Origin: Gemmatimonadota bacterium
Lineage (GTDB): Bacteria; Gemmatimonadota; Gemmatimonadetes; Longimicrobiales; Gaopeijiaceae
Reading direction: 5' to 3'
Length of the DNA: 64,000 nt
Assembly (NCBI GenBank): GCA_030428885.1
Contig: JAUIEJ010000009.1
Span: 124,001 to 188,000 of the forward strand
Made by a program: the position numbers and the translations under genes. Below are positions 1 to 64,000 of this stretch, in pieces. The notes beneath the pieces are model-generated. The model made no database searches and was not told the origin of the DNA. It saw only the letters and a program-made list of their open reading frames with translations. How positions within the stretch are numbered: the first letter of the stretch is position 1; each line of letters begins with the position of its first letter.

Positions 1-342
1 CTGGCCCCCAACACCGTGACCATCGTGGTGTCCAACGACGAGGCCCGGGCCACCGACGCCTGGCGCTGGTTGGTGGCCGAAGGGGTGCCCAACGTCTACG
101 TCCTGGAGGGGGGCGTAAACGGGTGGCTCACCCGCTTCGCCCCGGACGGAGGCTGCGACGAGTGCCGGCCCCTGGCCGACGCCACGGCCCCGGCCGACGA
201 GACCCTGCGCTGGAGTTTCCCCGCGGCCCGGGGGGCCCGCTACCCCATCGCCGACCCCGACCACTTCGCCGACCGGGCGTTCCTCTACCCGGCGGTGCTG
301 GAGATGGAGGTGCGCACCCCCATCAGCGGAGGGTGCGGCTGA
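1..342 (+). CDS. Rhodanese-like domain protein, C-terminal part
   Basis: The reading frame is open from the left edge, so the N-terminus lies outside the window; 113 codons are visible. The stretch V-Y-V-L-E-G-G-V-N-G-W-L matches the end of a rhodanese/sulfurtransferase domain, where the strand and helix after the active-site loop carry the conserved GG.xxW. The CxxC pair in the following segment (CDEC, about residue 52) is unusual, but the catalytic cysteine loop is not clearly visible. Rhodanese domains move sulfane sulfur or act as sensing modules; this one cannot be specified further. The last 50 residues are a tail of unknown function ending in G-G-C-G. Confident in the domain, not in the function. 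Confidence 0.6.
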   Translation: MAPNTVTIVVSNDEARATDAWRWLVAEGVPNVYVLEGGVNGWLTRFAPDGGCDECRPLADATAPADETLRWSFPAARGARYPIADPDHFADRAFLYPAVLEMEVRTPISGGCG

Positions 343-427
343 GAACGAGGCCGAGCCCGCGGGCGGACGGCGGCGCGGCGCCCTAGTTTGGACCCCGCGC
401 CTCCGTCCCCTCCCGGCTCCCCTCCCC

Positions 428-1714
428 ATGCTCCGCCCCCTCGCCTTCGCAGCGGCCGCCCTGATCCCGGCGGCGGCCCTCGCCCAGACGGACTCCGACG
501 CCACCTATCTCCGGGCCGCCCGCCTCCTGGACGTGGAGGCCGGCGCCTACGTCGACGACGTGCTCGTGGAAGTGGCCGACGGACGCATCGTCTCCGTGGG
601 CCCCGCCCCCACGTCGCTGCCGGCGGGAACCGTCGACCTGGGCGACCGCACGGTGCTTCCGGGCCTCATCGACGTCCACACCCATCTGGGCGACAACAGT
701 TGGTTGCCCGCGGAGCAGTACGATCCCTGGACCCTGACCCCCGCGGCCTTCGGGATCGCCGGCACGGTCAACGCCCGGGCCACGCTCCACGCCGGGTTCA
801 CCACGGTCCGCAACGTGTCCGAACCGTACTTCACCGGGATCGCGTTGCGGGACGCCATCGCCGGCGGCTGGATCGAAGGGCCCCGCATGTTCGTGAGCGG
901 CCCCATGATCACCATCACCGGCGGCCACGGCGCCTGGGGCAACTGGATGGCCCCCCAGTTCGATCGTTCCGGCCTCGACCACGCCGTGGCCGACGGAGAG
1001 GACGAGGTTCGCCGCACCGTCCGGGAGCACATTCGGGCGAGTGTGGATCTGATCAAGGTCGCCGCCACGGGAGGGTTCGGAACCACGGGAACGGTGCCGG
1101 GCGCCGCCTCGTTCACCGAGGCCGAACTCCGGGCCGCGGTGGACGAGGCCCGGAAACGGGGACTCCACGTCGCCGCCCACGCCCACGGGGAAGAGGGCAT
1201 TCTCAACGCCATCGCCGCCGGGGCCCACTCCATCGAACACGCCACCATGATGGGGCCGGAGGGCATCGCCGCCGCGCGGGCGGCGGGCACGTGGCTGGTC
1301 ATGGACCTCCTGGCCGCCCACTACGACCTGATCGAGGTCGACCAGGACTACTCCGACAAGGAGTTGGAGGGCGACAACGCCGACGTTTACCGCGACTACG
1401 AAGGCGTCTTCCGGGCGGCCTACGACGCCGGGGCCCGCATGGCGTTCGGCACGGATGCCGGCGTGGTTCCCCACGGTCGCAATGCCGAGCAGTTCGCCCT
1501 CATGGTCGCGGCGGGCATGTCCCCCGCCGACGCGGTCCGCTCGGCCACGATCCGTGCCGCCGAGTTGCTGGGGATCGAGGACGAGGCTGGCCACCTGCGA
1601 CCCGGAGCCCGGGCCGACCTCGTGGCGGTCCGGGGCGACCCCCTGGCCGACCCCGGCGTCCTCACCGGGATCGACTTCGTCATGCAGGGGGGGCGGGTGG
1701 TCCGTCGCCCCTGA
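428..1714 (+). CDS. Secreted metal-dependent amidohydrolase (imidazolonepropionase/prolidase-like)
   Basis: A 428-residue protein with a cleavable N-terminal signal (hydrophobic residues 3-19 ending A-L-A-Q), so it probably acts in the periplasm. The amidohydrolase metal ligands are in order: HxH at 84/86 in DVHTH, the bridging lysine at 210 in LIKVAATGG, histidines at 251/253 and 267/271 (AHAHGEEG and HSIEH), and the aspartate at 343 in FGTDAG. A C-terminal GARADLVAV segment closes the small beta-sandwich domain. Characterised relatives cleave cyclic amides or X-Pro dipeptides; the substrate here is unknown. The start ATG has a pyrimidine-rich upstream with no Shine-Dalgarno. The 3' end overlaps the convergent bioY gene by 35 bases. 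Confidence 0.85.
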   Translation: MLRPLAFAAAALIPAAALAQTDSDATYLRAARLLDVEAGAYVDDVLVEVADGRIVSVGPAPTSLPAGTVDLGDRTVLPGLIDVHTHLGDNSWLPAEQYDPWTLTPAAFGIAGTVNARATLHAGFTTVRNVSEPYFTGIALRDAIAGGWIEGPRMFVSGPMITITGGHGAWGNWMAPQFDRSGLDHAVADGEDEVRRTVREHIRASVDLIKVAATGGFGTTGTVPGAASFTEAELRAAVDEARKRGLHVAAHAHGEEGILNAIAAGAHSIEHATMMGPEGIAAARAAGTWLVMDLLAAHYDLIEVDQDYSDKELEGDNADVYRDYEGVFRAAYDAGARMAFGTDAGVVPHGRNAEQFALMVAAGMSPADAVRSATIRAAELLGIEDEAGHLRPGARADLVAVRGDPLADPGVLTGIDFVMQGGRVVRRP

Positions 1715-2249
1715 GGCGCCGCGGCCCCCCCAGGGGCGTCCAGGCCAGAAGGGCCGCCCCCACCCCGGCCTTGACCGCGCCCCCCCACAGGAACGGCGTC
1801 ACCCCGCCGCTCCACGCCGCCCCGGCCCCGATCTCCCGGGCCAGCCAGGCCCATCCCGGAAGCAGAATGAGGAGGTGGCCCAGCGCCGCCCAGGCCAGTG
1901 CGGGGCCGAAGCGAGCGAGACGTCCGCCGTCGCCCGCCCACCCCATGAGGGCCGCCGCGGCCACGAAGCCGGCCAGGTACCCGGCGGTGGGGCCCACCAG
2001 CGAGTCCACGCCCGAGGCGCCCCCGGCGAACACCGGGAGCCCGACCCCACCCGCCACCAGATACGCCACCAGCGCCAGGGTGCCCAGGCGGAGTCCCAGG
2101 GCCCCGCCCACCACCACCACCGCCAGGGTCTGAAGACTCTGGGGCACGGGCGAACCGGGGACGGCGACGTCGATGCGTGCGGCCACCGCCACCGCGGCCA
2201 CGGCCACCACCACGCCGCCGAGGGCGGCAACTCCACTCGGCCGGCTCAC
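1680..2249 (-). CDS. bioY: BioY-family biotin transporter substrate-binding (S) subunit
   Basis: This integral membrane protein of 189 residues has the BioY hallmark near residue 35, V-P-Q-S-L-Q-T-L-A-V followed by a glycine-rich helix, then G-V-D-S-L-V-G-P-T-A-G-Y-L-A-G-F, and about five or six hydrophobic segments. BioY is the S component of ECF-type vitamin uptake and captures biotin at the cytoplasmic membrane; it works alone weakly or with an EcfA/A'/T module, none of which is visible here. The GTG at 2249 is preferred because it overlaps the stop of the upstream gene in a GTGA junction and has GGAG 8 bases upstream. An upstream in-frame ATG at 2306 would lie inside the neighbour. Biotin-gene context is absent. 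Confidence 0.8.
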   Translation of the reverse strand: MSRPSGVAALGGVVVAVAAVAVAARIDVAVPGSPVPQSLQTLAVVVVGGALGLRLGTLALVAYLVAGGVGLPVFAGGASGVDSLVGPTAGYLAGFVAAAALMGWAGDGGRLARFGPALAWAALGHLLILLPGWAWLAREIGAGAAWSGGVTPFLWGGAVKAGVGAALLAWTPLGGPRRLRGDGPPAPPA

Positions 2250-2812
2250 TCGTCTCCGCTCCCCGGGAACGGTGGGAAGGTGAATCCCACGAAGAACGAC
2301 GACCACACCTCGAGTCGGCCCTGCCCCCCCGCGAGGCGCAACTCGAGCTCGAAATTCATGGGGCTCTCACCGTCGCCGCCACCGGCCCCCCGGAGGCCCG
2401 CGGTCCAGAAGCCGTCTCCGTTGCGGATCGCACCTCCGGCGACCGCTCCGAGGTGGGCCCCGCCCCACAGGCTCCCCCGGAGGAACCGGCCCCCGTCCAC
2501 GAACCCGAGAAAATCGGCGCCGCCTCCCTCCCGGTCCTCCCCCTGCGCCCGGGCACCCACGAACCATCGGTCGCCGACCCGCAGGACTCCGGCCAGACCG
2601 AACGCTCGATCGAAGCTCCCGGGATGGAGGTCGAGCTGCACGCCGGTGTAGACGTAGCCCCGGATCGGCCCGCGGCTTCCCGCCTCCCCGCCGCCGGTCT
2701 GGGCTCGAAGTTCGGCTCCTCCGGCCAGGGCCAACGCCACGGCCACGGCGACCCCGGCCGCGGGCCGGCCGCTCGACACCCGCACTCCCCTCGCGGCCCC
2801 GGGAACCGTCAC
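2246..2812 (-). CDS. Small secreted, possibly outer-membrane beta-barrel-like protein
   Basis: The GTG at 2812 is chosen because GGAGG lies about 7 bases upstream. The reading frame stays open further up, but that would run into katG. The product is 188 residues with a signal peptide (hydrophobic VAVAVALALAGG ending L-R-A-Q). The mature part alternates aromatic and small residues with glycine turns (R-G-Y-V-Y-T-G-V-Q-L-D, W-S-S-F-F-V-G-F-T-F), as in small outer-membrane barrels. No family is recognised. It is translationally coupled to bioY (stop and start overlap), which is the only hint of a role. It may be an envelope protein connected with small-molecule entry, but that is speculation. 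Confidence 0.55.
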   Translation of the reverse strand: MTVPGAARGVRVSSGRPAAGVAVAVALALAGGAELRAQTGGGEAGSRGPIRGYVYTGVQLDLHPGSFDRAFGLAGVLRVGDRWFVGARAQGEDREGGGADFLGFVDGGRFLRGSLWGGAHLGAVAGGAIRNGDGFWTAGLRGAGGGDGESPMNFELELRLAGGQGRLEVWSSFFVGFTFPPFPGSGDE

Positions 2813-2834
2813 GACCCGCCCTCCGTCGAAGTGA

Positions 2835-5171
<2,337 letters not shown>

Positions 5172-5199
5172 CGGCCGAGGGGTCGGCGGGAAGGACCGT

Positions 5200-5233
5200 C
5201 CGGGGCGGCGTCTCGAGAGAGGCGCCGCCCCGG
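5200..5233. terminator. Bidirectional hairpin between katG and the SRPBCC gene
   Basis: Arms CCGGGGCGGCG (5200-5210) and CGCCGCCCCGG (5223-5233) pair perfectly over 11 bases with a 12-base loop. The hairpin sits between the katG stop (5171) and the convergent stop at 5237, so it can serve both transcripts. There is no long T-tract. Confidence 0.7.
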
Positions 5234-5236
5234 TGT

Positions 5237-6211
5237 TCATCCACCCAGCACTTCGGCCTCCAGACGGGCGTAGCTCGTCTCCATGCCGCCCACCATGCCG
5301 GTGCCCAGGACCATGTCGCGGACCTCCCGGCTGGGGTACGTGACGACCAGGATCAGCAAGGTGTGGTCGCCCGACGGAAGGAAGGTGAGCTCGTTCACCG
5401 CGGGGTCGCCGTCGAGGCCGATCATCTGCTCGGTGGTCACCACCCGCCGGGGGGGGTCGATCTCCAGCACCTCGCCCACGAACCCGAACCCTTCTCCTCC
5501 CCCGTCCGGCGCCCACTCGTACCGGTAGCTCTCGCCCACGGCGTCGGCCACCTCGCACACCGGCATGGTCCACCCGTCGGGCCCGAGCATCCAGCGCTTC
5601 ATGAGCTCGGGGTCGTGGTGGGCCCGCCACACCTGCTCCACCGATCCCCGGATCACCCGGCTGATCCGCACCTGGGTGTCGTTGAGGATCTGGGACTCGG
5701 CGGGCCGGGAAGCGGCAAACGACGTGAGGTCGGCCAGCACGTCGTCGATCTGACCCATGGCGGCCTTCATGCCCTGCTCCATGCCCATCTCCAGGAGCTG
5801 CTCCAACTGCTCGGCGGAGCCGAACCGGGTGACGGTGGTGAGCCGCGAGCCCCCCTCGGTGTCCTCGAACTCGAAGACCATGTGCATGGAGGGCATGGCT
5901 TCGTTCTCGTTGCCCTCGGCGTCGGCGAAGCCGTCGCGGACCTCGAATCGGCGGCCGGGATCCACCGAGAGGAACTCCCAGTACCCGCCCGACACCGTCC
6001 CGTCGGGTCCGGTCATGACGTAGTGGGAGCGCCCGCCTGGAAAGACGTCGTGGCGCAGGAACGTGGCGGGCCATTGGGGCGGCCCCCAGAATTTTTCGAT
6101 CTGCCGTGGGTCGGTGTACGCCTCCCACAGCCGCGCCCGGGAGGCGGCGAAGTCGGCGACCACGGTCATGGTGAGCGCCTCGGGGTCCTTCACGACGGAG
6201 GTGACGGGCAT
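5237..6211 (-). CDS. Two-domain SRPBCC (AHSA1-type START-like) protein
   Basis: Two SRPBCC/AHSA1-like helix-grip domains in one 324-residue chain. The first (about 5-150) has W-E-A-Y-T-D-P-R-Q-I-E-K-F-W-G-P and G-G-Y-W-E-F; the second (about 175-320) has V-W-R-A-H-H-D-P-E-L-M-K-R-W-M-L-G-P-D-G-W. Such domains bind hydrophobic ligands in a deep pocket, and the ArsR-SRPBCC pair is a recurrent bacterial operon, though ligands are seldom known. It follows the arsR gene with a 15-base gap and is expected to be co-transcribed and repressed by it. A tandem duplication within one polypeptide is less common than the single-domain form. No signal peptide is seen, so it is probably cytosolic. Confidence 0.85.
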   Translation of the reverse strand: MPVTSVVKDPEALTMTVVADFAASRARLWEAYTDPRQIEKFWGPPQWPATFLRHDVFPGGRSHYVMTGPDGTVSGGYWEFLSVDPGRRFEVRDGFADAEGNENEAMPSMHMVFEFEDTEGGSRLTTVTRFGSAEQLEQLLEMGMEQGMKAAMGQIDDVLADLTSFAASRPAESQILNDTQVRISRVIRGSVEQVWRAHHDPELMKRWMLGPDGWTMPVCEVADAVGESYRYEWAPDGGGEGFGFVGEVLEIDPPRRVVTTEQMIGLDGDPAVNELTFLPSGDHTLLILVVTYPSREVRDMVLGTGMVGGMETSYARLEAEVLGG

Positions 6212-6226
6212 GGGGGTGTCTCGGGT

Positions 6227-6568
6227 TCAGGTGTCTTCGTCGGCGAGGAGGGCGTCCAGGCGCTCCACTCGGCCCCGCCAGATGTCTTCGTAGCGATCCA
6301 GGAGGGCCTGGGCCCTCCGAATCGCGTCGGGGTTGCCACGCACGAGCCGCTCCCGCCCCTGGGGGTGCTTCGTCACCAGGCCCGCTCGCTCCAACACGGC
6401 CACGTGCTTCTGCACCGCCGCGAACGACATGTCGTACGAGGCCGCCAGCTCCGACACGGTGGCTTCCCGGGTCAGGGTGCGGCGCACGATGTCGCGGCGG
6501 GTGCCGTCGGCGAGTGCGCGGAAGAGTCGATCCACCTCGGCGGTGGCGTCGTTTGAACGTGCAACCAT
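6227..6568 (-). CDS. ArsR-family winged-helix repressor of the SRPBCC operon
   Basis: A 113-residue winged-helix protein. It has the ArsR pattern L-F-R-A-L-A-D-G-T-R-R-D-I-V at residues 15-28, the recognition region S-E-L-A-A-S-Y-D-M-S-F-A-A-V-Q-K-H-V, and the wing L-E-R-A-G-L-V. No metal-binding cysteine set is present (ELCVCDL is absent), so it belongs to the non-metal group that accompanies SRPBCC proteins. The start ATG at 6568 lies inside a palindrome and directly after a promoter, which implies autoregulation and a leaderless mRNA. The longer upstream reading frame overlaps the SGNH gene and is not used. Confidence 0.9.
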   Translation of the reverse strand: MVARSNDATAEVDRLFRALADGTRRDIVRRTLTREATVSELAASYDMSFAAVQKHVAVLERAGLVTKHPQGRERLVRGNPDAIRRAQALLDRYEDIWRGRVERLDALLADEDT

Positions 6569-6575
6569 ATGGTTG
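6562..6575. promoter_or_regulatory. Palindromic operator spanning the arsR start codon
   Basis: CAACCATATGGTTG is a perfect 14-bp palindrome covering the ATG at 6568. It touches the -10 element of the promoter on the reverse strand. Its position and symmetry fit autorepression by the ArsR dimer encoded immediately downstream. Confidence 0.7.
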
Positions 6576-6604
6576 TATATGGGACCGCGGGCCGTCCGGG
6601 TCAA
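6576..6604 (-). promoter_or_regulatory. Sigma-70-like promoter of arsR-SRPBCC
   Basis: On the reverse strand TTGACC (6604-6599) is followed after 17 bases by CATATA (6581-6576). A start point 6-8 bases further on falls on or next to the ATG at 6568, so the transcript would be leaderless. This agrees with the absence of a Shine-Dalgarno. Confidence 0.6.
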
Positions 6605-6651
6605 GATCCGGATGTCGGGATCCCCGAGGCCTCGCCGGCCTGGGGCCGCCC

Positions 6652-7863
6652 TCAGCCCTCGCCGTCTTCTTCGGCGGTGATGAAGCGGATGATCTCTTCG
6701 CTCACCTGCTCCGCCCCCGAGAGAACGGCGTGGGTCTCGTCGACGAAGGCGTCGGCGGGCAGGCGGTCGTGCAGGTCCAGGAAGGGCACGCCGGACAGGG
6801 TGGTCCGGAGCAGATCCAGGTAGGCCTCGTACCGCTCGGCCTCGTAGTACTGCAGGCTGATGGGGTTCTCCGGCATGTTCACCACGTACAGCCGCGACCC
6901 GTGGCGGGCGGCGAATTCCCTCAGGTCGCCCAACTGGGCCTGCACCATCTCCGCTTCGGCCCCGGGGTCCCATTCGTACACGACCCGGGAGAACGACTGC
7001 TGCGCCAGATCCTCGGCCAACCACGCGGGGTCGAGGGGTCGCATGTACTGGGTCTGGTAGGGCGACCCGTACACCGAGAGCCACATCCGGAGGGTGGGCA
7101 CCACGCCGTGGTCCCGGGTGAATGCGGCCAGCACCGGGACGTCGTTCCAGTTCAGGGGATTCCAGACGTCGTCCAGGAACTCGAGCTCGCCCACGTCGGC
7201 CCTCTCCCAGCCGGCGGCCCCGAGGCCCTCGTCGAGCCAGGCGGCCAGGGCGGCCCGGAACCGGGGCTGCTGCTTCCGCGCCAGGAACCTCAAGCGGCTT
7301 CGCTCGCCCTCCAGCCGCGACTTGGGCTCGAGCCTGGACCGGAGTCGGTCGGGCACGACCCGGCGATGGGGGCTGTAGTCGTTGATGGCGTTGAAGAGCG
7401 GACTGTAGGCGCCGACCAACCGCCCCGGCCCGAAACGCCGGGGGAAGTTGCCGACCATGCGGACCGTCACCCCCACGACGATCACCTCGGGAACGGCCGC
7501 CGAGCCGTACACCTCCTCGATGTAGTTCAGGACCACCAGGACGTCGTCCACGGTGCCGGTACTGATCCCCGACGGGACGATGCGATGGTCGGGAAAGGCC
7601 GCCCTGAACCGGTCCAGCAGCATGTTCTCTCCCGTCTCCGACGCCCCCACCAGGATCATCCGCCGTCCGGGAGGCTCCCGAACCAGGGAGGGAAGGAGGA
7701 GCCGGATCGGGTCCTCGCCGGCCAGGTAGGGATACGCCTTGCCCTGGACCTCCGACCCGACGGCGAGTCGGCCCAGCGCCCAATGGAGCGAGCCGTACAC
7801 CATCCCGGTCACGACCAGGGACAGGACGAGGGCTCGCGCGCGATCAGAACCCGGTGTAGACAA
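6652..7863 (-). CDS. Membrane-anchored SGNH-like acyltransferase, DltD/AlgX-type partner of the MBOAT
   Basis: A 403-residue protein with one N-terminal membrane segment (about 11-30) and an extracytoplasmic domain. An SGNH-type nucleophile block is visible as L-V-G-A-S-E-T-G-E-N with S75, and the C-terminal dyad as D375-E-T-H378 followed by A-V-L-S-G. DltD uses the same arrangement: a membrane anchor, an early Gly-x-Ser and a late D-x-x-H. In DltD the serine receives the acyl group from the shuttle peptide and passes it to the polymer. This gene is last in the five-gene operon, and its start overlaps the microprotein gene by 20 bases. The family assignment rests on motifs and context; overall similarity to DltD is not claimed. 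Confidence 0.72.
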   Translation of the reverse strand: MSTPGSDRARALVLSLVVTGMVYGSLHWALGRLAVGSEVQGKAYPYLAGEDPIRLLLPSLVREPPGRRMILVGASETGENMLLDRFRAAFPDHRIVPSGISTGTVDDVLVVLNYIEEVYGSAAVPEVIVVGVTVRMVGNFPRRFGPGRLVGAYSPLFNAINDYSPHRRVVPDRLRSRLEPKSRLEGERSRLRFLARKQQPRFRAALAAWLDEGLGAAGWERADVGELEFLDDVWNPLNWNDVPVLAAFTRDHGVVPTLRMWLSVYGSPYQTQYMRPLDPAWLAEDLAQQSFSRVVYEWDPGAEAEMVQAQLGDLREFAARHGSRLYVVNMPENPISLQYYEAERYEAYLDLLRTTLSGVPFLDLHDRLPADAFVDETHAVLSGAEQVSEEIIRFITAEEDGEG

Positions 7864-7948
7864 AATCCATCTCCGTCTTGGCGAAGACGAACAGCAGGGC
7901 CATCAAGACCACGATGAGCGCGATCCGAAGCACGACGCGGCGGTTCAT
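7844..7948 (-). CDS. DltX-like transmembrane microprotein with C-terminal acyl-shuttle motif
   Basis: This 34-residue protein has a basic N-terminus (M-N-R-R), one membrane helix (about residues 7-23) and an outside tail that ends exactly in F-V-Y-T-G-F. In the Dlt pathway the microprotein DltX has this architecture; its final hexapeptide of the form F-[IV]-Y-x-x-F carries the acyl group on the tyrosine. The gene overlaps the MBOAT stop by ATGA and the SGNH gene by 20 bases, so all three should be made together in fixed ratio. The codons are clean across the whole small frame, with no internal stop. The assignment comes from motif, topology, size and position. It is easily missed by gene callers with a length cutoff. 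Confidence 0.75.
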   Translation of the reverse strand: MNRRVVLRIALIVVLMALLFVFAKTEMDFVYTGF

Positions 7949-9162
7949 CGACCGAGCAGCCTTCCGAACACCGTGAAGGCCTCGTTCCAGGGGAGGTTGA
8001 AGAACACGAAGGCCAGGGCCGTGGCATGGAACGTCAGGATGATCCCGCCCGCGTGTACGAGCCCGTTCTGCCTCCACACCCTCACGCGCTTCTTTCCGAA
8101 TCGATGGGTCAGAAACGTGTTCCAGTTGTGATACACGACCAGGAACGCCGCATGGGCCAGACCGAAGAACAGGAACGCGAGGGTGGTGCCGTGCCAGAGG
8201 CCCGACACCACCATGGTGGCGACGAGGCTGACGTTGACCGCCACCGCCGGTCTCGCCAACACCGACTCCGAGGTGAGCGCCCATTTGTAGAGGGGCGAAA
8301 ACACGTAGTCGGTCAGCCACAAGGTCAGCGACCGGTGCTGCCGCAGCCAGAAGTCCGAGATGTTCCGAGCCAGGAACGGCTTGTCGAAGTTCTCCGGGGG
8401 ACGTACCCCCAGCAGGCTCCCCACCCCGATGACCACATCGCAGTAGCCCGAGAAGTTCAGGTAGAGAAAGAACCAGAACGCGTAGACCCCGACCCAGAGC
8501 TGGGTGACGGACGCCGTCAGGACGTCGGTGCCGGGGAGCAGGGCGAACGGCTGGACCCACACGGCCAGGACGTAGGCCTTGAGAAGCCCGACCAGGATGC
8601 GGATGACGGCGTCCAGATGGGCTTCCAGCGTCGGCGCCAGGGCCGGCGTGCGGCCGTGCCACTGATCGTGGAAGTCGTCGTAGCGCTGGATGGGGCCCAT
8701 CATGAACGTGGTGAAGCTGAAGCAGTAGTTGATGAAGGTCAGGAACTCGAGGGGGCGGGACGTTCCGCTGGCCGCCTCGATCATGACGTGCACGACCCTG
8801 AAGAGGAGGAAGCTCAGCCCCACCGTGGCGAAGGCCCCGGTCAGGACGAACTCCGGCGCCACCCAGTGGAGGATGTCGTAGTTCCGCATGTACACGAACA
8901 TCCCCACGTACACGGGAATGAGCAGCCGGTAGGCGAGGTGTTTCCGCTTCAGGATCGCCCGGGCGAATCCATACCCCACGAGACAGAACAGGAACGACGA
9001 CACGAGCCCCTGGAGGCCCAGCAGCATCCGACCGACGAAGTAGACGTTGATGAACAGGAAGACCCATGCCCGCGCCCGTCCGCGAAGCAGTCCCACGGAC
9101 AGGACCGCGGCGACGGCCAGGCCCAGGAACTGGACGGAGAGGAGGGAGAACCCGACGGGCAT
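7945..9162 (-). CDS. MBOAT-family membrane O-acyltransferase (DltB/AlgI type)
   Basis: A polytopic membrane protein of 405 residues. Classic DltB/AlgI features are present: F-L-Y-L-N-F-S-G-Y-C-D-V-V-I-G near 232-246; N-F-D-K-P-F-L-A-R-N-I-S-D-F-W-L-R-Q-H-R-S-L-T at 258-280; G-L-W-H-G at 321-325; and the presumed catalytic H337 in G-L-A-H. DltB moves an acyl group from a carrier-protein thioester on the inside to a tyrosine on the outside. The MBOAT here ends without the aromatic hexapeptide that some MBOATs carry at the C-terminus; the neighbouring microprotein supplies it instead. The start ATG lies 54 bases after the carrier-protein stop. Confidence 0.93.
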   Translation of the reverse strand: MPVGFSLLSVQFLGLAVAAVLSVGLLRGRARAWVFLFINVYFVGRMLLGLQGLVSSFLFCLVGYGFARAILKRKHLAYRLLIPVYVGMFVYMRNYDILHWVAPEFVLTGAFATVGLSFLLFRVVHVMIEAASGTSRPLEFLTFINYCFSFTTFMMGPIQRYDDFHDQWHGRTPALAPTLEAHLDAVIRILVGLLKAYVLAVWVQPFALLPGTDVLTASVTQLWVGVYAFWFFLYLNFSGYCDVVIGVGSLLGVRPPENFDKPFLARNISDFWLRQHRSLTLWLTDYVFSPLYKWALTSESVLARPAVAVNVSLVATMVVSGLWHGTTLAFLFFGLAHAAFLVVYHNWNTFLTHRFGKKRVRVWRQNGLVHAGGIILTFHATALAFVFFNLPWNEAFTVFGRLLGR

Positions 9163-9216
9163 GGGACGGGGGAGGGCCGGGAGGGGAGAGCCGGGGGGCG
9201 GATCGCCCCGTGGACG

Positions 9217-9462
9217 TCAGGACCCGGATCGAGCCACGACGAGGTCCAGCAGTTCCCCGACGTCGGCCAGGTTCGCGATCTCGCCGGTGGTGAGCTTGAT
9301 CCCGAAGGCCCGCTCCACGGCGACCATCAACTGGATGTGGGCCAGCGAATCCCATCCGTCCACATCGGCGGCGGTGGTGTCCCGGGCCAGGCGGAGGTCG
9401 GGCTCGTCGAGCACGTCGCGGAAGACCTGCGTGAGCTTCTCCATTGCGGCGCCGTCACTCAT
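9217..9462 (-). CDS. Acyl carrier protein of the MBOAT operon
   Basis: An 81-residue four-helix carrier protein. The phosphopantetheine site is S39 in D-G-W-D-S-L-A-H-I-Q-L-M, and the N-terminal helix M-E-K-L-T-Q-V-F-R-D-V-L-D-E is typical. The ATG at 9462 overlaps the end of the upstream FkbH gene (ATGAGTGA) and has GGAG upstream; an ATG 15 bases earlier is possible. The protein should hold the acyl unit made by the FkbH enzyme as a thioester for the MBOAT, the role DltC has in the Dlt pathway. No dedicated phosphopantetheinyl transferase or acyl ligase lies nearby, so a housekeeping transferase would activate it. Confidence 0.9.
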   Translation of the reverse strand: MSDGAAMEKLTQVFRDVLDEPDLRLARDTTAADVDGWDSLAHIQLMVAVERAFGIKLTTGEIANLADVGELLDLVVARSGS

Positions 9463-11326
9463 CGGATTCCACTCCATTGGCCGGCTCCGCCACGCGGATG
9501 GCCGGCTGAAAGGGTCGGTAGTCGTCCAGATCGATCACCCATTCGCCCACCGCTCCTTCCACGGCGGCGAAGCCCAGCGAGGGGTACAACTCGGCGACCA
9601 GACCGTTCTTCGCGGTGGGCCGGTAGAGCCCCCGGATGCGGGCGGCACCGAGCCGAGCCGCGCCTTCGGCGATGCGATTGGCCATGAGGTGTTCCACCCC
9701 CCGACCGAAGACGCGACAACTCATGAGCCACAGGTCGACGACGAACGTATCGCCGTCCAGGTGACCCGCGGCCACGCTGATCAGCCCGTTGTCGCCGAAG
9801 CGGTCCGCGAGCCGGACGTGGAGTCCGAGCTTCCCCGGATCGGTGCGGTAGCGCTCGAGTTCGGTCCGCGTCAGGCGACGTGTCGTGAGGTTGAACTGGT
9901 TGGTCTTGTTCGTGAGCTGCGTGATGCGCTCCATGGACGTCTCGTCGAAGACGCCCACGGTGGCGATCTGGTCGAGGGACTCGAGATAGCCCTCGTAGTC
10001 CAGGGTTTCGGACTTCAGGGCCTCCCGCTGGGCGTTCTCCCGATACAGCCGCCCTCGCACCCGGTCCTCGTCGCTCAGGGCCACGGTCTCGAACCACCCC
10101 GTGGCGTCGAGGGCGAGCGGGTAGTCGGCGGGATCGTCGGGAAGTTCCACGACCCGCACGTCGGGGATCGCCCGTCGCACTTCCGCCCGCTCCGCCGGAT
10201 TGTCGTCGACGAACACGATGGAGTCGAGCCCGATATTCAACTGGCGAGCGATCTCCACGATGTTTTCGGACTTGGGACTCCAGTTGGCCCGGAACGCCGC
10301 GAAGTCGGCCCGGCGCAGAACCATGTCCGGGAGGACGTCGAAGGGCTCGAGGGCGTTGGCTTCCTCGTTCTTGCTGCACACGGCGAGGATCACCCCCCGA
10401 TCCCCCAGCTCCTTGAGGTAGGACTGGAACGCCTTGTGGGATTCCGCCACGGCGTCGCCTTCGCCGATGCGCAGTCCCTCCACCCCGTCGTCGCCCACCA
10501 CACCTCCCCACAGCGTGTTGTCGAGGTCGACCACGACACACTTCGCACTCTTCCCCCGCAGGGCGCCCACCACCTGGGCCATGCTCCGCACGTAGGGAAC
10601 CATGCACTCCAGGGAGACGGGCTGTTTCGCGTGGTACCAGAAGCGGTGGTCGAACCACCGCAGGACGCCGTGAAGGGACGCCAGGGTCGCCACGTCGTTG
10701 ATGTGGACGTAGGCGGGTGCCCGGGCGGCCAGCGCGTGGTTCACCTCCCGGAGGAACCGGTTGCGGTCCCACGGAATGCGGGTGCCCGCGCTCCCGAGGG
10801 GTCGGGTGGGCAGGGGGTGGAAGTTGTTCAGCACCACGTCACACCCCACCCGGTCGTGGAGCGATCCGGCGAGTCGGAGCCACTCGTCGACCACCCGCTC
10901 CACCGCCTCGGCGGCCTCCTCGGGAGACGAGCCCACCGCCGGCCACGTCGAGACGTCGAAGACCGTGGGAGCCACCACCGCGACCTCGGGCCGGAAGCGG
11001 GCCGTGGCGCTGTCGGGGTCCAGCATCTCCCGGGCGATGACCCCGTAGTCGGCCCGGAAGAGATCGGTGGCCAGACCGGCGGCCTCCAGCGCGAGGCGCA
11101 GGGGCTTCTCCACGAGATCCATGCTCGCCCCGCCCAGGAGGGCGACCCGCAGAGGGTCGCCCGCGCCGGGCTCGCCGGATGCGGGGTCCCGGGCCGTGAG
11201 GCGATCGTGCCACCGGCAGAGGGTGGCGAATCGCAGGTAGTCGGTCTCGGACCGGGCCAGCGTCCTGAGACGGGCCCGGGCGGGACCGAGGTCCCCGCGC
11301 TCCACGAGGGTCTTGAGGATCTCCAC
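9455..11326 (-). CDS. FkbH-like HAD-IIIC phosphatase/acyl-loading enzyme
   Basis: A 623-residue protein. An N-terminal SGNH-like region (about 58-255) is followed by the HAD-IIIC/FkbH core with D267-L-D269-N-T-L-W-G-G-V, V-C-S-K-N-E and F-V-D-D-N-P-A-E-R, and a GNAT-like C-terminus (about 440-600, with S-C-R-V-F-G-R-G-V-E and Y-P-S-L-G-F). Characterised FkbH-type enzymes take 1,3-bisphosphoglycerate, remove the phosphate and leave glyceryl on an acyl carrier protein; other members load related three-carbon units. The next gene is such a carrier. GTG at 11326 is chosen because GGAG lies six bases upstream; the open frame extends to 13030 but crosses the epimerase genes. This gene replaces the DltA ligase of the Dlt pathway. 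Confidence 0.9.
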   Translation of the reverse strand: MEILKTLVERGDLGPARARLRTLARSETDYLRFATLCRWHDRLTARDPASGEPGAGDPLRVALLGGASMDLVEKPLRLALEAAGLATDLFRADYGVIAREMLDPDSATARFRPEVAVVAPTVFDVSTWPAVGSSPEEAAEAVERVVDEWLRLAGSLHDRVGCDVVLNNFHPLPTRPLGSAGTRIPWDRNRFLREVNHALAARAPAYVHINDVATLASLHGVLRWFDHRFWYHAKQPVSLECMVPYVRSMAQVVGALRGKSAKCVVVDLDNTLWGGVVGDDGVEGLRIGEGDAVAESHKAFQSYLKELGDRGVILAVCSKNEEANALEPFDVLPDMVLRRADFAAFRANWSPKSENIVEIARQLNIGLDSIVFVDDNPAERAEVRRAIPDVRVVELPDDPADYPLALDATGWFETVALSDEDRVRGRLYRENAQREALKSETLDYEGYLESLDQIATVGVFDETSMERITQLTNKTNQFNLTTRRLTRTELERYRTDPGKLGLHVRLADRFGDNGLISVAAGHLDGDTFVVDLWLMSCRVFGRGVEHLMANRIAEGAARLGAARIRGLYRPTAKNGLVAELYPSLGFAAVEGAVGEWVIDLDDYRPFQPAIRVAEPANGVESDE

Positions 11327-11596
11327 GTCAGCTCCGCGTGCACCGAACGATTCTCGGCGCGGGTCGAGGGGTGGGACACCGCACGCACCCCGGCGGGATC
11401 CCGAGCCGGCCACCCTCCGGGCGGCAGGTGGAGTATCGTCCAGGATCCGGGTGGGCTGGAGGCCGCCGAGGGCCTCCGGCACCGGAGCGGGCGCGCCGAC
11501 TCGCCCCGGCGGCTCCGTCGTCGTAACGTGCCCCGGTCCGGCTCCTCGCGGGGGCGAGAGCCGCGGCCGCGACGGCCACACGACCGAGAGGTGACG
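11327..11596. other. Divergent intergenic region between the acyl-transfer operon and the exported epimerases
   Basis: A 270-base spacer that should carry both divergent promoters. I see no convincing paired -35/-10 elements, no strong palindrome and no small gene with a ribosome-binding site. The frame in the FkbH direction stays open here, but it has no start signal better than the GTG at 11326. Confidence 0.5.
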
Positions 11597-12790
11597 ATGT
11601 CGACCAACCGCCGGGACTTCCTGAAGCTCACCGCGGCCGCCACGGGGGCCGTGGGCCTGGGGCTCCCCTCCTCCCTCGCCGGAGCCCACTCCGGCCCGTC
11701 GTCGTCCGGGGCGGGACACCGGCCCGACGATCCACCGCGCCGGGCCCTCCGCATGCTGATCCTCGGCGGGACGGGGTTCATCGGGCCCCACATGGTGCGC
11801 TACGCCCTGGAGCGCGGTCACGAGGTCACCCTCTTCAACCGGGGGCGCTCCAACACCGACCTCTTTCCCGAGGTCGAGACCCTCATCGGTGACCGGAACG
11901 ACGACGTGTCGGCCCTGGCCGGCCGCACGTGGGATGTCTGCATGGACAACAACGCCGGCACGGGGCGGGCGCCGTGGTGGGTCGACCTGACGGGGCGGGC
12001 ACTCCTGGATTCGGTGGCCCGGTACTACTTCGTCTCCACCCGCTCGACCTACGCCGCCGTCGACGCCGTGCCCATGACCGCCGCCCAACCCACCCTCACC
12101 TTCGAGACGGCGGGGGTGGATCCGTCGGCCGAGTCCCTGCCCTACGGCCTGGCCAAGGCGGAGGCGGAACGCACCGTGCTCGGGCTCTACGGCACCGACC
12201 GCACCGGGATCTTCCGGCCGGGACTCATCATCGGACCCGGCGACCAGACCGACCGCTTCACCTACTGGCCCGTGCGGATCGAAATGGGGGGAGAGGTCCT
12301 GGCGCCCAGCGGCGGCATGGACCCCATCCAGATCATCGACGTGCGGGATCTGGTGGAGTGGATGGTGCGCATGGCCGAGGCCGGGGAATCGGGCACCTAC
12401 AACTGCGTGGGCCCCGAGTATCCCCGGCCCATCTCCGAACTGCTCTACGGGATCCGGGCCGTCACCACCGCCGAAACGATCTTCACCTGGGTCGACACCG
12501 ACTTCCTCATGGAGCGCGGGGTGCGCCCGTACAGCGATCTCCCCGTGTGGCGTCCTCCCGAGCTGGGGGCGGGCTTCGCGCGCTTCGATCTCACCGACGA
12601 GGTGGCCCGGGGGCTGACCTTCCGGCCCCTGGCCACCACCGCGTCCGACACCCTGGCGTTCCACCACTCCCGCCCCCGGGAGGTGCAGGACGCGGTGCTC
12701 GGGCGTTTCTTCACCCCGGAGGAGGAACGGGCCGTGCTCGACGCGTGGCACGCCCGCCCCGGCGCACCGGGCCCTCGCTGGATCGGATGA
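11597..12790 (+). CDS. Tat-exported NAD-dependent epimerase/dehydratase-like protein (first copy)
   Basis: The protein has 397 residues and starts with a twin-arginine signal (N-R-R-D-F-L-K followed by a hydrophobic stretch). A short-chain/extended Rossmann domain follows: nucleotide loop G-G-T-G-F-I-G near residue 57, active-site Y-G-L-A-K, and substrate-domain features shared with nucleotide-sugar epimerases and the isoflavone-reductase-like group. The start ATG at 11597 has GAGAGGTG upstream. Export of a nucleotide-dependent enzyme by Tat fits folding with a tightly held cofactor. A close paralogue begins 37 bases later. Neither substrate nor product can be named. Confidence 0.85.
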   Translation: MSTNRRDFLKLTAAATGAVGLGLPSSLAGAHSGPSSSGAGHRPDDPPRRALRMLILGGTGFIGPHMVRYALERGHEVTLFNRGRSNTDLFPEVETLIGDRNDDVSALAGRTWDVCMDNNAGTGRAPWWVDLTGRALLDSVARYYFVSTRSTYAAVDAVPMTAAQPTLTFETAGVDPSAESLPYGLAKAEAERTVLGLYGTDRTGIFRPGLIIGPGDQTDRFTYWPVRIEMGGEVLAPSGGMDPIQIIDVRDLVEWMVRMAEAGESGTYNCVGPEYPRPISELLYGIRAVTTAETIFTWVDTDFLMERGVRPYSDLPVWRPPELGAGFARFDLTDEVARGLTFRPLATTASDTLAFHHSRPREVQDAVLGRFFTPEEERAVLDAWHARPGAPGPRWIG

Positions 12791-12827
12791 CCACGAACGA
12801 CAATTCACCTCGAAGGGGATGCTGCAG

Positions 12828-14003
12828 ATGACACCGACCCGCCGTGACTTCCTCCGCACCACCGGCATGATCGGAGCCGGCCTCGCCCTGGGGGGTTCGT
12901 CGGCCTGCTCCGGCGACGCCGACGCCGGTGCCGAGGGGGCCGCCGCAGGCGCTCCCGCCGCCGACACGCCTCCCCCGGCTCCCAAGCGGATCCTCATCCT
13001 GGGGGGCACCGGCTTCATCGGTCCCCACATGGTGGAGTACGCCCTGGCCCGGGGTCACGAGGTGACCACCTTCACCCGAGGACGCTCCGCCACCGAGCTT
13101 CCCCCGGCGGTGGAGCAGTTGATCGGAGACCGCAACGACGACCATACCGCGTTGGAGGGTCGGCGCTGGGACGTGGTGCTGGACAACAACACCCAGGACT
13201 ACCGCTGGGTGCAGACCAGCACGGGACTCCTGGCCGATGCCACCGAGCACTACGTCTTCGTTTCGTCCATTTCCGTCTACGCGACCCAGGGCGTCGGCGG
13301 TGGCCCCGAGCAGGTCATCCTGGAGCCCATGGTGGACGAGGACTTCCAGCGGATTCCCCGCCCCGAGGGATGGACCGACGGGGACGACGCGCCCTACGGT
13401 CTCATGAAGACCCTGAGTGAAGACATCGTCCATGCCGCCTTCCCCGGTCGCGCCACCATCGTGCGCCCCGGCCTGATCGTGGGGCCCGGAGATCCCACCG
13501 ACCGGTTCACCTACTGGCCGGTCCGCCTGGACGAGGGCGGCGAAGTGCTCGCTCCGGGCAACCCCGAGCACGCCACCCAGGTCATCGACCAGCGCGACCT
13601 CACCGAGTGGATCGTCCGCCTCGCCGAGTCCCGGACCATGGGCGACTTCAACGCCACCGGACCCGCCGAACGCCGCTCCATGGCCCAGATGCTGGACGAG
13701 GTGGGGAGCGTCGCCTCCAACCCGTACGAGCTCACCTGGGTGCCCGAGTCGTTTCTCGCCGAGCAGGGCGTGCGCCCGTGGGTCGACCTCCCCGCCTGGA
13801 TCCCCGGCGACCCCACCATGTTCGTGGACGTGCGGGACGCGGTGGCCGCGGGGCTCACCTTCCGGCCCCTGGCCACCACCTCCCGGGACACCCTGGCCTG
13901 GGACCGCACCCGGCCGGCCGAGGAGCGGGAGAACCGTCAGTTCGGGATGAGCCGGGAACGGGAGCGCCAGGCCCTGGACGCCTGGCACGCGGCCCAGGGG
14001 TAG
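12828..14003 (+). CDS. Tat-exported NAD-dependent epimerase/dehydratase-like lipoprotein (second copy)
   Basis: A 391-residue paralogue of the preceding gene, sharing L-I-L-G-G-T-G-F-I-G-P-H-M-V, P-G-L-I-x-G-P-G-D, R-F-T-Y-W-P-V-R and G-L-T-F-R-P-L-A-T-T near the C-terminus. The N-terminus is T-R-R-D-F-L-R, then a hydrophobic core and A-C-S-G-D, so it looks like a Tat-exported lipoprotein. Of two nearby ATGs the one at 12828 is preferred because AAGGGG lies about nine bases upstream; the ATG at 12819 touches that site. The active-site tyrosine context is A-P-Y-G-L-M-K. The pair probably arose by tandem duplication and shares a transcript. Confidence 0.85.
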   Translation: MTPTRRDFLRTTGMIGAGLALGGSSACSGDADAGAEGAAAGAPAADTPPPAPKRILILGGTGFIGPHMVEYALARGHEVTTFTRGRSATELPPAVEQLIGDRNDDHTALEGRRWDVVLDNNTQDYRWVQTSTGLLADATEHYVFVSSISVYATQGVGGGPEQVILEPMVDEDFQRIPRPEGWTDGDDAPYGLMKTLSEDIVHAAFPGRATIVRPGLIVGPGDPTDRFTYWPVRLDEGGEVLAPGNPEHATQVIDQRDLTEWIVRLAESRTMGDFNATGPAERRSMAQMLDEVGSVASNPYELTWVPESFLAEQGVRPWVDLPAWIPGDPTMFVDVRDAVAAGLTFRPLATTSRDTLAWDRTRPAEERENRQFGMSRERERQALDAWHAAQG

Positions 14004-14009
14004 GGCGCC

Positions 14010-15023
14010 TCAGCCCCCGGCCCGCACTCCGGTGCCGTGGACCCGGTCGTCGGGGCCGCGGATGGTGAAGGCCACCGCCCGTCCGTCGTCGTCGAACTCG
14101 AACTCGACCATGGGCGAGAACCTCGGATTCACGGCCGACACCTCGCCGCCGAAGGTGCCGGCGACGGCGAAGAACCCCGAACCCCGGGGCAGCAGCGCCT
14201 GTCCGTAGACCACCACCGGCTCCTCGCCCTCGGCCGAATAGAAGGCGGCCTCGGCGGCTTCGGTCAGGCGGTCGACGAACCTCACGAGCCCCGTCTCGTC
14301 GTCGAAGTCGATGCGAATCGGACGGGGGCGGGGCTCGGAGGCCAGGACCTCCAGGTAGCGGGCGGTGGGGTTGGCGTCCTGGCCGGCGAAGCGCTCCAGT
14401 TGCTCGGGCGAGGGGAGCGACGGCGTGTCGTCGTAGGTCCAGTCCCCCACGAGCGGGAGCGCCTCGGCCCGCGGCGTGGCGAGCACGATCCCGGGATCCA
14501 CCTCCAGGGGCACGGCCACCCGGTCGTGTCCCCAGTGCATGACGAGATCGGCGCCGTCGATCCGGATCCCGTCCAGATCCCACGCCAGGGATTCCTGCAG
14601 GTCGTCGGCCCGCTCCCGCTCCACCACGAAGCTCACGGCGGCGTCTTCGATGGGCGGGTGGGCGCTGTGGAAGAGCGTCGTGTCGCGGTGCAGGGCGAGG
14701 CGCCAGGGCTCGGACTCCAGAACCCGAAGCCAGACGCTGTAGCGTCCGGCGGCCACGGGCTCGCCCGACAGCACGACGTCCTTGGAGAACCGGATCGTCG
14801 TGGCGACGTTCGCCCCCGGCGTCCACACCTCCCCCCACGGAATCTGCCGACCGAAGATCACCTCCCGCCCGCGAAGGGACGGCCGCGACCAGCGGATCTC
14901 CACCTCGGTGCCGGAGATGATCTGGGTCAGGATGGCCCGTTCGCTGGCGGCCTGGGGCGACGCTTCCCCCGGAAGGAAGGCGAGCAGCATCAGGGCCGGA
15001 GCCCACGGGGATGGACGAAGCAT
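14010..15023 (-). CDS. DUF2911-family secreted protein
   Basis: A 337-residue protein with a signal peptide (M-L-R-P-S-P-W-A-P-A-L-M-L-L-A-F-L-P ending in A-S-P-Q-A). The DUF2911 signature is clear: W-S-R-P-S-L-R-G-R-E-V-I-F-G, then P-W-G-E-V-W-T-P-G-A-N and A-T-T-I-R-F-S-K-D-V, then P-V-A-A-G-R-Y-S-V-W. The family is frequent in Bacteroidota and Gemmatimonadota and has no established function. The C-terminal 130 residues are a separate all-beta region. The gene converges on the second epimerase copy with a 6-base gap. The frame continues upstream across the neighbouring gene, but the ATG at 15023 directly before the signal peptide is the sensible start. Confidence 0.82.
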   Translation of the reverse strand: MLRPSPWAPALMLLAFLPGEASPQAASERAILTQIISGTEVEIRWSRPSLRGREVIFGRQIPWGEVWTPGANVATTIRFSKDVVLSGEPVAAGRYSVWLRVLESEPWRLALHRDTTLFHSAHPPIEDAAVSFVVERERADDLQESLAWDLDGIRIDGADLVMHWGHDRVAVPLEVDPGIVLATPRAEALPLVGDWTYDDTPSLPSPEQLERFAGQDANPTARYLEVLASEPRPRPIRIDFDDETGLVRFVDRLTEAAEAAFYSAEGEEPVVVYGQALLPRGSGFFAVAGTFGGEVSAVNPRFSPMVEFEFDDDGRAVAFTIRGPDDRVHGTGVRAGG

Positions 15024-15125
15024 CAGGTCACGTCGGCGTTGGAGTGAAGGTCGTCGGAAGCTGCCTCCGGACCTCCCGTCGCGTCCAGTGCCGAACATCC
15101 GTTTCTGGACCTGCGGAAGGGCGGC

Positions 15126-16304
15126 GTGCATGATGCGATCATGTCTGCCCCTCACTCTCGCACCGTTCCGGCTCTCGCTGCCGTGACCCTCGCCGTCCTG
15201 GCCTGCGGCGACGCCCCGCCCGCCGACGCGGGTGCCGACCCGCCCCTCTCCTCCCTCGGCCCGGTGGCGACGCTCCAGGAGGAGATGCGGATCGACGGGT
15301 ACGAGGCCGATCTGGTGCCCATCGGGGGCCTCGCGGTGTCCGCCGACGGCAGGCTGGCCGTGAGCCAGCCCCAGGATCACCAGGTCCGGGTGTTCTCGCC
15401 CGAGGGCGCGCTCCTGGCCACCTACGGGCGGCAGGGGGAGGGGCCGGGGGAGTTCCGGTATCCCGGCGGTCCGGCCTGGCGGGGCGACACCCTGGTGGTG
15501 GCCGACAACCAACTGCACCGCTTCACCCTCTTCCGACCCGGTGGCGACGGGCCCTGGACCAGGCCGGGCATCCCTCCGCTCCCCCTCCCCGATGGGTTCG
15601 CCTTCGCAACGGAGCAGTGGCCGCGCCCCGACGGCACCGTCCTGGCCCAGATGAGACTCGGAGGCGCCACGGAGGTGCGGGCCGTGGTGGCCCGCCCCGA
15701 CGGTTCGGAGAGTCGCACGCTCCTGAACGCCGCCGTGGAGATGCACGAGATCGGCGTGGGCATGACCGGCGGTCGGGCGGTCACGAGCTCCCCCTACCCC
15801 AACGAACCCCGTTTCGCCCTGGCCGACGACGGCAGCCGAGCCGTCGTGGCCCAGGCCGCCCTCGACGGCGACCACGCGGGTACGTTCCTCCTCACCTCGG
15901 TGGCCGCCGGCGGCGACACCCTCTTCACCCGCCGCTACGCCTTCGATCCCGTGGAAATCACGCCGGCGTTCGCCGACAGCGTCATCGACCGTCGCGCCGA
16001 GTCCATCGAGCCGTCCTCCCCCACCCTGGCGGCGGCCTTCCGACGGGAAGCCCGGCTCCCTCCCATGCTCCCGCCGGTGCTCACCCTGCGCTACGGAGTC
16101 GACGGCACCCTCTGGCTGCGTCTGCGCACCCCGTCCGACGAGCGCCTCTACACGGTGCTGGACGACGAGGGGCTCCCGGTGGGCCAGGTGCGCCCTCCAC
16201 CCCGCGGGGGCCCCCGTCTCATGAGCCGCACACACGTCTGGGCCGTGGAGCACGACGACGTGGGCATGCCCAGCATCGTGCGCTACCGGGTGCTCTGGCC
16301 CTGA
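15126..16304 (+). CDS. Six-bladed beta-propeller (NHL/6-bladed BF2222-like) lipoprotein
   Basis: A 392-residue product with a short lipoprotein-type signal (A-V-T-L-A-V-L-A-C-G-D). Propeller-blade repeats follow: G-L-A-V-S-A-D-G-R-L-A-V-S, H-Q-V-R-V-F-S-P-E-G, Y-G-R-Q-G-E-G-P-G-E-F-R-Y-P, L-V-V-A-D-N. The G-x-G-P-G-E-F motif is typical of the 6-bladed NHL-like group common in Bacteroidota and Gemmatimonadota. The GTG at 15126 is chosen because GGAAGG lies five bases upstream; an ATG at 15141 is also possible and leaves the signal peptide intact. Function unknown. The 3' end overlaps a convergent lipoprotein gene by 22 bases. Confidence 0.72.
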   Translation: MHDAIMSAPHSRTVPALAAVTLAVLACGDAPPADAGADPPLSSLGPVATLQEEMRIDGYEADLVPIGGLAVSADGRLAVSQPQDHQVRVFSPEGALLATYGRQGEGPGEFRYPGGPAWRGDTLVVADNQLHRFTLFRPGGDGPWTRPGIPPLPLPDGFAFATEQWPRPDGTVLAQMRLGGATEVRAVVARPDGSESRTLLNAAVEMHEIGVGMTGGRAVTSSPYPNEPRFALADDGSRAVVAQAALDGDHAGTFLLTSVAAGGDTLFTRRYAFDPVEITPAFADSVIDRRAESIEPSSPTLAAAFRREARLPPMLPPVLTLRYGVDGTLWLRLRTPSDERLYTVLDDEGLPVGQVRPPPRGGPRLMSRTHVWAVEHDDVGMPSIVRYRVLWP

Positions 16305-16780
16305 GGCGGACCCACGAAGAGCAACAGCCGCCCGGTGCGGAGTTCCGCCCGCCACGCCATGCGGACCTCGGCGGCGTCCGGGGGCGCCGGTTCGGCCACC
16401 ACTACCGCGTCGAGGCGCCGTGGGTCGAGCTCATGGGGCCCCACATCGGCCCCCACCACCGACACGAACATGCAGTCTCCACCGGCGGTCGAGCGCACGC
16501 AGGGGCTCCGGCCCCAAAGCTCGACGGTGACGCCGGGCACCGCCGCCCGGTCCAGGGCCTCGGCGAGAGAACCGGCCCCGTCGGCGGCGGCCCGCCACTC
16601 CCCGCCAGTCACCACCACGATGCGCCGGGGGCGCAGCCCGTCCCGGGCCAGATGGGCCGCGGCGACCTCCCGGTAGACCGCTTCGTCCACGGCCGGCGCG
16701 GGCGTCGGGGCCGGCGTCCGCCCCCCACACCCCACGAGCACCATGCCGGCGAGGACCGCTCCGGTGCGGCCCCGGATCAA
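16283..16780 (-). CDS. Small lipoprotein, unknown function
   Basis: A 165-residue product with a textbook lipobox (A-G-M-V-L-V-G-C-G-G). I place the start at a TTG (16780) that overlaps the stop of the upstream ChaN-like gene in TTGA and is preceded by GGCGGGGG; the first methionine codon is 13 residues in and would truncate the signal. The mature protein contains V-V-V-T-G-G-E-W and a central region that might be a Rossmann-like or phosphoesterase fragment, but no family is recognised. Coupled translation with the ChaN-like gene suggests a shared envelope role. Confidence 0.55.
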   Translation of the reverse strand: MIRGRTGAVLAGMVLVGCGGRTPAPTPAPAVDEAVYREVAAAHLARDGLRPRRIVVVTGGEWRAAADGAGSLAEALDRAAVPGVTVELWGRSPCVRSTAGGDCMFVSVVGADVGPHELDPRRLDAVVVAEPAPPDAAEVRMAWRAELRTGRLLLFVGPPQGQSTR

Positions 16781-17736
16781 CCCCCGCCCGGCGCCTGGGT
16801 CACCACCACGAAGTCCCCGAGGCCCGCGAAACGCTCGGGGTCCCAGGCCGTGGGGTCCTCCGCGGGGCGGGCCGCCACGATGAGGGACCGGGTCCCGGGA
16901 CGGTAGTGCTGCAGCGCCTCGGGAGTCCCCGTGGCGTTCTCCACGTGGAAGCCGCCGGCCATGTGGAGTACCAGGCCGCCCGGGTGCGTGTCCAGCGCCG
17001 TGGCCACCGCGTGTCCCATGCTGGCGTCCCAGAGGGTCTGCCCATCCAGGGGATCGCCCGGTCCGTGGCCGCCCATGGAAACGCCCCCCATGAGGGCGTC
17101 CCACTCGGCCTGGTAGGCGTCGGAGGCCCGGGGGTAGGGCAGCGGCGGCAGGTAGCGACGCGCGTCGGGACCCAGGGTCTCCACGCTGTCCCGCCCGAGC
17201 CGGGAGGCCCGGTTCACGTACCGCCGGGGGGCGTTGGCCGCCACCACGTCCATGTCGTGGGCCTTGGCGAACTCCACCATGGGCCGGTAGTCGGCGGCGT
17301 AGTTGTCCCACGGGCGGGCGCTGCGCCGGAAGTGGTCTTCGGTGATGAGGTCACCGAGGTACTCGTCCACGATGTACTGGACGTCCCGCTCGAACATCTC
17401 CAGCGACAGCACCACCGGCCGCTGGGACCCGTAGCCCATGAACGCCCGCTCCACGAGCAGGGCCTGGACCCGATGGGTCACGGGGTCGTTGTGCTCCTCG
17501 CCCACGAAGACCGCGTCGCTGGAGGCCATGGCCGCCACGATGTCGTCCACCGAGGCCGGGGCGCCGTCCCTCGTGTAGACCACGAAGTCCGTCCCCTCCC
17601 GGAGAGGAGCGGGGGCCGGCGCCTCGGCGGGGGTGGTGGAGGGCATGGGGGTCGGTGGTGCGGGGGCGGGGGCGCCACCACAGGCAGCGAAGGCTGCGGT
17701 GGCCCCGAGGGCGAGGGCGAAGCGGGGGTTCATCAT
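16777..17736 (-). CDS. ChaN-like (DUF399) haem-associated lipoprotein
   Basis: A 319-residue lipoprotein (A-A-F-A-A-C-G-G at the signal cleavage point, then a proline-rich linker). The ChaN/TIKI-fold signature is present: V-F-V-G-E-E-H-N-D-P-V-T-H near residue 93, L-S-L-E-M-F-E-R-D-V-Q near 128, and the late W-D-A-S-M-G-H with G-G-F-H-V-E. ChaN proteins are linked to haem/iron uptake in Campylobacter, where tyrosines and such histidines coordinate haem; the wider fold includes metalloproteases. No haem transporter is adjacent here. The ATG at 17736 is the first of two adjacent ATGs; the longer frame upstream lacks a ribosome-binding site and would spoil the signal. Confidence 0.8.
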   Translation of the reverse strand: MMNPRFALALGATAAFAACGGAPAPAPPTPMPSTTPAEAPAPAPLREGTDFVVYTRDGAPASVDDIVAAMASSDAVFVGEEHNDPVTHRVQALLVERAFMGYGSQRPVVLSLEMFERDVQYIVDEYLGDLITEDHFRRSARPWDNYAADYRPMVEFAKAHDMDVVAANAPRRYVNRASRLGRDSVETLGPDARRYLPPLPYPRASDAYQAEWDALMGGVSMGGHGPGDPLDGQTLWDASMGHAVATALDTHPGGLVLHMAGGFHVENATGTPEALQHYRPGTRSLIVAARPAEDPTAWDPERFAGLGDFVVVTQAPGGG

Positions 17737-17818
17737 CTCGGAACGTCGTCGTGGGGTGGCATTCTGGGGACTCCGTAACCTCCCACCCCCGGCGCCCGGG
17801 GGCAACGGAACACCCCGT

Positions 17819-19207
17819 TCAGACGCGGATCGCCTCCACGGTGTGGGCACGGCGGCTCCGCTCCGCGGCGAAGCCCATGACGTGGCTTTCGATGGAGGCG
17901 TCGATGGTCGAGGTCAGCCGGGTGGGGTCCTGGGTCGCCACGGCCTCCACGAAGTTGGCCATGAGGCGCCAGTCGCCCCCCCCGTGACCGTCGGCGGCGA
18001 ACTGGTCCACCCCCAGGGTCGCGCTCTCGAAGTCCTGGGTCGTCCGGGTCGGGAAGTCCACCACGCGGAGCCGGGTCATGTCGCCCTCGATGTAGCCCAT
18101 GCTCCCCATGACCCGGGTGCGGCGACCCCCGAACGGGGTGAACGCCTCCATGCTGAAGCTCGCGGTGACGCCCCCGGCGAACTGGAGGTTGGTGACGTAG
18201 TGGTCGGGCTGGTCGTTGTCCATGCGGTAGACGCAGCGCCCGTAGTCGGTGGTCCGCAGGTACTCCAGGATGGCCCCGTCCCACTCCGACCGATCCTCGG
18301 GCAGATCGAACACGTAGAGGCGCTGGCGATCCCGGTGGTAGATGCGCAGTGCCGAGTAGGGGCATTCGGCCTCCACGGCACAGCCGTCCATGCACCGGGC
18401 GGTGCTCCCCTCCGGCGCGTTGTCGGCCGTGAACCAGCTCAGTTCGCCGAAGGCCTGAATGCGCTCGGCGGGCCGGCCGATCATCCACCGCAGGATGTCC
18501 AGATCGTGGCACGACTTGGCGAGAATGATGGGGGTCGTCGCCTCGCTGTCGTGCCAGTTGCCCCGCACGTACGAGTGGGACATGTGGATCGCCTCGATGG
18601 GCTCGAGGTGCTGGATGCTCACCACCTCGCCGATGGCTCCGGACTGCATGAGCTCGCGCATCTTCACGAAGTAGGGCGCGTAGCGGAGCACGTGGCAGAC
18701 GGCGACGATCCGGCCGGTGGCGTGGGTCCGCTCCAGGATGTCCCGGCACTCCTGCTCCGACGGGGAGATGGGCTTCTCCAGCAGGACGTCGTACCCCATT
18801 TCGAGGGCCCGCATGCACGGACCGTAGTGGAGGTCGTCGGGGGTCGTGATGATGACGGCGTCGGCGAACCTGGGGCGATCGAAAACGTGCTCCCACGTCA
18901 CGAATCGGCGGTCGGCGGCGATGTCGTGGAGCCGTGCGTAGCGCTCCTGCCGGATGGGAATGGGCTCGGCGACGCCCACGATGTCGACCTGGTCCGGGTA
19001 CTCCGCCGCGTACCCGCCGTAGACGTTACCCCGGGAGCCGGCCCCCAGGGTGATGGCCGTGATGGGCTCGGCGGGCGTGAACCGCCCCAGCGGGTCGGGG
19101 AGGATCAACGGCTCCCCGTGTTCGTTCCTGGCGTGGGGGGACCACGGATAGAAGGTGCCGCCCACGAGGGCGCCGCCCATCAACCGGAGCGATTCGCGTC
19201 GGTCCAT
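17819..19207 (-). CDS. Gfo/Idh/MocA-family oxidoreductase, Tat-type N-terminus
   Basis: A 462-residue protein. After a short D-R-R-E-S-L-R-L-M-G-G-A-L-V-G-G segment resembling a Tat signal comes the Rossmann domain with A-I-T-L-G-A-G-S-R-G-N-V-Y, then V-I-I-T-T-P-D-D-L-H-Y and the family lysine motif Y-D-V-L-L-E-K-P-I-S near residue 145. The C-terminal half is the Gfo/Idh/MocA substrate domain, with H-D-L-D-I-L-R-W as the second active-site helix. Members oxidise or reduce sugars, inositol or related polyols with NAD(P). The specific sugar is unknown. Tat export with bound cofactor, as in glucose-fructose oxidoreductase, is plausible. Its start codon has no strong Shine-Dalgarno. Confidence 0.88.
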   Translation of the reverse strand: MDRRESLRLMGGALVGGTFYPWSPHARNEHGEPLILPDPLGRFTPAEPITAITLGAGSRGNVYGGYAAEYPDQVDIVGVAEPIPIRQERYARLHDIAADRRFVTWEHVFDRPRFADAVIITTPDDLHYGPCMRALEMGYDVLLEKPISPSEQECRDILERTHATGRIVAVCHVLRYAPYFVKMRELMQSGAIGEVVSIQHLEPIEAIHMSHSYVRGNWHDSEATTPIILAKSCHDLDILRWMIGRPAERIQAFGELSWFTADNAPEGSTARCMDGCAVEAECPYSALRIYHRDRQRLYVFDLPEDRSEWDGAILEYLRTTDYGRCVYRMDNDQPDHYVTNLQFAGGVTASFSMEAFTPFGGRRTRVMGSMGYIEGDMTRLRVVDFPTRTTQDFESATLGVDQFAADGHGGGDWRLMANFVEAVATQDPTRLTSTIDASIESHVMGFAAERSRRAHTVEAIRV

Positions 19208-19297
19208 CGAGTCCTCGAGCGTCGGGGGTGGGTTGCGACCGTGGCAACGTAGCTCGGGAGCCGCGCCATCACGAGCGTCCGGAGGTCGGAGGCCCGC

Positions 19298-20086
19298 TCA
19301 GCCGGCCGGTGGAGGGGTCCCCGTGGCGCCGCGCATCCGGGCCAGCGTGTCGACCATGCGCCCCCGGAGGTCGTCCATGAACGGCTCGGGATCGGCCTTG
19401 GGATCGCTCCAGTCGAACCGCCCCACGTATTCCATGCGGGCGTCGATGGCGTTCAGGCTTCCCAACAGGTGCTGGAACTTCGCGTGCTGCCACAACCCGT
19501 CCACCACGAAGGCGTGCACCTCGAAGGCGCGCGCCCGGAGGATCCATCCCAGCCCCCCGGCACGGAACGGGCCGATCTCGCCGTCCCGGGTCCGGGTGCC
19601 CTCGGGATAGATCATGAGGGGCACGTCCGAGTCCCGTGCGATCTGCCGCAGGCTCTTCAGCATGCGCCGTCCCTCGCCCGGCGACGCCTCGGGATCCACC
19701 ACCGGGTTCCGGTACAACCGCACCAGATGGGAGATGAGGGGAATGGAGCGGGCGTATCGCCGGCGGGTGACCAGGCGCAGGTATCCACCGTCCAACGCCC
19801 GAACGCCCAGGGGAATGTCCAGGAGGGACTGGTGATTGATGACGATGAGGACTCCGGGCCGGCACGGAACGACCCGGTGCCGGGGCGGAAGGGAGGCCCC
19901 GCCCACCACTTCCAGGGGCCAGGCGATGAAGCGCTCCAGGAACTGCATCCACCGCCCGAGCACCGTCCGGCGGCTTCCGGGCCGGAGCCAGAGCCAGGGG
20001 CCGATCACCCCTCGCTGCACCAGATCGAAGACCAGGAGGCCCCCGCAGATGGTCCCCATGGCCAGATAACCCCGGAGCCGACTCAC
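19298..20086 (-). CDS. 1-acyl-sn-glycerol-3-phosphate acyltransferase (PlsC-like)
   Basis: A 262-residue membrane-associated acyltransferase. The four lysophosphatidate acyltransferase blocks are seen: I-N-H-Q-S-L-L-D (NHxxxxD, about residue 83), G-G-Y-L-R-L-V-T-R-R, the Y-P-E-G-T-R-T-R block near 160, and the final hydrophobic segment. An N-terminal membrane helix precedes them. The enzyme acylates lysophosphatidic acid, or a related lipid, in phospholipid synthesis. A long-chain acyl donor is expected. The gene lies 28 bases downstream of the polyphosphate:AMP phosphotransferase gene and may share its transcript, but the two activities have no known link. Confidence 0.88.
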   Translation of the reverse strand: MSRLRGYLAMGTICGGLLVFDLVQRGVIGPWLWLRPGSRRTVLGRWMQFLERFIAWPLEVVGGASLPPRHRVVPCRPGVLIVINHQSLLDIPLGVRALDGGYLRLVTRRRYARSIPLISHLVRLYRNPVVDPEASPGEGRRMLKSLRQIARDSDVPLMIYPEGTRTRDGEIGPFRAGGLGWILRARAFEVHAFVVDGLWQHAKFQHLLGSLNAIDARMEYVGRFDWSDPKADPEPFMDDLRGRMVDTLARMRGATGTPPPAG

Positions 20087-20114
20087 GCCGGCGCACCCCG
20101 AGGGTGGGCGACCC

Positions 20115-21596
20115 TCATTCGTCCAGAGCCAGCGCGTGGCACAGGGTCTCCAGGACCCGCAGCCGCGCGAACTTCTTCTGATCGCCGGGCACCAGGGTCC
20201 AGGGGGCGCGGGCCGAGCTGGTGCGTTCCACCATCTCGTGGACGGCTGCGGTGTAGGCGTCCCAGCGCTCCCGGTTCCGCCAGTCGTCCTTCGTGAGCTT
20301 GTAGCGCTTGTAGGGCACCTTCTCCCGGCTTTCGAAGCGCTGTTCCTGCTTCTCCGGAGAGATGTGGATCCAGAACTTCACCACCGCCATGCCGTGCTCG
20401 AGGAGCCGGTGCTCGAAGTCGTTGATTTCGGCGTAGGCTCGCCGCCACTCCTCCTCGTCGGCGAACCCCTCGATGCGTTCCACCAACACCCGGCCGTACC
20501 AGCTCCGGTCGAAGACGGCGATCTCGCCGGCCCGGGGGAGGCGGCGCCAGAAACGCCACAGATAGTGGCGGGCCTTCTCCTCCTGGGTGGGCTCGGCGAT
20601 GCGGTGTACCTCGATGTGGCGGGTGTCGATAGCGGGCACGATCCGACGGATCGCCCCGCCCTTGCCCGCGGCGTCCCACCCCTCGAAAACGATCACGGCG
20701 CCCCGCCCTCGGGCGTGGCGTTCCCGGTAGATGCGGTTGAGACGACCCTGGAGTTCGGGAAGCCGCGCCCGGTACTCCTCCTCGTCGACCCGGGAGCCGA
20801 GATCGACGGCATCCAGGACGTTGCGATGGCCCGGCACGGTGGGCATCTGGAGCGCCGGCGGGTGATCCGGCCCCCCGCCTCCGTTGTCCCGGGCCAGGGC
20901 CTGGCGCATGGCCGCCAGGGTCACCTCGGCCACCTCGAGACTCCGGAAGTTGGCGTCGGCGCCTTCGATGATGGTCCAGGGGGCGTGGCCCGTGCTCGTG
21001 CGGCCGATGAGTTCCTCGGCGGTCTCCACGAAGCGGTCGTAGCGGCCCCAGTTCGCCCAGTCCTTCTCGGTCACGCGCCACGCCTGGTGGGGATCGGCCT
21101 CCAGCGTCTCGAAGCGGACCTTCTGCTGATCGTGGCCCAGGTGCATCCAGAACTTGAGGATCACGGCCCCGTCCTCGGCCCACATGCGCTCCATCATGCG
21201 GACGTGATCGAGCTCCCGGTGGAACTCGGCGGGGGTGGAGCGATCGTCGACCCGGTCCAGGAAGGGATGGTGGTACCAGGCCGACAGGTAGATCGCCACC
21301 TCGCCCCCCGGGGGAAGATCGCGCCAGTAGCGCCACTGACCGGGCATCTCCCGCTCCACCTCGGTGGCTCGGGCGTAGGCGTGGGTGCGGATGCCCCGGG
21401 GGTCCATCCAGGCGTTGAGGAGGTTGGCCGACTCCCCCTTCCCCGCACCGTCGACGCCTGCGAAGACGATGAGAAGCGGGATGTTGGTCCGGCTCAGTTC
21501 GAACTGGGCCTCCAGGAGCGCCCGGCGCAGTTCCGGCTGACGAGCCTGGAATTCGTCGTCGGAGACCTCCTGACCGAGTTCGGCGGTTTCGAACAT
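20115..21596 (-). CDS. pap: Polyphosphate:AMP phosphotransferase (tandem PPK2 domains)
   Basis: Two PPK2 domains in a 493-residue chain. The first (about 1-245) has F-A-G-V-D-G-A-G-K-G-E and Y-L-S-A-W-Y-H-H-P; the second (about 260-490) has F-E-G-W-D-A-A-G-K-G-G and the intact lid motif F-D-R-S-W-Y-G-R-V-L-V-E-R. The tandem arrangement is that of class II PPK2 enzymes, which phosphorylate AMP to ADP with polyphosphate. Only the C-terminal domain carries the full DRSWY motif, as in characterised Pap enzymes, so the N-terminal copy is probably structural or regulatory. Start ATG at 21596; the frame remains open far upstream through the permease gene, which is a high-GC artefact. Confidence 0.92.
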   Translation of the reverse strand: MFETAELGQEVSDDEFQARQPELRRALLEAQFELSRTNIPLLIVFAGVDGAGKGESANLLNAWMDPRGIRTHAYARATEVEREMPGQWRYWRDLPPGGEVAIYLSAWYHHPFLDRVDDRSTPAEFHRELDHVRMMERMWAEDGAVILKFWMHLGHDQQKVRFETLEADPHQAWRVTEKDWANWGRYDRFVETAEELIGRTSTGHAPWTIIEGADANFRSLEVAEVTLAAMRQALARDNGGGGPDHPPALQMPTVPGHRNVLDAVDLGSRVDEEEYRARLPELQGRLNRIYRERHARGRGAVIVFEGWDAAGKGGAIRRIVPAIDTRHIEVHRIAEPTQEEKARHYLWRFWRRLPRAGEIAVFDRSWYGRVLVERIEGFADEEEWRRAYAEINDFEHRLLEHGMAVVKFWIHISPEKQEQRFESREKVPYKRYKLTKDDWRNRERWDAYTAAVHEMVERTSSARAPWTLVPGDQKKFARLRVLETLCHALALDE

Positions 21597-21688
21597 GGAA
21601 CCGGGGGGCGGGGTGGGAAAGGCGGTGCGGAATCCGGCGGGGAAACTGGCACCATCGGTGCCCGGGGGAAACCCGACCGGCCCGGCGG

Positions 21689-24130
21689 TCAGTTCGACCC
21701 CAGGGACTCCATGGGGTCGACCCCCGACGCCCTCCGGGCCGGCACGTAGGCGGCCAGGAGCGCCACGGCGAGCATGAGCCCGGACATGGCCACGAAGGTC
21801 GTGGGATCGAGGGGTTCGATGCCGAAGAGCAGGGTGGTGAGGAAGCGGGTCACCGCCAGGGCCACCACCACCCCCACCACGATCCCCACCAGCGCCACCC
21901 GCCCGCCCTGGACCACCACCATGCGGCGCAGGCCGGGAGGCTCGGCGCCCAGGGCCATCCGTACGGCGATCTCCCGCTTGCGCTGGGCCACCAGGTAGGA
22001 GAGGACCCCGTAGATCCCCACGGCCCCCAGCACCGTGGCGAGGGCCGCGGCGATCCCCAACATGAGCATGGTGAACGACAGACTTCCCATGGCCCGGGCC
22101 GCCAGAGACTCCATGGTGAACACCCGGTACATGGGCGACTCGGGGATCATCTCCGACACGATGGCCCGGATCTCGGGGGCGATGAGGTCGGCCCGGGCCG
22201 TCCGCACGACGTAGGCCGGCGAGGCCGAGACGCCCGGGAGGTACACCATGGGCTGAGGGGGCTGGCGGATGTCGTCGATGCGGGTGTCCTCCACCACGCC
22301 GATGACCGTGTACCACACGTCTTCCGGGGCGTCGGCGGGCCGAAGCTCCCGGTCCAGGGGATCCTCGTCGGGAAAGAGGAGCTCGGCGGCAGCCTGGCTG
22401 ATGATGACGTTGGGCGCGCCCTGCTGCTCCTCGAGGCGATCGAAGGTCCGCCCTCGCAGGAGCTCGATCCCCATGGCTTCGAAGAACCCGCCCCCGGCCC
22501 CGGCATTGCGAACCCGGGGTGGCTCGGCGCCGCTGGCGTCGATGGCCCGGGTGGTGGCGGCCGCCGAGCCCGCTCCCTCGTCCAGGGGCAGGGTCGTGAT
22601 GAAGCCCACCGACTCGACCCCGGGAAGGGTCTGGAGACGGTCCATGAACTCGTATTGGAACTGCGACAGCGCGGCCCGGCCCTGCAGTTCCTCCCGTTGG
22701 ACCGCCACCTGGAAGGTGAAGATGTCGGTCGTGTCGTAGCCGGTGTCCACGCGACGGAGTTCCCAGAAGCTCCGCGCCAGGAGCGCCGAACCCACCAGGA
22801 GCACCAGCGCCGCTGCCGTCTGCACCACCACCAGGACGTCCCGGGTGAGGCCGCCCCGGCCCACCACGCCCCGGCCCGACTGACGGAGCGTGCCCAGGAG
22901 CCCGGCCCCGGTGAAGCGAAGGGCGGGCAACAGCCCGAAGGCCAGGGCCGCCAGCAGCGAGATGCCCGCGGTGAACAGCAGGACCACGGGGTCCAATCCC
23001 GCCGTGGCCAGCCCGGGAATGGGCGCGCTGGAGAACCCGCCGGCCACGGCGTCGGGGGCGGCCCGGACCAGAAGGGGCACACCGACCCAGGCGAGGAGCA
23101 CCCCGCCCAGACCCCCGCCGGCGGCCAGGAGCAGGGCCTCGGCCATCTGGGTGCGCACCAGACTCGCCCGCCCGGCGCCCAGGGCGCGACGTACCGCCAG
23201 CTCGCGCCGCCGGCTCTCGGCCCGGACCAGGAACAGGTTGGCCACGTTGGTGCAGGCGATGAGGAACACGAGCCCCACGGTGCCCATGAGGATCCAGAGG
23301 GGCGTGGCCACCCTCCCCACCATGCGATCGCGCAGGGGAACGATGACGGGCCGGAACCGGGCCATGGCGGCCACGTACGACGGGGGTCCGCCGTACCGTT
23401 CCTGCACCCGAACCGCCAGCGGTTCGAGCTGGGCCTGGAGCCCGTCCACGTCGGCGTCGGGAGCCAGCCGGGCCACCAGATTCGGGCCGAACCCTCCCGC
23501 CGTGACGTCGGCGGGTCCGATGTTGATGGGCACCCAGAAGGCGGTCCGTTCGTCGGGAAACCGGAACTCGGGGGGCAGCACCCCGATGATGGTCCGGGTC
23601 CGCTGGGCGAACTCGTAGCTTCGGCCCAGGATCTCCGGATCCGACCCGAACCAGTCCCGCCACAACCAATAGCTCAGCACCACCACGCTGCCGTCGTCGT
23701 CGTCGTTGGGCAGCCGTCCGAGATGGGGCTGGGCCCCCAGCGTGGTGAAGAACGACGGGGTCGCCTGGGTGAGGAAGAGCTGCTCGATGCGGTCCTCCGC
23801 CCGGGTCGTGGACGAGCCCGTGCCGTAGAGCCCCAGATCCTCCAGGGCCGGCGCCGATTCCACGTACTCGAAGTAGAGCTCGTCGGGCACGCCCAGGTCT
23901 TCGGGCATGTTCGTCCCGGGCGCCGTGCCGCCGATGAAGACCAGGCGGTCGGCGGCGGGAAACGGAAGGGGCTCCAGGAGGACCGGCTTGACCACGCTGA
24001 AGATGGCCGCGCTCACCCCGATGGCCAGGGAGAGGGTGAGGACGACCACCGCGGTGAACGTGGGCGCGCGCCCGAGACTGCGGGCGGCGAGTCGCCCCCC
24101 TCTGACCCATCCCTCCATGCGGTGGCCCAC
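21689..24130 (-). CDS. MacB/FtsX-type ABC permease (ADOP family), no PadR partner
   Basis: An 813-residue ABC permease. It has an N-terminal transmembrane helix (T-A-V-V-V-L-T-L-S-L-A-I-G-V-S-A-A-I-F-S), a long periplasmic MacB-type domain, and two FtsX blocks of three helices each (about 255-430 and 680-800). The family is extremely expanded in Acidobacteriota and Gemmatimonadota and its cargo is usually unknown; no ATPase gene is next to it. GTG at 24130 is chosen because GGAGGA lies six bases upstream; another GTG at 24169 and an ATG at 24118 are alternatives. It follows msrQ after 69 bases on the same strand. Unlike the other two permeases here it lacks an obvious prefix domain. Confidence 0.85.
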   Translation of the reverse strand: MGHRMEGWVRGGRLAARSLGRAPTFTAVVVLTLSLAIGVSAAIFSVVKPVLLEPLPFPAADRLVFIGGTAPGTNMPEDLGVPDELYFEYVESAPALEDLGLYGTGSSTTRAEDRIEQLFLTQATPSFFTTLGAQPHLGRLPNDDDDGSVVVLSYWLWRDWFGSDPEILGRSYEFAQRTRTIIGVLPPEFRFPDERTAFWVPINIGPADVTAGGFGPNLVARLAPDADVDGLQAQLEPLAVRVQERYGGPPSYVAAMARFRPVIVPLRDRMVGRVATPLWILMGTVGLVFLIACTNVANLFLVRAESRRRELAVRRALGAGRASLVRTQMAEALLLAAGGGLGGVLLAWVGVPLLVRAAPDAVAGGFSSAPIPGLATAGLDPVVLLFTAGISLLAALAFGLLPALRFTGAGLLGTLRQSGRGVVGRGGLTRDVLVVVQTAAALVLLVGSALLARSFWELRRVDTGYDTTDIFTFQVAVQREELQGRAALSQFQYEFMDRLQTLPGVESVGFITTLPLDEGAGSAAATTRAIDASGAEPPRVRNAGAGGGFFEAMGIELLRGRTFDRLEEQQGAPNVIISQAAAELLFPDEDPLDRELRPADAPEDVWYTVIGVVEDTRIDDIRQPPQPMVYLPGVSASPAYVVRTARADLIAPEIRAIVSEMIPESPMYRVFTMESLAARAMGSLSFTMLMLGIAAALATVLGAVGIYGVLSYLVAQRKREIAVRMALGAEPPGLRRMVVVQGGRVALVGIVVGVVVALAVTRFLTTLLFGIEPLDPTTFVAMSGLMLAVALLAAYVPARRASGVDPMESLGSN

Positions 24131-24199
24131 GGGTCGTCCTCCCGGCGAACAGGGTGTCGGATCGGTCACAGTGCCCCCGATCCGGGGAGGAGGACAAGT

Positions 24200-24802
24200 C
24201 TACCGTTTGGCCCGCTTCCGTGCCCAGTAGGAGAGCCGCACCCCGAAGAGCACCGCCACGATGGCCCCCACGATCAGGGGATCCCGGATGTCGGCCTTCT
24301 GGCCCCAGGTGTAGTGGAGCAGGGCCGCGGCCATGGCGACGTACACCACCCGGTGGAGCCGCACCCAGTTCTTCCCCAGGCGCTTGATCCAGCCCCGGGT
24401 CGACGTCACCGCAAGAGGCACGAGGAGCAGGAACGCCACCGTGCCCGACACGATGAAGGGCCGCTCCGTCACGTCTTCCAGGATGAACGACCAGGCCAGG
24501 CCCTGATCGAAGTAGAGGTACACCCCCAGGTGGAGCGCCGCGTAGAAGAACGCGAACAGCCCCAGCAGACGGCGGAACTTCTGGGCCGTGTTCCAGCCGG
24601 TGAGGCGCCGCAGGGGGGTCACGGCCAGCGAGGCCACCAGGATGATCACCGCCGTCTTGCCCGAGCGGTGGAGCCACTCCTCCACCGGGTCCACCGACGC
24701 CTCCCCCCGCACGAAGCGCCAGACGCTCCACACGAGGGGCACCAGACAGGCGGCCCAGACGGCCGCCTTCATGGCCGCGACCCGCGTACGGGAGTTCGTC
24801 AC
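24200..24802 (-). CDS. msrQ: MsrQ, haem-binding membrane subunit of methionine sulfoxide reductase
   Basis: A 200-residue ferric-reductase-like membrane protein. It has W-L-H-R-S-G at the start of the core, the haem-ligand histidines in A-A-L-H-L-G-V-Y and L-H-R-V-V-Y, and L-H-Y-T-W-G, with about six hydrophobic segments. MsrQ passes electrons from the quinone pool to MsrP in the periplasm so that oxidised methionines of envelope proteins are repaired. Its partner msrP lies upstream on the same strand, with a gap of 37 bases. Start ATG at 24802. Confidence 0.95.
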   Translation of the reverse strand: MTNSRTRVAAMKAAVWAACLVPLVWSVWRFVRGEASVDPVEEWLHRSGKTAVIILVASLAVTPLRRLTGWNTAQKFRRLLGLFAFFYAALHLGVYLYFDQGLAWSFILEDVTERPFIVSGTVAFLLLVPLAVTSTRGWIKRLGKNWVRLHRVVYVAMAAALLHYTWGQKADIRDPLIVGAIVAVLFGVRLSYWARKRAKR

Positions 24803-24839
24803 GATCTCTCCGCCGGTCGGGACGGGAGCGAAGGCCGGC

Positions 24840-25808
24840 TCAGTACCAGCGCGAGAGGTCCATGCCCCGGTACATGTGCTCCACCATCTCGGTGTACCCG
24901 TTGAAGAGGTCGGTCTCCCGCCGGCCGAAGGGCAGCAGCCGCTCCCGGGCCTGGCTCCAGCGCGGGTGATCCACCTCGGGGTTCACGTTGGCGTAGAAGC
25001 CGTACTCGTGGGGCGCCGAGGCCTTCCAGGTCGTGTAGGGCTGCTCCTCCACGAAAGCGATCCGCACGATGGACTTGATGCTCTTGAACCCGTACTTCCA
25101 CGGCACCACGAGGCGCAGCGGGGCCCCGTTCTGATTGGGCAGATCGTCCCGGCCGTACAGGCCCGTGGCCATGAAGGTGAGCTCGTTGGCGGCTTCGTCG
25201 ATGCGCAGTCCCTCGCGATAGGGCCAGTCCAGGATCGGGCGCCGCACGCCGGGCATCTCGGCGGGCCGTACCGCGGTCTCGAAGGCCACGTACTTCGCGT
25301 TGGCCGTGGGCTCCACCTTGGAGATGATTTCCCGGAGTCCCACACCCCGCCACGGGATCACCATGGACCACGCTTCCACGCAGCGAAGCCGGTAGATGCG
25401 GTCCTCCACCATGGAGGGCGGGGCCAGATCCTCCACCGAGTAGGTCCCGGGCTTGTGGACCTCGCCCGTGACCTCCACGGTCCACGGCTCGGGGCGGAAG
25501 CTGCCGGCGTTCCGCACCGGATCCTCCTTCCCCGTGCCGAACTCGTAGAAGTTGTTGTAGGTCGTGACCTGCTCGTACGAATTCAGCTCGTCCCTCAGGT
25601 TCTCGCCGTAGGTCACGTCGCCGACCTCCGGCTCCTGGAGTCGACCCAGCCTCTCCACGGCCCCTCGAGCACCCGTGGGGCGCAGGGCCGCGCCGGCGGC
25701 GAACGCCAGCGACGCGCCCATGAACTGGCGGCGGTTCACGTAGTGCGTCTCGGGCGTGATCTCCGACGACGCGATGAACTCCCAGGGCTTCTTCTTCTTG
25801 AAGAACAT
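24840..25808 (-). CDS. msrP: MsrP, molybdopterin catalytic subunit of methionine sulfoxide reductase
   Basis: The 322-residue catalytic subunit carries a twin-arginine signal (N-R-R-Q-F-M at 25-30 and a short hydrophobic core) and the sulfite-oxidase fold. C143 in [15 protein letters not shown] is the molybdenum ligand. The family motifs [19 protein letters not shown] and G-F-Y-A-N-V-N-P are present. It reduces protein-bound methionine sulfoxide in the periplasm using electrons from MsrQ. The N-terminus (K-K-K-K-P-W-E-F) is the usual cytoplasmic lead. No two-component regulator such as HprSR is nearby. Confidence 0.96.
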
Positions 25809-25878
25809 CGGGGGACTCCGGTTCGGTGGCTCTGACCCACGTATCCGTGAGACGGCCCGGAGGTTCCCGGGTTCCCCC

Positions 25879-26697
25879 TCAGGTGCCCGGTTCCGGGGGA
25901 CTCCACACGTGGCGGAGGTACCGGGCCGGCGCTTCCATCACTCCCTTCCACAACTGGACCGAGGCCAGGTCGTCCCACCCCGACGGCCGCACCTGATCGT
26001 CGTCGAAGTCGTAGAGGGTGGCGCCGGGAATGGCCAACAGCAGGGGCGAGTGGGTCGCCACCACGAACTGGGACCCGGCGGCCACGGCGTCGGACATGAG
26101 GGCCACCAGGGCGAGTTGGCTCTCGGGGGCCAGGGCGGCTTCGGGCTCGTCCATGAGGTAGAGCCCCCCGGGGGTCAGGCGCTCCCTGAACAGGTGCAGG
26201 AAGGTCTCGCCGTGGGACCGGGCATCGGGGTTTTTCCCGTAGCGGGCCTCCAGGGCGGCCATCGAGGCCCGAAGGGGGCCCAGCCCCAACCGCCGGGCGT
26301 ACTCCGACGAGCCCTCGAGGCGGACCTTGGCGGCGCCGAGTTCGGCGTCGAGTTCCTCCCGCTGGCGCCGGATGGACAGGATGAACCCGAAGACGTCTTC
26401 GGCCCGGAGAAAGAAGCCGTGGCGGGTCCGGGTCGACCACGACAGGCGCAGGGCCCGGGCCAGGGGGCCCACGCCGTGGAGCGTCGAGTCCCTGGACGGC
26501 GCGGCGTGGCCGATGGCGGGAAAGCCACATTCCAGGGCCAACGCCTCGAGAAGGGTCGACTTTCCCGACCCGTTGGGGCCGGCCAGGAGGGTCACGGTCG
26601 GGGACACCGCCAGTTCGCCCAGGCTGCGCAGGAACGGCAGCCCCAGGGGAAAGCCCGCGGCGTCGGCGGGGATCTCGGCACGGATCGAACGAAGCAT
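25879..26697 (-). CDS. AAA/SMC-like predicted ATPase (COG3910 type)
   Basis: A 272-residue ABC-type ATPase without membrane domain: Walker [10 protein letters not shown] (about residue 40), an ABC-like signature S-H-G-E-T-F-L, Walker [12 protein letters not shown] and the switch histidine in A-T-H-S-P. The middle holds a short coiled region ([11 protein letters not shown]). Such ATPases are widespread, and some act in DNA metabolism or defence; nothing in this neighbourhood fixes the role. It is divergent from phzF with 50 bases between them. Confidence 0.85.
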
Positions 26698-26747
26698 GGG
26701 TCACGGGAGACTATCCCCGGCGGCCCGGGCGCGGTAGCCTTGGCTCC

Positions 26748-27713
26748 ATGAGAGCCGTCTACCACACCCTCGACGTCTTCACCGACCGGATCTTCGGCGG
26801 AAACCCCCTGGCCGTGTTCCCCGACGCCCGGTCGATCCCCGACGCGCTGCTGGGCACCATCGCCCGGGAGCTCAACCTCTCCGAGACGGTGTTCGTCTAC
26901 CCGCCGGACACCGCCGCGGGAACCCGACGGGTGCGAATCTTCACCCCCGGGGCCGAGGTGCCCTTCGCCGGCCATCCCACCGTGGGCACCGCCTGGTTCC
27001 TGGTGGCGTCGGGCGCCGTGGAGGTGCCGCCGGGGGCCGGCGACGGCAGCGGCGTGACGGTGGTGCTGGAGGAGAAGGTGGGCCCCGTGGGGGTGGAGGT
27101 CTCGTTGGAAGACGACGTCCTGGTCTCGGCGCGGCTCACCACGGCGGCGGCCCATCGGGAGTGGCCCCTCGCCGCGTCCCCCGACGACCTGGCCGCCATG
27201 CTCTCCCTCGAGCCCCGGGACGTGGGGATTCCCCGGGGGCTCCCCGGCGACGGGGGCATCGGCTCCACCGACGCGCTGGAGCCGACCTTCGCCTCGGCGG
27301 GCCTGCCCTACGTGGTGGTGCCGGTGGGGTCGGTGGAGGCCGCGGGCCGGGCCCGCCTGGATCCGGCCGTGCGACGCCGGGTCCTGGGCCCCGAGCCGCC
27401 GGCGACGTTCGTCTACGTGGTGGCCCCGGGGGGCGCCCCGGGCGTGGACCTCCACACCCGCATGTTCGCCCCCGAGGTGGGCGTACCCGAGGACCCGGCC
27501 ACGGGAAGCGCCTGCGCCGCGTTGGGCGGCTACCTGGGAGCCCGCCTCCGGGCCCGGAACGGGCACGCCGCGTGGAGGGTCGAGCAGGGATTGGAGATGG
27601 GCCGCCCGTCGATCCTGGAACTCGACGTGGAGGTGGACGGCGGCGTCCCCACCCGAGTACGGGTGGGCGGGTCGTGCGTCCTCGTCGCCCGCGGTGAGAT
27701 GGAGATCCCGTGA
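26748..27713 (+). CDS. PhzF-family isomerase
   Basis: A 321-residue member of the PhzF/diaminopimelate-epimerase-like fold. Evidence: V-F-T-D-R-I-F-G-G-N-P-L-A-V-F near the start, catalytic E46 in L-N-L-S-E-T-V-F-V, F-A-G-H-P-T-V-G-T-A near 79, and the C-terminal E-D-P-A-T-G-S-A-C-A. PhzF of phenazine synthesis isomerises a dihydroanthranilate derivative, but most family members have unknown substrates, and there are no phenazine genes here. The stop overlaps the next start in a GTGA junction, so translation of pyrophosphatase is coupled to it. Confidence 0.9.
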   Translation: MRAVYHTLDVFTDRIFGGNPLAVFPDARSIPDALLGTIARELNLSETVFVYPPDTAAGTRRVRIFTPGAEVPFAGHPTVGTAWFLVASGAVEVPPGAGDGSGVTVVLEEKVGPVGVEVSLEDDVLVSARLTTAAAHREWPLAASPDDLAAMLSLEPRDVGIPRGLPGDGGIGSTDALEPTFASAGLPYVVVPVGSVEAAGRARLDPAVRRRVLGPEPPATFVYVVAPGGAPGVDLHTRMFAPEVGVPEDPATGSACAALGGYLGARLRARNGHAAWRVEQGLEMGRPSILELDVEVDGGVPTRVRVGGSCVLVARGEMEIP

Positions 27714-28252
27714 ATCATCCCTGGCACGATCTGACGGCCGGTCCCCGAGCGCCCCAGGAGATCCACGCGTACGTGGAGATCCCCCGAGGCTCCCGGAACA
27801 AGTACGAACTCGACAAGGAGACGGGCCTCCTCAAGTTCGACCGACTTCTCTACTCGGCGGTGCACTACCCCGGGGACTACGGCTTCATTCCCCGGACGCT
27901 GGCGGGAGACGGCGACCCGCTCGACGTCCTGGTCATCGTCACCGAGCCGACCTTCCCCGGCTGCCTCATGGAGGTGCGCCCCGTGGGGGTGTTCCTCATG
28001 GAAGACGACAAGGGGGTGGACGAGAAGATCCTCGCCGTGCCCGTGGCCGACCCGCGACACCACGAACACCGGGTCCTGGCCCACGTCGCCTCCCACCTCC
28101 TCAAGGAGATCGAGCACTTCTTCCGGGTCTACAAGGACCTGGAGGGCAAACGCACCACGGTGCGGGGGTGGCGAGACCTGGACGACGCCCACCGGATCAT
28201 CGAAGACACCATGGAGCGGTACGCCCAGCACCACTCGGGCGAGGCCGGCTGA
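27710..28252 (+). CDS. ppa: Inorganic pyrophosphatase, family I
   Basis: A soluble 180-residue enzyme that hydrolyses pyrophosphate and so pulls biosynthetic reactions forward. Family I landmarks: I-P-R-G-S-R-N-K-Y-E near residue 24, Y-P-G-D-Y-G-F-I-P near 51, and the metal-binding signature G-D-G-D-P-L-D-V-L-V at 64-73. It begins with GTG overlapping the phzF stop. Essential in most bacteria, it is here placed after a gene with no evident functional link. Confidence 0.95.
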   Translation: MNHPWHDLTAGPRAPQEIHAYVEIPRGSRNKYELDKETGLLKFDRLLYSAVHYPGDYGFIPRTLAGDGDPLDVLVIVTEPTFPGCLMEVRPVGVFLMEDDKGVDEKILAVPVADPRHHEHRVLAHVASHLLKEIEHFFRVYKDLEGKRTTVRGWRDLDDAHRIIEDTMERYAQHHSGEAG

Positions 28253-28253
28253 C

Positions 28254-28910
28254 TCACGCCCTCCGCCGGGTCTCCAGCCCCCGCCGGGTGGACTCGGCCA
28301 GCGCGGGCAGGGCCAGCAGGTCGTCCAGATCGTCGGGGAGGGGCGCCCGGCCCATGATCCACTCGTAGACCTGGCGCACCGTCCACGGGCCCTCGCCCCG
28401 GGCGATCCGCTCCACGGCGTCGCCGGCGGTCACGGCCCCCTCCTCCACGACCCGGAAGTAGATGCCCGGCCGCCCCGCGGCACCGAAGATCTTCGGTAGA
28501 TCGGAGCGGCGGTGGAAGGCGGCGAAGGTGAGGCAGGGCTGGCGGGGCTCGCTCACCTCGAGCACGGCCGTGCCCACGCGGAAGCGGTCCCCGATGCGGA
28601 CCTCGTCCTCCAGGAGTCCCCGGGTGCTCAGGTTCTCGCCGAAGGCGCCGGGACCCACGGGTTTGTCCAGGGTCTCACTCCAGTACGGGTAGTGCTCCGC
28701 GGCGTAGCCGTACACCGCCTTGTCCACGCCACCGTGGACCTGTCGGTTGGCCTGGACGTCGCCCTCCACTCCCAGGGTGTGGACTCGGCGACGCCCGTCC
28801 ACGGGACGTTTGCCCATGGCGGTCCGGAAGGTCTTCTCCCGCCAGGCGAACTCCTCGATCCGGCCCACGTTGACGGCCACCACCTCGGCCGGCCCGGGCA
28901 GGGTCACCAT
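28254..28910 (-). CDS. MOSC-domain protein (YiiM-like)
   Basis: A 218-residue YiiM-like MOSC protein. Landmarks are G-V-E-G-D-V-Q-A-N-R-Q-V-H-G-G-V-D-K-A-V-Y-G-Y, P-G-A-F-G-E-N-L-S-T-R-G and the cysteine in S-E-P-R-Q-P-C that would bind molybdenum cofactor, followed by a YiiM-type C-terminal 3-alpha segment. YiiM-type enzymes reduce N-hydroxylated compounds with molybdopterin. The ATG at 28910 overlaps the stop of the DinB gene. The convergent ppa stop lies one base away. Confidence 0.9.
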   Translation of the reverse strand: MVTLPGPAEVVAVNVGRIEEFAWREKTFRTAMGKRPVDGRRRVHTLGVEGDVQANRQVHGGVDKAVYGYAAEHYPYWSETLDKPVGPGAFGENLSTRGLLEDEVRIGDRFRVGTAVLEVSEPRQPCLTFAAFHRRSDLPKIFGAAGRPGIYFRVVEEGAVTAGDAVERIARGEGPWTVRQVYEWIMGRAPLPDDLDDLLALPALAESTRRGLETRRRA

Positions 28911-29449
28911 CCCTTCCGCTCCCGGAGCCGGGTGACGTGGGCCACGTGGTGCCGCCCGTGCCACGCGTAGAGCTGGATCAGGGTGTCCAGGGTGATGGAC
29001 CCGATCTCGGGGTGGAGGAGCGGTCGGGCGTAGTCGGAGGCGTCCATGGCGTCGATCACCCGGATCCACCGGGTATGCACGCTCTCGAGCAGCACCAGCG
29101 ACGTCTCGATGTCGGCATGCACCCCGTCGGCCAGTTCGGCCCAGGCGCCCTCCCGGTAGGGCTTGATGGTGGGCCCGTCTTCGGTGAGGGCCAGCTTGAA
29201 CCGGATGAGAGCGTTCATGTGGCTGTCGGGGACGTGGTGCACCAACTGGCGCACGGTCCACCCTCCGGGGCGATAGGGCGTGTCGAGCTGAGCGTCGTCG
29301 AGCCCGGCCACGGCGGCCCGGAGAGCCGCAGGGGCTGCGGCGATGGCGTCCCGCCACCCTCGACGCAGCTCCGGGGTCGCGGTGTCCACGGGATCGAAGG
29401 GTCCCAGGGGGTACCGCAGATCGTCGGTGCTGTCGAGGGGAGGGGCCAT
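28904..29449 (-). CDS. DinB/YfiT-like putative metal-dependent hydrolase or thiol transferase
   Basis: A DinB-fold four-helix protein of 181 residues. The metal histidines are visible as L-V-H-H-V-P-D-S-H-M-N and Y-A-W-H-G-R-H-H-V-A-H. The N-terminus Y-P-L-G-P-F-D-P is typical of the YfiT/BstA group, some of whose members are bacillithiol S-transferases. Whether this organism makes bacillithiol cannot be judged from the window. The stop overlaps the MOSC start (ATGGTGA), so the two are coupled. Confidence 0.85.
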   Translation of the reverse strand: MAPPLDSTDDLRYPLGPFDPVDTATPELRRGWRDAIAAAPAALRAAVAGLDDAQLDTPYRPGGWTVRQLVHHVPDSHMNALIRFKLALTEDGPTIKPYREGAWAELADGVHADIETSLVLLESVHTRWIRVIDAMDASDYARPLLHPEIGSITLDTLIQLYAWHGRHHVAHVTRLRERKGW

Positions 29450-29486
29450 GGGGGACTCCGGATCCGGTCAGAGGAGGGGCGAGTCG

Positions 29487-31301
29487 TCAGTAGAACATGA
29501 CGTCGTCGACGTCGAACGTGAACGGACCCGGCCGCCCCGCCGCACCGAGGAAGACGCCCATGAGGCTCTCGGGCGTCGCCCCGGCGAAACTGGCGAAGGG
29601 GAGTTCCACGGTCTGCCACTCCCCGGTGAGTTCCCGGGACTGGAACGACGGCATCGTACCCGTTCCCTGACTGAAGACCATGACGGTCAGCGAGGTTCCC
29701 GCCTCGCCCCGCACCCGGAAGCGGACACCGGCGGCGGCCGACGCATCGGCAGGGGCCATGGGCTGGTCGCCCACGAAGAAGAGGCCCCCGGCCCAACTCG
29801 TGGCTCCGCCGCCCGCCACCTCGCCCGCGATGGTCAGATGGCCGTCCACCGGCTCCAGGGTGGCGGTGGATGATCCTCCCGCCATGCGGTCGGTGGACAC
29901 CAGCCAACCCGCGCCGAAGGCCACCGCCGTCGTGCCGTCGTCGAAGTCGCTCAGGGGGCCCGGCACCGGCAGCGCCTGCCCGGCCCGCCGGCGGGCCTCG
30001 GCCAGGCGCGCCCGGACCCCGATCAGGTCCAGGGCCCCGCCGTTGCGCCACACCGCCGCCAGGTTGCGGGTGTCGGTGATGGTGGTGGTCGGGTCGCCGT
30101 CCACCAGCACGAGATCGGCCCGGAGCCCCGACGCGATCCGTCCCCGGTCGGAGAGGCCCACCGCCTCGGCCGGGGCCGCCGTGGCGGCCGCCAACGCCTC
30201 GGCGGGGGTGAGGCCCGCCTCCACCAGGAGCTCCAGCTCCCGGTGGATCGACAGGCCGTGGGCCGTGCCCGGGTTGGGGGCGTCGGTTCCGGCCAGGATC
30301 GCCACGCCCGCGTCCCGGAGCTGGGCGACCACGGCGACCCCGTGGTCGAAGAGGGCCTCGGTCGACGGTCGGGGCGGATAGGCCGCCCGGATGGACGCCT
30401 CCGCCGCCGGGTCCAGGGCGTCGCCCAGCCGGGCGTCGGAAAGCTGGGCGTCGCCCTCGGTCCCGGTGGCGATGCTCCGGATCACCGTGAGGGTGGGGAC
30501 GACGAAGAGGCCCGCCTCGGCCAGGGTCTCTCCGAGGTCGGGCGCCGGGGGTCCGTCGTGGGGGGCGTGCACGAGGCCGTCGGCCCCCACGGCGGCCGCC
30601 CGCCGAGCGTGGTCCCGGGTCGCCACGTGGACCAGGGCCGGTCGGTCGGCGTCGTGGGCCGCATCGATGACCGCCGCCGCCGTGAGCTCGTCGAGGGTGG
30701 GCAGGGCCATGCCGTAGGTGCTCCCGTCCTCCCAGACGATCTTGATCCAGTCGGCGCCCGCGTCCACGCGGGCGGCCACGAACGCCTCTGCATCGGCCGG
30801 CCCCGTGAGGGTGGGGATCGTCAGCCCGAACTGGGTGCCGTGGCCGCCGGGGGCGGTGGCCAGGACGCCGGCGCTGAACAGGTCGGCTCGATGGGTCACG
30901 TCGCCGGCGGCCTGGGCGGCCCGCATCTGCCCGGCGAACCCCTCGTCGGTGAACTGATCCAGCTCGGTGGTAACCCCCCAGGCCAGGGCCTCCCGCAGGT
31001 GGGCGTCGGAAAACACGTGGGTGTGGGCGTCGATCAGGCCCGGCAGGAGGGTGCGCCCCGCCCCGTCCACCACCACCGCCTCGTCCGGCACCTCCACCCC
31101 GACCCCGGCCTCGACGATCCGGCCGTGGGCGAACACCACGGTCCATCCCTCGTGGGCGGCGCGGCCGTCGAAGACGCGCACGTCCCGGATGGCCACGGTC
31201 TCGCCGTCCCGTCCCGACGGGGGGGCGGGAAGCTGGGCGGCTGCGGTGGCCGCGAGGCTCGCGACGAGCCCCGCGGCCACCACGGCGGCCTCGGCCTTCA
31301 C
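29487..31301 (-). CDS. Secreted amidohydrolase fused to a CIA30-like domain
   Basis: A 604-residue fusion. After a signal peptide (A-A-V-V-A-A-G-L-V-A-S-L-A-A-T-A-A-A-Q) comes an amidohydrolase domain (about 40-410) with metal HxH in L-I-D-A-H-T-H, the lysine in W-I-K-I-V, histidines in L-V-H-V-A and V-H-A-P-H-D, and the aspartate in A-G-T-D-A-P. The last 160 residues form a beta-sandwich resembling CIA30/NADH-complex-assembly domains (F-D-D-G-T-T-A-V near its start, F-D-V-D-D-V at the end), which may bind ligand or polymer. The GTG at 31301 overlaps the padR stop (GTGA) and has GGAG eight bases upstream, so the pair forms an operon with a regulator. Confidence 0.82.
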   Translation of the reverse strand: MKAEAAVVAAGLVASLAATAAAQLPAPPSGRDGETVAIRDVRVFDGRAAHEGWTVVFAHGRIVEAGVGVEVPDEAVVVDGAGRTLLPGLIDAHTHVFSDAHLREALAWGVTTELDQFTDEGFAGQMRAAQAAGDVTHRADLFSAGVLATAPGGHGTQFGLTIPTLTGPADAEAFVAARVDAGADWIKIVWEDGSTYGMALPTLDELTAAAVIDAAHDADRPALVHVATRDHARRAAAVGADGLVHAPHDGPPAPDLGETLAEAGLFVVPTLTVIRSIATGTEGDAQLSDARLGDALDPAAEASIRAAYPPRPSTEALFDHGVAVVAQLRDAGVAILAGTDAPNPGTAHGLSIHRELELLVEAGLTPAEALAAATAAPAEAVGLSDRGRIASGLRADLVLVDGDPTTTITDTRNLAAVWRNGGALDLIGVRARLAEARRRAGQALPVPGPLSDFDDGTTAVAFGAGWLVSTDRMAGGSSTATLEPVDGHLTIAGEVAGGGATSWAGGLFFVGDQPMAPADASAAAGVRFRVRGEAGTSLTVMVFSQGTGTMPSFQSRELTGEWQTVELPFASFAGATPESLMGVFLGAAGRPGPFTFDVDDVMFY

Positions 31302-31867
31302 GCCCGAGACTCCTTCGACGCGGCAGGCGCGTCCACCAGGTCGTCGATGTCCCGCCGCGCCCGGTTCAGGATCTCCACCACCCGGTCGGCCGTCTCCTGG
31401 GTCGTGGACCCGGCGCCGAAGGCCGACTTGGCCAGGCGCCCCACGGCCATGGCCACCTCCACCGTGTCGGGCCCCATGCGGCAGCCCCACTCCTTCCAGC
31501 GGTCGGCTCGGCTCCAGATGCCCGACACCCGGTCGTCGGCCTCGCCCACTTCGGCCCGACCCGCATCGGTAATGCGGTAGACCTTCTTCCCGTCCTCTTC
31601 GGCCGACCGGACCTTGCCCTCGTCCTCGAGCTGCTGGAGCACGGGGTAGATGGTGCCGGCGCTCGCCTTGTACAGCCCCCCCGAACGCTCCTCGAGGCGC
31701 TTCATGAGGTCGTACCCGTGACCCGGCGCCTCGGCCAGGAGGGAGAGGAGGGCCAAGCGCACCTCGCCGGACCGGAAGAAGCCCCGACGGGGACCGCGGC
31801 CCCGGCCGCGCGGCCCCTCGGGCCCGAAGCCAGGGAAGTCGAAGGGAAAACCCCAGGACCAGTTCAT
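31298..31867 (-). CDS. PadR-family regulator of the amidohydrolase operon
   Basis: A 189-residue regulator. The winged helix begins near residue 35 (R-L-A-L-L-S-L-L-A-E-A-P-G-H-G-Y-D-L-M-K-R-L), with the PadR signature S-A-G-T-I-Y-P-V-L-Q-Q-L-E-D-E-G and wing K-K-V-Y-R-I-T. A glycine/aromatic-rich leader (M-N-W-S-W-G-F-P-F-D-F) precedes it, and a C-terminal dimerisation helix follows. The ATG at 31867 is preferred over upstream codons because GGAG lies six bases ahead. Small ligands release PadR proteins from DNA; here the natural candidates are the amidohydrolase substrate or product. Confidence 0.9.
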   Translation of the reverse strand: MNWSWGFPFDFPGFGPEGPRGRGRGPRRGFFRSGEVRLALLSLLAEAPGHGYDLMKRLEERSGGLYKASAGTIYPVLQQLEDEGKVRSAEEDGKKVYRITDAGRAEVGEADDRVSGIWSRADRWKEWGCRMGPDTVEVAMAVGRLAKSAFGAGSTTQETADRVVEILNRARRDIDDLVDAPAASKESRA

Positions 31868-31876
31868 GAGTCGCTC

Positions 31877-31894
31877 CACATGAAGTGAGATGTG
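31877..31894. promoter_or_regulatory. Inverted repeat upstream of padR (probable PadR operator)
   Basis: CACAT and ATGTG are separated by eight bases, between the probable -10 (TATATT on the reverse strand, 31906-31901) and the start codon. The spacing and ATGTG/CACAT content resemble known PadR operators. A second symmetric site, TATCG-CA-CGATA, lies at 31905-31916. Confidence 0.55.
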
Positions 31895-31933
31895 TGTCGG
31901 AATATATCGCACGATACACCCTACGCACGAAAG

Positions 31934-31964
31934 ACCCCGGGAGGTTTCAGCCACCTCCCGGGGT
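31934..31964 (-). terminator. Terminator of the 32-34.6 kb permease gene
   Basis: ACCCCGGGAGGT (31934-31945) and ACCTCCCGGGGT (31953-31964) pair over 12 bases with a 7-base loop; read on the reverse strand the hairpin is followed by CTTTCG. It lies 55 bases beyond the permease stop and just before the padR promoter. Confidence 0.75.
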
Positions 31965-32018
31965 TCGGCCGGCGCCGGCCCGGCGCCCGTGCCCGACCGG
32001 TGCGGTGCCCCGCTTCGG

Positions 32019-34610
32019 TCAGTCGTCCCGGAGGATCGTCACGGGATCGAGGCGTCCCGCCCGGAGGGCCGGGCGGAGGCAGGCCGCCACCGCCACCGTC
32101 ACCAGAATCGCCGCGACGCCTCCCAGCGTGGGGAGATCCACCGGCTCCACGCCGAAGAGCAGGTCCGACACGGCCCGGGCCGCGGGCACGGCGCACAGGA
32201 GTCCCAGAGCCACTCCGGCCACGGCCATGGCCAGGGCTCGCCAAAGCACGGTGCCCACCACCGCCTCCCGACGGGCGCCCAGCGCCAGCCGCACCCCCAT
32301 CTCCCGGGAGCGGAGCCGGACCGTGTAGGCCACCACCCCGTAGATCCCCGCCGCCGCCAGGACCAGGGCCACCGCGGCGAACGCCCCCAGGAGGATGGCG
32401 TAGAGACGCTCCGCCGCCGTGGCGTCGGCCACCAGTTCGTCCACCGCGAACACGCCCTGGGGCGGAAGGAGGGGGTCGGCCCCCACCAGGATCGATTCCA
32501 TGGCCGTCTTCAGGGCCTCGGGGTCTCCCGTGGTGCGGGCCACCACGGTCATGTACCCCCACCCCACGTGGAACTTGGGAAAGAAAAGTTCGGGGCGAGG
32601 TCCCTCCCGGGGGCCGTAGAACCGGGTGTCCTCCACCACCCCCACCACCTCGCTGAACCCATCCTGACGCCACACCGACTGGACCTGCTGGCCCACGGCG
32701 TCCTGGTCGGGCCAGAGCAGTTCGGCCAGGGCTCGATTCACCACGGCCACCATGGGCCCGCCCCGATCCGAGGGCTCGAGGAATCGACCCGCCACCAGGC
32801 GGTATCCCATGGTCTGCATCACCGCCTCGTCCACCATGCGGAAGTCGGCCTGGGGGGCCTCGCCCCACCCCGTGGCGGGGTCGGCCCGGGTGGGGAGGTC
32901 GAAGTTGGCCGCCACCGGGTCCATGGGGAGCGCGCTGGTGGCGCCGGCGCCCGTCACCCCGGGCAGGGCCCGGATCTCGTCGAGCACCCGGTCGAAGTAG
33001 GCCGTCTCGGCCGGGCGGTCGGGATACCGCTGACCGCTCAGCGACACCCGGGCCGCCACCAGACCCTGGGGCTGGAAACCCAGGTCCACCGAGGCCACCT
33101 CCCGGGCGGTGCGCACCAGGAGGCCGGCCCCCACCAGGAGCACCACCGTGGTGGCGAGCTGCAGCACCACCAGGGCGTGACGTCCCCGGAGCGCCGGCCC
33201 CGCGCCGGCGGCCCCCCGGGCCACGCCGGCCACGGCCGACTCGGCCCCCCGAAACGCCGGGACCACCCCCACCGCCACCGCCGTTCCCAGCACCGCCAGG
33301 AGGGCGAAGGCCACCGTGGGGCCGTCCATGCCGCTCCCGAGGGTCCGGGGCAGAACCGCCACGTCCAGGCCGGCGATCCAGCGGCGGGCCGCCGCCGCGC
33401 ATACCACGCCGCCGAGGCCGCCCGCCAGGGCCAGGACCCCGCTCTCCACCAGACGCAGGCGCACCAGGGCCCCGCGCCCCGCCCCCAGGGCCGCCCGCAC
33501 CGCCATTTCCCGGCGCCCGTCGGCGGCCCGCACCGAGAAGAGGTTGGCGGCATTCACCACGGCCACGAGCCAGAGGAGACCCACCGCCGCCAGGGCCATG
33601 AGCAGCCGGGGCCGAACGTCGCCCAGCACCCACTCGTCCAGGGCCACGGCCGTGGCCGACCACCCCCGGGCCGAGGCGGGATAGGTCTCGGCGATGGCCT
33701 CGGTGAGCCGAGCCACCTCCGCGGCGGCCTCCACCGCCGTGGCGCCGGTGGCCAGGCGGGCCAGGGTGGCCACGGTGCGGCTGCCCCGGTTGGTGGGATC
33801 GGCGGGCATCAGGGCCGAGGGCACGAAGAGGTCGGCGTCGGTTCCGATGATCTCGATCCGGGGGGGCAACACCCCGACGATCTCCCGCCCCACCCCGTCC
33901 ACGGGAATCGACCGACCCACCACGGCGGGATCGCCGCCGAAGCGGCGCTGCCAGAGGTCGAACGAGATCATGAGGGTGGTGGCCGGGGCACCCACCACTT
34001 CGTCGTCGGTGCGAAGGGGGCGGCCCACCACGGGGCGCAGTCCCAGCAATTCCACCGCCGACCCGGTGATCTCCACCGACAGGACTTCCTCGGGCCGATC
34101 CGGGTCCTCCCAGGTGCGGGACCCCCACTCCCAGCCCCCCAGGGCCTCCACCGAGGCGAGATCCCGGCGCCAATCCTGCCAGGTGCCCGCCGAGGTGGGC
34201 TGATCGACGATGCCCTGCTCGGTCTGGAACTCCCGGAGCATCACCAGGGACTCGGGGGCCGGCACGTCCAGGGGCCGGAGGAGCACGTCCCACACCACCC
34301 CGAAGACCGACACCGTGGCCCCCAGCGCCAGCGCCAGGGTGACGATCACCGCCCCGGTGAAGGCCGGCGCCCGGCGGAGCCCCCGGAGCGCCTGTCGCAG
34401 GTCGCCCCGGATCCCTCCGGGAAGGCCGTTCCCGGGCACCGCCACGGCCCGGGTGGCGCGCTCCACCCGGTCCGGATCCCCGAATCGTCGCAGAGCCTCG
34501 ACCCGGGCCTCGTCGGGGTCCCACCCCCGGGCCTCGAGATGGGCCCGGAGCTCGTCGAGATGATGGCTCACCTCGTCGCGGATCCGCCCTTCGTCGCGGT
34601 CGAGAGCCAT
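32019..34610 (-). CDS. MacB/FtsX-type ABC permease with prefix domain (PadR partner)
   Basis: An 863-residue permease. The N-terminal 50 residues are a permease-prefix domain (D-E-V-S-H-H-L-D-E-L-R-A-H-L-E-A-R-G-W-D), then a first membrane helix, a MacB-like periplasmic domain with several L-G-A-T and G-V-V-W features, and FtsX blocks near 330-470 and 730-850. It starts with ATG at 34610, one base after the stop of the PadR gene, so translation of the two should be linked. This prefix-domain permease plus PadR pair is a recurrent unit in Acidobacteriota and Gemmatimonadota. Transported molecule unknown; no ATPase neighbour. Confidence 0.87.
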   Translation of the reverse strand: MALDRDEGRIRDEVSHHLDELRAHLEARGWDPDEARVEALRRFGDPDRVERATRAVAVPGNGLPGGIRGDLRQALRGLRRAPAFTGAVIVTLALALGATVSVFGVVWDVLLRPLDVPAPESLVMLREFQTEQGIVDQPTSAGTWQDWRRDLASVEALGGWEWGSRTWEDPDRPEEVLSVEITGSAVELLGLRPVVGRPLRTDDEVVGAPATTLMISFDLWQRRFGGDPAVVGRSIPVDGVGREIVGVLPPRIEIIGTDADLFVPSALMPADPTNRGSRTVATLARLATGATAVEAAAEVARLTEAIAETYPASARGWSATAVALDEWVLGDVRPRLLMALAAVGLLWLVAVVNAANLFSVRAADGRREMAVRAALGAGRGALVRLRLVESGVLALAGGLGGVVCAAAARRWIAGLDVAVLPRTLGSGMDGPTVAFALLAVLGTAVAVGVVPAFRGAESAVAGVARGAAGAGPALRGRHALVVLQLATTVVLLVGAGLLVRTAREVASVDLGFQPQGLVAARVSLSGQRYPDRPAETAYFDRVLDEIRALPGVTGAGATSALPMDPVAANFDLPTRADPATGWGEAPQADFRMVDEAVMQTMGYRLVAGRFLEPSDRGGPMVAVVNRALAELLWPDQDAVGQQVQSVWRQDGFSEVVGVVEDTRFYGPREGPRPELFFPKFHVGWGYMTVVARTTGDPEALKTAMESILVGADPLLPPQGVFAVDELVADATAAERLYAILLGAFAAVALVLAAAGIYGVVAYTVRLRSREMGVRLALGARREAVVGTVLWRALAMAVAGVALGLLCAVPAARAVSDLLFGVEPVDLPTLGGVAAILVTVAVAACLRPALRAGRLDPVTILRDD

Positions 34611-34611
34611 G

Positions 34612-34953
34612 TCACCGACCCTCCGCTTCCAGAACCTGGCGCACGGCCCAGGACGACCCCTCCCACCGGGCCACCTGGCGCTGGAGCTCGGCCGAGCCGT
34701 CGGCGGTGGGACGATACACCCGGGCCCGTCTCCCGTGTTCGGTGCGCTGCCACTCGGACACGAGCCAGCCGCGCTTCTCCATCCGGTGGAGGGCGGGGTA
34801 GAGGGCGCCTTCCTCCACACTGAGCCGGTCGCCGGTGACGCCCTCGATCCAGCGGGCCACCCCGAAGCCGTGGAGGGGCGCGCCGTGCACCGCCTTGAGG
34901 ATCAACATCTCCAGCGTGCCCGGAAGCAGATCCACCCGCCCGTCGTCCCCCAT
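34612..34953 (-). CDS. PadR-family regulator of the adjacent permease
   Basis: A compact 113-residue PadR-like protein. It has L-P-G-T-L-E-M-L-I-L-K-A-V-H at the start, the helix-turn-helix with G-F-G-V-A-R-W-I, then V-E-E-G-A-L-Y-P-A-L-H-R-M-E-K-R-G-W (the PadR signature) and a wing R-A-R-V-Y-R-P. Its ATG has G-G-G-A-G-G-G-G just upstream. Repeated TTAGGGT elements fill the promoter, so autoregulation is likely. It controls the permease gene that begins one base after its stop. Confidence 0.9.
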   Translation of the reverse strand: MGDDGRVDLLPGTLEMLILKAVHGAPLHGFGVARWIEGVTGDRLSVEEGALYPALHRMEKRGWLVSEWQRTEHGRRARVYRPTADGSAELQRQVARWEGSSWAVRQVLEAEGR

Positions 34954-34970
34954 GTCCCCTCCCTGCGGAG

Positions 34971-35014
34971 TTACCCTAACCGATTTAGGGTCAACCCTAA
35001 GGCGGTTACCCTAA
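34971..35014. promoter_or_regulatory. Clustered ACCCTAA/TTAGGGT half-sites upstream of PadR
   Basis: ACCCTAA occurs at 34973-34979, 34994-35000 and 35008-35014, with the inverted TTAGGGT at 34985-34991. The first and the inverted copy form an inverted repeat with five bases between, and TTACCCTAA is repeated exactly (34971 and 35006). On the reverse strand a TTGACC lies within the cluster (34994-34989), suggesting that the repeats overlap the promoter. Confidence 0.65.
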
Positions 35015-35018
35015 GCGG

Positions 35019-35936
35019 TCAAGGGTAGGAGGTCCGGCGCTCCCGCAGGTGGTCCTCCAGTTCCTCGAGAGTCCGGGGCCAGTCTTCCTTGAGGAGCCGG
35101 CTCACCGCCCGGTCGGCCAGGAGGCGCCCCCCGGTCTGACAGGTGGCGCAGTAGTTGGTCTCCCGCTCGGCGTAGACGATGCGCTGCACCGGGTCCCCGC
35201 ACCGGGGGCACGGCTCGCCGAACCGGCCGTGGACGGCCATCTCGGGGTGAAAGGCCGTGATCTTCTCAGGGAACCGGTCGCCGGTCTCCTCGGCCAGACG
35301 AGCGGTCCAACTCCGGAGGTTGTCCACCACGGCGACCCGGATCGCCTCGATGTCGGCGTCGGAGAGGTGGGCCGTGCGTTGGACCGGCGACAGGCCCGCG
35401 GCCCACAGGATCTCGTCGGAGTGGGCGTTGCCGATCCCACTGAGGATGCGGGGGTCGGTGAGGGCCCGCTTCAGGGTCCGGTTCTCCCGGCGGAGGGCCG
35501 CGGCGAACGCCGACGGCGTGGCCTCCAGGGGCTCCAGGCCTCCCGGATCGTGGGCGGCCAGGGCGTCCTCGCCCCGCACCAGGTGGAGCGACGCCTTCTT
35601 CTGCTTGCCCCGCTCCGTGAGGAAGTAGCTGGCGTCGACGAAATCGAACGACGCGTGGGTGTGTTTCCGGGGCAGCGCGGTGCCGGGCTTCTTCTTGTGG
35701 AAACGACCCGTGACCATGAGGTGGATCACGAGAAAGAGGTCGCCGTCGAGCTCCCAGACGATGCGTTTCCCGATGCGGCGGAGACCCGTGACCCGCCGTC
35801 CGCCCACCGCCGACAGCGGCGGATCGAAGGTCCGCAGCAGCGACGGTGAGCGGAGGCGGACTCCCTCGAGCACCTGCCCCACGATCCGCGGACGGAACGC
35901 GTCGAGGTAGGTGACGATCTCGGGGAGTTCGGGCAC
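35019..35936 (-). CDS. mutM: Formamidopyrimidine-DNA glycosylase
   Basis: A 305-residue Fpg/Nei-family DNA repair glycosylase that removes oxidised purines such as 8-oxoguanine. The N-terminal proline and glutamate (P-E-L-P-E) form the catalytic pair, R-I-G-K-R-I-V-W-E-L supplies the H2TH-proximal strand, and the C-terminal zinc finger has C-P-R-C-G and C-A-T-C. The spacer between the two cysteine pairs is normal. It follows mscL by 20 bases on the same strand, a coupling with no obvious functional sense. There is no 8-oxo-dGTPase or mutY next to it. Identification is firm at family level; MutM versus Nei is decided only by the overall fit. Confidence 0.87.
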   Translation of the reverse strand: MPELPEIVTYLDAFRPRIVGQVLEGVRLRSPSLLRTFDPPLSAVGGRRVTGLRRIGKRIVWELDGDLFLVIHLMVTGRFHKKKPGTALPRKHTHASFDFVDASYFLTERGKQKKASLHLVRGEDALAAHDPGGLEPLEATPSAFAAALRRENRTLKRALTDPRILSGIGNAHSDEILWAAGLSPVQRTAHLSDADIEAIRVAVVDNLRSWTARLAEETGDRFPEKITAFHPEMAVHGRFGEPCPRCGDPVQRIVYAERETNYCATCQTGGRLLADRAVSRLLKEDWPRTLEELEDHLRERRTSYP

Positions 35937-35956
35937 GGAGGAACGAACCTCCTACG

Positions 35957-36415
35957 TCAGGCCGTGGCGAGCTCCGACGTGCAGTGGGGGCAGCGGGTGG
36001 CGGGAATGGGGATGTCCGTGGCGCAGAACGGGCACGCCTTGGTGGTGGGCTCGGCGGGCGGCGCCTCTTCCTGCGCCTGCATCTTGTTCATGCCCTTCAC
36101 CAGGATGAACACCGCCCACGCCACGATGAGGAAGGCCACCACGTTGTTGACGAACACGCCGTAGTTGACGGTCACGGCGCCGGCGGCCTGGGCGTCGGCC
36201 AGGGTGGCGTAGGGCGCCGCCGCCTCGGCCCCGTCCTGAAGCACGAAGAAGAGATCCGTGAAGTCGACCCCGCCCAGGAGCATGCCGATGGGCGGCATGA
36301 GGACGTCGTCGACCAGCGACTTGGCGATGGTGCCGAAGGCGCCACCGATGATGATCCCCACCGCCATGTCCACCACGTTCCCCTTGACCGCGAACTTCTT
36401 GAACTCCTCGAGCAT
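35957..36415 (-). CDS. mscL: Large-conductance mechanosensitive channel with C-terminal zinc ribbon
   Basis: A 152-residue MscL. The N-terminal helix M-L-E-E-F-K-K-F-A and pore helix V-D-M-A-V-G-I-I-I-G-G-A-F-G are standard, TM2 is N-N-V-V-A-F-L-I-V-A-W-A-V-F-I-L-V, and K-M followed by a cytoplasmic helix ends the usual protein. Here about 25 extra residues add C-P-F-C and C-P-H-C, a double CxxC zinc ribbon. MscL opens at high membrane tension to release solutes during hypo-osmotic shock. The zinc ribbon could alter assembly or contact another protein; it is not part of the typical E. coli channel. Confidence 0.93.
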   Translation of the reverse strand: MLEEFKKFAVKGNVVDMAVGIIIGGAFGTIAKSLVDDVLMPPIGMLLGGVDFTDLFFVLQDGAEAAAPYATLADAQAAGAVTVNYGVFVNNVVAFLIVAWAVFILVKGMNKMQAQEEAPPAEPTTKACPFCATDIPIPATRCPHCTSELATA

Positions 36416-36487
36416 GGTCCGGCTCCCGTTCGGGTGGTCGTCCCCACGACGATCCTCGCGGGGGACGGGTCAACCTGGGAGCCGAGG

Positions 36488-36527
36488 GGCGGTTCGGAAA
36501 GGTGCGGTGGCCGAAGCCCGAACCGCC
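36488..36527 (-). terminator. Hairpin at the end of the DUF4342 gene
   Basis: GGCGGTTCGG (36488-36497) pairs with CCGAACCGCC (36518-36527), 10 bp with a 20-base loop. The stem ends inside the stop codon of the leftward DUF4342 gene. No T-tract follows, so it may be a weak terminator or an RNA-stability element. Confidence 0.45.
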
Positions 36528-36835
36528 TACGCCTCGTCCTTCCGTTCCACCTCGATGGAGCAGTTGCCCACCAGGGCCGCCACGGCGCCGATGGCCGCCC
36601 ACATGGGCAGGAGCGCCGCACCCACGACGCCGGCGCTCAGGGGGAACGAGAGGAGCACGCGGTCCTCTTCGTTGCGGATCACGATCCGGCGCACGTTGCC
36701 CTCGCGGACGATGCGCTTCACGGTCTCCAGTAGGCGGTCGCCGTTGACCCGGTGGGTCTCGGTGCGGGTGCCGTCGGAGTCGGTGGACTCGTGGGTGTCG
36801 TCGGGGCCGCCGTCGGCCCGGGTGTCGTCGGTCAT
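36527..36835 (-). CDS. DUF4342-family protein
   Basis: A 102-residue protein. The acidic, disordered N-terminus is followed by the DUF4342 core (L-E-T-V-K-R-I-V-R-E-G-N-V-R-R-I-V-I-R-N-E) and a hydrophobic hairpin (L-S-F-P-L-S-A-G-V-V-G-A-A-L-L-P-M-W-A-A-I-G-A-V-A-A-L-V-G) that may insert in the membrane. The family has no known function and occurs in Firmicutes, Thermotogae and Gemmatimonadota. There is a 61-base gap to its upstream neighbour. Confidence 0.75.
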   Translation of the reverse strand: MTDDTRADGGPDDTHESTDSDGTRTETHRVNGDRLLETVKRIVREGNVRRIVIRNEEDRVLLSFPLSAGVVGAALLPMWAAIGAVAALVGNCSIEVERKDEA

Positions 36836-36896
36836 GGTCGTCGGGAGTGGAATGGAACAGGGTCTCCTCTCCCTACGGCTCCGACGGCTCCGAGGT

Positions 36897-38081
36897 TCAC
36901 GACCCGGGATCGACGGCGTCGCGCGTCACCACGTCCCAGTAGCTCCCGTACCCCCCGGCCTCCACGGCTTCCCGCACGTCGGTCATGCGGACCAGCACCT
37001 GGGTGGAGTAGTCCCCGGGCTGGGCCTGGGGATGTCGGCGCACCAGTCCCTGGGGAAACACGCTGCGGATGATGACCGAGAAGTCGTCCATGGGAAGATC
37101 GGCCACCGTCTCGGCGAACCGGGCGAAGGAGCCGTCCCCCGCGAGGTAGAACTCTACGTTGGACACGTAGAACGCCCGCACCACCAGGTTTCGTTTTCGC
37201 ACCTCCTCGCCCACGGCGGCCAGGGCCCGGGGGCCGGCCAGATCGCCCACCACGGGGATCACGCGGTTGGCTTCCTGAAGGGCCTTGAGGTAGACGAAGT
37301 CGCTGCGGGAGGCGAGATAACTCCCCGCCTCGCCGGCCAGGTCCCGGGCCGCCAGCAGTTCGCCGAAGGTGGGGTAGAACGGCAGGGGCGTCTGCCCCAG
37401 GGTCGTGAAGCGCAGCTCCAGCCCCCGGCGCACGAATTCGTCGTGGAATCGCCGGATGGTGTCGAGATCGTCGTCGGAGAGGTCGAGCCCGAAGGTCTCC
37501 ACCCGGGCCAGCACACGGGCCCGGGCCGAGTCGGCTTCGGGCGTACCCTCACCCCCGGGCGCCGCCGCCACCCACTCCAGAATCCCGTCGATGCCGGCCT
37601 CGGTCCACCCTCCCTCGCCGTCGTCGTCGGTGGGGGCGGCCACCCCCAGGAGAAGGGAGAGGTACTCGGCCCGGGAGCCCGCTTCGTGGAAGAGGGCCTT
37701 GAACAGCAGGTGCTGGAGCAGGTTGTCGCGGCGGATATCCAGGATGAAGGCCAGTTCGGGGCGCTGCTGGGCCATGTACGAGAAGTTCTGATCCGGCCCC
37801 ACGCCCACGTACGCCCCCCCGTAGACCCCCAGGCGCCGCATGGGCCCGAGCACGTTGAGGAACGACGACTCGTTGGACACCAGGTTGTCGGTGTCGAAAT
37901 ACCCACCGGGCTCGGAGAGGGAATCGACGAGGGCCACCCACTCGGCGGCGGGAATCGCCGCCGGCACCGTGGACGGGGGTGTGGGGAGGTCGGCCACCGC
38001 CGCGCCCCCGTTGTCGCCGCAGGCCCACAGGGCGAGCAGCCCGAGGCCGACCACGACCCGTGCGCCGCCGCGGCGACGCAC
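36897..38081 (-). CDS. LIC_10091-like lipoprotein
   Basis: A 394-residue protein with a lipoprotein-like signal (V-V-V-G-L-G-L-L-A-L-W-A-C-G). The block L-V-S-N-E-S-S-F-L followed by G-V-Y-G-G-A-Y-V-G-V-G-P-D-Q-N-F and L-A-F-I-L-D-I-R-R-D-N matches the LIC_10091 family first seen in Leptospira, which has a SAM-methyltransferase-like fold but an uncertain function. I prefer a GTG at 38081, which follows the upstream stop by 13 bases and gives the signal the right position; the longer frame begins inside the DUF4287 gene. The same family occurs in many envelope-rich bacteria. Function not assigned. Confidence 0.72.
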   Translation of the reverse strand: MRRRGGARVVVGLGLLALWACGDNGGAAVADLPTPPSTVPAAIPAAEWVALVDSLSEPGGYFDTDNLVSNESSFLNVLGPMRRLGVYGGAYVGVGPDQNFSYMAQQRPELAFILDIRRDNLLQHLLFKALFHEAGSRAEYLSLLLGVAAPTDDDGEGGWTEAGIDGILEWVAAAPGGEGTPEADSARARVLARVETFGLDLSDDDLDTIRRFHDEFVRRGLELRFTTLGQTPLPFYPTFGELLAARDLAGEAGSYLASRSDFVYLKALQEANRVIPVVGDLAGPRALAAVGEEVRKRNLVVRAFYVSNVEFYLAGDGSFARFAETVADLPMDDFSVIIRSVFPQGLVRRHPQAQPGDYSTQVLVRMTDVREAVEAGGYGSYWDVVTRDAVDPGS

Positions 38082-38094
38082 CCGCCCGGCCCGA

Positions 38095-38676
38095 TCAGGC
38101 GTCGCGATAGGCCGCCTCCACCCAGCTCCGTACCTCGTCGTCCACCTCACCCATGTCGGTGAGGCGCACCCGGTGGCTCACCATGGAATTCCAGCTTCCC
38201 GCCGCCTCGAGGCGCCCCGAGGGCTCGACCCCGTCGAGGCGGAGTCCCAGGTCCACCCGGCTCTTCGTACTGGGCTGCACCAGGGCGAACTGCCGATTCC
38301 GGCGCAGACTCACGTAGGACTTCTTCGGGGCGACCTCCACGTCGTCGCCCAGGGACTCGGCGTGGGCGAGCAGGGCGTCGTAGATGGGCCGGAGGGACTC
38401 CTTGCCCGTGTACTGGGCCCCCACGAGATCCACCGGCGCGGCGTCGCCGCCCCCCGACGCCGCCGGTTCCACTCCCCCACCCCGGAAGGTGTGGGCGATG
38501 AGGTTGGCGAAGCCGTGGGTCACCCCGTGGTCGCCCTTGAGGAACTTCACGAGCTGGCCGTGCTTGTCGCCCTCCCGTCCCCGAAGCACCGCCATCCACT
38601 CCTCGATGGTGCGGCCGGTCTTCTCCTTCAGATTGGCGATCATGGTGCGCGCTTGATCGTCGGGCGACGTGGCCAT
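38095..38676 (-). CDS. DUF4287/DUF5655 two-domain protein
   Basis: A cytosolic 193-residue protein. N-terminal DUF4287 (A-N-L-K-E-K-T-G-R-T-I-E-E-W-M-A-V-L and H-G-Q-L-V-K-F-L-K) is joined to a DUF5655-like domain (P-K-K-S-Y-V-S-L-R-R-N-R-Q-F-A and D-L-G-L-R-L). The same combination exists in many bacteria and is of unknown function. ATG at 38676 has CGGAG six bases upstream. The 68-base spacer before it contains no clear promoter. Confidence 0.8.
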   Translation of the reverse strand: MATSPDDQARTMIANLKEKTGRTIEEWMAVLRGREGDKHGQLVKFLKGDHGVTHGFANLIAHTFRGGGVEPAASGGGDAAPVDLVGAQYTGKESLRPIYDALLAHAESLGDDVEVAPKKSYVSLRRNRQFALVQPSTKSRVDLGLRLDGVEPSGRLEAAGSWNSMVSHRVRLTDMGEVDDEVRSWVEAAYRDA

Positions 38677-38744
38677 GGCGGCTCCGATGGAAGAAACGGG
38701 ATGGTCCGGGCGTGGGAGTATTGTGGTGAATCCGGGCCGTCCGG

Positions 38745-41700
38745 TCACCCACCCCCGGGTCGTCGAGGGGTCTCCATGGCCGTGCCCGGATCGGGCCGGA
38801 TGCCCAAACGGTCGAGTTCGGCGTACAGGGCCGGTACGTCGCGGGTGACCAGGGTGTTCACCCGATCCACCACGCCGGGCAGCTCGTCCCAGGCCCGGTC
38901 CACCTGCCAGAGGGCATCGGCCGTGGGCGCCTGGAAGCTGCTCTCGGCCCCGCTGCCCGCCCGCATTCCCGCCGTGACCGGCCCCAGGTCGTCGCCCACC
39001 GAATCCACCCGGGCCCGGAGCGCCGACACCCGCTCCCGGAGGGCGTCGTCGGCGTCGGCGTGGTCGGCCACAAGCGCCTCCACGTCGTCGAGCTGCTCCC
39101 GGAGCGTCCGGAGCCGGTTCTGGGCGTCCCGCACCGGCTCGGCCAACGCCACGGCATCGACCATGAGGGCCTGTCGGGCCCGAAGGGCGGCGGGGGTGGT
39201 CTCGACCCGGGGGTCGATGCGCACGTCCACGGCCTGCTCCATGACCAGGCCGGCGGCCTCGAGGCGCACCGTGTAGGCGCCGGGCATCACCGGCGGACCC
39301 GACGGCGCCCCGAAGAACCCGCCCCCCTGCCCGGGCCCGGCCTCGTAGGGCGCGTCGTGCCGGAGATCCCACACCACCGTGTGGAGCCCGGCGTCGGTCG
39401 GGCCGCCCAGGGAGCGCACCGTGTCGCCGGCGGCGTCCACCACCACCAACCCCACCGATTCCAGGTCCAGGGCCTCGGCCAGGTGGTAGCGGATCAGGGC
39501 GCCCGACGGCGGGTTGTCGCCGAAATAGTCGTCTCCCCAGAAGGGCCAGCCCCCGAGCTCGGCGTAGTGGGTGCCCCGGCGCACGGCGAAGAGATGGGCG
39601 GCCCGGCCGGCCACCTCCGCCGACAGCTCCTCCAGGGGGCCGATGTCGTCGGCGATCCAGATGGACCGACCGTGGGTGCCCACCACCAGATCGTTGTCCC
39701 GGGGGTGGATCACCAGATCGTCCACGGGCACCGTGGGCAACCCCCCCGACAGGCGATGCCACGCCTGGCCCCGGTCGACACTGGCCCAGAGCCCCACCTC
39801 GTTGCCCACGAACAACAGGTCGGGGGCCCGGGGGTGCTCCCGCACCACGTTCACCGAGTGGTCGGGCAGCCCCGAGACGATGCGTCGCCACGTCAACCCG
39901 AAGTCGTCGGTGGTGTACACGTACGGCGCGTAGTCGTCGTCGAAGTGACCGTCGAAGGTCACGTACGCCCGGCCCTCCACGTGGGCCGACGCCTCGACCC
40001 GGCTCACGTAGCGGGGGCCCGGCAGCCCGGCCACGGCGCCCGCGGTGTTCGTCCAGGTGTCGCCGCCGTCCCGGGTCACCTGCACGTTGCCGTCGTCGGT
40101 GCCGACCCAGATCACGTCGGCCGACAGCGGCGACTCGTCGATGGTGCTGATGGTGCCGTAGGCCGAGAGCCCGTCGTTGCGGCTCACGTGGGGCTCGGAG
40201 AGGGGGCGCCCGAAGATCTCCAGGGTGTCCCGGTCGATCCCCCTCGTCAGGTCGGGACTCGCCTCCTCCCAGGTGATGCCCCGGTCCCGGGACCGCATGA
40301 GGTGATCGGACCCCACGTAGATCGTGCCCTCCACGTGGGTCGACACCGCGATGGGGGCGTTCCAGTTCCAGGCGTAGCCGCCGTCCTCGTCGTCGCCCCG
40401 GTAGGCGGGGCGCATGCGCACCGTTTCCCCGGTGAGCATGTTCACCCGCCCCGAGTTCCCACCCTGGGACTCGGTGAACACCCAGCGGGCGTCGAAGGGG
40501 TCGGGTTGGTTGTAGAACCCGTCGCCTCCCCAGACGTCGGTCCAGTCGTCGTTGCCGATGCCGTAGCCGTCCAGCGTGCGACTGGGAGCGCACCACGAGC
40601 TGTTGTCCTGGAGTCCCCCGCAGACGTGATAGGGGTCCTGCATGTCGACCCCGATCTCGTAGAACTGGCCGATGGCCAGGTTGTCGTGGTGTTGCCAGGT
40701 CCGGGCGCCGTCCCACGAACTCGAGATGCCGCCGTCGCTGCCCAGGACCAGATGTCCCGGATCGGAGGGGTCGATCCACAGGGCGTGGTGATCGACGTGG
40801 ATGTTTTCGGCGCCGTCCCGCTCCCACCAGGTGTGGCCCCCGTCGTCGGACACCTGGAACGCCACTCCTCCCATGTAGACCCGATCGGGGTTGGACGGGT
40901 CGATGCGCACCATGGAGAAGTACATGGGGCGGGGGTTGTTGTCGCTCACCCGCTCCCACGACTCGCCCCGGTCACGGGACCGGTAGAGTCCCCGCTCCCG
41001 GGCGCTGGACCCCTCCACCGAGGCGTATACCAGGTGGGAGTCGCCGGCGTAGACGTCCACGCCCATGCGCCCCTTGTCGCCCTCCGGGAGTCCCTCGGTC
41101 AGTTCGGTCCACGTCTCTCCGCCGTCCAGGGTGCGGTAGAGGCCCGACCCCTCCCCCGACGCGCTGAAGCCGAACACCGTGCGCCGCCGCTGGTAGAGGG
41201 CGGCGTAGAGCGTCCGGGGGTCGTTGGGGTCCATGACCAGGTCGATGGCGCCGGTGTCGGCGTCCCGGTGCAGCACCTGTTCCCAGCTCTCCCCTCCGTC
41301 GGTGGTGCGGTAGACCCCGCGCTCGTCGTTGGGACCCCACAGATGCCCCACGGCGGCCACCCAGGCCACGTCGGGATCGGTAGGGTGCACCACGATGCGG
41401 CCGATGTGGCGGGTCTCGTGGAGACCGAGATCGGACCAGCTCCGTCCCCCGTCCAGGGATCGGAACACGCCGCCGCCGTATGGGGACGATTGCCGATTCT
41501 GGGGCTCCCCCGTCCCGACCCAGACCACCTCGGGGTTGGACGGGGCCACCGTCACCGCCCCGATGCTCGACACGGGCATATCGTCGAAGAGGGGCGTCCA
41601 CGACATACCATGGCTCGTGGTCTTCCACAGCCCCCCGCTGGCCAGCCCCACGTACCAGGTGGCGGGCGCCGAGGGGTGGATGGCCAGGTCCGACACCCGC

Positions 41701-41864
41701 CCCCCCATGATGGCGGGACCGATCTCCCGGAAGGTCATGCCCGACAGGGCGCGCTCGAGGGGGGTGGTGTCCTGCGCCCCCAGGGGGGCGGCCGGAGCGG
41801 CGGCGCCCGCCACGAAGAGGGCGGTGGCGGCGAGGAACGACGTACGGGATCGGGGGCGGCCCAT
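38745..41864 (-). CDS. Sortilin/VPS10-like secreted propeller protein (first copy)
   Basis: A 1039-residue secreted protein (signal ending P-L-G-A-Q). Repeated propeller blades carry the BNR/Asp-box pattern S-x-D-G-G-x-x-W (for example S-L-D-G-G-R-S-W, T-T-D-G-G-E-S-W, S-D-D-G-G-H-T-W), as in the VPS10/sortilin fold. The family is often annotated as glycosyl hydrolase, but the catalytic evidence is weak; binding or scaffolding is as likely. After about residue 660 comes a non-propeller C-terminus with a beta-sandwich and coiled-coil-like helices. ATG at 41864 precedes the signal peptide; the open frame upstream of it spans the sigma-factor gene and is spurious. A second copy ends this window. 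Confidence 0.85.
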   Translation of the reverse strand: MGRPRSRTSFLAATALFVAGAAAPAAPLGAQDTTPLERALSGMTFREIGPAIMGGRVSDLAIHPSAPATWYVGLASGGLWKTTSHGMSWTPLFDDMPVSSIGAVTVAPSNPEVVWVGTGEPQNRQSSPYGGGVFRSLDGGRSWSDLGLHETRHIGRIVVHPTDPDVAWVAAVGHLWGPNDERGVYRTTDGGESWEQVLHRDADTGAIDLVMDPNDPRTLYAALYQRRRTVFGFSASGEGSGLYRTLDGGETWTELTEGLPEGDKGRMGVDVYAGDSHLVYASVEGSSARERGLYRSRDRGESWERVSDNNPRPMYFSMVRIDPSNPDRVYMGGVAFQVSDDGGHTWWERDGAENIHVDHHALWIDPSDPGHLVLGSDGGISSSWDGARTWQHHDNLAIGQFYEIGVDMQDPYHVCGGLQDNSSWCAPSRTLDGYGIGNDDWTDVWGGDGFYNQPDPFDARWVFTESQGGNSGRVNMLTGETVRMRPAYRGDDEDGGYAWNWNAPIAVSTHVEGTIYVGSDHLMRSRDRGITWEEASPDLTRGIDRDTLEIFGRPLSEPHVSRNDGLSAYGTISTIDESPLSADVIWVGTDDGNVQVTRDGGDTWTNTAGAVAGLPGPRYVSRVEASAHVEGRAYVTFDGHFDDDYAPYVYTTDDFGLTWRRIVSGLPDHSVNVVREHPRAPDLLFVGNEVGLWASVDRGQAWHRLSGGLPTVPVDDLVIHPRDNDLVVGTHGRSIWIADDIGPLEELSAEVAGRAAHLFAVRRGTHYAELGGWPFWGDDYFGDNPPSGALIRYHLAEALDLESVGLVVVDAAGDTVRSLGGPTDAGLHTVVWDLRHDAPYEAGPGQGGGFFGAPSGPPVMPGAYTVRLEAAGLVMEQAVDVRIDPRVETTPAALRARQALMVDAVALAEPVRDAQNRLRTLREQLDDVEALVADHADADDALRERVSALRARVDSVGDDLGPVTAGMRAGSGAESSFQAPTADALWQVDRAWDELPGVVDRVNTLVTRDVPALYAELDRLGIRPDPGTAMETPRRPGGG

Positions 41865-42014
41865 GGAGGCGATCGGCGGAACGAGAAGCGGAATCGGGAG
41901 CCCGGCGAATGTGCGGAAGGCGCCGGGGGTGCGCCAGCATGCTTGCGGCCCCGGGGGCTTCGGTGTCCAATTTCCGATCACCCCCCTCCCTGCTCCGCCT
42001 CCCGAGAGGCCGCC
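41865..42014. other. Divergent promoter region of the VPS10-like and ECF sigma genes
   Basis: A 150-base spacer between divergent genes. It contains no recognisable ECF autoregulatory element (no AAC-like -35) and no strong palindrome; the only ribosome-binding site is GAGAGG ahead of the sigma-factor GTG. Confidence 0.4.
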
Positions 42015-42617
42015 GTGACCGACCCCACCCACGTGACCCGCCTGCTCATGGACTGGCGTGGCGGCGACGCCAACGCCCTCGACGACCTCCTGCCCCTGGT
42101 CTACGAGGAACTCCGCCGCCTGGCGGCCCGCCACATGGCCGGGGAGGCCGACGGCCACACCCTCCAGCCCACGGCGCTGGTCCACGAGGCGTACGTGCGC
42201 CTGGTGGACGCCGACATCGAGTGGCAGGACCGGGCCCACTTCTTCGCCGCCGCCTCCCGGGTGATGCGTCGCATGCTGGTGGACCACGCCCGGTCCAAGG
42301 GGCGCCAGAAGCGCGGCGGGGGGCGGGCCCGGGTGACCCTCCACGCCGCCGACGCCGTGACGCCGCCCCCCGACCTCGACGTCCTGGCGCTGGATGAGGC
42401 CATGGAGGTCCTGGCCCAGGAAGACCCCCGGAAGGCCCGGGCCGTGGAACTGCGGTACTTCGGAGGCCTCAATCTCGAGGAGATCGCCGAGGTCACGGGC
42501 GTCTCCATCGCCACCGTGCATCGGGACCTCCGCATGGCCACCGCCTGGCTCATGACCCGGCTGGGGGCCGACGACGCCCCCGGCGACGACGAATCCGGCG
42601 ACACCCCGCCCTCGTGA
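42015..42617 (+). CDS. ECF-type RNA polymerase sigma factor
   Basis: A 200-residue sigma factor of the group paired with membrane kinases in Gemmatimonadota, Planctomycetota and Acidobacteriota. The region-2 sequence L-L-P-L-V-Y-E-E-L-R-R-L-A-A-R-H and L-V-H-E-A-Y-V-R-L-V, and the region-4 helix-turn-helix L-E-E-I-A-E-V-T-G-V-S-I-A-T-V-H-R-D-L, are intact. GTG at 42015 has GAGAGG five bases ahead. Its stop overlaps the kinase GTG. Such sigma factors lack an anti-sigma and are thought to be controlled by the kinase by phosphorylation or binding. Confidence 0.93.
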   Translation: MTDPTHVTRLLMDWRGGDANALDDLLPLVYEELRRLAARHMAGEADGHTLQPTALVHEAYVRLVDADIEWQDRAHFFAAASRVMRRMLVDHARSKGRQKRGGGRARVTLHAADAVTPPPDLDVLALDEAMEVLAQEDPRKARAVELRYFGGLNLEEIAEVTGVSIATVHRDLRMATAWLMTRLGADDAPGDDESGDTPPS

Positions 42618-45307
42618 GCGACGCTCCCCCCGACGAGGCGGGAGGTCGCTGGGCGCGGCTCGACGCCCTCTTCGCCGAAGCGGCCGACCTCCCCGACGAC
42701 GAACGCGGGGCCTTCCTGGAGGCGCTGCGCCGCGACGACGCGGCCCTGGCCGGAGAGCTCGCGTCCCTGCTGAAATGGGACTCGGCCCAGGGCGGCGCCT
42801 ACCTGGAGGACGCGGTCCACGGGGCCGTGGCCTCGATCCTGGACCGGGCCGGGCCGGACCGCCGGGGCACCCGGCTGGGCCCCTACCGGATCCTGGAGGA
42901 ACTGGGGCACGGCGGCATGGGCACGGTCTACCTGGCCGAGCGGGCCGACGGGGCCTACGAGGCCCGGGTGGCCATCAAGCTGATCCGGGGCGGCATCGCC
43001 AGTCGCGACCAGGTGCGGCGGTTCAAGGCCGAGCGCCAGATCCTGGCGGGACTCGACCACCCCAACATCGCCCGCATGCTGGACGGGGGGACCACCTCCG
43101 ACGGCCTGCCGTACGTGGTCATGGAGGTGGTGGAGGGCGAACCCATCGACAGCTACTGCGATCGGCTGCGCCTCTCGGTGGTGGACCGGATCCACCTCTT
43201 CCGCGCCGTGTGCGACGCCGTGACCTACGCCCACCGAAATCTGGTGGTGCACCGCGATCTCAAGCCGGGCAACATCCTGGTCACCGACGACGGGGTCCCC
43301 AAGCTCCTGGACTTCGGCATCGCCAAGCTCCTGGAGGCCGACGACGAGGGGCGCACCGTGGTCCGAACCGCCCTGGCCATGACCCCGGCCTACGCGAGTC
43401 CCGAGCAGGTGCGGGGCGAAACGGTGACCACGGCCACCGACGTGTACGCCCTGGGAGCCGTGTTGTACGAACTGCTCACGGGCCACCCGGCGCACCGCTT
43501 CGAGACCAGCACGCCCGGAGAGATCGAGCGGGTCATCTGCCGGGAGGGCCCGGACCGCCCCAGCACGGTGGTGACCCGGACCTTCACCTCGAGCTCGGGC
43601 GACGGCGCGCCCACACCCGCCGAGGTGGGGGGGGCCCGGAGCACCGATCCCGGGCGCCTCCGGTCCACCCTCTCCGGCGATCTCGACACGATCCTCCTCA
43701 TGGCGCTCCGGAAGGAGCCGGAACGGCGCTACGCGTCGGTGGAGGCCTTCAGCCGGGATCTGGCCAACTATCTCCTGGGACTCCCGGTGGTCGCTCGAGG
43801 CGACGCCTGGTCCTATCGGGCCCGGAAGTTCGCCTCCCGCAATCGGGGCGCCGTGGCGGGCACCACCGCCGCCGCCCTCCTGGTGACCGCCCTGGTGAGT
43901 TTCTACACCCTGCGCCTCGCCGACGAGCGGGACCGGGCCCGGGTGGAGGCCGACAAGGCCGAGCGCCTCGCCGACTTCCTGGGCGGCCTCTTCACCATCG
44001 ACGAACGGAACCCGGCGGCGGGGGCCGCGGTGACCGCCGGCGAACTCCTGGACCGGGGCGCGGCGTCGGTGGCCGAGATCGAGGATCCCGAGGTGAGGGC
44101 GGACCTCCAGTACAATCTGGGACTCGCCTACGGCAACCTGGGACTCTTCGCCCAGGCCGGGCCCATGCTGGACGCCTCCGAGGCCACCATCCGGGAACTG
44201 CGGGGGCTCGACGACCCCGAGACGTCGGCGGTACGGACGGCGGTGGCCGACATCCTCTGGGAACGGGGCGAGTACGCCGCCGCCGACTCGGTGCTCACGG
44301 CGGCGCTCCCCGGGTTCGCCGACTACCCCGAGCAGTACGCCGCCACCATCTCCAGCCGGGGCCGAGCGCTCCTGCGCCTGGGCCGGTTCGAGGAGGCCCG
44401 GGACGCCTACGAGCGGGCCCTGGCCATGTACGACGAGATGGACGGCGACCGGCGCCGGAATCGGGGCATCGTCCTGGGCCAGCTCGGACAGGTGGCCCTG
44501 GCGCTGGACGACCGGGACCAGGCCGAGGCCTACCTCCGGGACGCCGTGGCCGTCCACCGGGAGCTGGACGCCGAGGGCGACGGCGACCTTCCCACCGTGC
44601 TCCAATCCCTGGCGTCGGTGCTCCTCTCCCAGCGGAGGCTCGACGAAGCCGAACCCCTGCTCCTGGAATCCCTGGCGCTGGACGAGACGCGGCTGGGCCC
44701 CGATCACCCCCTGCTGTCGCCCACCCTCACCGAACTCAGTTCCCTCCACCTGCTCCAGGACGACCCCCAGGGCGCCCTTCCCTTCGCCCGCCGGGCCGTG
44801 GCCATCGGACGGGCGCGAGGAGAGGACCACGGCGATCTGGCCTACGACCTGGCCAGTCTGGCCCAGGTGCTGCTCCGGGCAGGGGACGCCCAGGAGGCCG
44901 AGGCCACCGCCCGGGAGGCGGTGCGGATGTCCGCGGCCACCGACGGGCCCGACAGCCCCTTCCTGGCTCGGGCCATCCTGACCCTGGGGGTGGTCCTGCG
45001 GGACCGCGGCGAGTTCTCCGAGGCCGAGGCCCGCCTGGACGAGGCCCTGGCCATCGCCGAAGCGGCCCTGCCGGCGGGACACTCGTTCACGGCCAACCTG
45101 CGCATGAACCGGGGCCAGATCCGGCAGCGCGCCGGCGACGAGGCCGGGGCCGAGGCCGACCTCCAGGCGGCCCACGGCGACTACGCGGCGGCCTTCGGCG
45201 AAGACGACCCCCGGACCCGGGAGGCCGCGGGCAGCCTGGCCGAACTCTACGAAGAAGCGGGCCGCCTCGAGGAGGCGGCCCGCTGGAGAACCCTCGCCGG
45301 CAACTGA
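42614..45307 (+). CDS. Membrane Ser/Thr protein kinase with C-terminal TPR domain
   Basis: A cytoplasmic kinase domain spans about 88-390: glycine loop G-H-G-G-M-G-T-V-Y, ATP lysine K122, H-R-D-L-K-P-G-N at 213-220 (D215), D-F-G at 233-235 and A-S-P-E-Q near 262. One transmembrane helix (412-432) follows, then an extended outside part with tetratricopeptide repeats (about 440-890; A-Y-E-R-A-L-A-M-Y-D and later similar units). The receptor-like plan suggests that TPRs bind a partner or signal outside while the kinase acts inside. GTG overlaps the sigma-factor stop, so the pair is produced together. A 13-bp hairpin occupies the end of the gene. Confidence 0.95.
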   Translation: MSDAPPDEAGGRWARLDALFAEAADLPDDERGAFLEALRRDDAALAGELASLLKWDSAQGGAYLEDAVHGAVASILDRAGPDRRGTRLGPYRILEELGHGGMGTVYLAERADGAYEARVAIKLIRGGIASRDQVRRFKAERQILAGLDHPNIARMLDGGTTSDGLPYVVMEVVEGEPIDSYCDRLRLSVVDRIHLFRAVCDAVTYAHRNLVVHRDLKPGNILVTDDGVPKLLDFGIAKLLEADDEGRTVVRTALAMTPAYASPEQVRGETVTTATDVYALGAVLYELLTGHPAHRFETSTPGEIERVICREGPDRPSTVVTRTFTSSSGDGAPTPAEVGGARSTDPGRLRSTLSGDLDTILLMALRKEPERRYASVEAFSRDLANYLLGLPVVARGDAWSYRARKFASRNRGAVAGTTAAALLVTALVSFYTLRLADERDRARVEADKAERLADFLGGLFTIDERNPAAGAAVTAGELLDRGAASVAEIEDPEVRADLQYNLGLAYGNLGLFAQAGPMLDASEATIRELRGLDDPETSAVRTAVADILWERGEYAAADSVLTAALPGFADYPEQYAATISSRGRALLRLGRFEEARDAYERALAMYDEMDGDRRRNRGIVLGQLGQVALALDDRDQAEAYLRDAVAVHRELDAEGDGDLPTVLQSLASVLLSQRRLDEAEPLLLESLALDETRLGPDHPLLSPTLTELSSLHLLQDDPQGALPFARRAVAIGRARGEDHGDLAYDLASLAQVLLRAGDAQEAEATAREAVRMSAATDGPDSPFLARAILTLGVVLRDRGEFSEAEARLDEALAIAEAALPAGHSFTANLRMNRGQIRQRAGDEAGAEADLQAAHGDYAAAFGEDDPRTREAAGSLAELYEEAGRLEEAARWRTLAGN
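45256..45284 (+). terminator. Hairpin inside the 3' end of the kinase gene
   Basis: AGCGGGCCGCCTC (45256-45268) and GAGGCGGCCCGCT (45272-45284) pair perfectly with a 3-base loop, 21 bases before the stop codon. It encodes sense residues (E-A-G-R-L-E-E-A-A-R). It may terminate or protect the transcript, or be a coincidence of GC-rich codons. Confidence 0.4.
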
Positions 45308-45319
45308 CCGGCCCGGTCG

Positions 45320-46975
45320 TCAGTTCCGGACCTCGACCCGGACGCCGGTGGCGCCGGTGGTGGCGCCCTGCCCGCCGGAGCCCGGCGCGCCCAGGGAGAA
45401 GGTGGCGCCCGACTGGGTCACCGACGCGCCCCCCGTGGTGGCGATCCCCACCGTGGGGCCCCCGCCACCGCCGCCGGCCATGCCGCCCCGGCCGCCGTTG
45501 CCACCCCGGCCGCCGGTCCCGCCCTGGCCACCGCCGCCGCCGCTCGCTCCGCCGCTGCCGCCGCTCCCGCCGCTCCCACCGGCCCCACCCGCGGCGCCGT
45601 CTCCACCGGCTCCGCCTTCGCCCGTGGCCAGGTCGCTGTCCCGGACGTCCACCGTGGATCCGTCGGTGGCCATGAGGGCGATGCTGGCCCCGCCACCCTG
45701 GCCGCCGGTGCCCGCCCGGCCGCCGTACCCGCCGCCGCCGCCACCGCCACCGCCGCCACCGCACAGGCCCACCACCGCGCCGCCCCCACCGCCCCCACCC
45801 CCGCCGCCGCCGCCGGTGCTGCCGTTCCCGCCGTTGCCCCCGCCCGCCGGCGCGTAGCCGGTGCGGGTCAGGGTGCCGAACGATGACCCGCCGCTCCCGT
45901 TGGACCCGTCCTGCCCGTTCCCTCCCGACTGTCCGTTGCTGCCCCGTCCGCCCAGTCCGCCGCCCACGCCGCCGCCGCCGGCCCGGGAACCGCTGGCCCG
46001 GGAGCCCGACGAGCCGCCGAACGCCCCGCCGTTTCCGCCGCTGCCGCCGCGATTGGCCCCCGATCCGCCGCCGCCGCCCGGGTTGCTGCAGCCGCCGGAC
46101 CGCTCGCCGGCCCCGCCGCGGCTCCCGGACGACCCGTTGGACCCGGCCACGCCGTCGCGCCCGTCGGCGCCCCGACCCGCCAGCAGCTCACTGTGGCGGA
46201 GCCGGACGTCGCTGGAGGCGATGATGCGGAGGGCCACGGAGCTGGCCCCGGCCTCGGCGGCGTCGGCCGCCTCGATCCGCAGTCCCTCCAGCACCACGCC
46301 GTCGGCGTCGTCCAGCGTCACGGCCACGGGCCCGCCCCGGACCACCGCCCGGTAGGTGGCCACGTCCCGGGTCCAGGTGGCGGCGTCGAAGCCGCCGTAG
46401 AGGTCCACCCCCGCGCTGAGGGTCAGGGTTTCGGCGTACGTGCCCTGGGCGATGTAGACGTCGGCCCCGCTGGACGTCGCCGCGTCGATGGCCCCCTGCA
46501 GGGTGGCCATGGGCTGGTCCCGGGTGCCGGGATTGCCGTCGCTCCCCGAGGGCGACACGAACACGGCGGCCGACCGGTCGGCCAGCACCGTCACCCGCAC
46601 CGAGGCGGGCGAACTGGAGGCGGCACCGTCGTTCACCACCAGGGAGAACTCCAGGGTGGACACGTCGTTCGGCGCGTTGAAGGTGGGCGTGGCCGAACCG
46701 GCCAGATTGCCCACCGACGGGCCGGAGATCTGGGTCCAGGCGTAGGAGAGGGCGTCGCCGTCGGGGTCGTTGGATGCCGAGCCGTCGAGCTGTACCACGC
46801 CGCCGGTGCTCACCGTGGCGTCGGCCCCCGCCGACGCCGTGGGCGCCGTGTTGGTGTCGCCGCCGTCGCCGGGGCCCGTGAGGTTGTTGGATTCGGTGCT
46901 GCAGGCGGCCGAGAAGCCCGCCACGAAGACGGCCAGCAGGGCGTCGCGTCGGATGCGGGAGAGGGTGCGGTACAT
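45320..46975 (-). CDS. Glycine-rich (PGRS-like) secreted lipoprotein with PKD-like and beta-helix parts
   Basis: This 551-residue lipoprotein has the signal F-V-A-G-F-S-A-A-C, a PKD/cadherin-like domain (about 40-130, with A-D-A-T-V-S-T-G-G and D-P-D-G-D-A-L-S-Y-A-W), then a DUF1565-like or parallel beta-helix start (V-S-P-S-G-S-D-G-N-P-G-T). Residues about 265-520 are dominated by G-G-X runs and resemble mycobacterial PE_PGRS or collagen-like low complexity. It is probably a surface protein. GGAGG precedes ATG at 46975. The gene is convergent with the kinase gene (12-base gap). Function unknown. Confidence 0.8.
   Translation of the reverse strand: MYRTLSRIRRDALLAVFVAGFSAACSTESNNLTGPGDGGDTNTAPTASAGADATVSTGGVVQLDGSASNDPDGDALSYAWTQISGPSVGNLAGSATPTFNAPNDVSTLEFSLVVNDGAASSSPASVRVTVLADRSAAVFVSPSGSDGNPGTRDQPMATLQGAIDAATSSGADVYIAQGTYAETLTLSAGVDLYGGFDAATWTRDVATYRAVVRGGPVAVTLDDADGVVLEGLRIEAADAAEAGASSVALRIIASSDVRLRHSELLAGRGADGRDGVAGSNGSSGSRGGAGERSGGCSNPGGGGGSGANRGGSGGNGGAFGGSSGSRASGSRAGGGGVGGGLGGRGSNGQSGGNGQDGSNGSGGSSFGTLTRTGYAPAGGGNGGNGSTGGGGGGGGGGGGAVVGLCGGGGGGGGGGGYGGRAGTGGQGGGASIALMATDGSTVDVRDSDLATGEGGAGGDGAAGGAGGSGGSGGSGGASGGGGGQGGTGGRGGNGGRGGMAGGGGGGPTVGIATTGGASVTQSGATFSLGAPGSGGQGATTGATGVRVEVRN
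45350..46180 (-). repeat. Low-complexity Gly-rich coding repeat
   Basis: This part of the lipoprotein gene is a run of GGN-type glycine codons, visible on the forward strand as repeated CCGCC/CCACC. It is imperfect, with no fixed unit, and is prone to sequencing or assembly error. Confidence 0.7.
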
Positions 46976-47038
46976 GGTGTCCTCCAGGGGTTGTCATTGG
47001 GTCTCACCCCGGGAAGCGCCGCTCCACCGTCTCGTTTT

Positions 47039-49204
47039 TCATCGCTCCGGACCGAGCACCCCCCGCACCGCCGGTCCCACCCGGTCCATGCTCCGCACCA
47101 CCGGCACCCCGGCGGCCCTCAGACGACGGCGCATCCAGTCGTGTCCCGGGCCGGCGTCCACCACGGCCAGCCACGGCTTGGTCGTGCTCCGCCAGAGCTC
47201 CACCAGGCGGCTCGTCACGTCGCCCCCTCCGGGTTCGGGCAGAGGTGCCGTGCCCTCCAGGGGGGTGTCCAGGGCCGGCGTCAGGGGGACACACCCCACC
47301 ACCCCCACATCGACCTCCGGATCGTCGAGGATCGCCGCGGCCGCGGCGACGAAGGCCTCGTCGCCCAGCATGGGCGTCACGTCGAGAGGGTGGACCACCG
47401 GGACGTAGTCGGCCACGCCGGCCCCCTCCAGCACCGCCTCGAGACGCCGGCTGGTTGCGGCGGCCAGGGCCGGCGCCTCGAGCCCTCCCAACCCGTCGGC
47501 GGCCGCCACCGTCTCGAACCCGGCGTTGGACACCACCCCCAGGCGCGGCCCCGGGGCGTCGCGATGGGCCCACGCCGCCAGGAGGGCCACGGCGTCTTCG
47601 AAGGCGGTGAGGGTCTCCACCACAGCCACGCCGGCCCCCCGGCAGACTTCCCGGAGCACCCGGGCGTCTCCCGCCACCGACGCCGTGTGCGACGCCGCGG
47701 CCTCCCGCCCCGCCGACGTCCGCCCCGCCGGGTACACCAGGGCCGGGCGCCCGCGCTCCACCGAGGCGGCCAGGGCGTCGATCCAGCGGGCGCCGTCGCC
47801 CCGGGCGAAGCCCTCCACGTACCAGGCCGACGCCCGCACCTCGTCGTCCCGGGCCAGGGCCTGGGCCACCCGGCCCAGGGTCACGTCGGCCTGGTTCCCC
47901 AGGGTGATCACGTAGCGGGGGTTCAGCTCGTCCAGGGCCGCCAGCCGGGTCAGGGCGAAGGCGCCGCTCTGGGAGACCAGGGCCAGGGGCGCCGGCTCGC
48001 CTTCCGGAAACCGGACCCGGTCCCGGGGCAGGAACAGCGTGTCGATCCGCCCCGGGACGCTGCGCACCCCCAGGCAGTTGGGCCCCACCACCACCGGCGC
48101 CTCGCCCCGGGCGCGACCGGGTTCCAGGGCCTCCTGGACCTCGTCGGCCTCCATACCTCCCGACACCAGCACCACGGCCCGGGCCACGGCCGTCTCCGCC
48201 GCGATGCGGAGCACCTCCGCGGCGGGTCGGGCCGCCACCGCCACGGCCAGGAGGTCCACGGGCTCCAGGGCCTCCACGGCGTCGACGCAGCGGCACCCGT
48301 CCAGCTCGGCCCGCCCCGGCTTCACCACCTGGACCGCCTCCGGATCGAACCCCGCCTCCAGGACGTTCCGCAGGATGATCCGCCCCGGATTGCGGCCTCG
48401 GGCCGAGGCCCCCACCACCGCCACGCTCCGGGGATGGAGCATCTCCAGCACGCGGGCCGGATCCACCGCTGCGCCGGCGGGGGCCCGGACCCCGGCGGCG
48501 GGCATCGCCCGGTGCCCCAGGGCGTCCAGGGCGACCCACCGCCCCCCCACCCACCGCACCGGGTTGAACTCCAGATCGACCAGGCCCGCCTCCGCCGCCT
48601 CGGGCCCCCACGCCGCCAGGGCGTCCACCGCGGAGGCCAGCGCCTCCAGGGCGGCGGAGGCGTCGGCGGCCCCCGTGAGGGCGGCCTCCACGAATCCCCG
48701 GCGGGGGAGCGCCCCACCCCCTCGGGTCATCCACGGCCCCGCCCCCTCCCGGAGGGCGTCGGTCCGGGCTTCGGCCCCCACCCCGCCCGGCGCCACCACC
48801 ACCACCGGCCCCCACGCCGCCGTGGTCCGGAGCCCCAGGAGGAGCTCGCCCCCGCCGTCGCCCGGGCCGGCCTCCACCCATCCCTCCACCAGGTAGGTCA
48901 CGTCCGGGGCCCCGAACCGTCGGGCGAGACGGGCCACGGCGTCCCGCACCGCCGGGCCCCGGGCCGCCACCGTCTCCAGGGCGCCCTCCCGGCTGCGATG
49001 CACCACCCGGGGCGACACGACCTTGACCACCACCCGCGCCACGGGCCACGCCTCCACCACCCCCTCGCCCAGCTCCCCCGCGTGGGTCAGGCCCACCCGG
49101 GGGGGCGTCGCCAGCCCCAGGGCGTCGGCCACCTCCAGCCCGGCGTCCTCCAGGATCACCGGATCCCCGTGGCGCCGGAGGCGGAGGGTGGCGGGGTGGC
49201 TCAC
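47039..49204 (-). CDS. NDP-forming acyl-CoA synthetase with permuted domain order
   Basis: A 721-residue enzyme of the acetate-CoA ligase (ADP-forming) type. The ATP-grasp (beta) part comes first (about 1-225; V-V-V-K-V-V-S and V-D-L-E-F-N-P-V), then the CoA-binding and succinyl-CoA-ligase-like (alpha) domains with S-V-A-V-V-G-A-S-A-R-G-R-N-P-G near residue 247, V-G-P-N-C-L-G-V and the phosphorylatable histidine in A-S-H-T-A-S-V. It would split acyl-CoA with ADP and phosphate into acid plus ATP. The GTG start overlaps the iorB stop, so it should act on the acyl-CoA made by IorAB. Confidence 0.85.
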   Translation of the reverse strand: MSHPATLRLRRHGDPVILEDAGLEVADALGLATPPRVGLTHAGELGEGVVEAWPVARVVVKVVSPRVVHRSREGALETVAARGPAVRDAVARLARRFGAPDVTYLVEGWVEAGPGDGGGELLLGLRTTAAWGPVVVVAPGGVGAEARTDALREGAGPWMTRGGGALPRRGFVEAALTGAADASAALEALASAVDALAAWGPEAAEAGLVDLEFNPVRWVGGRWVALDALGHRAMPAAGVRAPAGAAVDPARVLEMLHPRSVAVVGASARGRNPGRIILRNVLEAGFDPEAVQVVKPGRAELDGCRCVDAVEALEPVDLLAVAVAARPAAEVLRIAAETAVARAVVLVSGGMEADEVQEALEPGRARGEAPVVVGPNCLGVRSVPGRIDTLFLPRDRVRFPEGEPAPLALVSQSGAFALTRLAALDELNPRYVITLGNQADVTLGRVAQALARDDEVRASAWYVEGFARGDGARWIDALAASVERGRPALVYPAGRTSAGREAAASHTASVAGDARVLREVCRGAGVAVVETLTAFEDAVALLAAWAHRDAPGPRLGVVSNAGFETVAAADGLGGLEAPALAAATSRRLEAVLEGAGVADYVPVVHPLDVTPMLGDEAFVAAAAAILDDPEVDVGVVGCVPLTPALDTPLEGTAPLPEPGGGDVTSRLVELWRSTTKPWLAVVDAGPGHDWMRRRLRAAGVPVVRSMDRVGPAVRGVLGPER

Positions 49205-49785
49205 GAGTTCGGGGCCTCGGCCTGGGCCAGGCCCGCCGACAGCGCCTTCAGGTTGGCCTGGACGATCCGGTCCCCCCGGGCCTCGAAGGCGTCCCGGAGC
49301 ACGCCCTCCACCCCCTCCACGTCCAGGGGCAGGAAGGGGAGGGCGGCGCCGGCCACCACCACGTTGGCCGACTTCGCCGCCCCGGCCTCCCGGGCCAGGG
49401 CCACCGCCGGCACCAGCACCGCCCGGGGCAGCGCCCGGATGCGGGCGTGGAGCTCGTCGAGGGGCGGGTAGCCGTCCATGTCGTCCACGGGGTCGGCGGC
49501 GGCCACGGTCACCCCCTGGGGGGCCAGGCGATGGACGTGGCGCAGAGCCTCCAGGGGCTCGGTGGCCAGGAGGAGGTCGGCCCGCCCCCGGGCGATCTGG
49601 GGCCCGGCGATGGGCGCATCCGACAGCCGGAGCGTGGCCTCCACCGCCCCCCCGCGCTGACTCATGCCGTGGATCTCCCCCTGGCGCACGTGGAGTCCCC
49701 GGCGCCGGGCGGCTTCGGCCAGGATCCCGGCCAGGGTGAGCACGCCCTGGCCGCCGACGCCGCACAACACCACGTCGATCTTCAC
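49201..49785 (-). CDS. iorB: Indolepyruvate oxidoreductase beta subunit-like
   Basis: A 194-residue 2-oxoacid:ferredoxin oxidoreductase gamma/beta-type subunit, with L-C-G-V-G-G-Q-G-V-L-T-L near the start and the motif G-M-S-Q-R-G-G-A-V. IorB pairs with the thiamine-binding IorA to turn aryl pyruvates into aryl acetyl-CoA with reduction of ferredoxin. GTG at 49785 overlaps the iorA stop, and its own stop overlaps the synthetase start, so the three proteins form a tight operon. Confidence 0.88.
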   Translation of the reverse strand: MKIDVVLCGVGGQGVLTLAGILAEAARRRGLHVRQGEIHGMSQRGGAVEATLRLSDAPIAGPQIARGRADLLLATEPLEALRHVHRLAPQGVTVAAADPVDDMDGYPPLDELHARIRALPRAVLVPAVALAREAGAAKSANVVVAGAALPFLPLDVEGVEGVLRDAFEARGDRIVQANLKALSAGLAQAEAPNS

Positions 49786-51404
49786 CCGACCGCCCCGGCG
49801 GCCTCGGCCCGCTTCCGGTGCCGAGCGGCGACGATGCACTCCCGCACACCCACGATCACCGACAACCCCTCGTGCCGGAGTTCCCGCTCCAGCAGCGTCG
49901 CCATCTCGTCCACGCTCCGGGGGTGGACCTCGATCTGGTGCACGTGCTCCGGGTCCACGCCCACCCCCAGGATCACGGGAAGGAGGCGCGAGTCCGGGAG
50001 AATCGTGGGCTGCTGCCCCGTCATTCCCACCGTCTCGTTGTCCAGCACCAGGACGGTCATGGGCGAGTCGTGGGCCGCCGCATCCATCAGGGCCGTCACC
50101 CCCGAGTGGAGGAAGGTGCTGTCGCCGATCACCGCCAGCACCGGTCGCATGCCGGCGTCGGAGGCGCCCTTGGCCATGCCGATGGACGCCCCCATGCACA
50201 CGCACGACTCGATGGCCCCCAGCGGCGGGAGCGCCCCCAGGGTGTAGCAGCCGATGTCCCCGGTGACCGCCCACTCGTCGAACCCCTTCAGCGCCTCCCC
50301 CAGGGCGGCGTACGAGTCCCGGTGGGGGCAGCCTTGGCAGAGCCGAGGCGGTCGCGCCGGAAGCGCCCCGACGGCGGGTAGGGCCTTCCGCGGCGCCAGT
50401 CCCAGAGCGGCCCGCACCGTGTCGGGCGTGAGCTCCCCGTCCTCCGGGAGAGCCCCGCTCCGGCGTCCCTCCACCGACCACCGGGTGGGAAGGGCGCCGG
50501 CCAGGAGTCCCTCCACGTAGGGATACCCGTTCTCCAACACCAGCACGGCGTCCAGGTCGGCGGCGAAGTCCCGTACCACTTCCGTGGGCAGTGGAAAGGC
50601 GCCCAGGTGCAGCCACGGCGGAGGCGCCTCGAGGTCCGGGGCGTTGTCCAGGTAGGGGGCCCGGGCCGACCCCACGGTGATGATCCCCCGCCGACCGTCT
50701 CCGCCCTGCACCACGGCGTGGTGGGCGGCCCACTCCTCCAGCGCCCCCTGCCCCTCCAGATGCTCCCGCCACAGGCGACGGGCGTTGGCCGGGAGCAGCA
50801 CCCAATCCCTCGGCGAATCGGGCTTCGAGGGGCCCGCGGCCGCCTCGGGCTCGACGCACACCACCTCGCTGCGGCCGTGGCAGAGGCGGGTCACGAGGCG
50901 CACCACGACGGGGACCCCGTAGCGCTCCGACACCGCGAAGGCCTCCCGGGTCAGGTCGTAGGCCTCCTGCCCATCGGCGGGCTCCAGGACCGGAATCCGG
51001 GCGAACTCGGCCAGCACCCGGGAATCCTGCTCGTTCTGGGAGGAGTGCATTCCGGGGTCGTCGGCCACCGCCACCACCAGGCCGCCCCGGATGCCCACCA
51101 GGGCCGCGTTCACGAAGGCGTCCATGGCGACGTTCAGCCCCACGTGCTTCATGGCCACCAGCACCCGCCGACCCAGCATGGAGACGCCCAATCCCTGCTC
51201 GAGCGCCGTCTTCTCGTTGGCGGTCCAGTGGGCCACGACGTCGAACTCGGCGGCGTGGCGCTCCACCGTCTCCAGGATCTCGGTGGAGGGGGTGCCGGGG
51301 TAGGCGTAGGCCGCGGCGATGCCGGCGTGCAGCGCCGCCAGGGCCACCGCTTCGTCGCCCAGGACGAAACGGGGGAGAGGCGGCGCCGGGTGTTCGGGCG
51401 TCAT
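49782..51404 (-). CDS. iorA: Indolepyruvate oxidoreductase alpha subunit-like, without ferredoxin domain
   Basis: A 540-residue alpha subunit. The N-terminal pyrimidine domain has Y-P-G-T-P-S-T-E-I and M-K-H-V-G-L-N-V-A, and the thiamine-diphosphate domain has C-Q-G-C-P-H-R, G-D-I-G-C-Y-T-L-G and I-G-D-S-T-F-L-H-S-G-V. Usual IorA is over 600 residues and ends with a two-cluster ferredoxin module; here the protein stops after I-V-G-V-R-E-C-I-V-A-A-R-H-R-K-R-A, so those clusters are absent. The remaining cysteines (C-Q-G-C) could not make two clusters. Electron transfer must then use another ferredoxin, or the enzyme has a non-oxidative role. Confidence 0.88.
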   Translation of the reverse strand: MTPEHPAPPLPRFVLGDEAVALAALHAGIAAAYAYPGTPSTEILETVERHAAEFDVVAHWTANEKTALEQGLGVSMLGRRVLVAMKHVGLNVAMDAFVNAALVGIRGGLVVAVADDPGMHSSQNEQDSRVLAEFARIPVLEPADGQEAYDLTREAFAVSERYGVPVVVRLVTRLCHGRSEVVCVEPEAAAGPSKPDSPRDWVLLPANARRLWREHLEGQGALEEWAAHHAVVQGGDGRRGIITVGSARAPYLDNAPDLEAPPPWLHLGAFPLPTEVVRDFAADLDAVLVLENGYPYVEGLLAGALPTRWSVEGRRSGALPEDGELTPDTVRAALGLAPRKALPAVGALPARPPRLCQGCPHRDSYAALGEALKGFDEWAVTGDIGCYTLGALPPLGAIESCVCMGASIGMAKGASDAGMRPVLAVIGDSTFLHSGVTALMDAAAHDSPMTVLVLDNETVGMTGQQPTILPDSRLLPVILGVGVDPEHVHQIEVHPRSVDEMATLLERELRHEGLSVIVGVRECIVAARHRKRAEAAGAVG

Positions 51405-51484
51405 GGGGACTCCGGTGCGAGGGTTCCCTACCCCTCTACGATCCCACCGGGGCCCTCACCTCGTCTGCGGGAGCCGTTCCCCGT

Positions 51485-51511
51485 CCGCGTGTACGGGGAT
51501 TCCCCACGCGG
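51485..51511 (-). terminator. Hairpin after the DUF5916 gene
   Basis: On the reverse strand CCGCGT GGGG AAT CCCC gtac ACGCGG folds with stems of 6 and 4 bp around a four-base bulge, directly after the stop at 51513. Confidence 0.45.
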
Positions 51512-51512
51512 G

Positions 51513-53726
51513 TCAGAAGCGGAACAGGTACGTCAGCTTCACCACGAGCCCCCGGTCCTCGGTGAACCAGTCCGGCCCGTCCCGGAAGCGGTCCTCCGTG
51601 AACACCACGAAGAGGTCGCTCCCGGGGCGGTGGATGAAGTTGAACCGCACGTTGGTGAGCCACTCGTCGGTGAGCCCGTTGTACTGGAGCAGCGCGTTGG
51701 TGGTCATGCGCGTGGAGAGGGCCCACGTGAGGCGCAACGAGGTGACGTCGGCGGTGAACTCGCCCGACGGCAGCTCCACCGCGTTGCGGTCGAAGCCGGT
51801 GGTGAAGGCGAACGACGGCGTGGGGGCCAGGGTGAGGGAGCCGCCGTAGCGCAGGAGGTCGCCCCCGTAGAGGTCGCCGGCGGCCAGACTCACCGACAGC
51901 GCCCACGGTCGGCGGCCCCCGGTGCTCCCCCGGAGCGACACCTGATCGGTGGAGTAGCGACCGGCGGGCACCGGGAGCGAGTCGGCCAGGGTGAAGGCCC
52001 CGTCGACCTGCTCCGCCCCCCGCTGGACGCTCGCCGTGAAGCTGTCGCCCGTGTCCCAGTTGGGGCCCATGGAAGCGCTCACGCTCCGCCCCTGGAAGCG
52101 GCCGTCCACCGTGGACTCGTACTGCCCGTTCAGGCGGAAGTCGACCTTGCGCACGCCCAGGAATCCGGGCCGGAAGCTCCGCCGCAGATTGAGCTGGGCG
52201 TTGCGGTAGTCCGAGCGCCCGACGAACCCCGACGCCGCGCGGGTCCCCTCCCCGACCTGGAGCACCTCGGCGAATCCCCCCCACAGATCGGCCGTGAAGT
52301 TGAGGGACCCCGAAAAGACGGTGCCTTCACCCCCGGCCCCTTCGGTGAAGGAGCGGGCCACGAACCCGTCGGCGATGACGGTGGGATGAAGCACCACCCG
52401 GGCGTCGACTCCCGCCACGGTGTTGGCCGGGCCGTCGCCCCGCCGGTCCGTGACCATGGCCCCGATGTAGTTCGCCTCGCCCACGTCCCGCTTGATCCGG
52501 GCCACGTTGAACAGCTCCCGGTCCCGGCCGCCGGCCTCGTCGGTGGCCACCGACAGCAGTCCCACGGTCTGGCCGCCGACCCGCCCCGTGAGGCGTCCGC
52601 CCCCGAGAATCGGCACCGCCCCGCCGGAGCCGATCCCGATCCGCCGCGAGAAGAACATGAGGAACGGCGGCGGCCCGAAGAACCCGGCTCGACCGAACTC
52701 GAAGAGGCCGGCGTTTTCCAGGAAGAAGTCCCGTTTCTCGGGAAAGAACAGGTTGAACCGGGTCAGGTTGACCTGCTGGTCGTCCACCTCCACCTGGGCG
52801 AAGTCGGTGTTGACCGTGAGGTCCAGGACCAGCCCCGGCCGGATCTCGCTCTTCAGGTCGACCCCCACGTCGCCGGTGGCGTCGTCCTCCAGGGGGCCGC
52901 CGTCGTCGGGCCGTGTCCACCGCAGGCCCCCCAGGGCGTAGGGCTTCACCTCGACGTTGGCTCGGGGGCGCGGCAGATCCACCAGACCCGTGAGCCGGCC
53001 GGCCCGGCTGATTCTCTCGAAGCCCCCGCCCTCCCGCTCCCAGGAACGCCACAACACCTCTTCGTTCTCCCGCTGGATCACCCGGGCCACGTTGAAGCCC
53101 CACCCCCGGGAGGAGTCCCCGGGATACCGCAGCGTGCGCCAGGGAATGGCGAACTCGGCGCTCCACCCCGTCCCGGTCCGGGTCGCGGCCACGTCCCACA
53201 CGCCCCGCCAGTCGCTGTTGATCTCGTCGCCCTCGTCGGTGAGGAGGGCGTCGAACTGGGCGCCGTTGGGGTTGGTGGCGAAGAGCACGCCGTTGCGTCG
53301 GTCGAGGAACGGGTCGAAGACGATGGCCACGGCGTCGTCGCCCTCGAACGACAGCCCGAAGCCCGATCCGGACATGAGCCGGTCCCGCTGGCGAATCCGG
53401 GCCACCACCCCCTCGGGCCGGCGGTCGAAGGCCACGACGGCCACGTACAGGGCGTCGGGACCGTAGGCGACCCGCACCTCGGTGCGCTCGGTGGCCTCCA
53501 CCCCTTCCAGCGGCTCCCGTTGGCGGAACTGGTCCAGGACGGGGGCGTCGTTCCAGAAGGGCTCCGAGGGGACTCCGTCCAGGCGCACCTCGGCGCCGGC
53601 GGGAATCCGGTAGGCGCCGAGATCGCCCGGGGACGGACGATCCTGGGCTTCCACCGCGGACGGGGCGCTCGCCACGACGAAGGCGAGGATCCACGCTGTG
53701 GCGTCGACACGGGGGCGAGTACGCAT
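51513..53726 (-). CDS. DUF5916 outer-membrane protein with N-terminal CBM9-like domain
   Basis: A 737-residue protein with a signal peptide (A-S-A-P-S-A-V-E-A-Q). The first 220 residues are a CBM9-like sugar-binding sandwich (D-G-V-P-S-E-P-F-W and E-V-R-V-A-Y-G-P-D-A-L-Y-V), followed by the DUF5916 segment with the signature R-F-N-L-F-F-P-E-K-R-D-F-F-L-E-N and a long stretch of alternating beta strands that ends in F-R-F, the outer-membrane barrel signal. Such proteins are common in Gemmatimonadota and Bacteroidota and probably insert in the outer membrane; the ligand is unknown. It is divergent from rsmD with 83 bases between. Confidence 0.88.
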   Translation of the reverse strand: MRTRPRVDATAWILAFVVASAPSAVEAQDRPSPGDLGAYRIPAGAEVRLDGVPSEPFWNDAPVLDQFRQREPLEGVEATERTEVRVAYGPDALYVAVVAFDRRPEGVVARIRQRDRLMSGSGFGLSFEGDDAVAIVFDPFLDRRNGVLFATNPNGAQFDALLTDEGDEINSDWRGVWDVAATRTGTGWSAEFAIPWRTLRYPGDSSRGWGFNVARVIQRENEEVLWRSWEREGGGFERISRAGRLTGLVDLPRPRANVEVKPYALGGLRWTRPDDGGPLEDDATGDVGVDLKSEIRPGLVLDLTVNTDFAQVEVDDQQVNLTRFNLFFPEKRDFFLENAGLFEFGRAGFFGPPPFLMFFSRRIGIGSGGAVPILGGGRLTGRVGGQTVGLLSVATDEAGGRDRELFNVARIKRDVGEANYIGAMVTDRRGDGPANTVAGVDARVVLHPTVIADGFVARSFTEGAGGEGTVFSGSLNFTADLWGGFAEVLQVGEGTRAASGFVGRSDYRNAQLNLRRSFRPGFLGVRKVDFRLNGQYESTVDGRFQGRSVSASMGPNWDTGDSFTASVQRGAEQVDGAFTLADSLPVPAGRYSTDQVSLRGSTGGRRPWALSVSLAAGDLYGGDLLRYGGSLTLAPTPSFAFTTGFDRNAVELPSGEFTADVTSLRLTWALSTRMTTNALLQYNGLTDEWLTNVRFNFIHRPGSDLFVVFTEDRFRDGPDWFTEDRGLVVKLTYLFRF

Positions 53727-53809
53727 TGCGAAATCAGGCCCTGAACCCCCTGGGGCGCAACCGGTCCCACGCCCCTTGTATTCGCCCCGTCCCGGCGCGA
53801 GGCTCTCCC

Positions 53810-54340
53810 ATGCGCATCGTTTCGGGCCGGTGGGCCGGCCGTGATCTCCTCTCCCCGGGCGGACGGGTCCGCCCCACCGCCGAAGGGGTTCGTGCCGCCT
53901 GGCTCGACGCCCTGGGCGACACCGTGGCCGACGCCCGGGTGCTCGACCTCTTCGCCGGCACCGGCGCCCTCGGCCTGGAGGCCCTCTCCCGGGGGGCGGC
54001 CCGGTGCGACTTCGTGGAGAACGGCTCCGGAGCCCTCCACGCCCTCAAGGCCAACGTGGCCCGGTTCCGCCTCAAGGGGCGCACCCGGGTCTTCAGGCGC
54101 GACGCCATGGCGTTTGCCCGGGGGCTGGACGCCGGGGCGTACGACCTCGCCCTGGCCGATCCGCCCTACACGTCGGAGTTGGCCCGGCGCCTCGTGGAGG
54201 AGTGGCTGGAACGGCCCTTCGCCCCCGTGCTGGCCGTGGAGACCGATGCCGAGGCCCGCCTGCCCCGTCCCGGCCGAGGGGTGCGGACGGATCGATTGGT
54301 GGTGGACGGCACGGCGGTGACGATCCTGCGAACGGCCTGA
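53810..54340 (+). CDS. rsmD: 16S rRNA (guanine-N2)-methyltransferase RsmD
   Basis: This 176-residue enzyme methylates G966 (E. coli numbering) of 16S rRNA. It has M-R-I-V-S-G-R-W-A-G-R at the start, the R-P-T-A-E-G-V-R-A-A-W block, the SAM site L-D-L-F-A-G-T-G-A-L-G-L-E and the catalytic D-P-P-Y motif (N-type) in L-A-D-P-P-Y. The ATG at 53810 is the family start; the longer upstream frame overlaps the DUF5916 promoter region. No ribosome-binding site is evident. It lies just before an ATP-grasp gene, with 3 bases between them. Confidence 0.93.
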   Translation: MRIVSGRWAGRDLLSPGGRVRPTAEGVRAAWLDALGDTVADARVLDLFAGTGALGLEALSRGAARCDFVENGSGALHALKANVARFRLKGRTRVFRRDAMAFARGLDAGAYDLALADPPYTSELARRLVEEWLERPFAPVLAVETDAEARLPRPGRGVRTDRLVVDGTAVTILRTA

Positions 54341-54343
54341 ACG

Positions 54344-55216
54344 GTGGCGCCTCCCCCCCGGGTCCGACTCGTCACCGGCGCCGACCTGCCCCACGGCGAC
54401 GACGAGACGCGCTTCCTCGCCGACGCGCTGAGACGCCGGGGGTGGGAGGTCGACGTGGTGGTCTGGTCCGACCCCGGGGTGGACTGGGCGGCGGCGCCCC
54501 TCACCCTCCTCCGGAGCACCTGGGACTATCCGGCCCGTCTCCGGGACTTCCTCGCCTGGACCCGCGCCGCGGCCCCGGCGACGGCCCTCCACAACCCCCC
54601 GGAGCTGGTGGCTCGGAACGTGGACAAACGCTACCTCCTGGAACTGGCGGCCGCGGGGATCGACGTGGTGCCCACCCGGTGGGCGCCGTCGCTGGATGCC
54701 GCCGCGGTGGGCTGGACCCTCCGGGGGGCGCCGTGGGACGACCTCGTGGTGAAGCCCGCCGTGGGGGTGGACGGCGTGGGCGTCACCCGCCTGCCGGCCA
54801 CCGGCCCGCTCCCACCGGTGCCCCCCTCTCCCGAGGGGTGGCTGATCCAGCCCTTCCTGCCCTCGGTGGCCGGGGAGGGCGAGCGCTCGGTGGTGCTCTT
54901 CGACGGGCGGGTGAGCCACGCGGTCTCGAAGCACCCGCCCGAGGGCACGGGAGAGTTCCGGGTCCAGGAGCGGTGGGGCGGCCGCACCGTGCCCGCCCTC
55001 CCGGACCCCACGGCCGACGCCGCGGCAGCCCGGGCCCTGGCCGCCTTCGCCGGGCCCGACGTCCCCCCGCCCCTCTACGCCCGGGTCGATCTGCTCCGCC
55101 ACAACGGGGCCTGGTGCGTGGCCGAGATCGAGGTGGTGGAGCCGTCCCTCTACTTCCTGGGCGACGACACCCGGGTGCGTCCCCTGGACGCCGCCCTCCG
55201 GGCCCGGCTGTCGTGA
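54344..55216 (+). CDS. ATP-grasp-fold protein (RimK/DcsG-like)
   Basis: A 290-residue enzyme. Landmarks: L-L-R-S-T-W-D-Y near residue 57, K-R-Y-L-L-E-L, V-V-K-P-A-V-G-V-D-G-V-G-V, L-I-Q-P-F-L-P and the metal-binding C-terminal V-A-E-I-E-V-V-E-P-S. These fit an ATP-grasp ligase with amino-acid-type substrates (cycloserine enzyme DcsG and related RimK-like proteins). The reaction is not known: it joins two small molecules using ATP. The GTG start follows rsmD by 3 bases, and its stop overlaps the next GTG, giving a three-gene operon. Confidence 0.8.
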   Translation: MAPPPRVRLVTGADLPHGDDETRFLADALRRRGWEVDVVVWSDPGVDWAAAPLTLLRSTWDYPARLRDFLAWTRAAAPATALHNPPELVARNVDKRYLLELAAAGIDVVPTRWAPSLDAAAVGWTLRGAPWDDLVVKPAVGVDGVGVTRLPATGPLPPVPPSPEGWLIQPFLPSVAGEGERSVVLFDGRVSHAVSKHPPEGTGEFRVQERWGGRTVPALPDPTADAAAARALAAFAGPDVPPPLYARVDLLRHNGAWCVAEIEVVEPSLYFLGDDTRVRPLDAALRARLS

Positions 55217-55548
55217 GCGTCCCCTCGGCCCGTCGCCGGACGCTACGCCGCCTTCGGGCGGTGGCCCGGGGTGGAGCCGCCCTGGCCTTCGTGGTCACGG
55301 CGCTGGCCGTGGCCCGCGTCTTCACGGCCGACGCGTCGCCGCTCCCGGCGGCCGCCGCCCTCTACGGCGCCACGGTGGCGTGGGGCCTGGGCGAGATGGC
55401 CCAGCTCCGGGAGCGAACCCTGTTCCGCCCGGGCCACCCCCCGCCTCCCCACTCGGCCTTCGCCTGGTGGGCGGTGCGGGTGGTGATGGTGGTGGCCGTC
55501 TCCACCCTCCCTGCGGTGTTGCTCCTGGGGGGACTCACCCGCCGGTGA
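55213..55548 (+). CDS. Small membrane protein of unknown function
   Basis: A 111-residue protein starting with a GTG that overlaps the ATP-grasp stop. An arginine-rich N-terminus is followed by hydrophobic segments at about 21-37, 43-58 and 86-106, giving two or three membrane spans. No family is recognised. Translational coupling suggests a link with the ATP-grasp protein. Its 3' end overlaps the convergent argG gene by 14 bases. Confidence 0.55.
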
Positions 55549-56794
55549 CGACCCCACCCCCGTCGTCGCCGGTGCGCCGCAGGATCAGCTTGTGGGCCGT
55601 CAGACGCAGGGCGTTGATGCGGATGAAGCCCCGGGCGTCCTGCTGGTCGTACCCGCCGGCCACGTCCATGGACGAGAGGTCCTGGTCGTAGAGCGACGAC
55701 TCGGAACTGCGTCCCAGGGGCACCACGTTGCCCTTGAAGAGCCGGAGCCGGACCTGCCCGTCGATGAGGCGCTCCGACTGGTCGAACGCGGCCCGGATGA
55801 AGTCCATCTCCGGAGAGAACCAGAACCCGTTGTAGATGATCTCGGCGAATCGGGGCGAAAGCATGTCCCGGAGCCGGAGAACCTCCCGGTCCATGGCCAC
55901 GCCCTCCAGATCCCGCAGGGCATGGTGGAGGATCGTGCCGCCCGGCGTCTCGTACACGCCCCGGGATTTGATCCCCACGAATCGGTTCTCCACCATGTCC
56001 ACCCGTCCGATCCCGTGGAGCCCACCCCGATCGTTGAGGTAGGTGAAGAGCTCCACCGGATCGGTGAGATCCACCCCCGCCGCCTCGTGGACGACGCGCA
56101 CCGGGACGGCGTCCCGGAAGTGAACCACCACCTCGTCGGCCTCGTCCGGGGTGTCCTCCAGCGCCCGGGTAAGCTTGAACATGTCCTTCGGGGGCGACCG
56201 GTCCGGGTCCTCCAAGAGGCCCGCTTCGTACGACCGGTGCATGAGGTTTTCGTCGCTGGAGTACGGCTTCTCCGCGGTGGCTTCCACGGGAATGCCGTGC
56301 TCCCGGGCGAAGGCCAGGAGGTCGGAGCGCCCCTGGAAGCGCTGGAGGAAGTCCGGATCCTTCCACGGGGCGATGACCTTCAGCCCCGGGGCCAGCGCCG
56401 CGAACGCCAACTCGAACCGCACCTGATCGTTGCCCTTTCCCGTAGCGCCGTGCGACACGGCGTCGGCCCCCGTGTCCAGGGCGATCTCCACCTGCCGCTT
56501 GGCGATCACCGGTCGGGCCAGGGAGGTGCCCAGGAGGTAGCGGTTCTCGTAGACCGCGTTGCCCGCGATGGCCGGGAAGATGAAGTCGGTCACGAACTCC
56601 CGCTTGAGGTCTTCCACGAAGACGTCCACGGCGCCGGTGGCGCGGGCCCGACGGGCCACGTCGTCGAAGTCCTCTTGCTGCCCCACGTCGGCCACGTAGG
56701 CCACCACGTCGTAGCCGCTCTGGATGAGGGTCTTGAGAATGCAGGCCGTGTCGAGGCCGCCGCTGTAGGCGAGGACCACCTTCTCTCTGGGCAC
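55535..56794 (-). CDS. argG: Argininosuccinate synthase
   Basis: A 419-residue ArgG that joins citrulline and aspartate with ATP in arginine synthesis. The N-terminal PP-loop [23 protein letters not shown] and [10 protein letters not shown] are hallmarks. GTG at 56794 is preferred because GGAG lies eight bases upstream and the chain then starts where most ArgG proteins do; an ATG at 56848 would add 18 residues but begins in the likely -10 and ARG-box region. No other arginine gene is in the window. It overlaps the convergent small membrane gene by 14 bases. Confidence 0.95.
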
Positions 56795-56833
56795 GCCGGG
56801 GCTCCGTTGGGGGAGAATCGGTTCGAACTTGCT

Positions 56834-56847
56834 TGTATAATCATGCA
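56834..56847. promoter_or_regulatory. ARG-box-like operator and promoter of argG
   Basis: TGTATAATCATGCA matches TGCATAATTATGCA, a typical ArgR/AhrC half-box pair, at 12 of 14 bases. The reverse-strand -10 TATACA lies inside it (56839-56834), with TTGCCG upstream as a possible -35. A start near 56827 leaves a 33-base leader to the GTG. Confidence 0.6.
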
Positions 56848-56916
56848 TGAGCGCGCCGCGGCAAAGGTCGCGGCGACACCTTGCCCGGGGTCCCCCGACA
56901 GCCCATCGTCCCCTCC

Positions 56917-58041
56917 ATGTCGAAGACCCGCCTCCTGCAGATCACCCACGATCTCCACGTGGGTGGGCTTCCCCGGGTCGTCGATACCCTCTGCCGAACC
57001 CTCGACCACGATCGGTTCGACGTCTCGGTGCTCTGCCTGCGCGACGTGGGCCCCCTTGGCATGGCGCTCCGCGAGGACCTTGGAATCCCGGTGCACAAGC
57101 TCCGGGACAACCACGACGTCCCCGACCGCACCGCCTTCCTCAAGGTCGCCCGGTTCCTCCGCAAGAACCGCTTCGACGTCATCCACACCCACAACACCGA
57201 GCCCTTCATCGAGGGGTCCCTGGGAGCGATCCTCGCCGGCGTCCCCACTCTGGTCCACACCGACCACGCCCGGCCGTTTCCCGACAAGCGCCGCTACATG
57301 CTGGCCGAGTGGTTCGTGTCGAAGTTCGCCTGGCGGGTCGTGGGCGTCAGCGACCACACCACGGAGAATCTCCGCCGCTACGAACGGATCTCGCCCCGGA
57401 AGCTGGTGACCGTGGTCAACGGCATCGACGGACATCGGTACGACGCCCCCATCGACGCCGCGGCGGCCCGGGCCGCCCTGGACCTCCCCCGGGGCGCGCC
57501 GGTCCTGGGCTTCGCCTCGCGCCTGGAGGAACAGAAGGGCATGACCTGGCTGCTCCAGGCGCTCCCGGGCATCCTGAAGGTCCACCCCGACCTGAAGCTG
57601 CTGGTGGCGGGCACGGGCGAGTTGGAAGGGCCCCTCGCCGAAGAGGCCCGGAGCCGGGGCGTGGACCACGCGGTGCGGTTCCTGGGCGTGCGCCTCGACA
57701 TCCCGGTCCTCCTCAAGGTGTTCGACCTCCACGTCCTCCCGTCGTTGTGGGAGGGCCTGCCCATGATCATCCTCGAGTCCATGGCGGCGGGGTGCCCCAC
57801 GGTGGCCACGGCGGTGGGCGGGGTCCCCACCGCGTTGGTGGACGGAGAGAACGGACGCCTCGTGCCGCCGGCCGACCCCGGGGCGCTCCAGGCCGCCATC
57901 CTCGAGGCCCTGGCGGACCGGGGCGGACTCCGGCGCATGGGCGAGCGGGCTCGGGCCACCTTCCAGGAGCGGTTCACCGCCCGAGCCATGGCCCGGCGCT
58001 ACGAAGCCCTCTACCTGCGGCGGCCCCTCCCCGCGGACTGA
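56917..58041 (+). CDS. Family 4 glycosyltransferase
   Basis: A 374-residue GT4 enzyme with GT-B fold. The N-terminus [15 protein letters not shown] carries the G-G loop, H-T-H-N-T-E-P-F lies at the acceptor face, the C-terminal donor domain has [12 protein letters not shown], and the late [14 protein letters not shown] is the E-x7-E motif that holds the nucleotide sugar. The start ATG at 56917 is in the standard position; the TTG at 56881 would extend it by 12 residues. It is probably involved in surface polysaccharide or glycolipid formation. It is convergent with the third permease gene. Confidence 0.9.
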
Positions 58042-58053
58042 CGTCCCGAGAGG

Positions 58054-60753
58054 TCAATCCTCCCGGAGGGCCTCCACGGGGTTCACGTGGCTCGCCCGGA
58101 CCGCGGGCAGCAGGCAGGCCAGGGCCGCCACCACCAGAAAGGCCGCCGCCGCCGCCCCGAAGGTCAGGGGGTCCCCCGCCGGCACCCCCACCAGAAGGCT
58201 CTCCAGCAGCCCGGAGAGAAGGGCGCCGGCCAGGAGTCCCGCCGCCACCCCCGCCACCGCCAATCCCATTCCCTGGCGAAGCACCAGGGCCACGATGCCC
58301 GCCGCGGCGGCGCCGAAGGCGAGGCGAACGCCGATCTCCGCCCGGCGCTGCCGCACCACGTAGGCCAGCACCCCATACAGGCCGAACCCGGCCAGGACCA
58401 GGGCCAGACCTCCGAAGGCGGTGAGCAGGACCAGGGCGAAGCGGGTATCGGCCATGGCGTCGTCCACCACGGCCTGGAACGGCCGGGTGTCGGCCATGGG
58501 AAGGTCCGGATCGATCTCCGAGACCACCCGGCGGGCAGCCGCCGCCACGGCCGTGGGATCGCCTCCCGACGTCCGCACGACCCACGCCGAGGCGAAGCTC
58601 CCCACCAGGCGGTCGGTGAAGAAGATCGTGCCCCGGCCCTCGTCCACCAGGGAGGTGTGCCGCTGGGCTTCCACCACCCCCACTACATCGAACCACGAGG
58701 CGTTTTCGGGATCCACCACCCGGGCGAGGATCCGGCCTCCCACGGCCCCACCCTGGGGAAACGCCTGGTCGGCCAGAGCCCGGTCGATGACCACCACCGC
58801 GGCGCTGTCGGCCTGGTCCGCCGACGAAAAGCCCCGCCCCTCCTCGATGCGCGTTCCCGCCGCCTCGAAGTATCCCGGAAGGACCATGGCGAAGTCGGCC
58901 TGCCGGAACAGCGAGGGGTCGGCCTCGGCGTCGGCGGTGCCCCACCGCCCGTTGAAGGCCGTCTCCCCCAGGGGCAGGGGGAAGACCGCCGCCGCCCGCT
59001 CCACCCCGGGAACGGCCGAGAGCCGCCCTTGAAGATCGTCCAGCAGGCGGGCCCGGGCCGCCGGATCGGGGTAGCGGGCGAAGGGCACGGGCACGGAGAA
59101 GGTGAGCACACCATCGGGCCGATACCCGGGCTCCACGCTCCGGAGTTGGTCGAACGAGCGCATCATGAGGCCCGCCCCCACCAGGAGCACGGTGGACAGG
59201 GCGACCTCGGCCACCACCACGACGCTGCGCAGGCGGCGCGCCGAGTGGCTCTCGGCGGTGCGCCCCCGGTCCTTCAGGGCGGTGGCCAACCGGGCCCGGG
59301 AGTTCCGGAGCGCCGGCACGAGGCCGAAGACCACGCTCGACGCCAGGGCCACAGCCACGGCGAACGCCAGGATGCCCGGATCGAGCCCCACCTCCTCGAT
59401 GCGGGGCAGATGGTCGGGCCGCAGGGAGATCAGGGTCTGGATGCCCACCCACGCCAACGCCGTGCCCGCCGCGGCCCCGCCCAGAGCCAGGATCAGGCTC
59501 TCCAGCGCCATCTGGCGGAAGATCCGGAAGCGGCCTCCGCCCACGGCGGCCCGCACCGCCACCTCCCGTTCCCGCCGGCTCCCCCGCACCAGGAGCAGGT
59601 TGGAGACGTTGGCGCAGGCGATGAGGAGCACCAACCCCACCGCCCCCATGAGGGCGAGAATCACGGGCCGCACCGGCGCCACCAGCTCGTCGTGGAGGGA
59701 GCGCACCGCGAACTCGTACCCGGTGGAGGCCTTGGACGGAAAGCGCCCCCGCAGGGTCTCGGCCAACCGGTCGGCGTCGGCCTGGGCCTGGGACACCGAG
59801 GCCCCGGGGCGAAGCCGGGCCACGACCTGGAGGAACACGTTGTTCCGGGGCGCCGCCCCGTAGTCGAGCTGCATGGCCGTCCACAGCGCCGGCTCGCTCA
59901 CCGAGTTGCTTCCCCGGGGCAGGTGGAGACGAAGTCCCTCGGGAAGCACCCCCACGATCTCCATGGGGCCGCCTCCCACCTCCACGATGCGCCCCACCAC
60001 CGAGGGGTCGCCCCCGAAGCGCTGCTGCCAGAGGGAGTGGGACAGGAGCCCGGCGGCGTTCAGGAAGCCCGGCTGGCCGGGTTGGAGGGTGGGATCGTTC
60101 GGGGCCGCGTCGGCCTCGGTGAATCCCCGCCCCAGGATGGGCCGGACGCCGAGGAGGTCGAGGAAGTTGGCCGTGGTCCCCGCCACCGGAACCTGGACGG
60201 CATCGGCGTCGGCGCTCACCAGGGACTGCTGAAAGGTCACCACGGCCCCCACCTCGGCGAAGGCCGGGCTGGCCTCCCGCACGTCCAGGAAGTCCGGCGG
60301 CGACACGGGAAACCGCTCCACGTTCCGGGTCGTGAGGCGGCCCCAGATGATGGCCAGTTCATCGGGCCGATCGTAGGGGAGGGGCCGGAGCAGGACCCCC
60401 TGGACCACGCTGAAAATGGCGGTGGTGGCCCCGATGCCCAGGGCCAGGATCCCCATGGTCATGACCGCGAAGCCCTTGCTCCGCCGCAACGAACCCAGCG
60501 CCCATCCCGCGTCTTCGAGCCATCCCGCCATGCCGCCTCCTCCCGTTCGAGTACCGAGCCCCAGGGCCCGTGCGTGTTCCGCCGCCGCGGTCTTCGCCAC
60601 GTCGCCGAGGGCGCCCAGGCGGAACCGCACACCCGCGCCCCGACCCGCCCCATCCGCCGCGGCCCGGCCTTCCCGGTAGACCCGCTCCATCTCCTGCCCG
60701 TGACGCGCCCGGAATCGCCGGGGCAGAAGCGCGAGAAACGCCCGGTAGAGCAC
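58054..60753 (-). CDS. MacB/FtsX-type ABC permease with prefix domain (third copy)
   Basis: An 899-residue permease. The N-terminus L-L-P-R-R-F-R-A-R-H-G-Q-E-M-E-R-V-Y is a prefix segment related to that of other PadR-linked permeases, followed by the first helix V-M-T-M-G-I-L-A-L-G-I-G-A-T-T-A-I-F, a MacB-type periplasmic domain and FtsX blocks near 370-500 and 770-885. GTG at 60753 is five bases after the PadR stop and has GGGGG upstream; the protein runs into the PadR frame if a longer start is taken. Export of an unknown substrate or lipid is inferred. No ATPase lies next to it. Confidence 0.86.
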   Translation of the reverse strand: MLYRAFLALLPRRFRARHGQEMERVYREGRAAADGAGRGAGVRFRLGALGDVAKTAAAEHARALGLGTRTGGGGMAGWLEDAGWALGSLRRSKGFAVMTMGILALGIGATTAIFSVVQGVLLRPLPYDRPDELAIIWGRLTTRNVERFPVSPPDFLDVREASPAFAEVGAVVTFQQSLVSADADAVQVPVAGTTANFLDLLGVRPILGRGFTEADAAPNDPTLQPGQPGFLNAAGLLSHSLWQQRFGGDPSVVGRIVEVGGGPMEIVGVLPEGLRLHLPRGSNSVSEPALWTAMQLDYGAAPRNNVFLQVVARLRPGASVSQAQADADRLAETLRGRFPSKASTGYEFAVRSLHDELVAPVRPVILALMGAVGLVLLIACANVSNLLLVRGSRREREVAVRAAVGGGRFRIFRQMALESLILALGGAAAGTALAWVGIQTLISLRPDHLPRIEEVGLDPGILAFAVAVALASSVVFGLVPALRNSRARLATALKDRGRTAESHSARRLRSVVVVAEVALSTVLLVGAGLMMRSFDQLRSVEPGYRPDGVLTFSVPVPFARYPDPAARARLLDDLQGRLSAVPGVERAAAVFPLPLGETAFNGRWGTADAEADPSLFRQADFAMVLPGYFEAAGTRIEEGRGFSSADQADSAAVVVIDRALADQAFPQGGAVGGRILARVVDPENASWFDVVGVVEAQRHTSLVDEGRGTIFFTDRLVGSFASAWVVRTSGGDPTAVAAAARRVVSEIDPDLPMADTRPFQAVVDDAMADTRFALVLLTAFGGLALVLAGFGLYGVLAYVVRQRRAEIGVRLAFGAAAAGIVALVLRQGMGLAVAGVAAGLLAGALLSGLLESLLVGVPAGDPLTFGAAAAAFLVVAALACLLPAVRASHVNPVEALRED

Positions 60754-60758
60754 CCCCC

Positions 60759-61115
60759 CTACGCCTCGCCCAGCAGCGCCCGGGCCCGGGCCACCCCCAC
60801 CTGCTCCTCCAGCCGAGCCGCCTCGGCGCCGGCGACCCGGCGACCGAACGCCGTGAGCCGGTAGTAGCGCCGCCGCTCGTCGGCTCCCTCTCCGTCGGGG
60901 CCGTCCACCTCCGCCAGCAGTCCCTCGTCGGTGAGACGGCCCAGGGCCCGGTACAGGCTTCCGGCGTGGGGCTCGATGCGCCCCCCCGTGCGCTCGGCGA
61001 TGGCCCGGAGAATGGCGTACCCGTGCCGGTCCTCGCCGGCCAGGGCCAGGAGGATCTCGAAGGCCACGGGCGTGAGGGGAAGATGGGCGTCGATATCGAG
61101 AGAACGGGGCACCAC
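60759..61115 (-). CDS. PadR-family regulator of the third permease
   Basis: This 118-residue regulator has L-P-L-T-P-V-A-F-E-I-L-L-A-L-A-G-E-D-R-H-G-Y at the start of the winged helix, H-A-G-S-L-Y-R-A-L-G-R-L (PadR signature) and a wing R-R-R-Y-Y-R-L-T. The initiation codon is read as GTG at 61115, seven bases after GGAGG; another GTG follows directly. Longer starts enter an AT-rich promoter. It sits 5 bases before the permease start, and a small ligand should relieve repression. Confidence 0.87.
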   Translation of the reverse strand: MVPRSLDIDAHLPLTPVAFEILLALAGEDRHGYAILRAIAERTGGRIEPHAGSLYRALGRLTDEGLLAEVDGPDGEGADERRRYYRLTAFGRRVAGAEAARLEEQVGVARARALLGEA

Positions 61116-61148
61116 GGGCACACCTCCGGGAAGAACTATTCGCCTTGA

Positions 61149-61158
61149 GCATATATGC
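61149..61158. promoter_or_regulatory. Palindrome in the AT-rich padR promoter
   Basis: GCATATATGC is a perfect 10-bp palindrome 34 bases upstream of the PadR start, in an AT-rich patch that is the likely -10 region. It is a candidate autorepression site. Confidence 0.5.
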
Positions 61159-61206
61159 CCTGGGCACACACTTCAAGACGGGGTCCGGGCGTCCCCGACG
61201 CGGAAA

Positions 61207-61238
61207 GCGGGGGTGAGGCCGTCCGGCCCCACCCCCGC
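61207..61238 (-). terminator. Terminator of the second VPS10-like gene
   Basis: A 14-bp stem (61207-61220 with 61225-61238), loop of four; the single mismatch becomes a G-U pair in the reverse-strand RNA, and TTTCCGC follows. It lies 30 bases beyond the gene's stop. Confidence 0.7.
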
Positions 61239-61268
61239 CCTGATGCTTCGCCTGCGATTCCCCGGAGG

Positions 61269-64000
61269 TCAGCGCCCCGAAGCGTCTCCGGCGGCCTCGG
61301 CCGCGGCTTCGTCGAAGCGCTCCAGGAACTCGGCCCAGGAATCGGCGCCGAACCAGGCCTCGTCGTCCTGGGTGGAGTCCACCACGAAATCGTCGTCCCG
61401 GATCACCTCGAGACGGGTCGTGAGGGTGCGCTCCCCCACGGTCATGGAGACGGTGTAGACGCCCGGATCCACCGGTGCACCCCCACCGCCACCGCGGCGG
61501 AACGCCCCGAACCCGATCCCCCGGTCCCGAAGCGCCACGAACACCTGGCGCATGACGTTCTGGTTCAGGGCCGCGCCGCCCCCGCCGCCACGTCCGCCGC
61601 CGCCACCGAAGGCCGGCGTCTCACCGGGACGCTCCCGGAAGGCGGGAGCCCCGCCCCCGCCGCCGAAGCCGCCCCCACCGAAGCCGCCCATGTTGCCCGT
61701 GATCATGTTCTCGATGAACTCGTCGAGCTGCTCCCGATCGGCGCCTTCGTGCTCCGCCAGGGAGTCGGCCACGGCCCGGACGGTGGCGATCATCTGCAGG
61801 GAGTCGCGCCGCGCCGCCGGCGACAGGGGCTCGGGAGGCGGCGGCGGTCCCTGGAGGTTCCAGACGGCGGTGTTGAAGCCGGCGCTGCCGCCTCCGCTCA
61901 CCGTGGCCACCTCGGCGCCCGAGGCGTCGGCCACGGCCAACTCCACCCGCCGGCCCTCCACGGCGTCGGGCAGCCAGTAGGTGAGGCGCGCGCCGGAGCG
62001 CACGCTTTCGCCCTCGAAGAAGCCCTGCCCCGTGGATTCGCCGCCCACCGGCGCGTCACCGAACTGAAGCGCCGGCGCCGGATCGAAGAGCACGGCGCCC
62101 TCGGCCATGACGGCGTCGGACATCTGCTGGAGCGGCGCGATGTCCACGATCCAGATGGACCGGCCGTGGGTTCCGGCGATGAGCTCCCGGTCCCGGGGGT
62201 GGATCTTCAGGTCGTGCACCGGAACGGTGGGGAAGCCGTTGTGGAACCGCTGCCAGTTGTCGCCGCGATCCGTCGACACCCAGACGCCCAGGTCGGTGCC
62301 CACGAAGAGCAGGTTCTCGTTGACCGGGTCCTCCCGGACCACGTGGGCGAAGTTGGGTCCGTCGGCGGGCCATTCCTGGGGAATGCCGGCGGCGATGGAG
62401 CGGAAGGCGCCGCCGTCGTCGTCGGTGACCAGCACGTACGGGGTGAAATCGTTGCGCCGGTGGTTGTCGAAGGTGACGTAGAACCGGGCCGGGTCGTGCT
62501 TCGAGGGCTCGATGCGGCTCACGTAGGTGCCCTCGGGCACGAGGCCCTCGACCCGGTCGGTGAGTTCGGTCCAGGTGCCCCCGTCGTCGGGGCTCATCCA
62601 CAGGCGGCCGTCGTCGGTGCCGGCGTACAGCTTGCCCCGCACCAGGGGCGACTCGTCCAGCGAGACGATGGTGGCGAAGGTCTCGGCCCCCGTCACGTCG
62701 GGCGTGATGCCCCCGGTGGTGCGGGTCGACACCTCGATCTTCTCCGGGTCGGCATACGAGAGGTCGTCGGAGATGACCTGGAGATCGTCCCCCCGATTCG
62801 TGCTCTTCAGCACCCGGTTCGCCGCGGCGTAGAACACCTCGGGGTCGTGGGGCGAGATGAAGAACGGGGTGTTCCAGTTCCAGCGCAGCTCCCGGGCGGC
62901 CGAATCGGCGCGCTGCATGTCACGGAACCGGTCGATGCGGGCCTGGGCCTCGGTGGGGGGCGCGTTCAGCGAGTCGTCCCACACCACGAGAATGGAGTCC
63001 TCGTACTCGATGTAGCGGTCCCGCCACTCGGGCTTCTGCAGCCCGGTCCGGTCGCCCGTGGCCAGGTTGAGGCGGGCCATGTTTCCGCCCTGAGACTCGG
63101 CCCAGACCACGTCGTGATCCGTGGGGTGCTGAGCGGTGACGAAGCCGTCGCCCCCGCTGATGGTGGCCCACATGGCGTTGGTGATGGATCCGCCCGAGCG
63201 ACGGGAGGGCCCACACCAGGTGCCGTTGTCCTGGAGGCCGCCGCACACCCGATACGGCGTGTCCATGTTGTACGTCACGTGGTAGAACTGGCCGATGGGG
63301 AAGGTGTTGGGCACCCACCAGTTTCCGCCCTTGTCCCACGTGATGGCGATGCCGCCGTCGTTGCCCACCACGATGTGGTCCGGATCGCCCGGGTCCATCC
63401 ACATGGCGTGGTGATCGACGTGCACCCCCACGGTGGTGTTGCCGGCGGTGCGGCCCCCGTCGTCGGAGTACTTCACGGGCGTGGACGAGAAGTAGACCCG
63501 GTCGGGGTTCGCCACGTCGACCCGCACCTGGGAGTAGTAGAACGGACGGGTGTTCTCGTCGTTCACCTTCTCCCAACTGGCGCCGGCGTCGTCCGAGCGG
63601 TACAGCCCGTTGCCGCCCGAGCCGTCCTCCTCCTCCTCGGCTTCCACCATGGCGTACATGACGTCGGGGTTGGAGGCCGCCAGGGCGAGGCCGATGCGGC
63701 CCTTGGTGGCCGTGGGGAAGCCGCTGCCCACCACCTCGGTCCAGCTCTCGCCGCCGTCGGTGCTCTTCCAGAGGGCCGAGCCCGGTCCACCGCTCTGGAG
63801 GAAGTAGGGTCCCCGCACCCGCTCCCAGCTCGACGCGAAGAGCACGTCGGGATTTCGCGGATCCAGGACCACGTCCACGAACCCGGCCTCGTCGCTGACG
63901 AACTTCTTCAGTTCCCAGGTCTCCCCGCCGTCGGTGGTCTTGTAGAGACCCCGCTCCGGGTTCGATCCCCAGATGGCGCCGAGAGCGGCCACGTACACGA
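61269..64000 (-). CDS. Sortilin/VPS10-like secreted propeller protein (second copy, N-terminus outside)
   Basis: About 910 residues are visible, and the frame continues past the right edge. Asp-box blades such as T-T-D-G-G-E-T-W, S-T-D-G-G-E-S-W and S-D-D-G-G-R-T occur through the first 600 residues, with long blocks shared with the 38.7-41.9 kb copy, for example V-H-D-L-K-I-H-P-R-D-R-E near 62.2 kb and G-T-H-G-R-S-I-W-I. The C-terminus differs: a Gly-rich F-G-G-G-G stretch (residues about 775-830) and an acidic end. Like the first copy it is a secreted binding or processing protein with no firm enzymatic role. The start lies outside the window. Confidence 0.87.
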   Translation of the reverse strand, partial: VYVAALGAIWGSNPERGLYKTTDGGETWELKKFVSDEAGFVDVVLDPRNPDVLFASSWERVRGPYFLQSGGPGSALWKSTDGGESWTEVVGSGFPTATKGRIGLALAASNPDVMYAMVEAEEEEDGSGGNGLYRSDDAGASWEKVNDENTRPFYYSQVRVDVANPDRVYFSSTPVKYSDDGGRTAGNTTVGVHVDHHAMWMDPGDPDHIVVGNDGGIAITWDKGGNWWVPNTFPIGQFYHVTYNMDTPYRVCGGLQDNGTWCGPSRRSGGSITNAMWATISGGDGFVTAQHPTDHDVVWAESQGGNMARLNLATGDRTGLQKPEWRDRYIEYEDSILVVWDDSLNAPPTEAQARIDRFRDMQRADSAARELRWNWNTPFFISPHDPEVFYAAANRVLKSTNRGDDLQVISDDLSYADPEKIEVSTRTTGGITPDVTGAETFATIVSLDESPLVRGKLYAGTDDGRLWMSPDDGGTWTELTDRVEGLVPEGTYVSRIEPSKHDPARFYVTFDNHRRNDFTPYVLVTDDDGGAFRSIAAGIPQEWPADGPNFAHVVREDPVNENLLFVGTDLGVWVSTDRGDNWQRFHNGFPTVPVHDLKIHPRDRELIAGTHGRSIWIVDIAPLQQMSDAVMAEGAVLFDPAPALQFGDAPVGGESTGQGFFEGESVRSGARLTYWLPDAVEGRRVELAVADASGAEVATVSGGGSAGFNTAVWNLQGPPPPPEPLSPAARRDSLQMIATVRAVADSLAEHEGADREQLDEFIENMITGNMGGFGGGGFGGGGGAPAFRERPGETPAFGGGGGRGGGGGAALNQNVMRQVFVALRDRGIGFGAFRRGGGGGAPVDPGVYTVSMTVGERTLTTRLEVIRDDDFVVDSTQDDEAWFGADSWAEFLERFDEAAAEAAGDASGR

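Follow-up and report, generated by a model that had tools for sequence, protein, structure and literature searches.

We identified a five-gene operon in the window, the whole 64,000-nucleotide stretch of DNA analysed here, that in our reading (probability about 0.7) encodes a self-contained Dlt-like transmembrane acylation system. An FkbH-type enzyme, instead of the ATP-using ligase DltA, would charge this system, and glyceryl would be delivered to an extracytoplasmic acceptor. The gene content, the intact catalytic residues, and the conservation of the unit are directly observed, and the folds of the MBOAT and SGNH proteins are seen in predicted models.

Gene content and protein families of the operon

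The operon occupies positions 11326-6652 of the minus strand and contains the following genes, from upstream to downstream:

9455..11326, minus strand: FkbH-type HAD-IIIC acyl-loading enzyme, 623 aa, GTG start (TIGR01686, PF21211)
9217..9462, minus strand: acyl carrier protein, 81 aa, phosphopantetheine attachment at Ser39 in WDSL (PF00550)
7945..9162, minus strand: MBOAT acyltransferase, 405 aa (DltB length), His276 and His324, no fused C-terminal motif (PF03062)
7844..7948, minus strand: DltX-like single-pass membrane microprotein, 34 aa, identified from its translation, ending in F29-V-Y31-T-G-F34
6652..7863, minus strand: membrane-anchored SGNH acyltransferase, about 403 aa, TTG start uncertain, Ser75, Asp375, and His378

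The preliminary description had reported these genes as one leftward operon with ATGA-type overlaps between most neighbors. All five were located as claimed, on the minus strand and with their catalytic residues intact, and three of the four junctions do overlap, but a strict ATGA occurs at one of them alone. FkbH and carrier genes share 8 nt, MBOAT and microprotein genes share the 4-nt ATGA, and the microprotein and SGNH genes overlap by about 20 nt, provided that the SGNH protein starts at the TTG at 7863; a gap of 54 nt separates the carrier gene from the MBOAT gene. The operon is bordered by a divergent plus-strand gene at about 11597 and, on its downstream side, by an ArsR/AHSA1 pair. Within the operon we found no AMP ligase (DltA), and FkbH stands in its place.

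The window FkbH scored 314.5 bits against TIGR01686 (cut-off 146.65) and 44.7 bits against PF21211. It consists of an FkbH N-terminal domain, a HAD core, and a C-terminal domain bearing the invariant Cys537, and it has the HAD-IIIC motif and the catalytic residues of the family; D267, D269, K352, D374, D375, and C537 are each kept in all 70 aligned FkbH proteins. The genome encodes no other FkbH. The accepted scheme for the tetronate and methoxymalonate pathways has FkbH load glyceryl from 1,3-bisphosphoglycerate (PMC7489565). Compared with the polyketide-embedded FkbH domains in our set, the window FkbH shows only about 24% identity, and its cargo is therefore inferred at the level of the family. 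The carrier protein lies above the cut-off of PF00550 (34.5 bits), and its W37-D38-S39 is invariant among 10 carriers of this kind. With 15.4 bits against the DltC profile NF003464 (cut-off 68 bits), it does not qualify as a DltC.

The MBOAT exceeds the cut-off of PF03062 (60.1 bits), and His276 and His324 are both invariant in the family alignment (A2). It does not pass as a DltB, since it reached 181.7 bits against TIGR04091 (cut-off 375); MBOATs with a fused motif score 162-183 bits against this model, a range that the window protein shares. DltB is the sole solved relative that we found by sequence and also the top structural match of the MBOAT model (6bug, TM 0.72). The protein stops at residue 405 without a shuttle motif and thus does not fit the carrier-free PatAB/AlgI type, in which this motif is fused. 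A separate DltX-like microprotein, MNRRVVLRIALIVVLMALLFVFAKTEMDFVYTGF, carries FxYxxF at its C-terminus, with the FVYTGF codons at 7847-7864. Its base composition is that of a coding sequence (GC1/2/3 = 0.56/0.26/0.91), and base changes between relatives are commonest at third codon positions.

The SGNH protein gave no match in Pfam and NCBIfam. Its predicted model has an SGNH/GDSL fold, and Ser75, Asp375, and His378, all invariant in eight homologues, provide the Ser and Asp-x-x-His residues of the DltD kind. DltD (6pfx) was the first row in Foldseek (E 5e-3) and accounted for the longest alignments in VIA-align (258-276 residues, Z 13.8-13.9). The comparison with PatB gave a Z of about 14, and several SGNH esterases exceeded DltD in Z.

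Distribution of the unit and of the separate motif gene

The five-gene unit is conserved across at least four major lineages. It is also present in gammaproteobacterial MAGs (L001, L002, and L005) and in a Binatia MAG (L003), where the gene order is MBOAT-microprotein-SGNH-FkbH-carrier and not FkbH-carrier-MBOAT-microprotein-SGNH as in the window. More distant versions occur in two Planctomycetota, L061 and L129, the latter in the order of the window. Because the set recurs across lineages and in differing gene orders, chance assembly of the operon was ruled out. A Scalindua locus (L004) retains MBOAT, microprotein, and SGNH genes, in an assembly that yielded no FkbH. In the MBOAT tree, the placing of the long-branch sequences L129, L036, and L066 is unsure.

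A small F-x-Y-x-x-F gene had been expected to follow the MBOAT gene, and this holds at all seven loci that combine FkbH, a carrier, and a motif-less MBOAT. At one further split locus without FkbH, such a gene follows as well. The separate motif ORFs of L001-L005, L061, and L129 have a like ending and position. Of the eight split loci, six have an ATGA in which the MBOAT stop and the microprotein start overlap, and in the other two these are 2 nt apart. Motif-less short MBOATs were accompanied by a separate motif ORF wherever this could be checked. Among the other MBOATs checked in the phylum of the window, the motif is fused to the C-terminus in 28 of 29; the exception belongs to a genuine Dlt operon, in which a separate ORF encodes the motif. 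Two candidates for split MBOATs without a carrier (L062 and L068) have lengths that fit frameshifted fused genes and were left uncounted.

Within the phylum of the window, FkbH lies next to a same-strand MBOAT at 5 of 54 FkbH places. A rough estimate, which assumes about one MBOAT per 4-Mb genome and 3.3 kb on each side, puts the chance expectation for this adjacency well under 0.1. No other genome among the 298 sampled from the phylum contains a close relative of the window MBOAT, and the nearest relatives are rare and belong to other phyla. On these grounds we rejected vertical inheritance within the phylum and take the unit to be mobile or patchily lost. Sampling around L001 (369 genomes), L003 (198), and L005 (201) recovered the seed genome alone in each case, and a plasmid search with the window MBOAT as query gave no match.

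The pair of FkbH and carrier also occurs with fused-motif MBOATs, for example on pSymB of Sinorhizobium meliloti. Its position beside such MBOATs is at odds with the published statement that a carrier protein is missing from MBOAT/SGNH pathways other than Dlt (PMC12148441). This coupling, including that in S. meliloti, had been overlooked in the preliminary description.

Proposed relay, its cargo, and its acceptor

The relay previously suggested for this operon, from FkbH through carrier, MBOAT, and Tyr31 to the SGNH protein, is well supported as an architecture, with active-site residues intact, and relay chemistry of this kind is established for Dlt and PatAB (PMC12148441). In the cytoplasm, FkbH would accept the acyl group of 1,3-bisphosphoglycerate, strip the phosphate, and keep glyceryl on Cys537 before passing it to the carrier, onto the phosphopantetheine at Ser39. 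Once charged, the carrier would dock on the MBOAT from the cytoplasmic side, and the MBOAT would move the acyl group across the membrane onto the microprotein, at Tyr31 of its C-terminal FVYTGF. Ser75 of the SGNH protein would then receive the group and pass it on to a hydroxyl of an acceptor outside the cytoplasm, which is most likely a glycan of the cell surface. Glyceryl as the cargo and each of these transfers are inferred from the protein families, and there is no biochemistry for any member. The loading enzyme belongs to a type that uses a three-carbon acid from sugar breakdown, and therefore glycerate is probably what becomes attached to a surface polymer. Both the unmodified state of the glyceryl and an envelope polymer as its acceptor are inference only.

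The likeness of the MBOAT and SGNH folds to DltB and DltD, and of the microprotein to DltX, would also fit an ordinary Dlt system that D-alanylates a polymer next to an incidental FkbH gene. We consider this highly improbable and rule it out, because neither the MBOAT nor the carrier comes near the equivalog cut-off of DltB or DltC, respectively, and no adenylating ligase is encoded in the operon; a real Dlt operon of the same phylum (L036) does include a DltA-like ligase, and its DltB scores 386 bits, above the cut-off. Moreover, the association of FkbH and carrier with this MBOAT persists in different lineages and gene orders. It is possible, if unlikely, that the FkbH-charged relay conveys another cargo, either a different carrier-bound three-carbon acid (O-methylglyceryl, lactyl, or another hydroxyacyl) or the product of an FkbH subfamily that uses another acyl phosphate. 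The distant split loci L061 and L129 lie next to methyltransferase genes, fused-motif loci next to genes for VOC-fold proteins, and L151 next to one for an SDR/MaoC protein, so that some members may carry a modified cargo; the distance in sequence from the FkbHs of polyketide pathways also leaves room for a cargo other than glyceryl. However, no cargo-modifying gene lies inside the unit in the window or in its closest relatives L001, L002, and L005, and the catalytic residues of FkbH are all retained.

The acceptor might also be a lipid, a secreted small molecule, or a protein, as in the tailoring of a secondary metabolite, and this would be compatible with glyceryl as the cargo. FkbH domains and MBOATs co-occur in suomilide-type nonribosomal peptide clusters (PMC13122637, PMC10143770), and no glycan genes are found among the neighbors of the window operon. 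In those clusters, however, the two act in uncoupled steps of peptide biosynthesis, with glycerate going into the peptide and the MBOAT being proposed to acylate a sugar, and no synthase genes are present with the window operon. Furthermore, L003 is surrounded by genes for a flippase, glycosyltransferases, and sulfotransferases, L002 lies close to a gene for a PMT-type glycosyltransferase, and a capsular gene is found in the vicinity of one S. meliloti locus. We therefore regard a non-polymer acceptor as doubtful and retain a surface glycan as the preferred one.

Relation to known acylation systems

The window system shares with Dlt (DltABCDX, D-alanylation of teichoic acid in Gram-positive cell walls) a carrier, a short MBOAT without fused motif, a separate FxYxxF microprotein, and a membrane-anchored SGNH protein encoded in one operon. 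It differs in having FkbH for DltA, in an MBOAT and a carrier that miss the DltB and DltC cut-offs, and in relatives that are found in Gammaproteobacteria, Binatia, and Planctomycetota; its cargo and acceptor are probably different, too. O-acetylation systems of the PatAB/AlgI type likewise combine an MBOAT, an SGNH protein, and a tyrosine shuttle motif, but they use acetyl-CoA, no carrier, and a fused motif (PMC12148441), whereas the window has a carrier and a separate microprotein. The glycerate-utilization operons for tetronate and methoxymalonate also place FkbH beside a small stand-alone ACP, with a glyceryl-carrier expected, but feed the glyceryl into a polyketide, whereas the next genes in the window encode an outward membrane relay. 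Gellan, a secreted sphingan polysaccharide, carries L-glycerate (PMC9104527); glycerate esters are thus known chemistry, and this is the kind of product predicted here.

That no characterized pathway has this combination agrees with our searches: in the literature searched, no paper was found on FkbH coupled to a Dlt-like or MBOAT/SGNH system, nor on genes for gellan glycerylation. A wider proposal, on which we are evenly divided, is that these loci represent an undescribed and widespread class of bacterial envelope acylation, with glycolytic 1,3-bisphosphoglycerate as both acyl and energy source, without ATP-dependent activation or CoA, and with glyceryl esters on surface polymers as the product. 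The FkbH-carrier module would have joined separately to Dlt-like (split) and AlgI-like (fused) MBOATs, and this class may account for glycerate esters like the ones on gellan. If true, the transmembrane acyl relay of Dlt and PatAB would be a general chassis with interchangeable cytoplasmic loaders, one of which taps glycolysis directly. It would predict a glyceryl-ester surface modification in bacteria that have perhaps never been examined for it and would offer a set of candidate genes for the glycerate esters that gellan and other polysaccharides are known to carry. The fused form in S. meliloti, a tractable plant symbiont, makes the idea testable.

A leftward five-gene operon

The preliminary description had proposed a glyceryl-loaded, Dlt-like operon at 6652-11326. 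Its placement was exact, all five leftward genes being recovered where it had put them.

Genes of the operon
11326-9455, reverse strand: FkbH, passing the family cut-off with 314.5 bits
9462-9217, reverse strand: carrier protein, passing the Pfam cut-off
9162-7945, reverse strand: MBOAT, passing the Pfam cut-off
7948-7844, reverse strand: microprotein, a 34-codon ORF with coding composition and a conserved ending
7863-6652, reverse strand: SGNH protein, with an SGNH fold in the predicted model

Genes overlap at three of the four junctions. Upstream the operon borders on a divergent gene, and downstream on an ArsR/AHSA1 pair. It holds the sole FkbH copy in the genome, and no glycan genes neighbour it. 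At 11597-14003 on the forward strand, two NAD-dependent epimerase/dehydratase-family genes follow in succession, both starting with apparent twin-arginine signal sequences, an uncommon feature in this family.

An alignment of 70 FkbHs showed that D267, D269, K352, D374, D375, and C537 are invariant; in this family, the invariant cysteine holds the glyceryl group. The carrier protein bears the WDSL serine. The MBOAT aligns to DltB of the teichoic acid D-alanylation (Dlt) system over nearly the full length, with His276 and His324 corresponding to the DltB active-site residues His289 and His336, and DltB is also the best structural match of its predicted model. The family search gave no match for the SGNH protein, in which S75, D375, and H378 are invariant among homologues; alignments of its model to DltD are the longest, but other SGNH esterases score slightly higher. 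The acyl relay steps are established for Dlt and PatAB (PMC12148441), and for polyketide pathways it is accepted that FkbH enzymes load glyceryl derived from 1,3-bisphosphoglycerate (PMC7489565). We infer by analogy that the operon may combine this loading with a relay of the Dlt/PatAB type.

Recurrence of the unit and its microprotein gene

When one genome per species was scanned, five loci proved to have a close MBOAT. The full set, in the order MBOAT-microprotein-SGNH-FkbH-carrier, is present at four of these, L001, L002, and L005 from Gammaproteobacteria and L003 from Binatia. The fifth, L004 from Scalindua, has MBOAT, microprotein, and SGNH genes; FkbH was not found in this assembly. The Scalindua MBOAT reads in two frames (8001-9217), despite which the microprotein (DFVYTGF) and SGNH genes are intact. 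Two Planctomycetota carry distant versions of the unit; the genes are ordered as in the window in L129 and differently in L061. That gene content is kept while order varies argues strongly that the five genes function together. L005, a Methylococcaceae MAG, encodes a further SGNH protein, this one AlgX-like, after the carrier gene (6119-7450).

The microprotein ORF has a coding-like base composition (GC3 0.91, GC2 0.26), and third codon positions account for 18 of the 30 base changes between L001 and L005 and 24 of the 45 between the window and L004. The C-terminus of its product reads DF-I/V-YT-S/G-F in near relatives; distant ones have FLYQGF or FIYAGF. In the window, L001, L003, L004, L005, and L061, the microprotein ATG and the MBOAT stop codon share the sequence ATGA; in L002 and L129 the two are 2 nt apart.

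Separate and fused motifs

Among the other MBOATs examined in Gemmatimonadota, 28 of 29 carry an FxYxxF-type motif fused at their own C-terminus, beyond the point corresponding to the end of the window's MBOAT. The remaining one (L011/L036) is part of a genuine Dlt operon (G040:C24, 5448-9687: carrier, DltD-like protein, separate ORF ending PSFIYQAF, DltA, and DltB), whose DltB scores 386 bits against a 375-bit cut-off. A separate motif ORF also occurs in three Planctomycetota Dlt-like loci. The window's unit therefore has the Dlt architecture, with DltA replaced by FkbH. In the Planctomycetota loci L063 (4098-4262) and L065 (7986-8150), a 54-codon ORF whose product ends in FLYAVF is found downstream of a large opposite-strand ORF and convergent with a DltA-carrier-MBOAT set; it is apparently the SGNH side that the motif microprotein accompanies.

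Our survey found FkbH at 54 places in 48 of 298 Gemmatimonadota genomes and at 22 places in 20 of 246 Planctomycetota genomes, with an MBOAT beside it at 5 and at least 3 places, respectively. Fused-motif MBOATs accompany FkbH and carrier in L066, L069 (a gammaproteobacterial MAG), L140, L143, L146, and L151, on a Rhodobacteraceae plasmid (L153), and on Sinorhizobium meliloti pSymB in the order VOC-MBOAT-putative SGNH-carrier-FkbH (strain 1021, L152, 15206-20405). For several fused loci, position and G-x-S / D-x-x-H motifs are the sole basis of the SGNH assignment, profile matches being weak or absent. The S. meliloti loci L158 and L159 likewise have a fused-motif MBOAT adjoining carrier and FkbH. 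FkbH of strain 1021 reads as two overlapping frames, and strains ml28 and RCAM1750 have a single intact gene. The S. meliloti gene between MBOAT and carrier, annotated as 'TonB-dependent receptor', occupies the expected SGNH position.

The MBOAT tree makes repeated recruitment of the FkbH-carrier module probable: most FkbH-linked fused MBOATs are nested in an AlgI-like group, and the closest split loci, with a separate microprotein, form a supported clade (100/99). The placement of three long branches is unsure. A quick FkbH tree put MBOAT-linked FkbHs mostly near one another, except L129, L061, and the second FkbH of L066.

Cargo and relation to known systems

The cargo, which the preliminary description took to be glyceryl or a related hydroxyacyl group, is not proven, and methyltransferase, VOC, and SDR/MaoC neighbours suggest that it may be modified in some relatives. 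SAM methyltransferases near FkbH-carrier units (L061 1716-2654, L129 1938-2894, L155 10264-11232) are candidates for O-methylation of the glyceryl group. A small VOC/glyoxalase-fold protein is a repeated neighbour of FkbH-carrier loci (L069 5745-6137, L146 10416-10841, L153 11909-12337, L155 11229-11696, L158 1799-2266); one guess is an epimerase of the carrier-bound acid. L003 has a flippase, glycosyltransferases, and sulfotransferases as neighbours, and one S. meliloti locus lies near a capsular gene. Gellan is a known example of a secreted polysaccharide bearing glycerate esters (PMC9104527).

The unit is inferred to operate in the manner of Dlt, but it fails the criteria that define Dlt by its ligase, DltB, and DltC. 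It is real and conserved, and is best filed as an MBOAT-SGNH envelope acylation variant with an FkbH loader, of which we found no description in the open-licence papers searched. According to the 2025 PatAB paper (PMC12148441), MBOAT/SGNH pathways other than Dlt have neither a carrier protein nor a microprotein of the DltX kind. As a general rule, both halves of this statement are contradicted by the FkbH-carrier-MBOAT loci.

Follow-up and report, generated by a model that had tools for sequence, protein, structure and literature searches.

A conserved 34-residue membrane microprotein as a probable acyl-shuttle subunit in an FkbH, ACP, MBOAT and SGNH gene cassette

The window, that is the whole 64,000-nucleotide stretch of Gemmatimonadota DNA that was analysed, carries a 34-residue membrane microprotein which is likely to be the acyl-shuttle subunit of a five-protein relay composed of FkbH, an acyl carrier protein (ACP), an MBOAT, the microprotein itself and an SGNH protein. 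The small frame is a genuine gene, and a shuttle role for its product is strongly supported, with neither biochemical evidence nor a complex prediction behind the relay. The acyl-Tyr intermediate, the identity of the glyceryl group and an extracytoplasmic acceptor are all inferred. If the relay operates as we propose, this five-gene machine probably exports a three-carbon acid from sugar metabolism and adds it to the cell envelope; a mini-protein in such a role was known before only from the D-alanine (Dlt) system.

The microprotein frame

The microprotein lies at 7844..7948 (-), and translation of the frame 7948..7844 (-) gives MNRRVVLRIALIVVLMALLFVFAKTEMDFVYTGF. Its last six residues form the hexapeptide FVYTGF (7847..7864, (-)), with the Tyr codon at 7858-7856 and the TGA stop (7846-7844) immediately behind. 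A basic N-terminus and a single hydrophobic segment of 19 residues (5-23) were found, the Tyr being 8 residues beyond this segment. The first 4 nt of the frame (ATGA, 7945..7948, (-)) contain the MBOAT stop, an overlap also present in 5 of 7 relatives, and its last 20 nt belong to the SGNH frame as well, which opens at a TTG start (7863). Translational coupling to the MBOAT is inferred from the ATGA overlap and seems likely. The pattern F-[IV]-Y-x-x-F followed by a stop occurs once on the two strands of the window and in none of 100 dinucleotide shuffles of the same 64 kb, so that chance alone would be expected to yield none. A preliminary description, made from sequence alone, had claimed a 34-residue frame ending exactly in FVYTGF, a positive N-terminus with a single membrane helix, an overlap with both neighbours and a motif unlikely to arise by chance; all of these have held. 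Gene finders would skip a protein of this size, and similar microproteins may have been missed in several phyla because short frames are filtered out.

Conservation and selection across eight loci

Relatives were searched with the MBOAT only, so that the microprotein played no part in selecting them. Seven MBOAT relatives (44-72% identity) were obtained from several phyla, making eight loci with the window: one from a genome of the same order as that of the window (L002/L017, G054), five from other genomes (L012 and L013 from Gammaproteobacteria, L014 from Binatia, L015 from Scalindua and L016 from Methylococcaceae) and a seventh, more distant one (L023/L027, G1413) from a genome related to the Binatia genome. 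Directly downstream of the MBOAT, all seven carry a frame of 34-40 aa, whose tail reads FVYTGF, FIYTSF, FIYTGF or FIYQAF. Across the eight microproteins the C-terminus is D-F-[VI]-Y-[TQ]-[GSA]-F followed by the stop, at which Asp -7, Phe -6, Tyr -4 and Phe -1 are invariant while the codons for them vary.

The frame is unbroken at all eight loci and is under purifying selection. Third codon positions are the most changed and second positions the least, and pS exceeds pN in 28/28 pairs by Nei-Gojobori counts, the closest pair (L012/L016) having a dS of 1.24 and a dN of 0.21. The conservation checks set beforehand (invariance of the Tyr and of both Phe, intact frames, and more synonymous than non-synonymous change) were all favourable. 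Wider searches, including 395 genomes of the window's own phylum, 369 of a class and several other groups, recovered few additional members, and the family is therefore rare or patchy in the sample drawn. It is worth adding that the Scalindua MBOAT (L015:6001-7217) shares 72% identity with that of the window (7945-9162) over its second half; since the two come from different phyla, horizontal transfer is suggested. The Scalindua MBOAT frame is interrupted in that assembly.

The MBOAT and its SGNH partner

The MBOAT (7945..9162, (-)) is a DltB-like protein of 405 aa. It matched TIGR04091 at an E of 2.5e-53 (181.7 bits), under the equivalog cut-off of 375; DltB proteins were its only sequence matches in the PDB (E 9e-34), and DltB was the best structural match to its AF2 model. 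Its C-terminus reads FTVFGRLLGR, and the absence of a C-terminal motif, as the preliminary description had claimed, is confirmed. H324, within SGLWHGTT, aligns with H336 of DltB, and H276 aligns with the His of the DltB F-W-N-R-W-H stretch; both are invariant. The earlier naming of H337 as the MBOAT histidine failed in part, as the counterpart of DltB H336 is H324, yet H337 is invariant as well.

The SGNH protein (6652..7863, (-)) has an N-terminal membrane anchor. A Pfam profile search of it returned no match, and the DltD profile PF04914 matched none of the SGNH proteins from four split cassettes (window, L012, L017 and L027) at E <= 1, while the control, DltD of Klebsiella electrica, was matched at 4.6e-22. 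Its assignment rests on an SGNH hydrolase fold together with a catalytic Ser and an Asp-x-x-His, namely S75, D375 and H378; the S75 named earlier is confirmed as invariant, together with the other two. With a model of modest confidence, the closest structure was DltD (6o93; Z 11.8 over 266 aligned residues), and other SGNH enzymes were matched too, DltD, TesA and PatB all lying at Z 10-12. The AF2 models (mean pLDDT 66 and 56) were built from 5-6 sequences and are of weak to modest confidence; hence they were used for fold class only.

FkbH and ACP complete a five-gene cassette

The preliminary description had overlooked FkbH and the ACP, which complete a five-gene cassette by adjoining the MBOAT, microprotein and SGNH genes in 7 of the 8 loci. 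The FkbH-type HAD-IIIC glyceryl transferase/phosphatase (9459..11326, (-); about 622 aa, with a probable GTG start at 11326; PF21211) scored 312.6 bits against TIGR01686 (E 2.8e-93), over the curated cut-off of 146.65, and its HAD residues D267, D269, K352, D374 and D375, as well as C537, are invariant among 11 sequences. The ACP (9217..9477, (-)) has a DSL serine and matched PF00550 at an E of 2.9e-8; its likely start, ATG 9462, lies in an ATGA overlap with the FkbH stop. Gene order is FkbH-ACP-MBOAT-microprotein-SGNH in the window and MBOAT-microprotein-SGNH-FkbH-ACP in the others. Linkage to FkbH and ACP was thus kept despite reordering, which argues for a joint function. In fact, the cassette copy is the only FkbH in the window's genome. 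The exception is Scalindua, whose locus is the one nearest to the window; it has the MBOAT, the microprotein and the SGNH protein but no FkbH in its genome assembly, so either FkbH can be dispensed with or the assembly is at fault.

No DltA, the adenylating enzyme that loads the carrier in Dlt, was found in any cassette, and none scored above the TIGR01734 cut-off in the eight genomes. Only FkbH and ACP are shared by the seven FkbH-bearing split cassettes, among which no dehydrogenase, oxidase or methyltransferase is conserved, and no neighbouring gene common to all loci was found that would name the acceptor. Glycosyltransferases and a flippase were observed as neighbours at L013 and L014. 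An AlgX-like SGNH protein (PF16822) lies directly behind the ACP at L016:6119-7450 and L017:2629-4167; it could possibly be a second acyltransferase or an acceptor-binding partner.

Fused equivalents and the MBOAT tree

Four FkbH- and ACP-containing systems carry the tail motif fused to the MBOAT C-terminus: L028 and L029/L035, both with FVYVPF, L030 with FVYQEF and L032 with FLYFNF (the L029/L035 genes sit at the ends of two contigs). One Methylococcaceae genome (G407) holds one split and one fused system. Ordinary MBOATs of the window's phylum also have fused tails, mostly FIYFQF. The microprotein therefore provides what these other MBOATs carry on their last helix, and we regard it as a split-off acyl-shuttle tail. 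In the MBOAT tree, for which the two readable pieces of the interrupted Scalindua MBOAT were joined end to end (for this use only), the eight split-type MBOATs form one clade (100/99) that groups with the fused L028-L030 (98/96), and DltB proteins stand apart, on the side of ordinary fused MBOATs. A constraint that unites split-type MBOATs with DltB comes at a cost of 8.6 log units (p-AU 0.025). An origin separate from Dlt is thus mildly favoured, the rejection being mild and long branches being present. At least two split or fusion events are implied, suggesting that separation or fusion of the tail happened on more than one occasion; their direction is undecidable in an unrooted tree.

In two fused-type FkbH cassettes a radical SAM protein adjoins the ACP (L028:6332-7987 and L035:7012-8628), with a B12-binding domain found in that of L028; perhaps this protein alters the acyl group in such cassettes.

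Relation to known systems

The hexapeptide Tyr of PatA is acylated and then used by PatB, and DltX acts likewise for DltB and DltD (PMC12148441). The microprotein meets the DltX-type form, with its single helix, basic N-terminus and F-x-Y-x-x-F at the C-terminal end. Homology to DltX received no support from Pfam, NCBIfam or hhalign. PF12459 (DltX) matched 0 of the 8 microproteins at E <= 10, while the control, Enterococcus DltX, was matched at 8.6e-16, and it found no match in the window's genome; hhalign gave a probability of 1.5%. Short length limits the sensitivity of the profile search and weakens the hhalign test. The earlier claim of a DltX-like acyl-shuttle form, F-[IV]-Y-x-x-F, is supported in form and role: the microprotein probably works like DltX, and homology is neither demonstrated nor excluded with sequences this short.

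As in Dlt, which D-alanylates teichoic acid, a separate one-helix microprotein ending in F-[IV]-Y-x-x-F accompanies an MBOAT without a C-terminal motif, a carrier-protein donor and an SGNH partner of DltD-like fold. Unlike Dlt, FkbH takes the place of DltA, the microprotein and the SGNH protein are unrecognised by the DltX and DltD families, the MBOAT falls under the DltB cut-off and on another branch of the tree, and the microprotein (34-40 aa) lies between the MBOAT and SGNH genes, whereas DltX comes first in its operon. With PatA/PatB and AlgI-type systems the cassette shares the hexapeptide F-[IVL]-Y-x-x-F at a C-terminus and transfer from MBOAT to SGNH protein; in those, however, the motif is part of the MBOAT and acetyl-CoA serves as donor, while here the motif sits on a protein of its own and an acyl-ACP is the probable donor. 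An FkbH-type HAD-IIIC enzyme beside a stand-alone ACP is likewise known from tetronate and methoxymalonyl polyketide pathways, but here its product appears to go to a relay of membrane acyltransferases rather than to a polyketide synthase or a tetronate-forming enzyme.

According to a 2025 paper (PMC12148441), neither a carrier protein nor a DltX-like microprotein occurs in non-Dlt MBOAT/SGNH pathways. The cassette has both, and offers a counter-example from several bacterial phyla. No paper linking FkbH to an MBOAT relay was found in the literature searched, which omits most subscription journals; a text search for FkbH with MBOAT returned natural-product papers only.

Proposed relay and alternative explanations

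Joining FkbH loading to transfer by the tail Tyr and the SGNH protein into one relay is an inference. In the cytoplasm, FkbH would take a 3-phosphoglyceryl unit from 1,3-bisphosphoglycerate, remove the phosphate and load glyceryl on the ACP. The MBOAT would accept glyceryl-S-ACP from the inside and esterify the Tyr of FVYTGF at the outer mouth of its tunnel, after which the microprotein tail would acylate Ser75 of the SGNH protein, which is anchored in the membrane and would pass the group on to a hydroxyl of a polymer or glycolipid of the envelope. As no oxidase or methyltransferase is common to the split cassettes, the simplest cargo is plain glyceryl. A bolder reading would be envelope glycerylation, in which 1,3-bisphosphoglycerate, a high-energy intermediate of glycolysis, powers by way of FkbH and ACP the export and esterification of glycerate, with a split microprotein that arose independently of DltX; we consider this as likely to be wrong as right. 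If this is true, the cell may export glycerate directly to modify its envelope.

It remains possible that the same relay carries another cargo, either a different three-carbon acid loaded by FkbH or a glyceryl-ACP modified before export. In its favour, glyceryl-ACP is oxidised and methylated in other pathways with FkbH, the membrane trio occurs in Scalindua in the absence of FkbH, and the fused-type locus L030 has methyltransferase, SDR- and dehydratase-like frames nearby; against this stands the lack of any conserved dehydrogenase or methyltransferase in the seven FkbH-bearing split cassettes. Far less probable is a divergent Dlt system that delivers D-alanine, with the microprotein as a genuine orthologue of DltX. 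The MBOAT does resemble DltB, the SGNH protein resembles DltD, and the tail is built like that of DltX, which reads FIYNEF in Enterococcus. Nonetheless, DltA is missing from the cassettes and from the eight genomes at its cut-off, PF12459 and hhalign do not recognise the microprotein, and a common clade of its MBOAT with DltB is mildly rejected; D-alanylation is set aside because FkbH replaces DltA.

The microprotein could also be a structural helix that holds the MBOAT and the SGNH protein together, its motif being a docking tail without chemistry. DltX has in fact been described as binding both partners as well (PMC12148441). We find this unlikely, as all eight loci preserve the Tyr, the flanking Phe and the placement right at the C-terminus, and the same motif is found on fused MBOATs, at which the Tyr is acylated in PatA (PMC12148441). 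Finally, the frame is short and overlaps both neighbours, as might be expected of a chance frame in a GC-rich overlap that is no gene at all. This is all but excluded by its presence in all eight loci, of diverse base composition, by the codon-position pattern and by the absence of the motif from every shuffle. An acyl-shuttle subunit remains the preferred reading.

Two further plasmids deserve mention. On a Leptolinea plasmid (AP024711.1), an MBOAT without a C-terminal motif was observed (L038:4419-5870), with no motif-bearing small frame just downstream. A Klebsiella electrica plasmid (NZ_CP041250.1) carries a Dlt-like operon (DltD, MBOAT, AMP-binding protein and ACP) and, at L041:2638-2760, a 40-aa "hypothetical protein" which is unmatched by PF12459 and is DltX-like, in a Gram-negative host, ending in FEYQKF.
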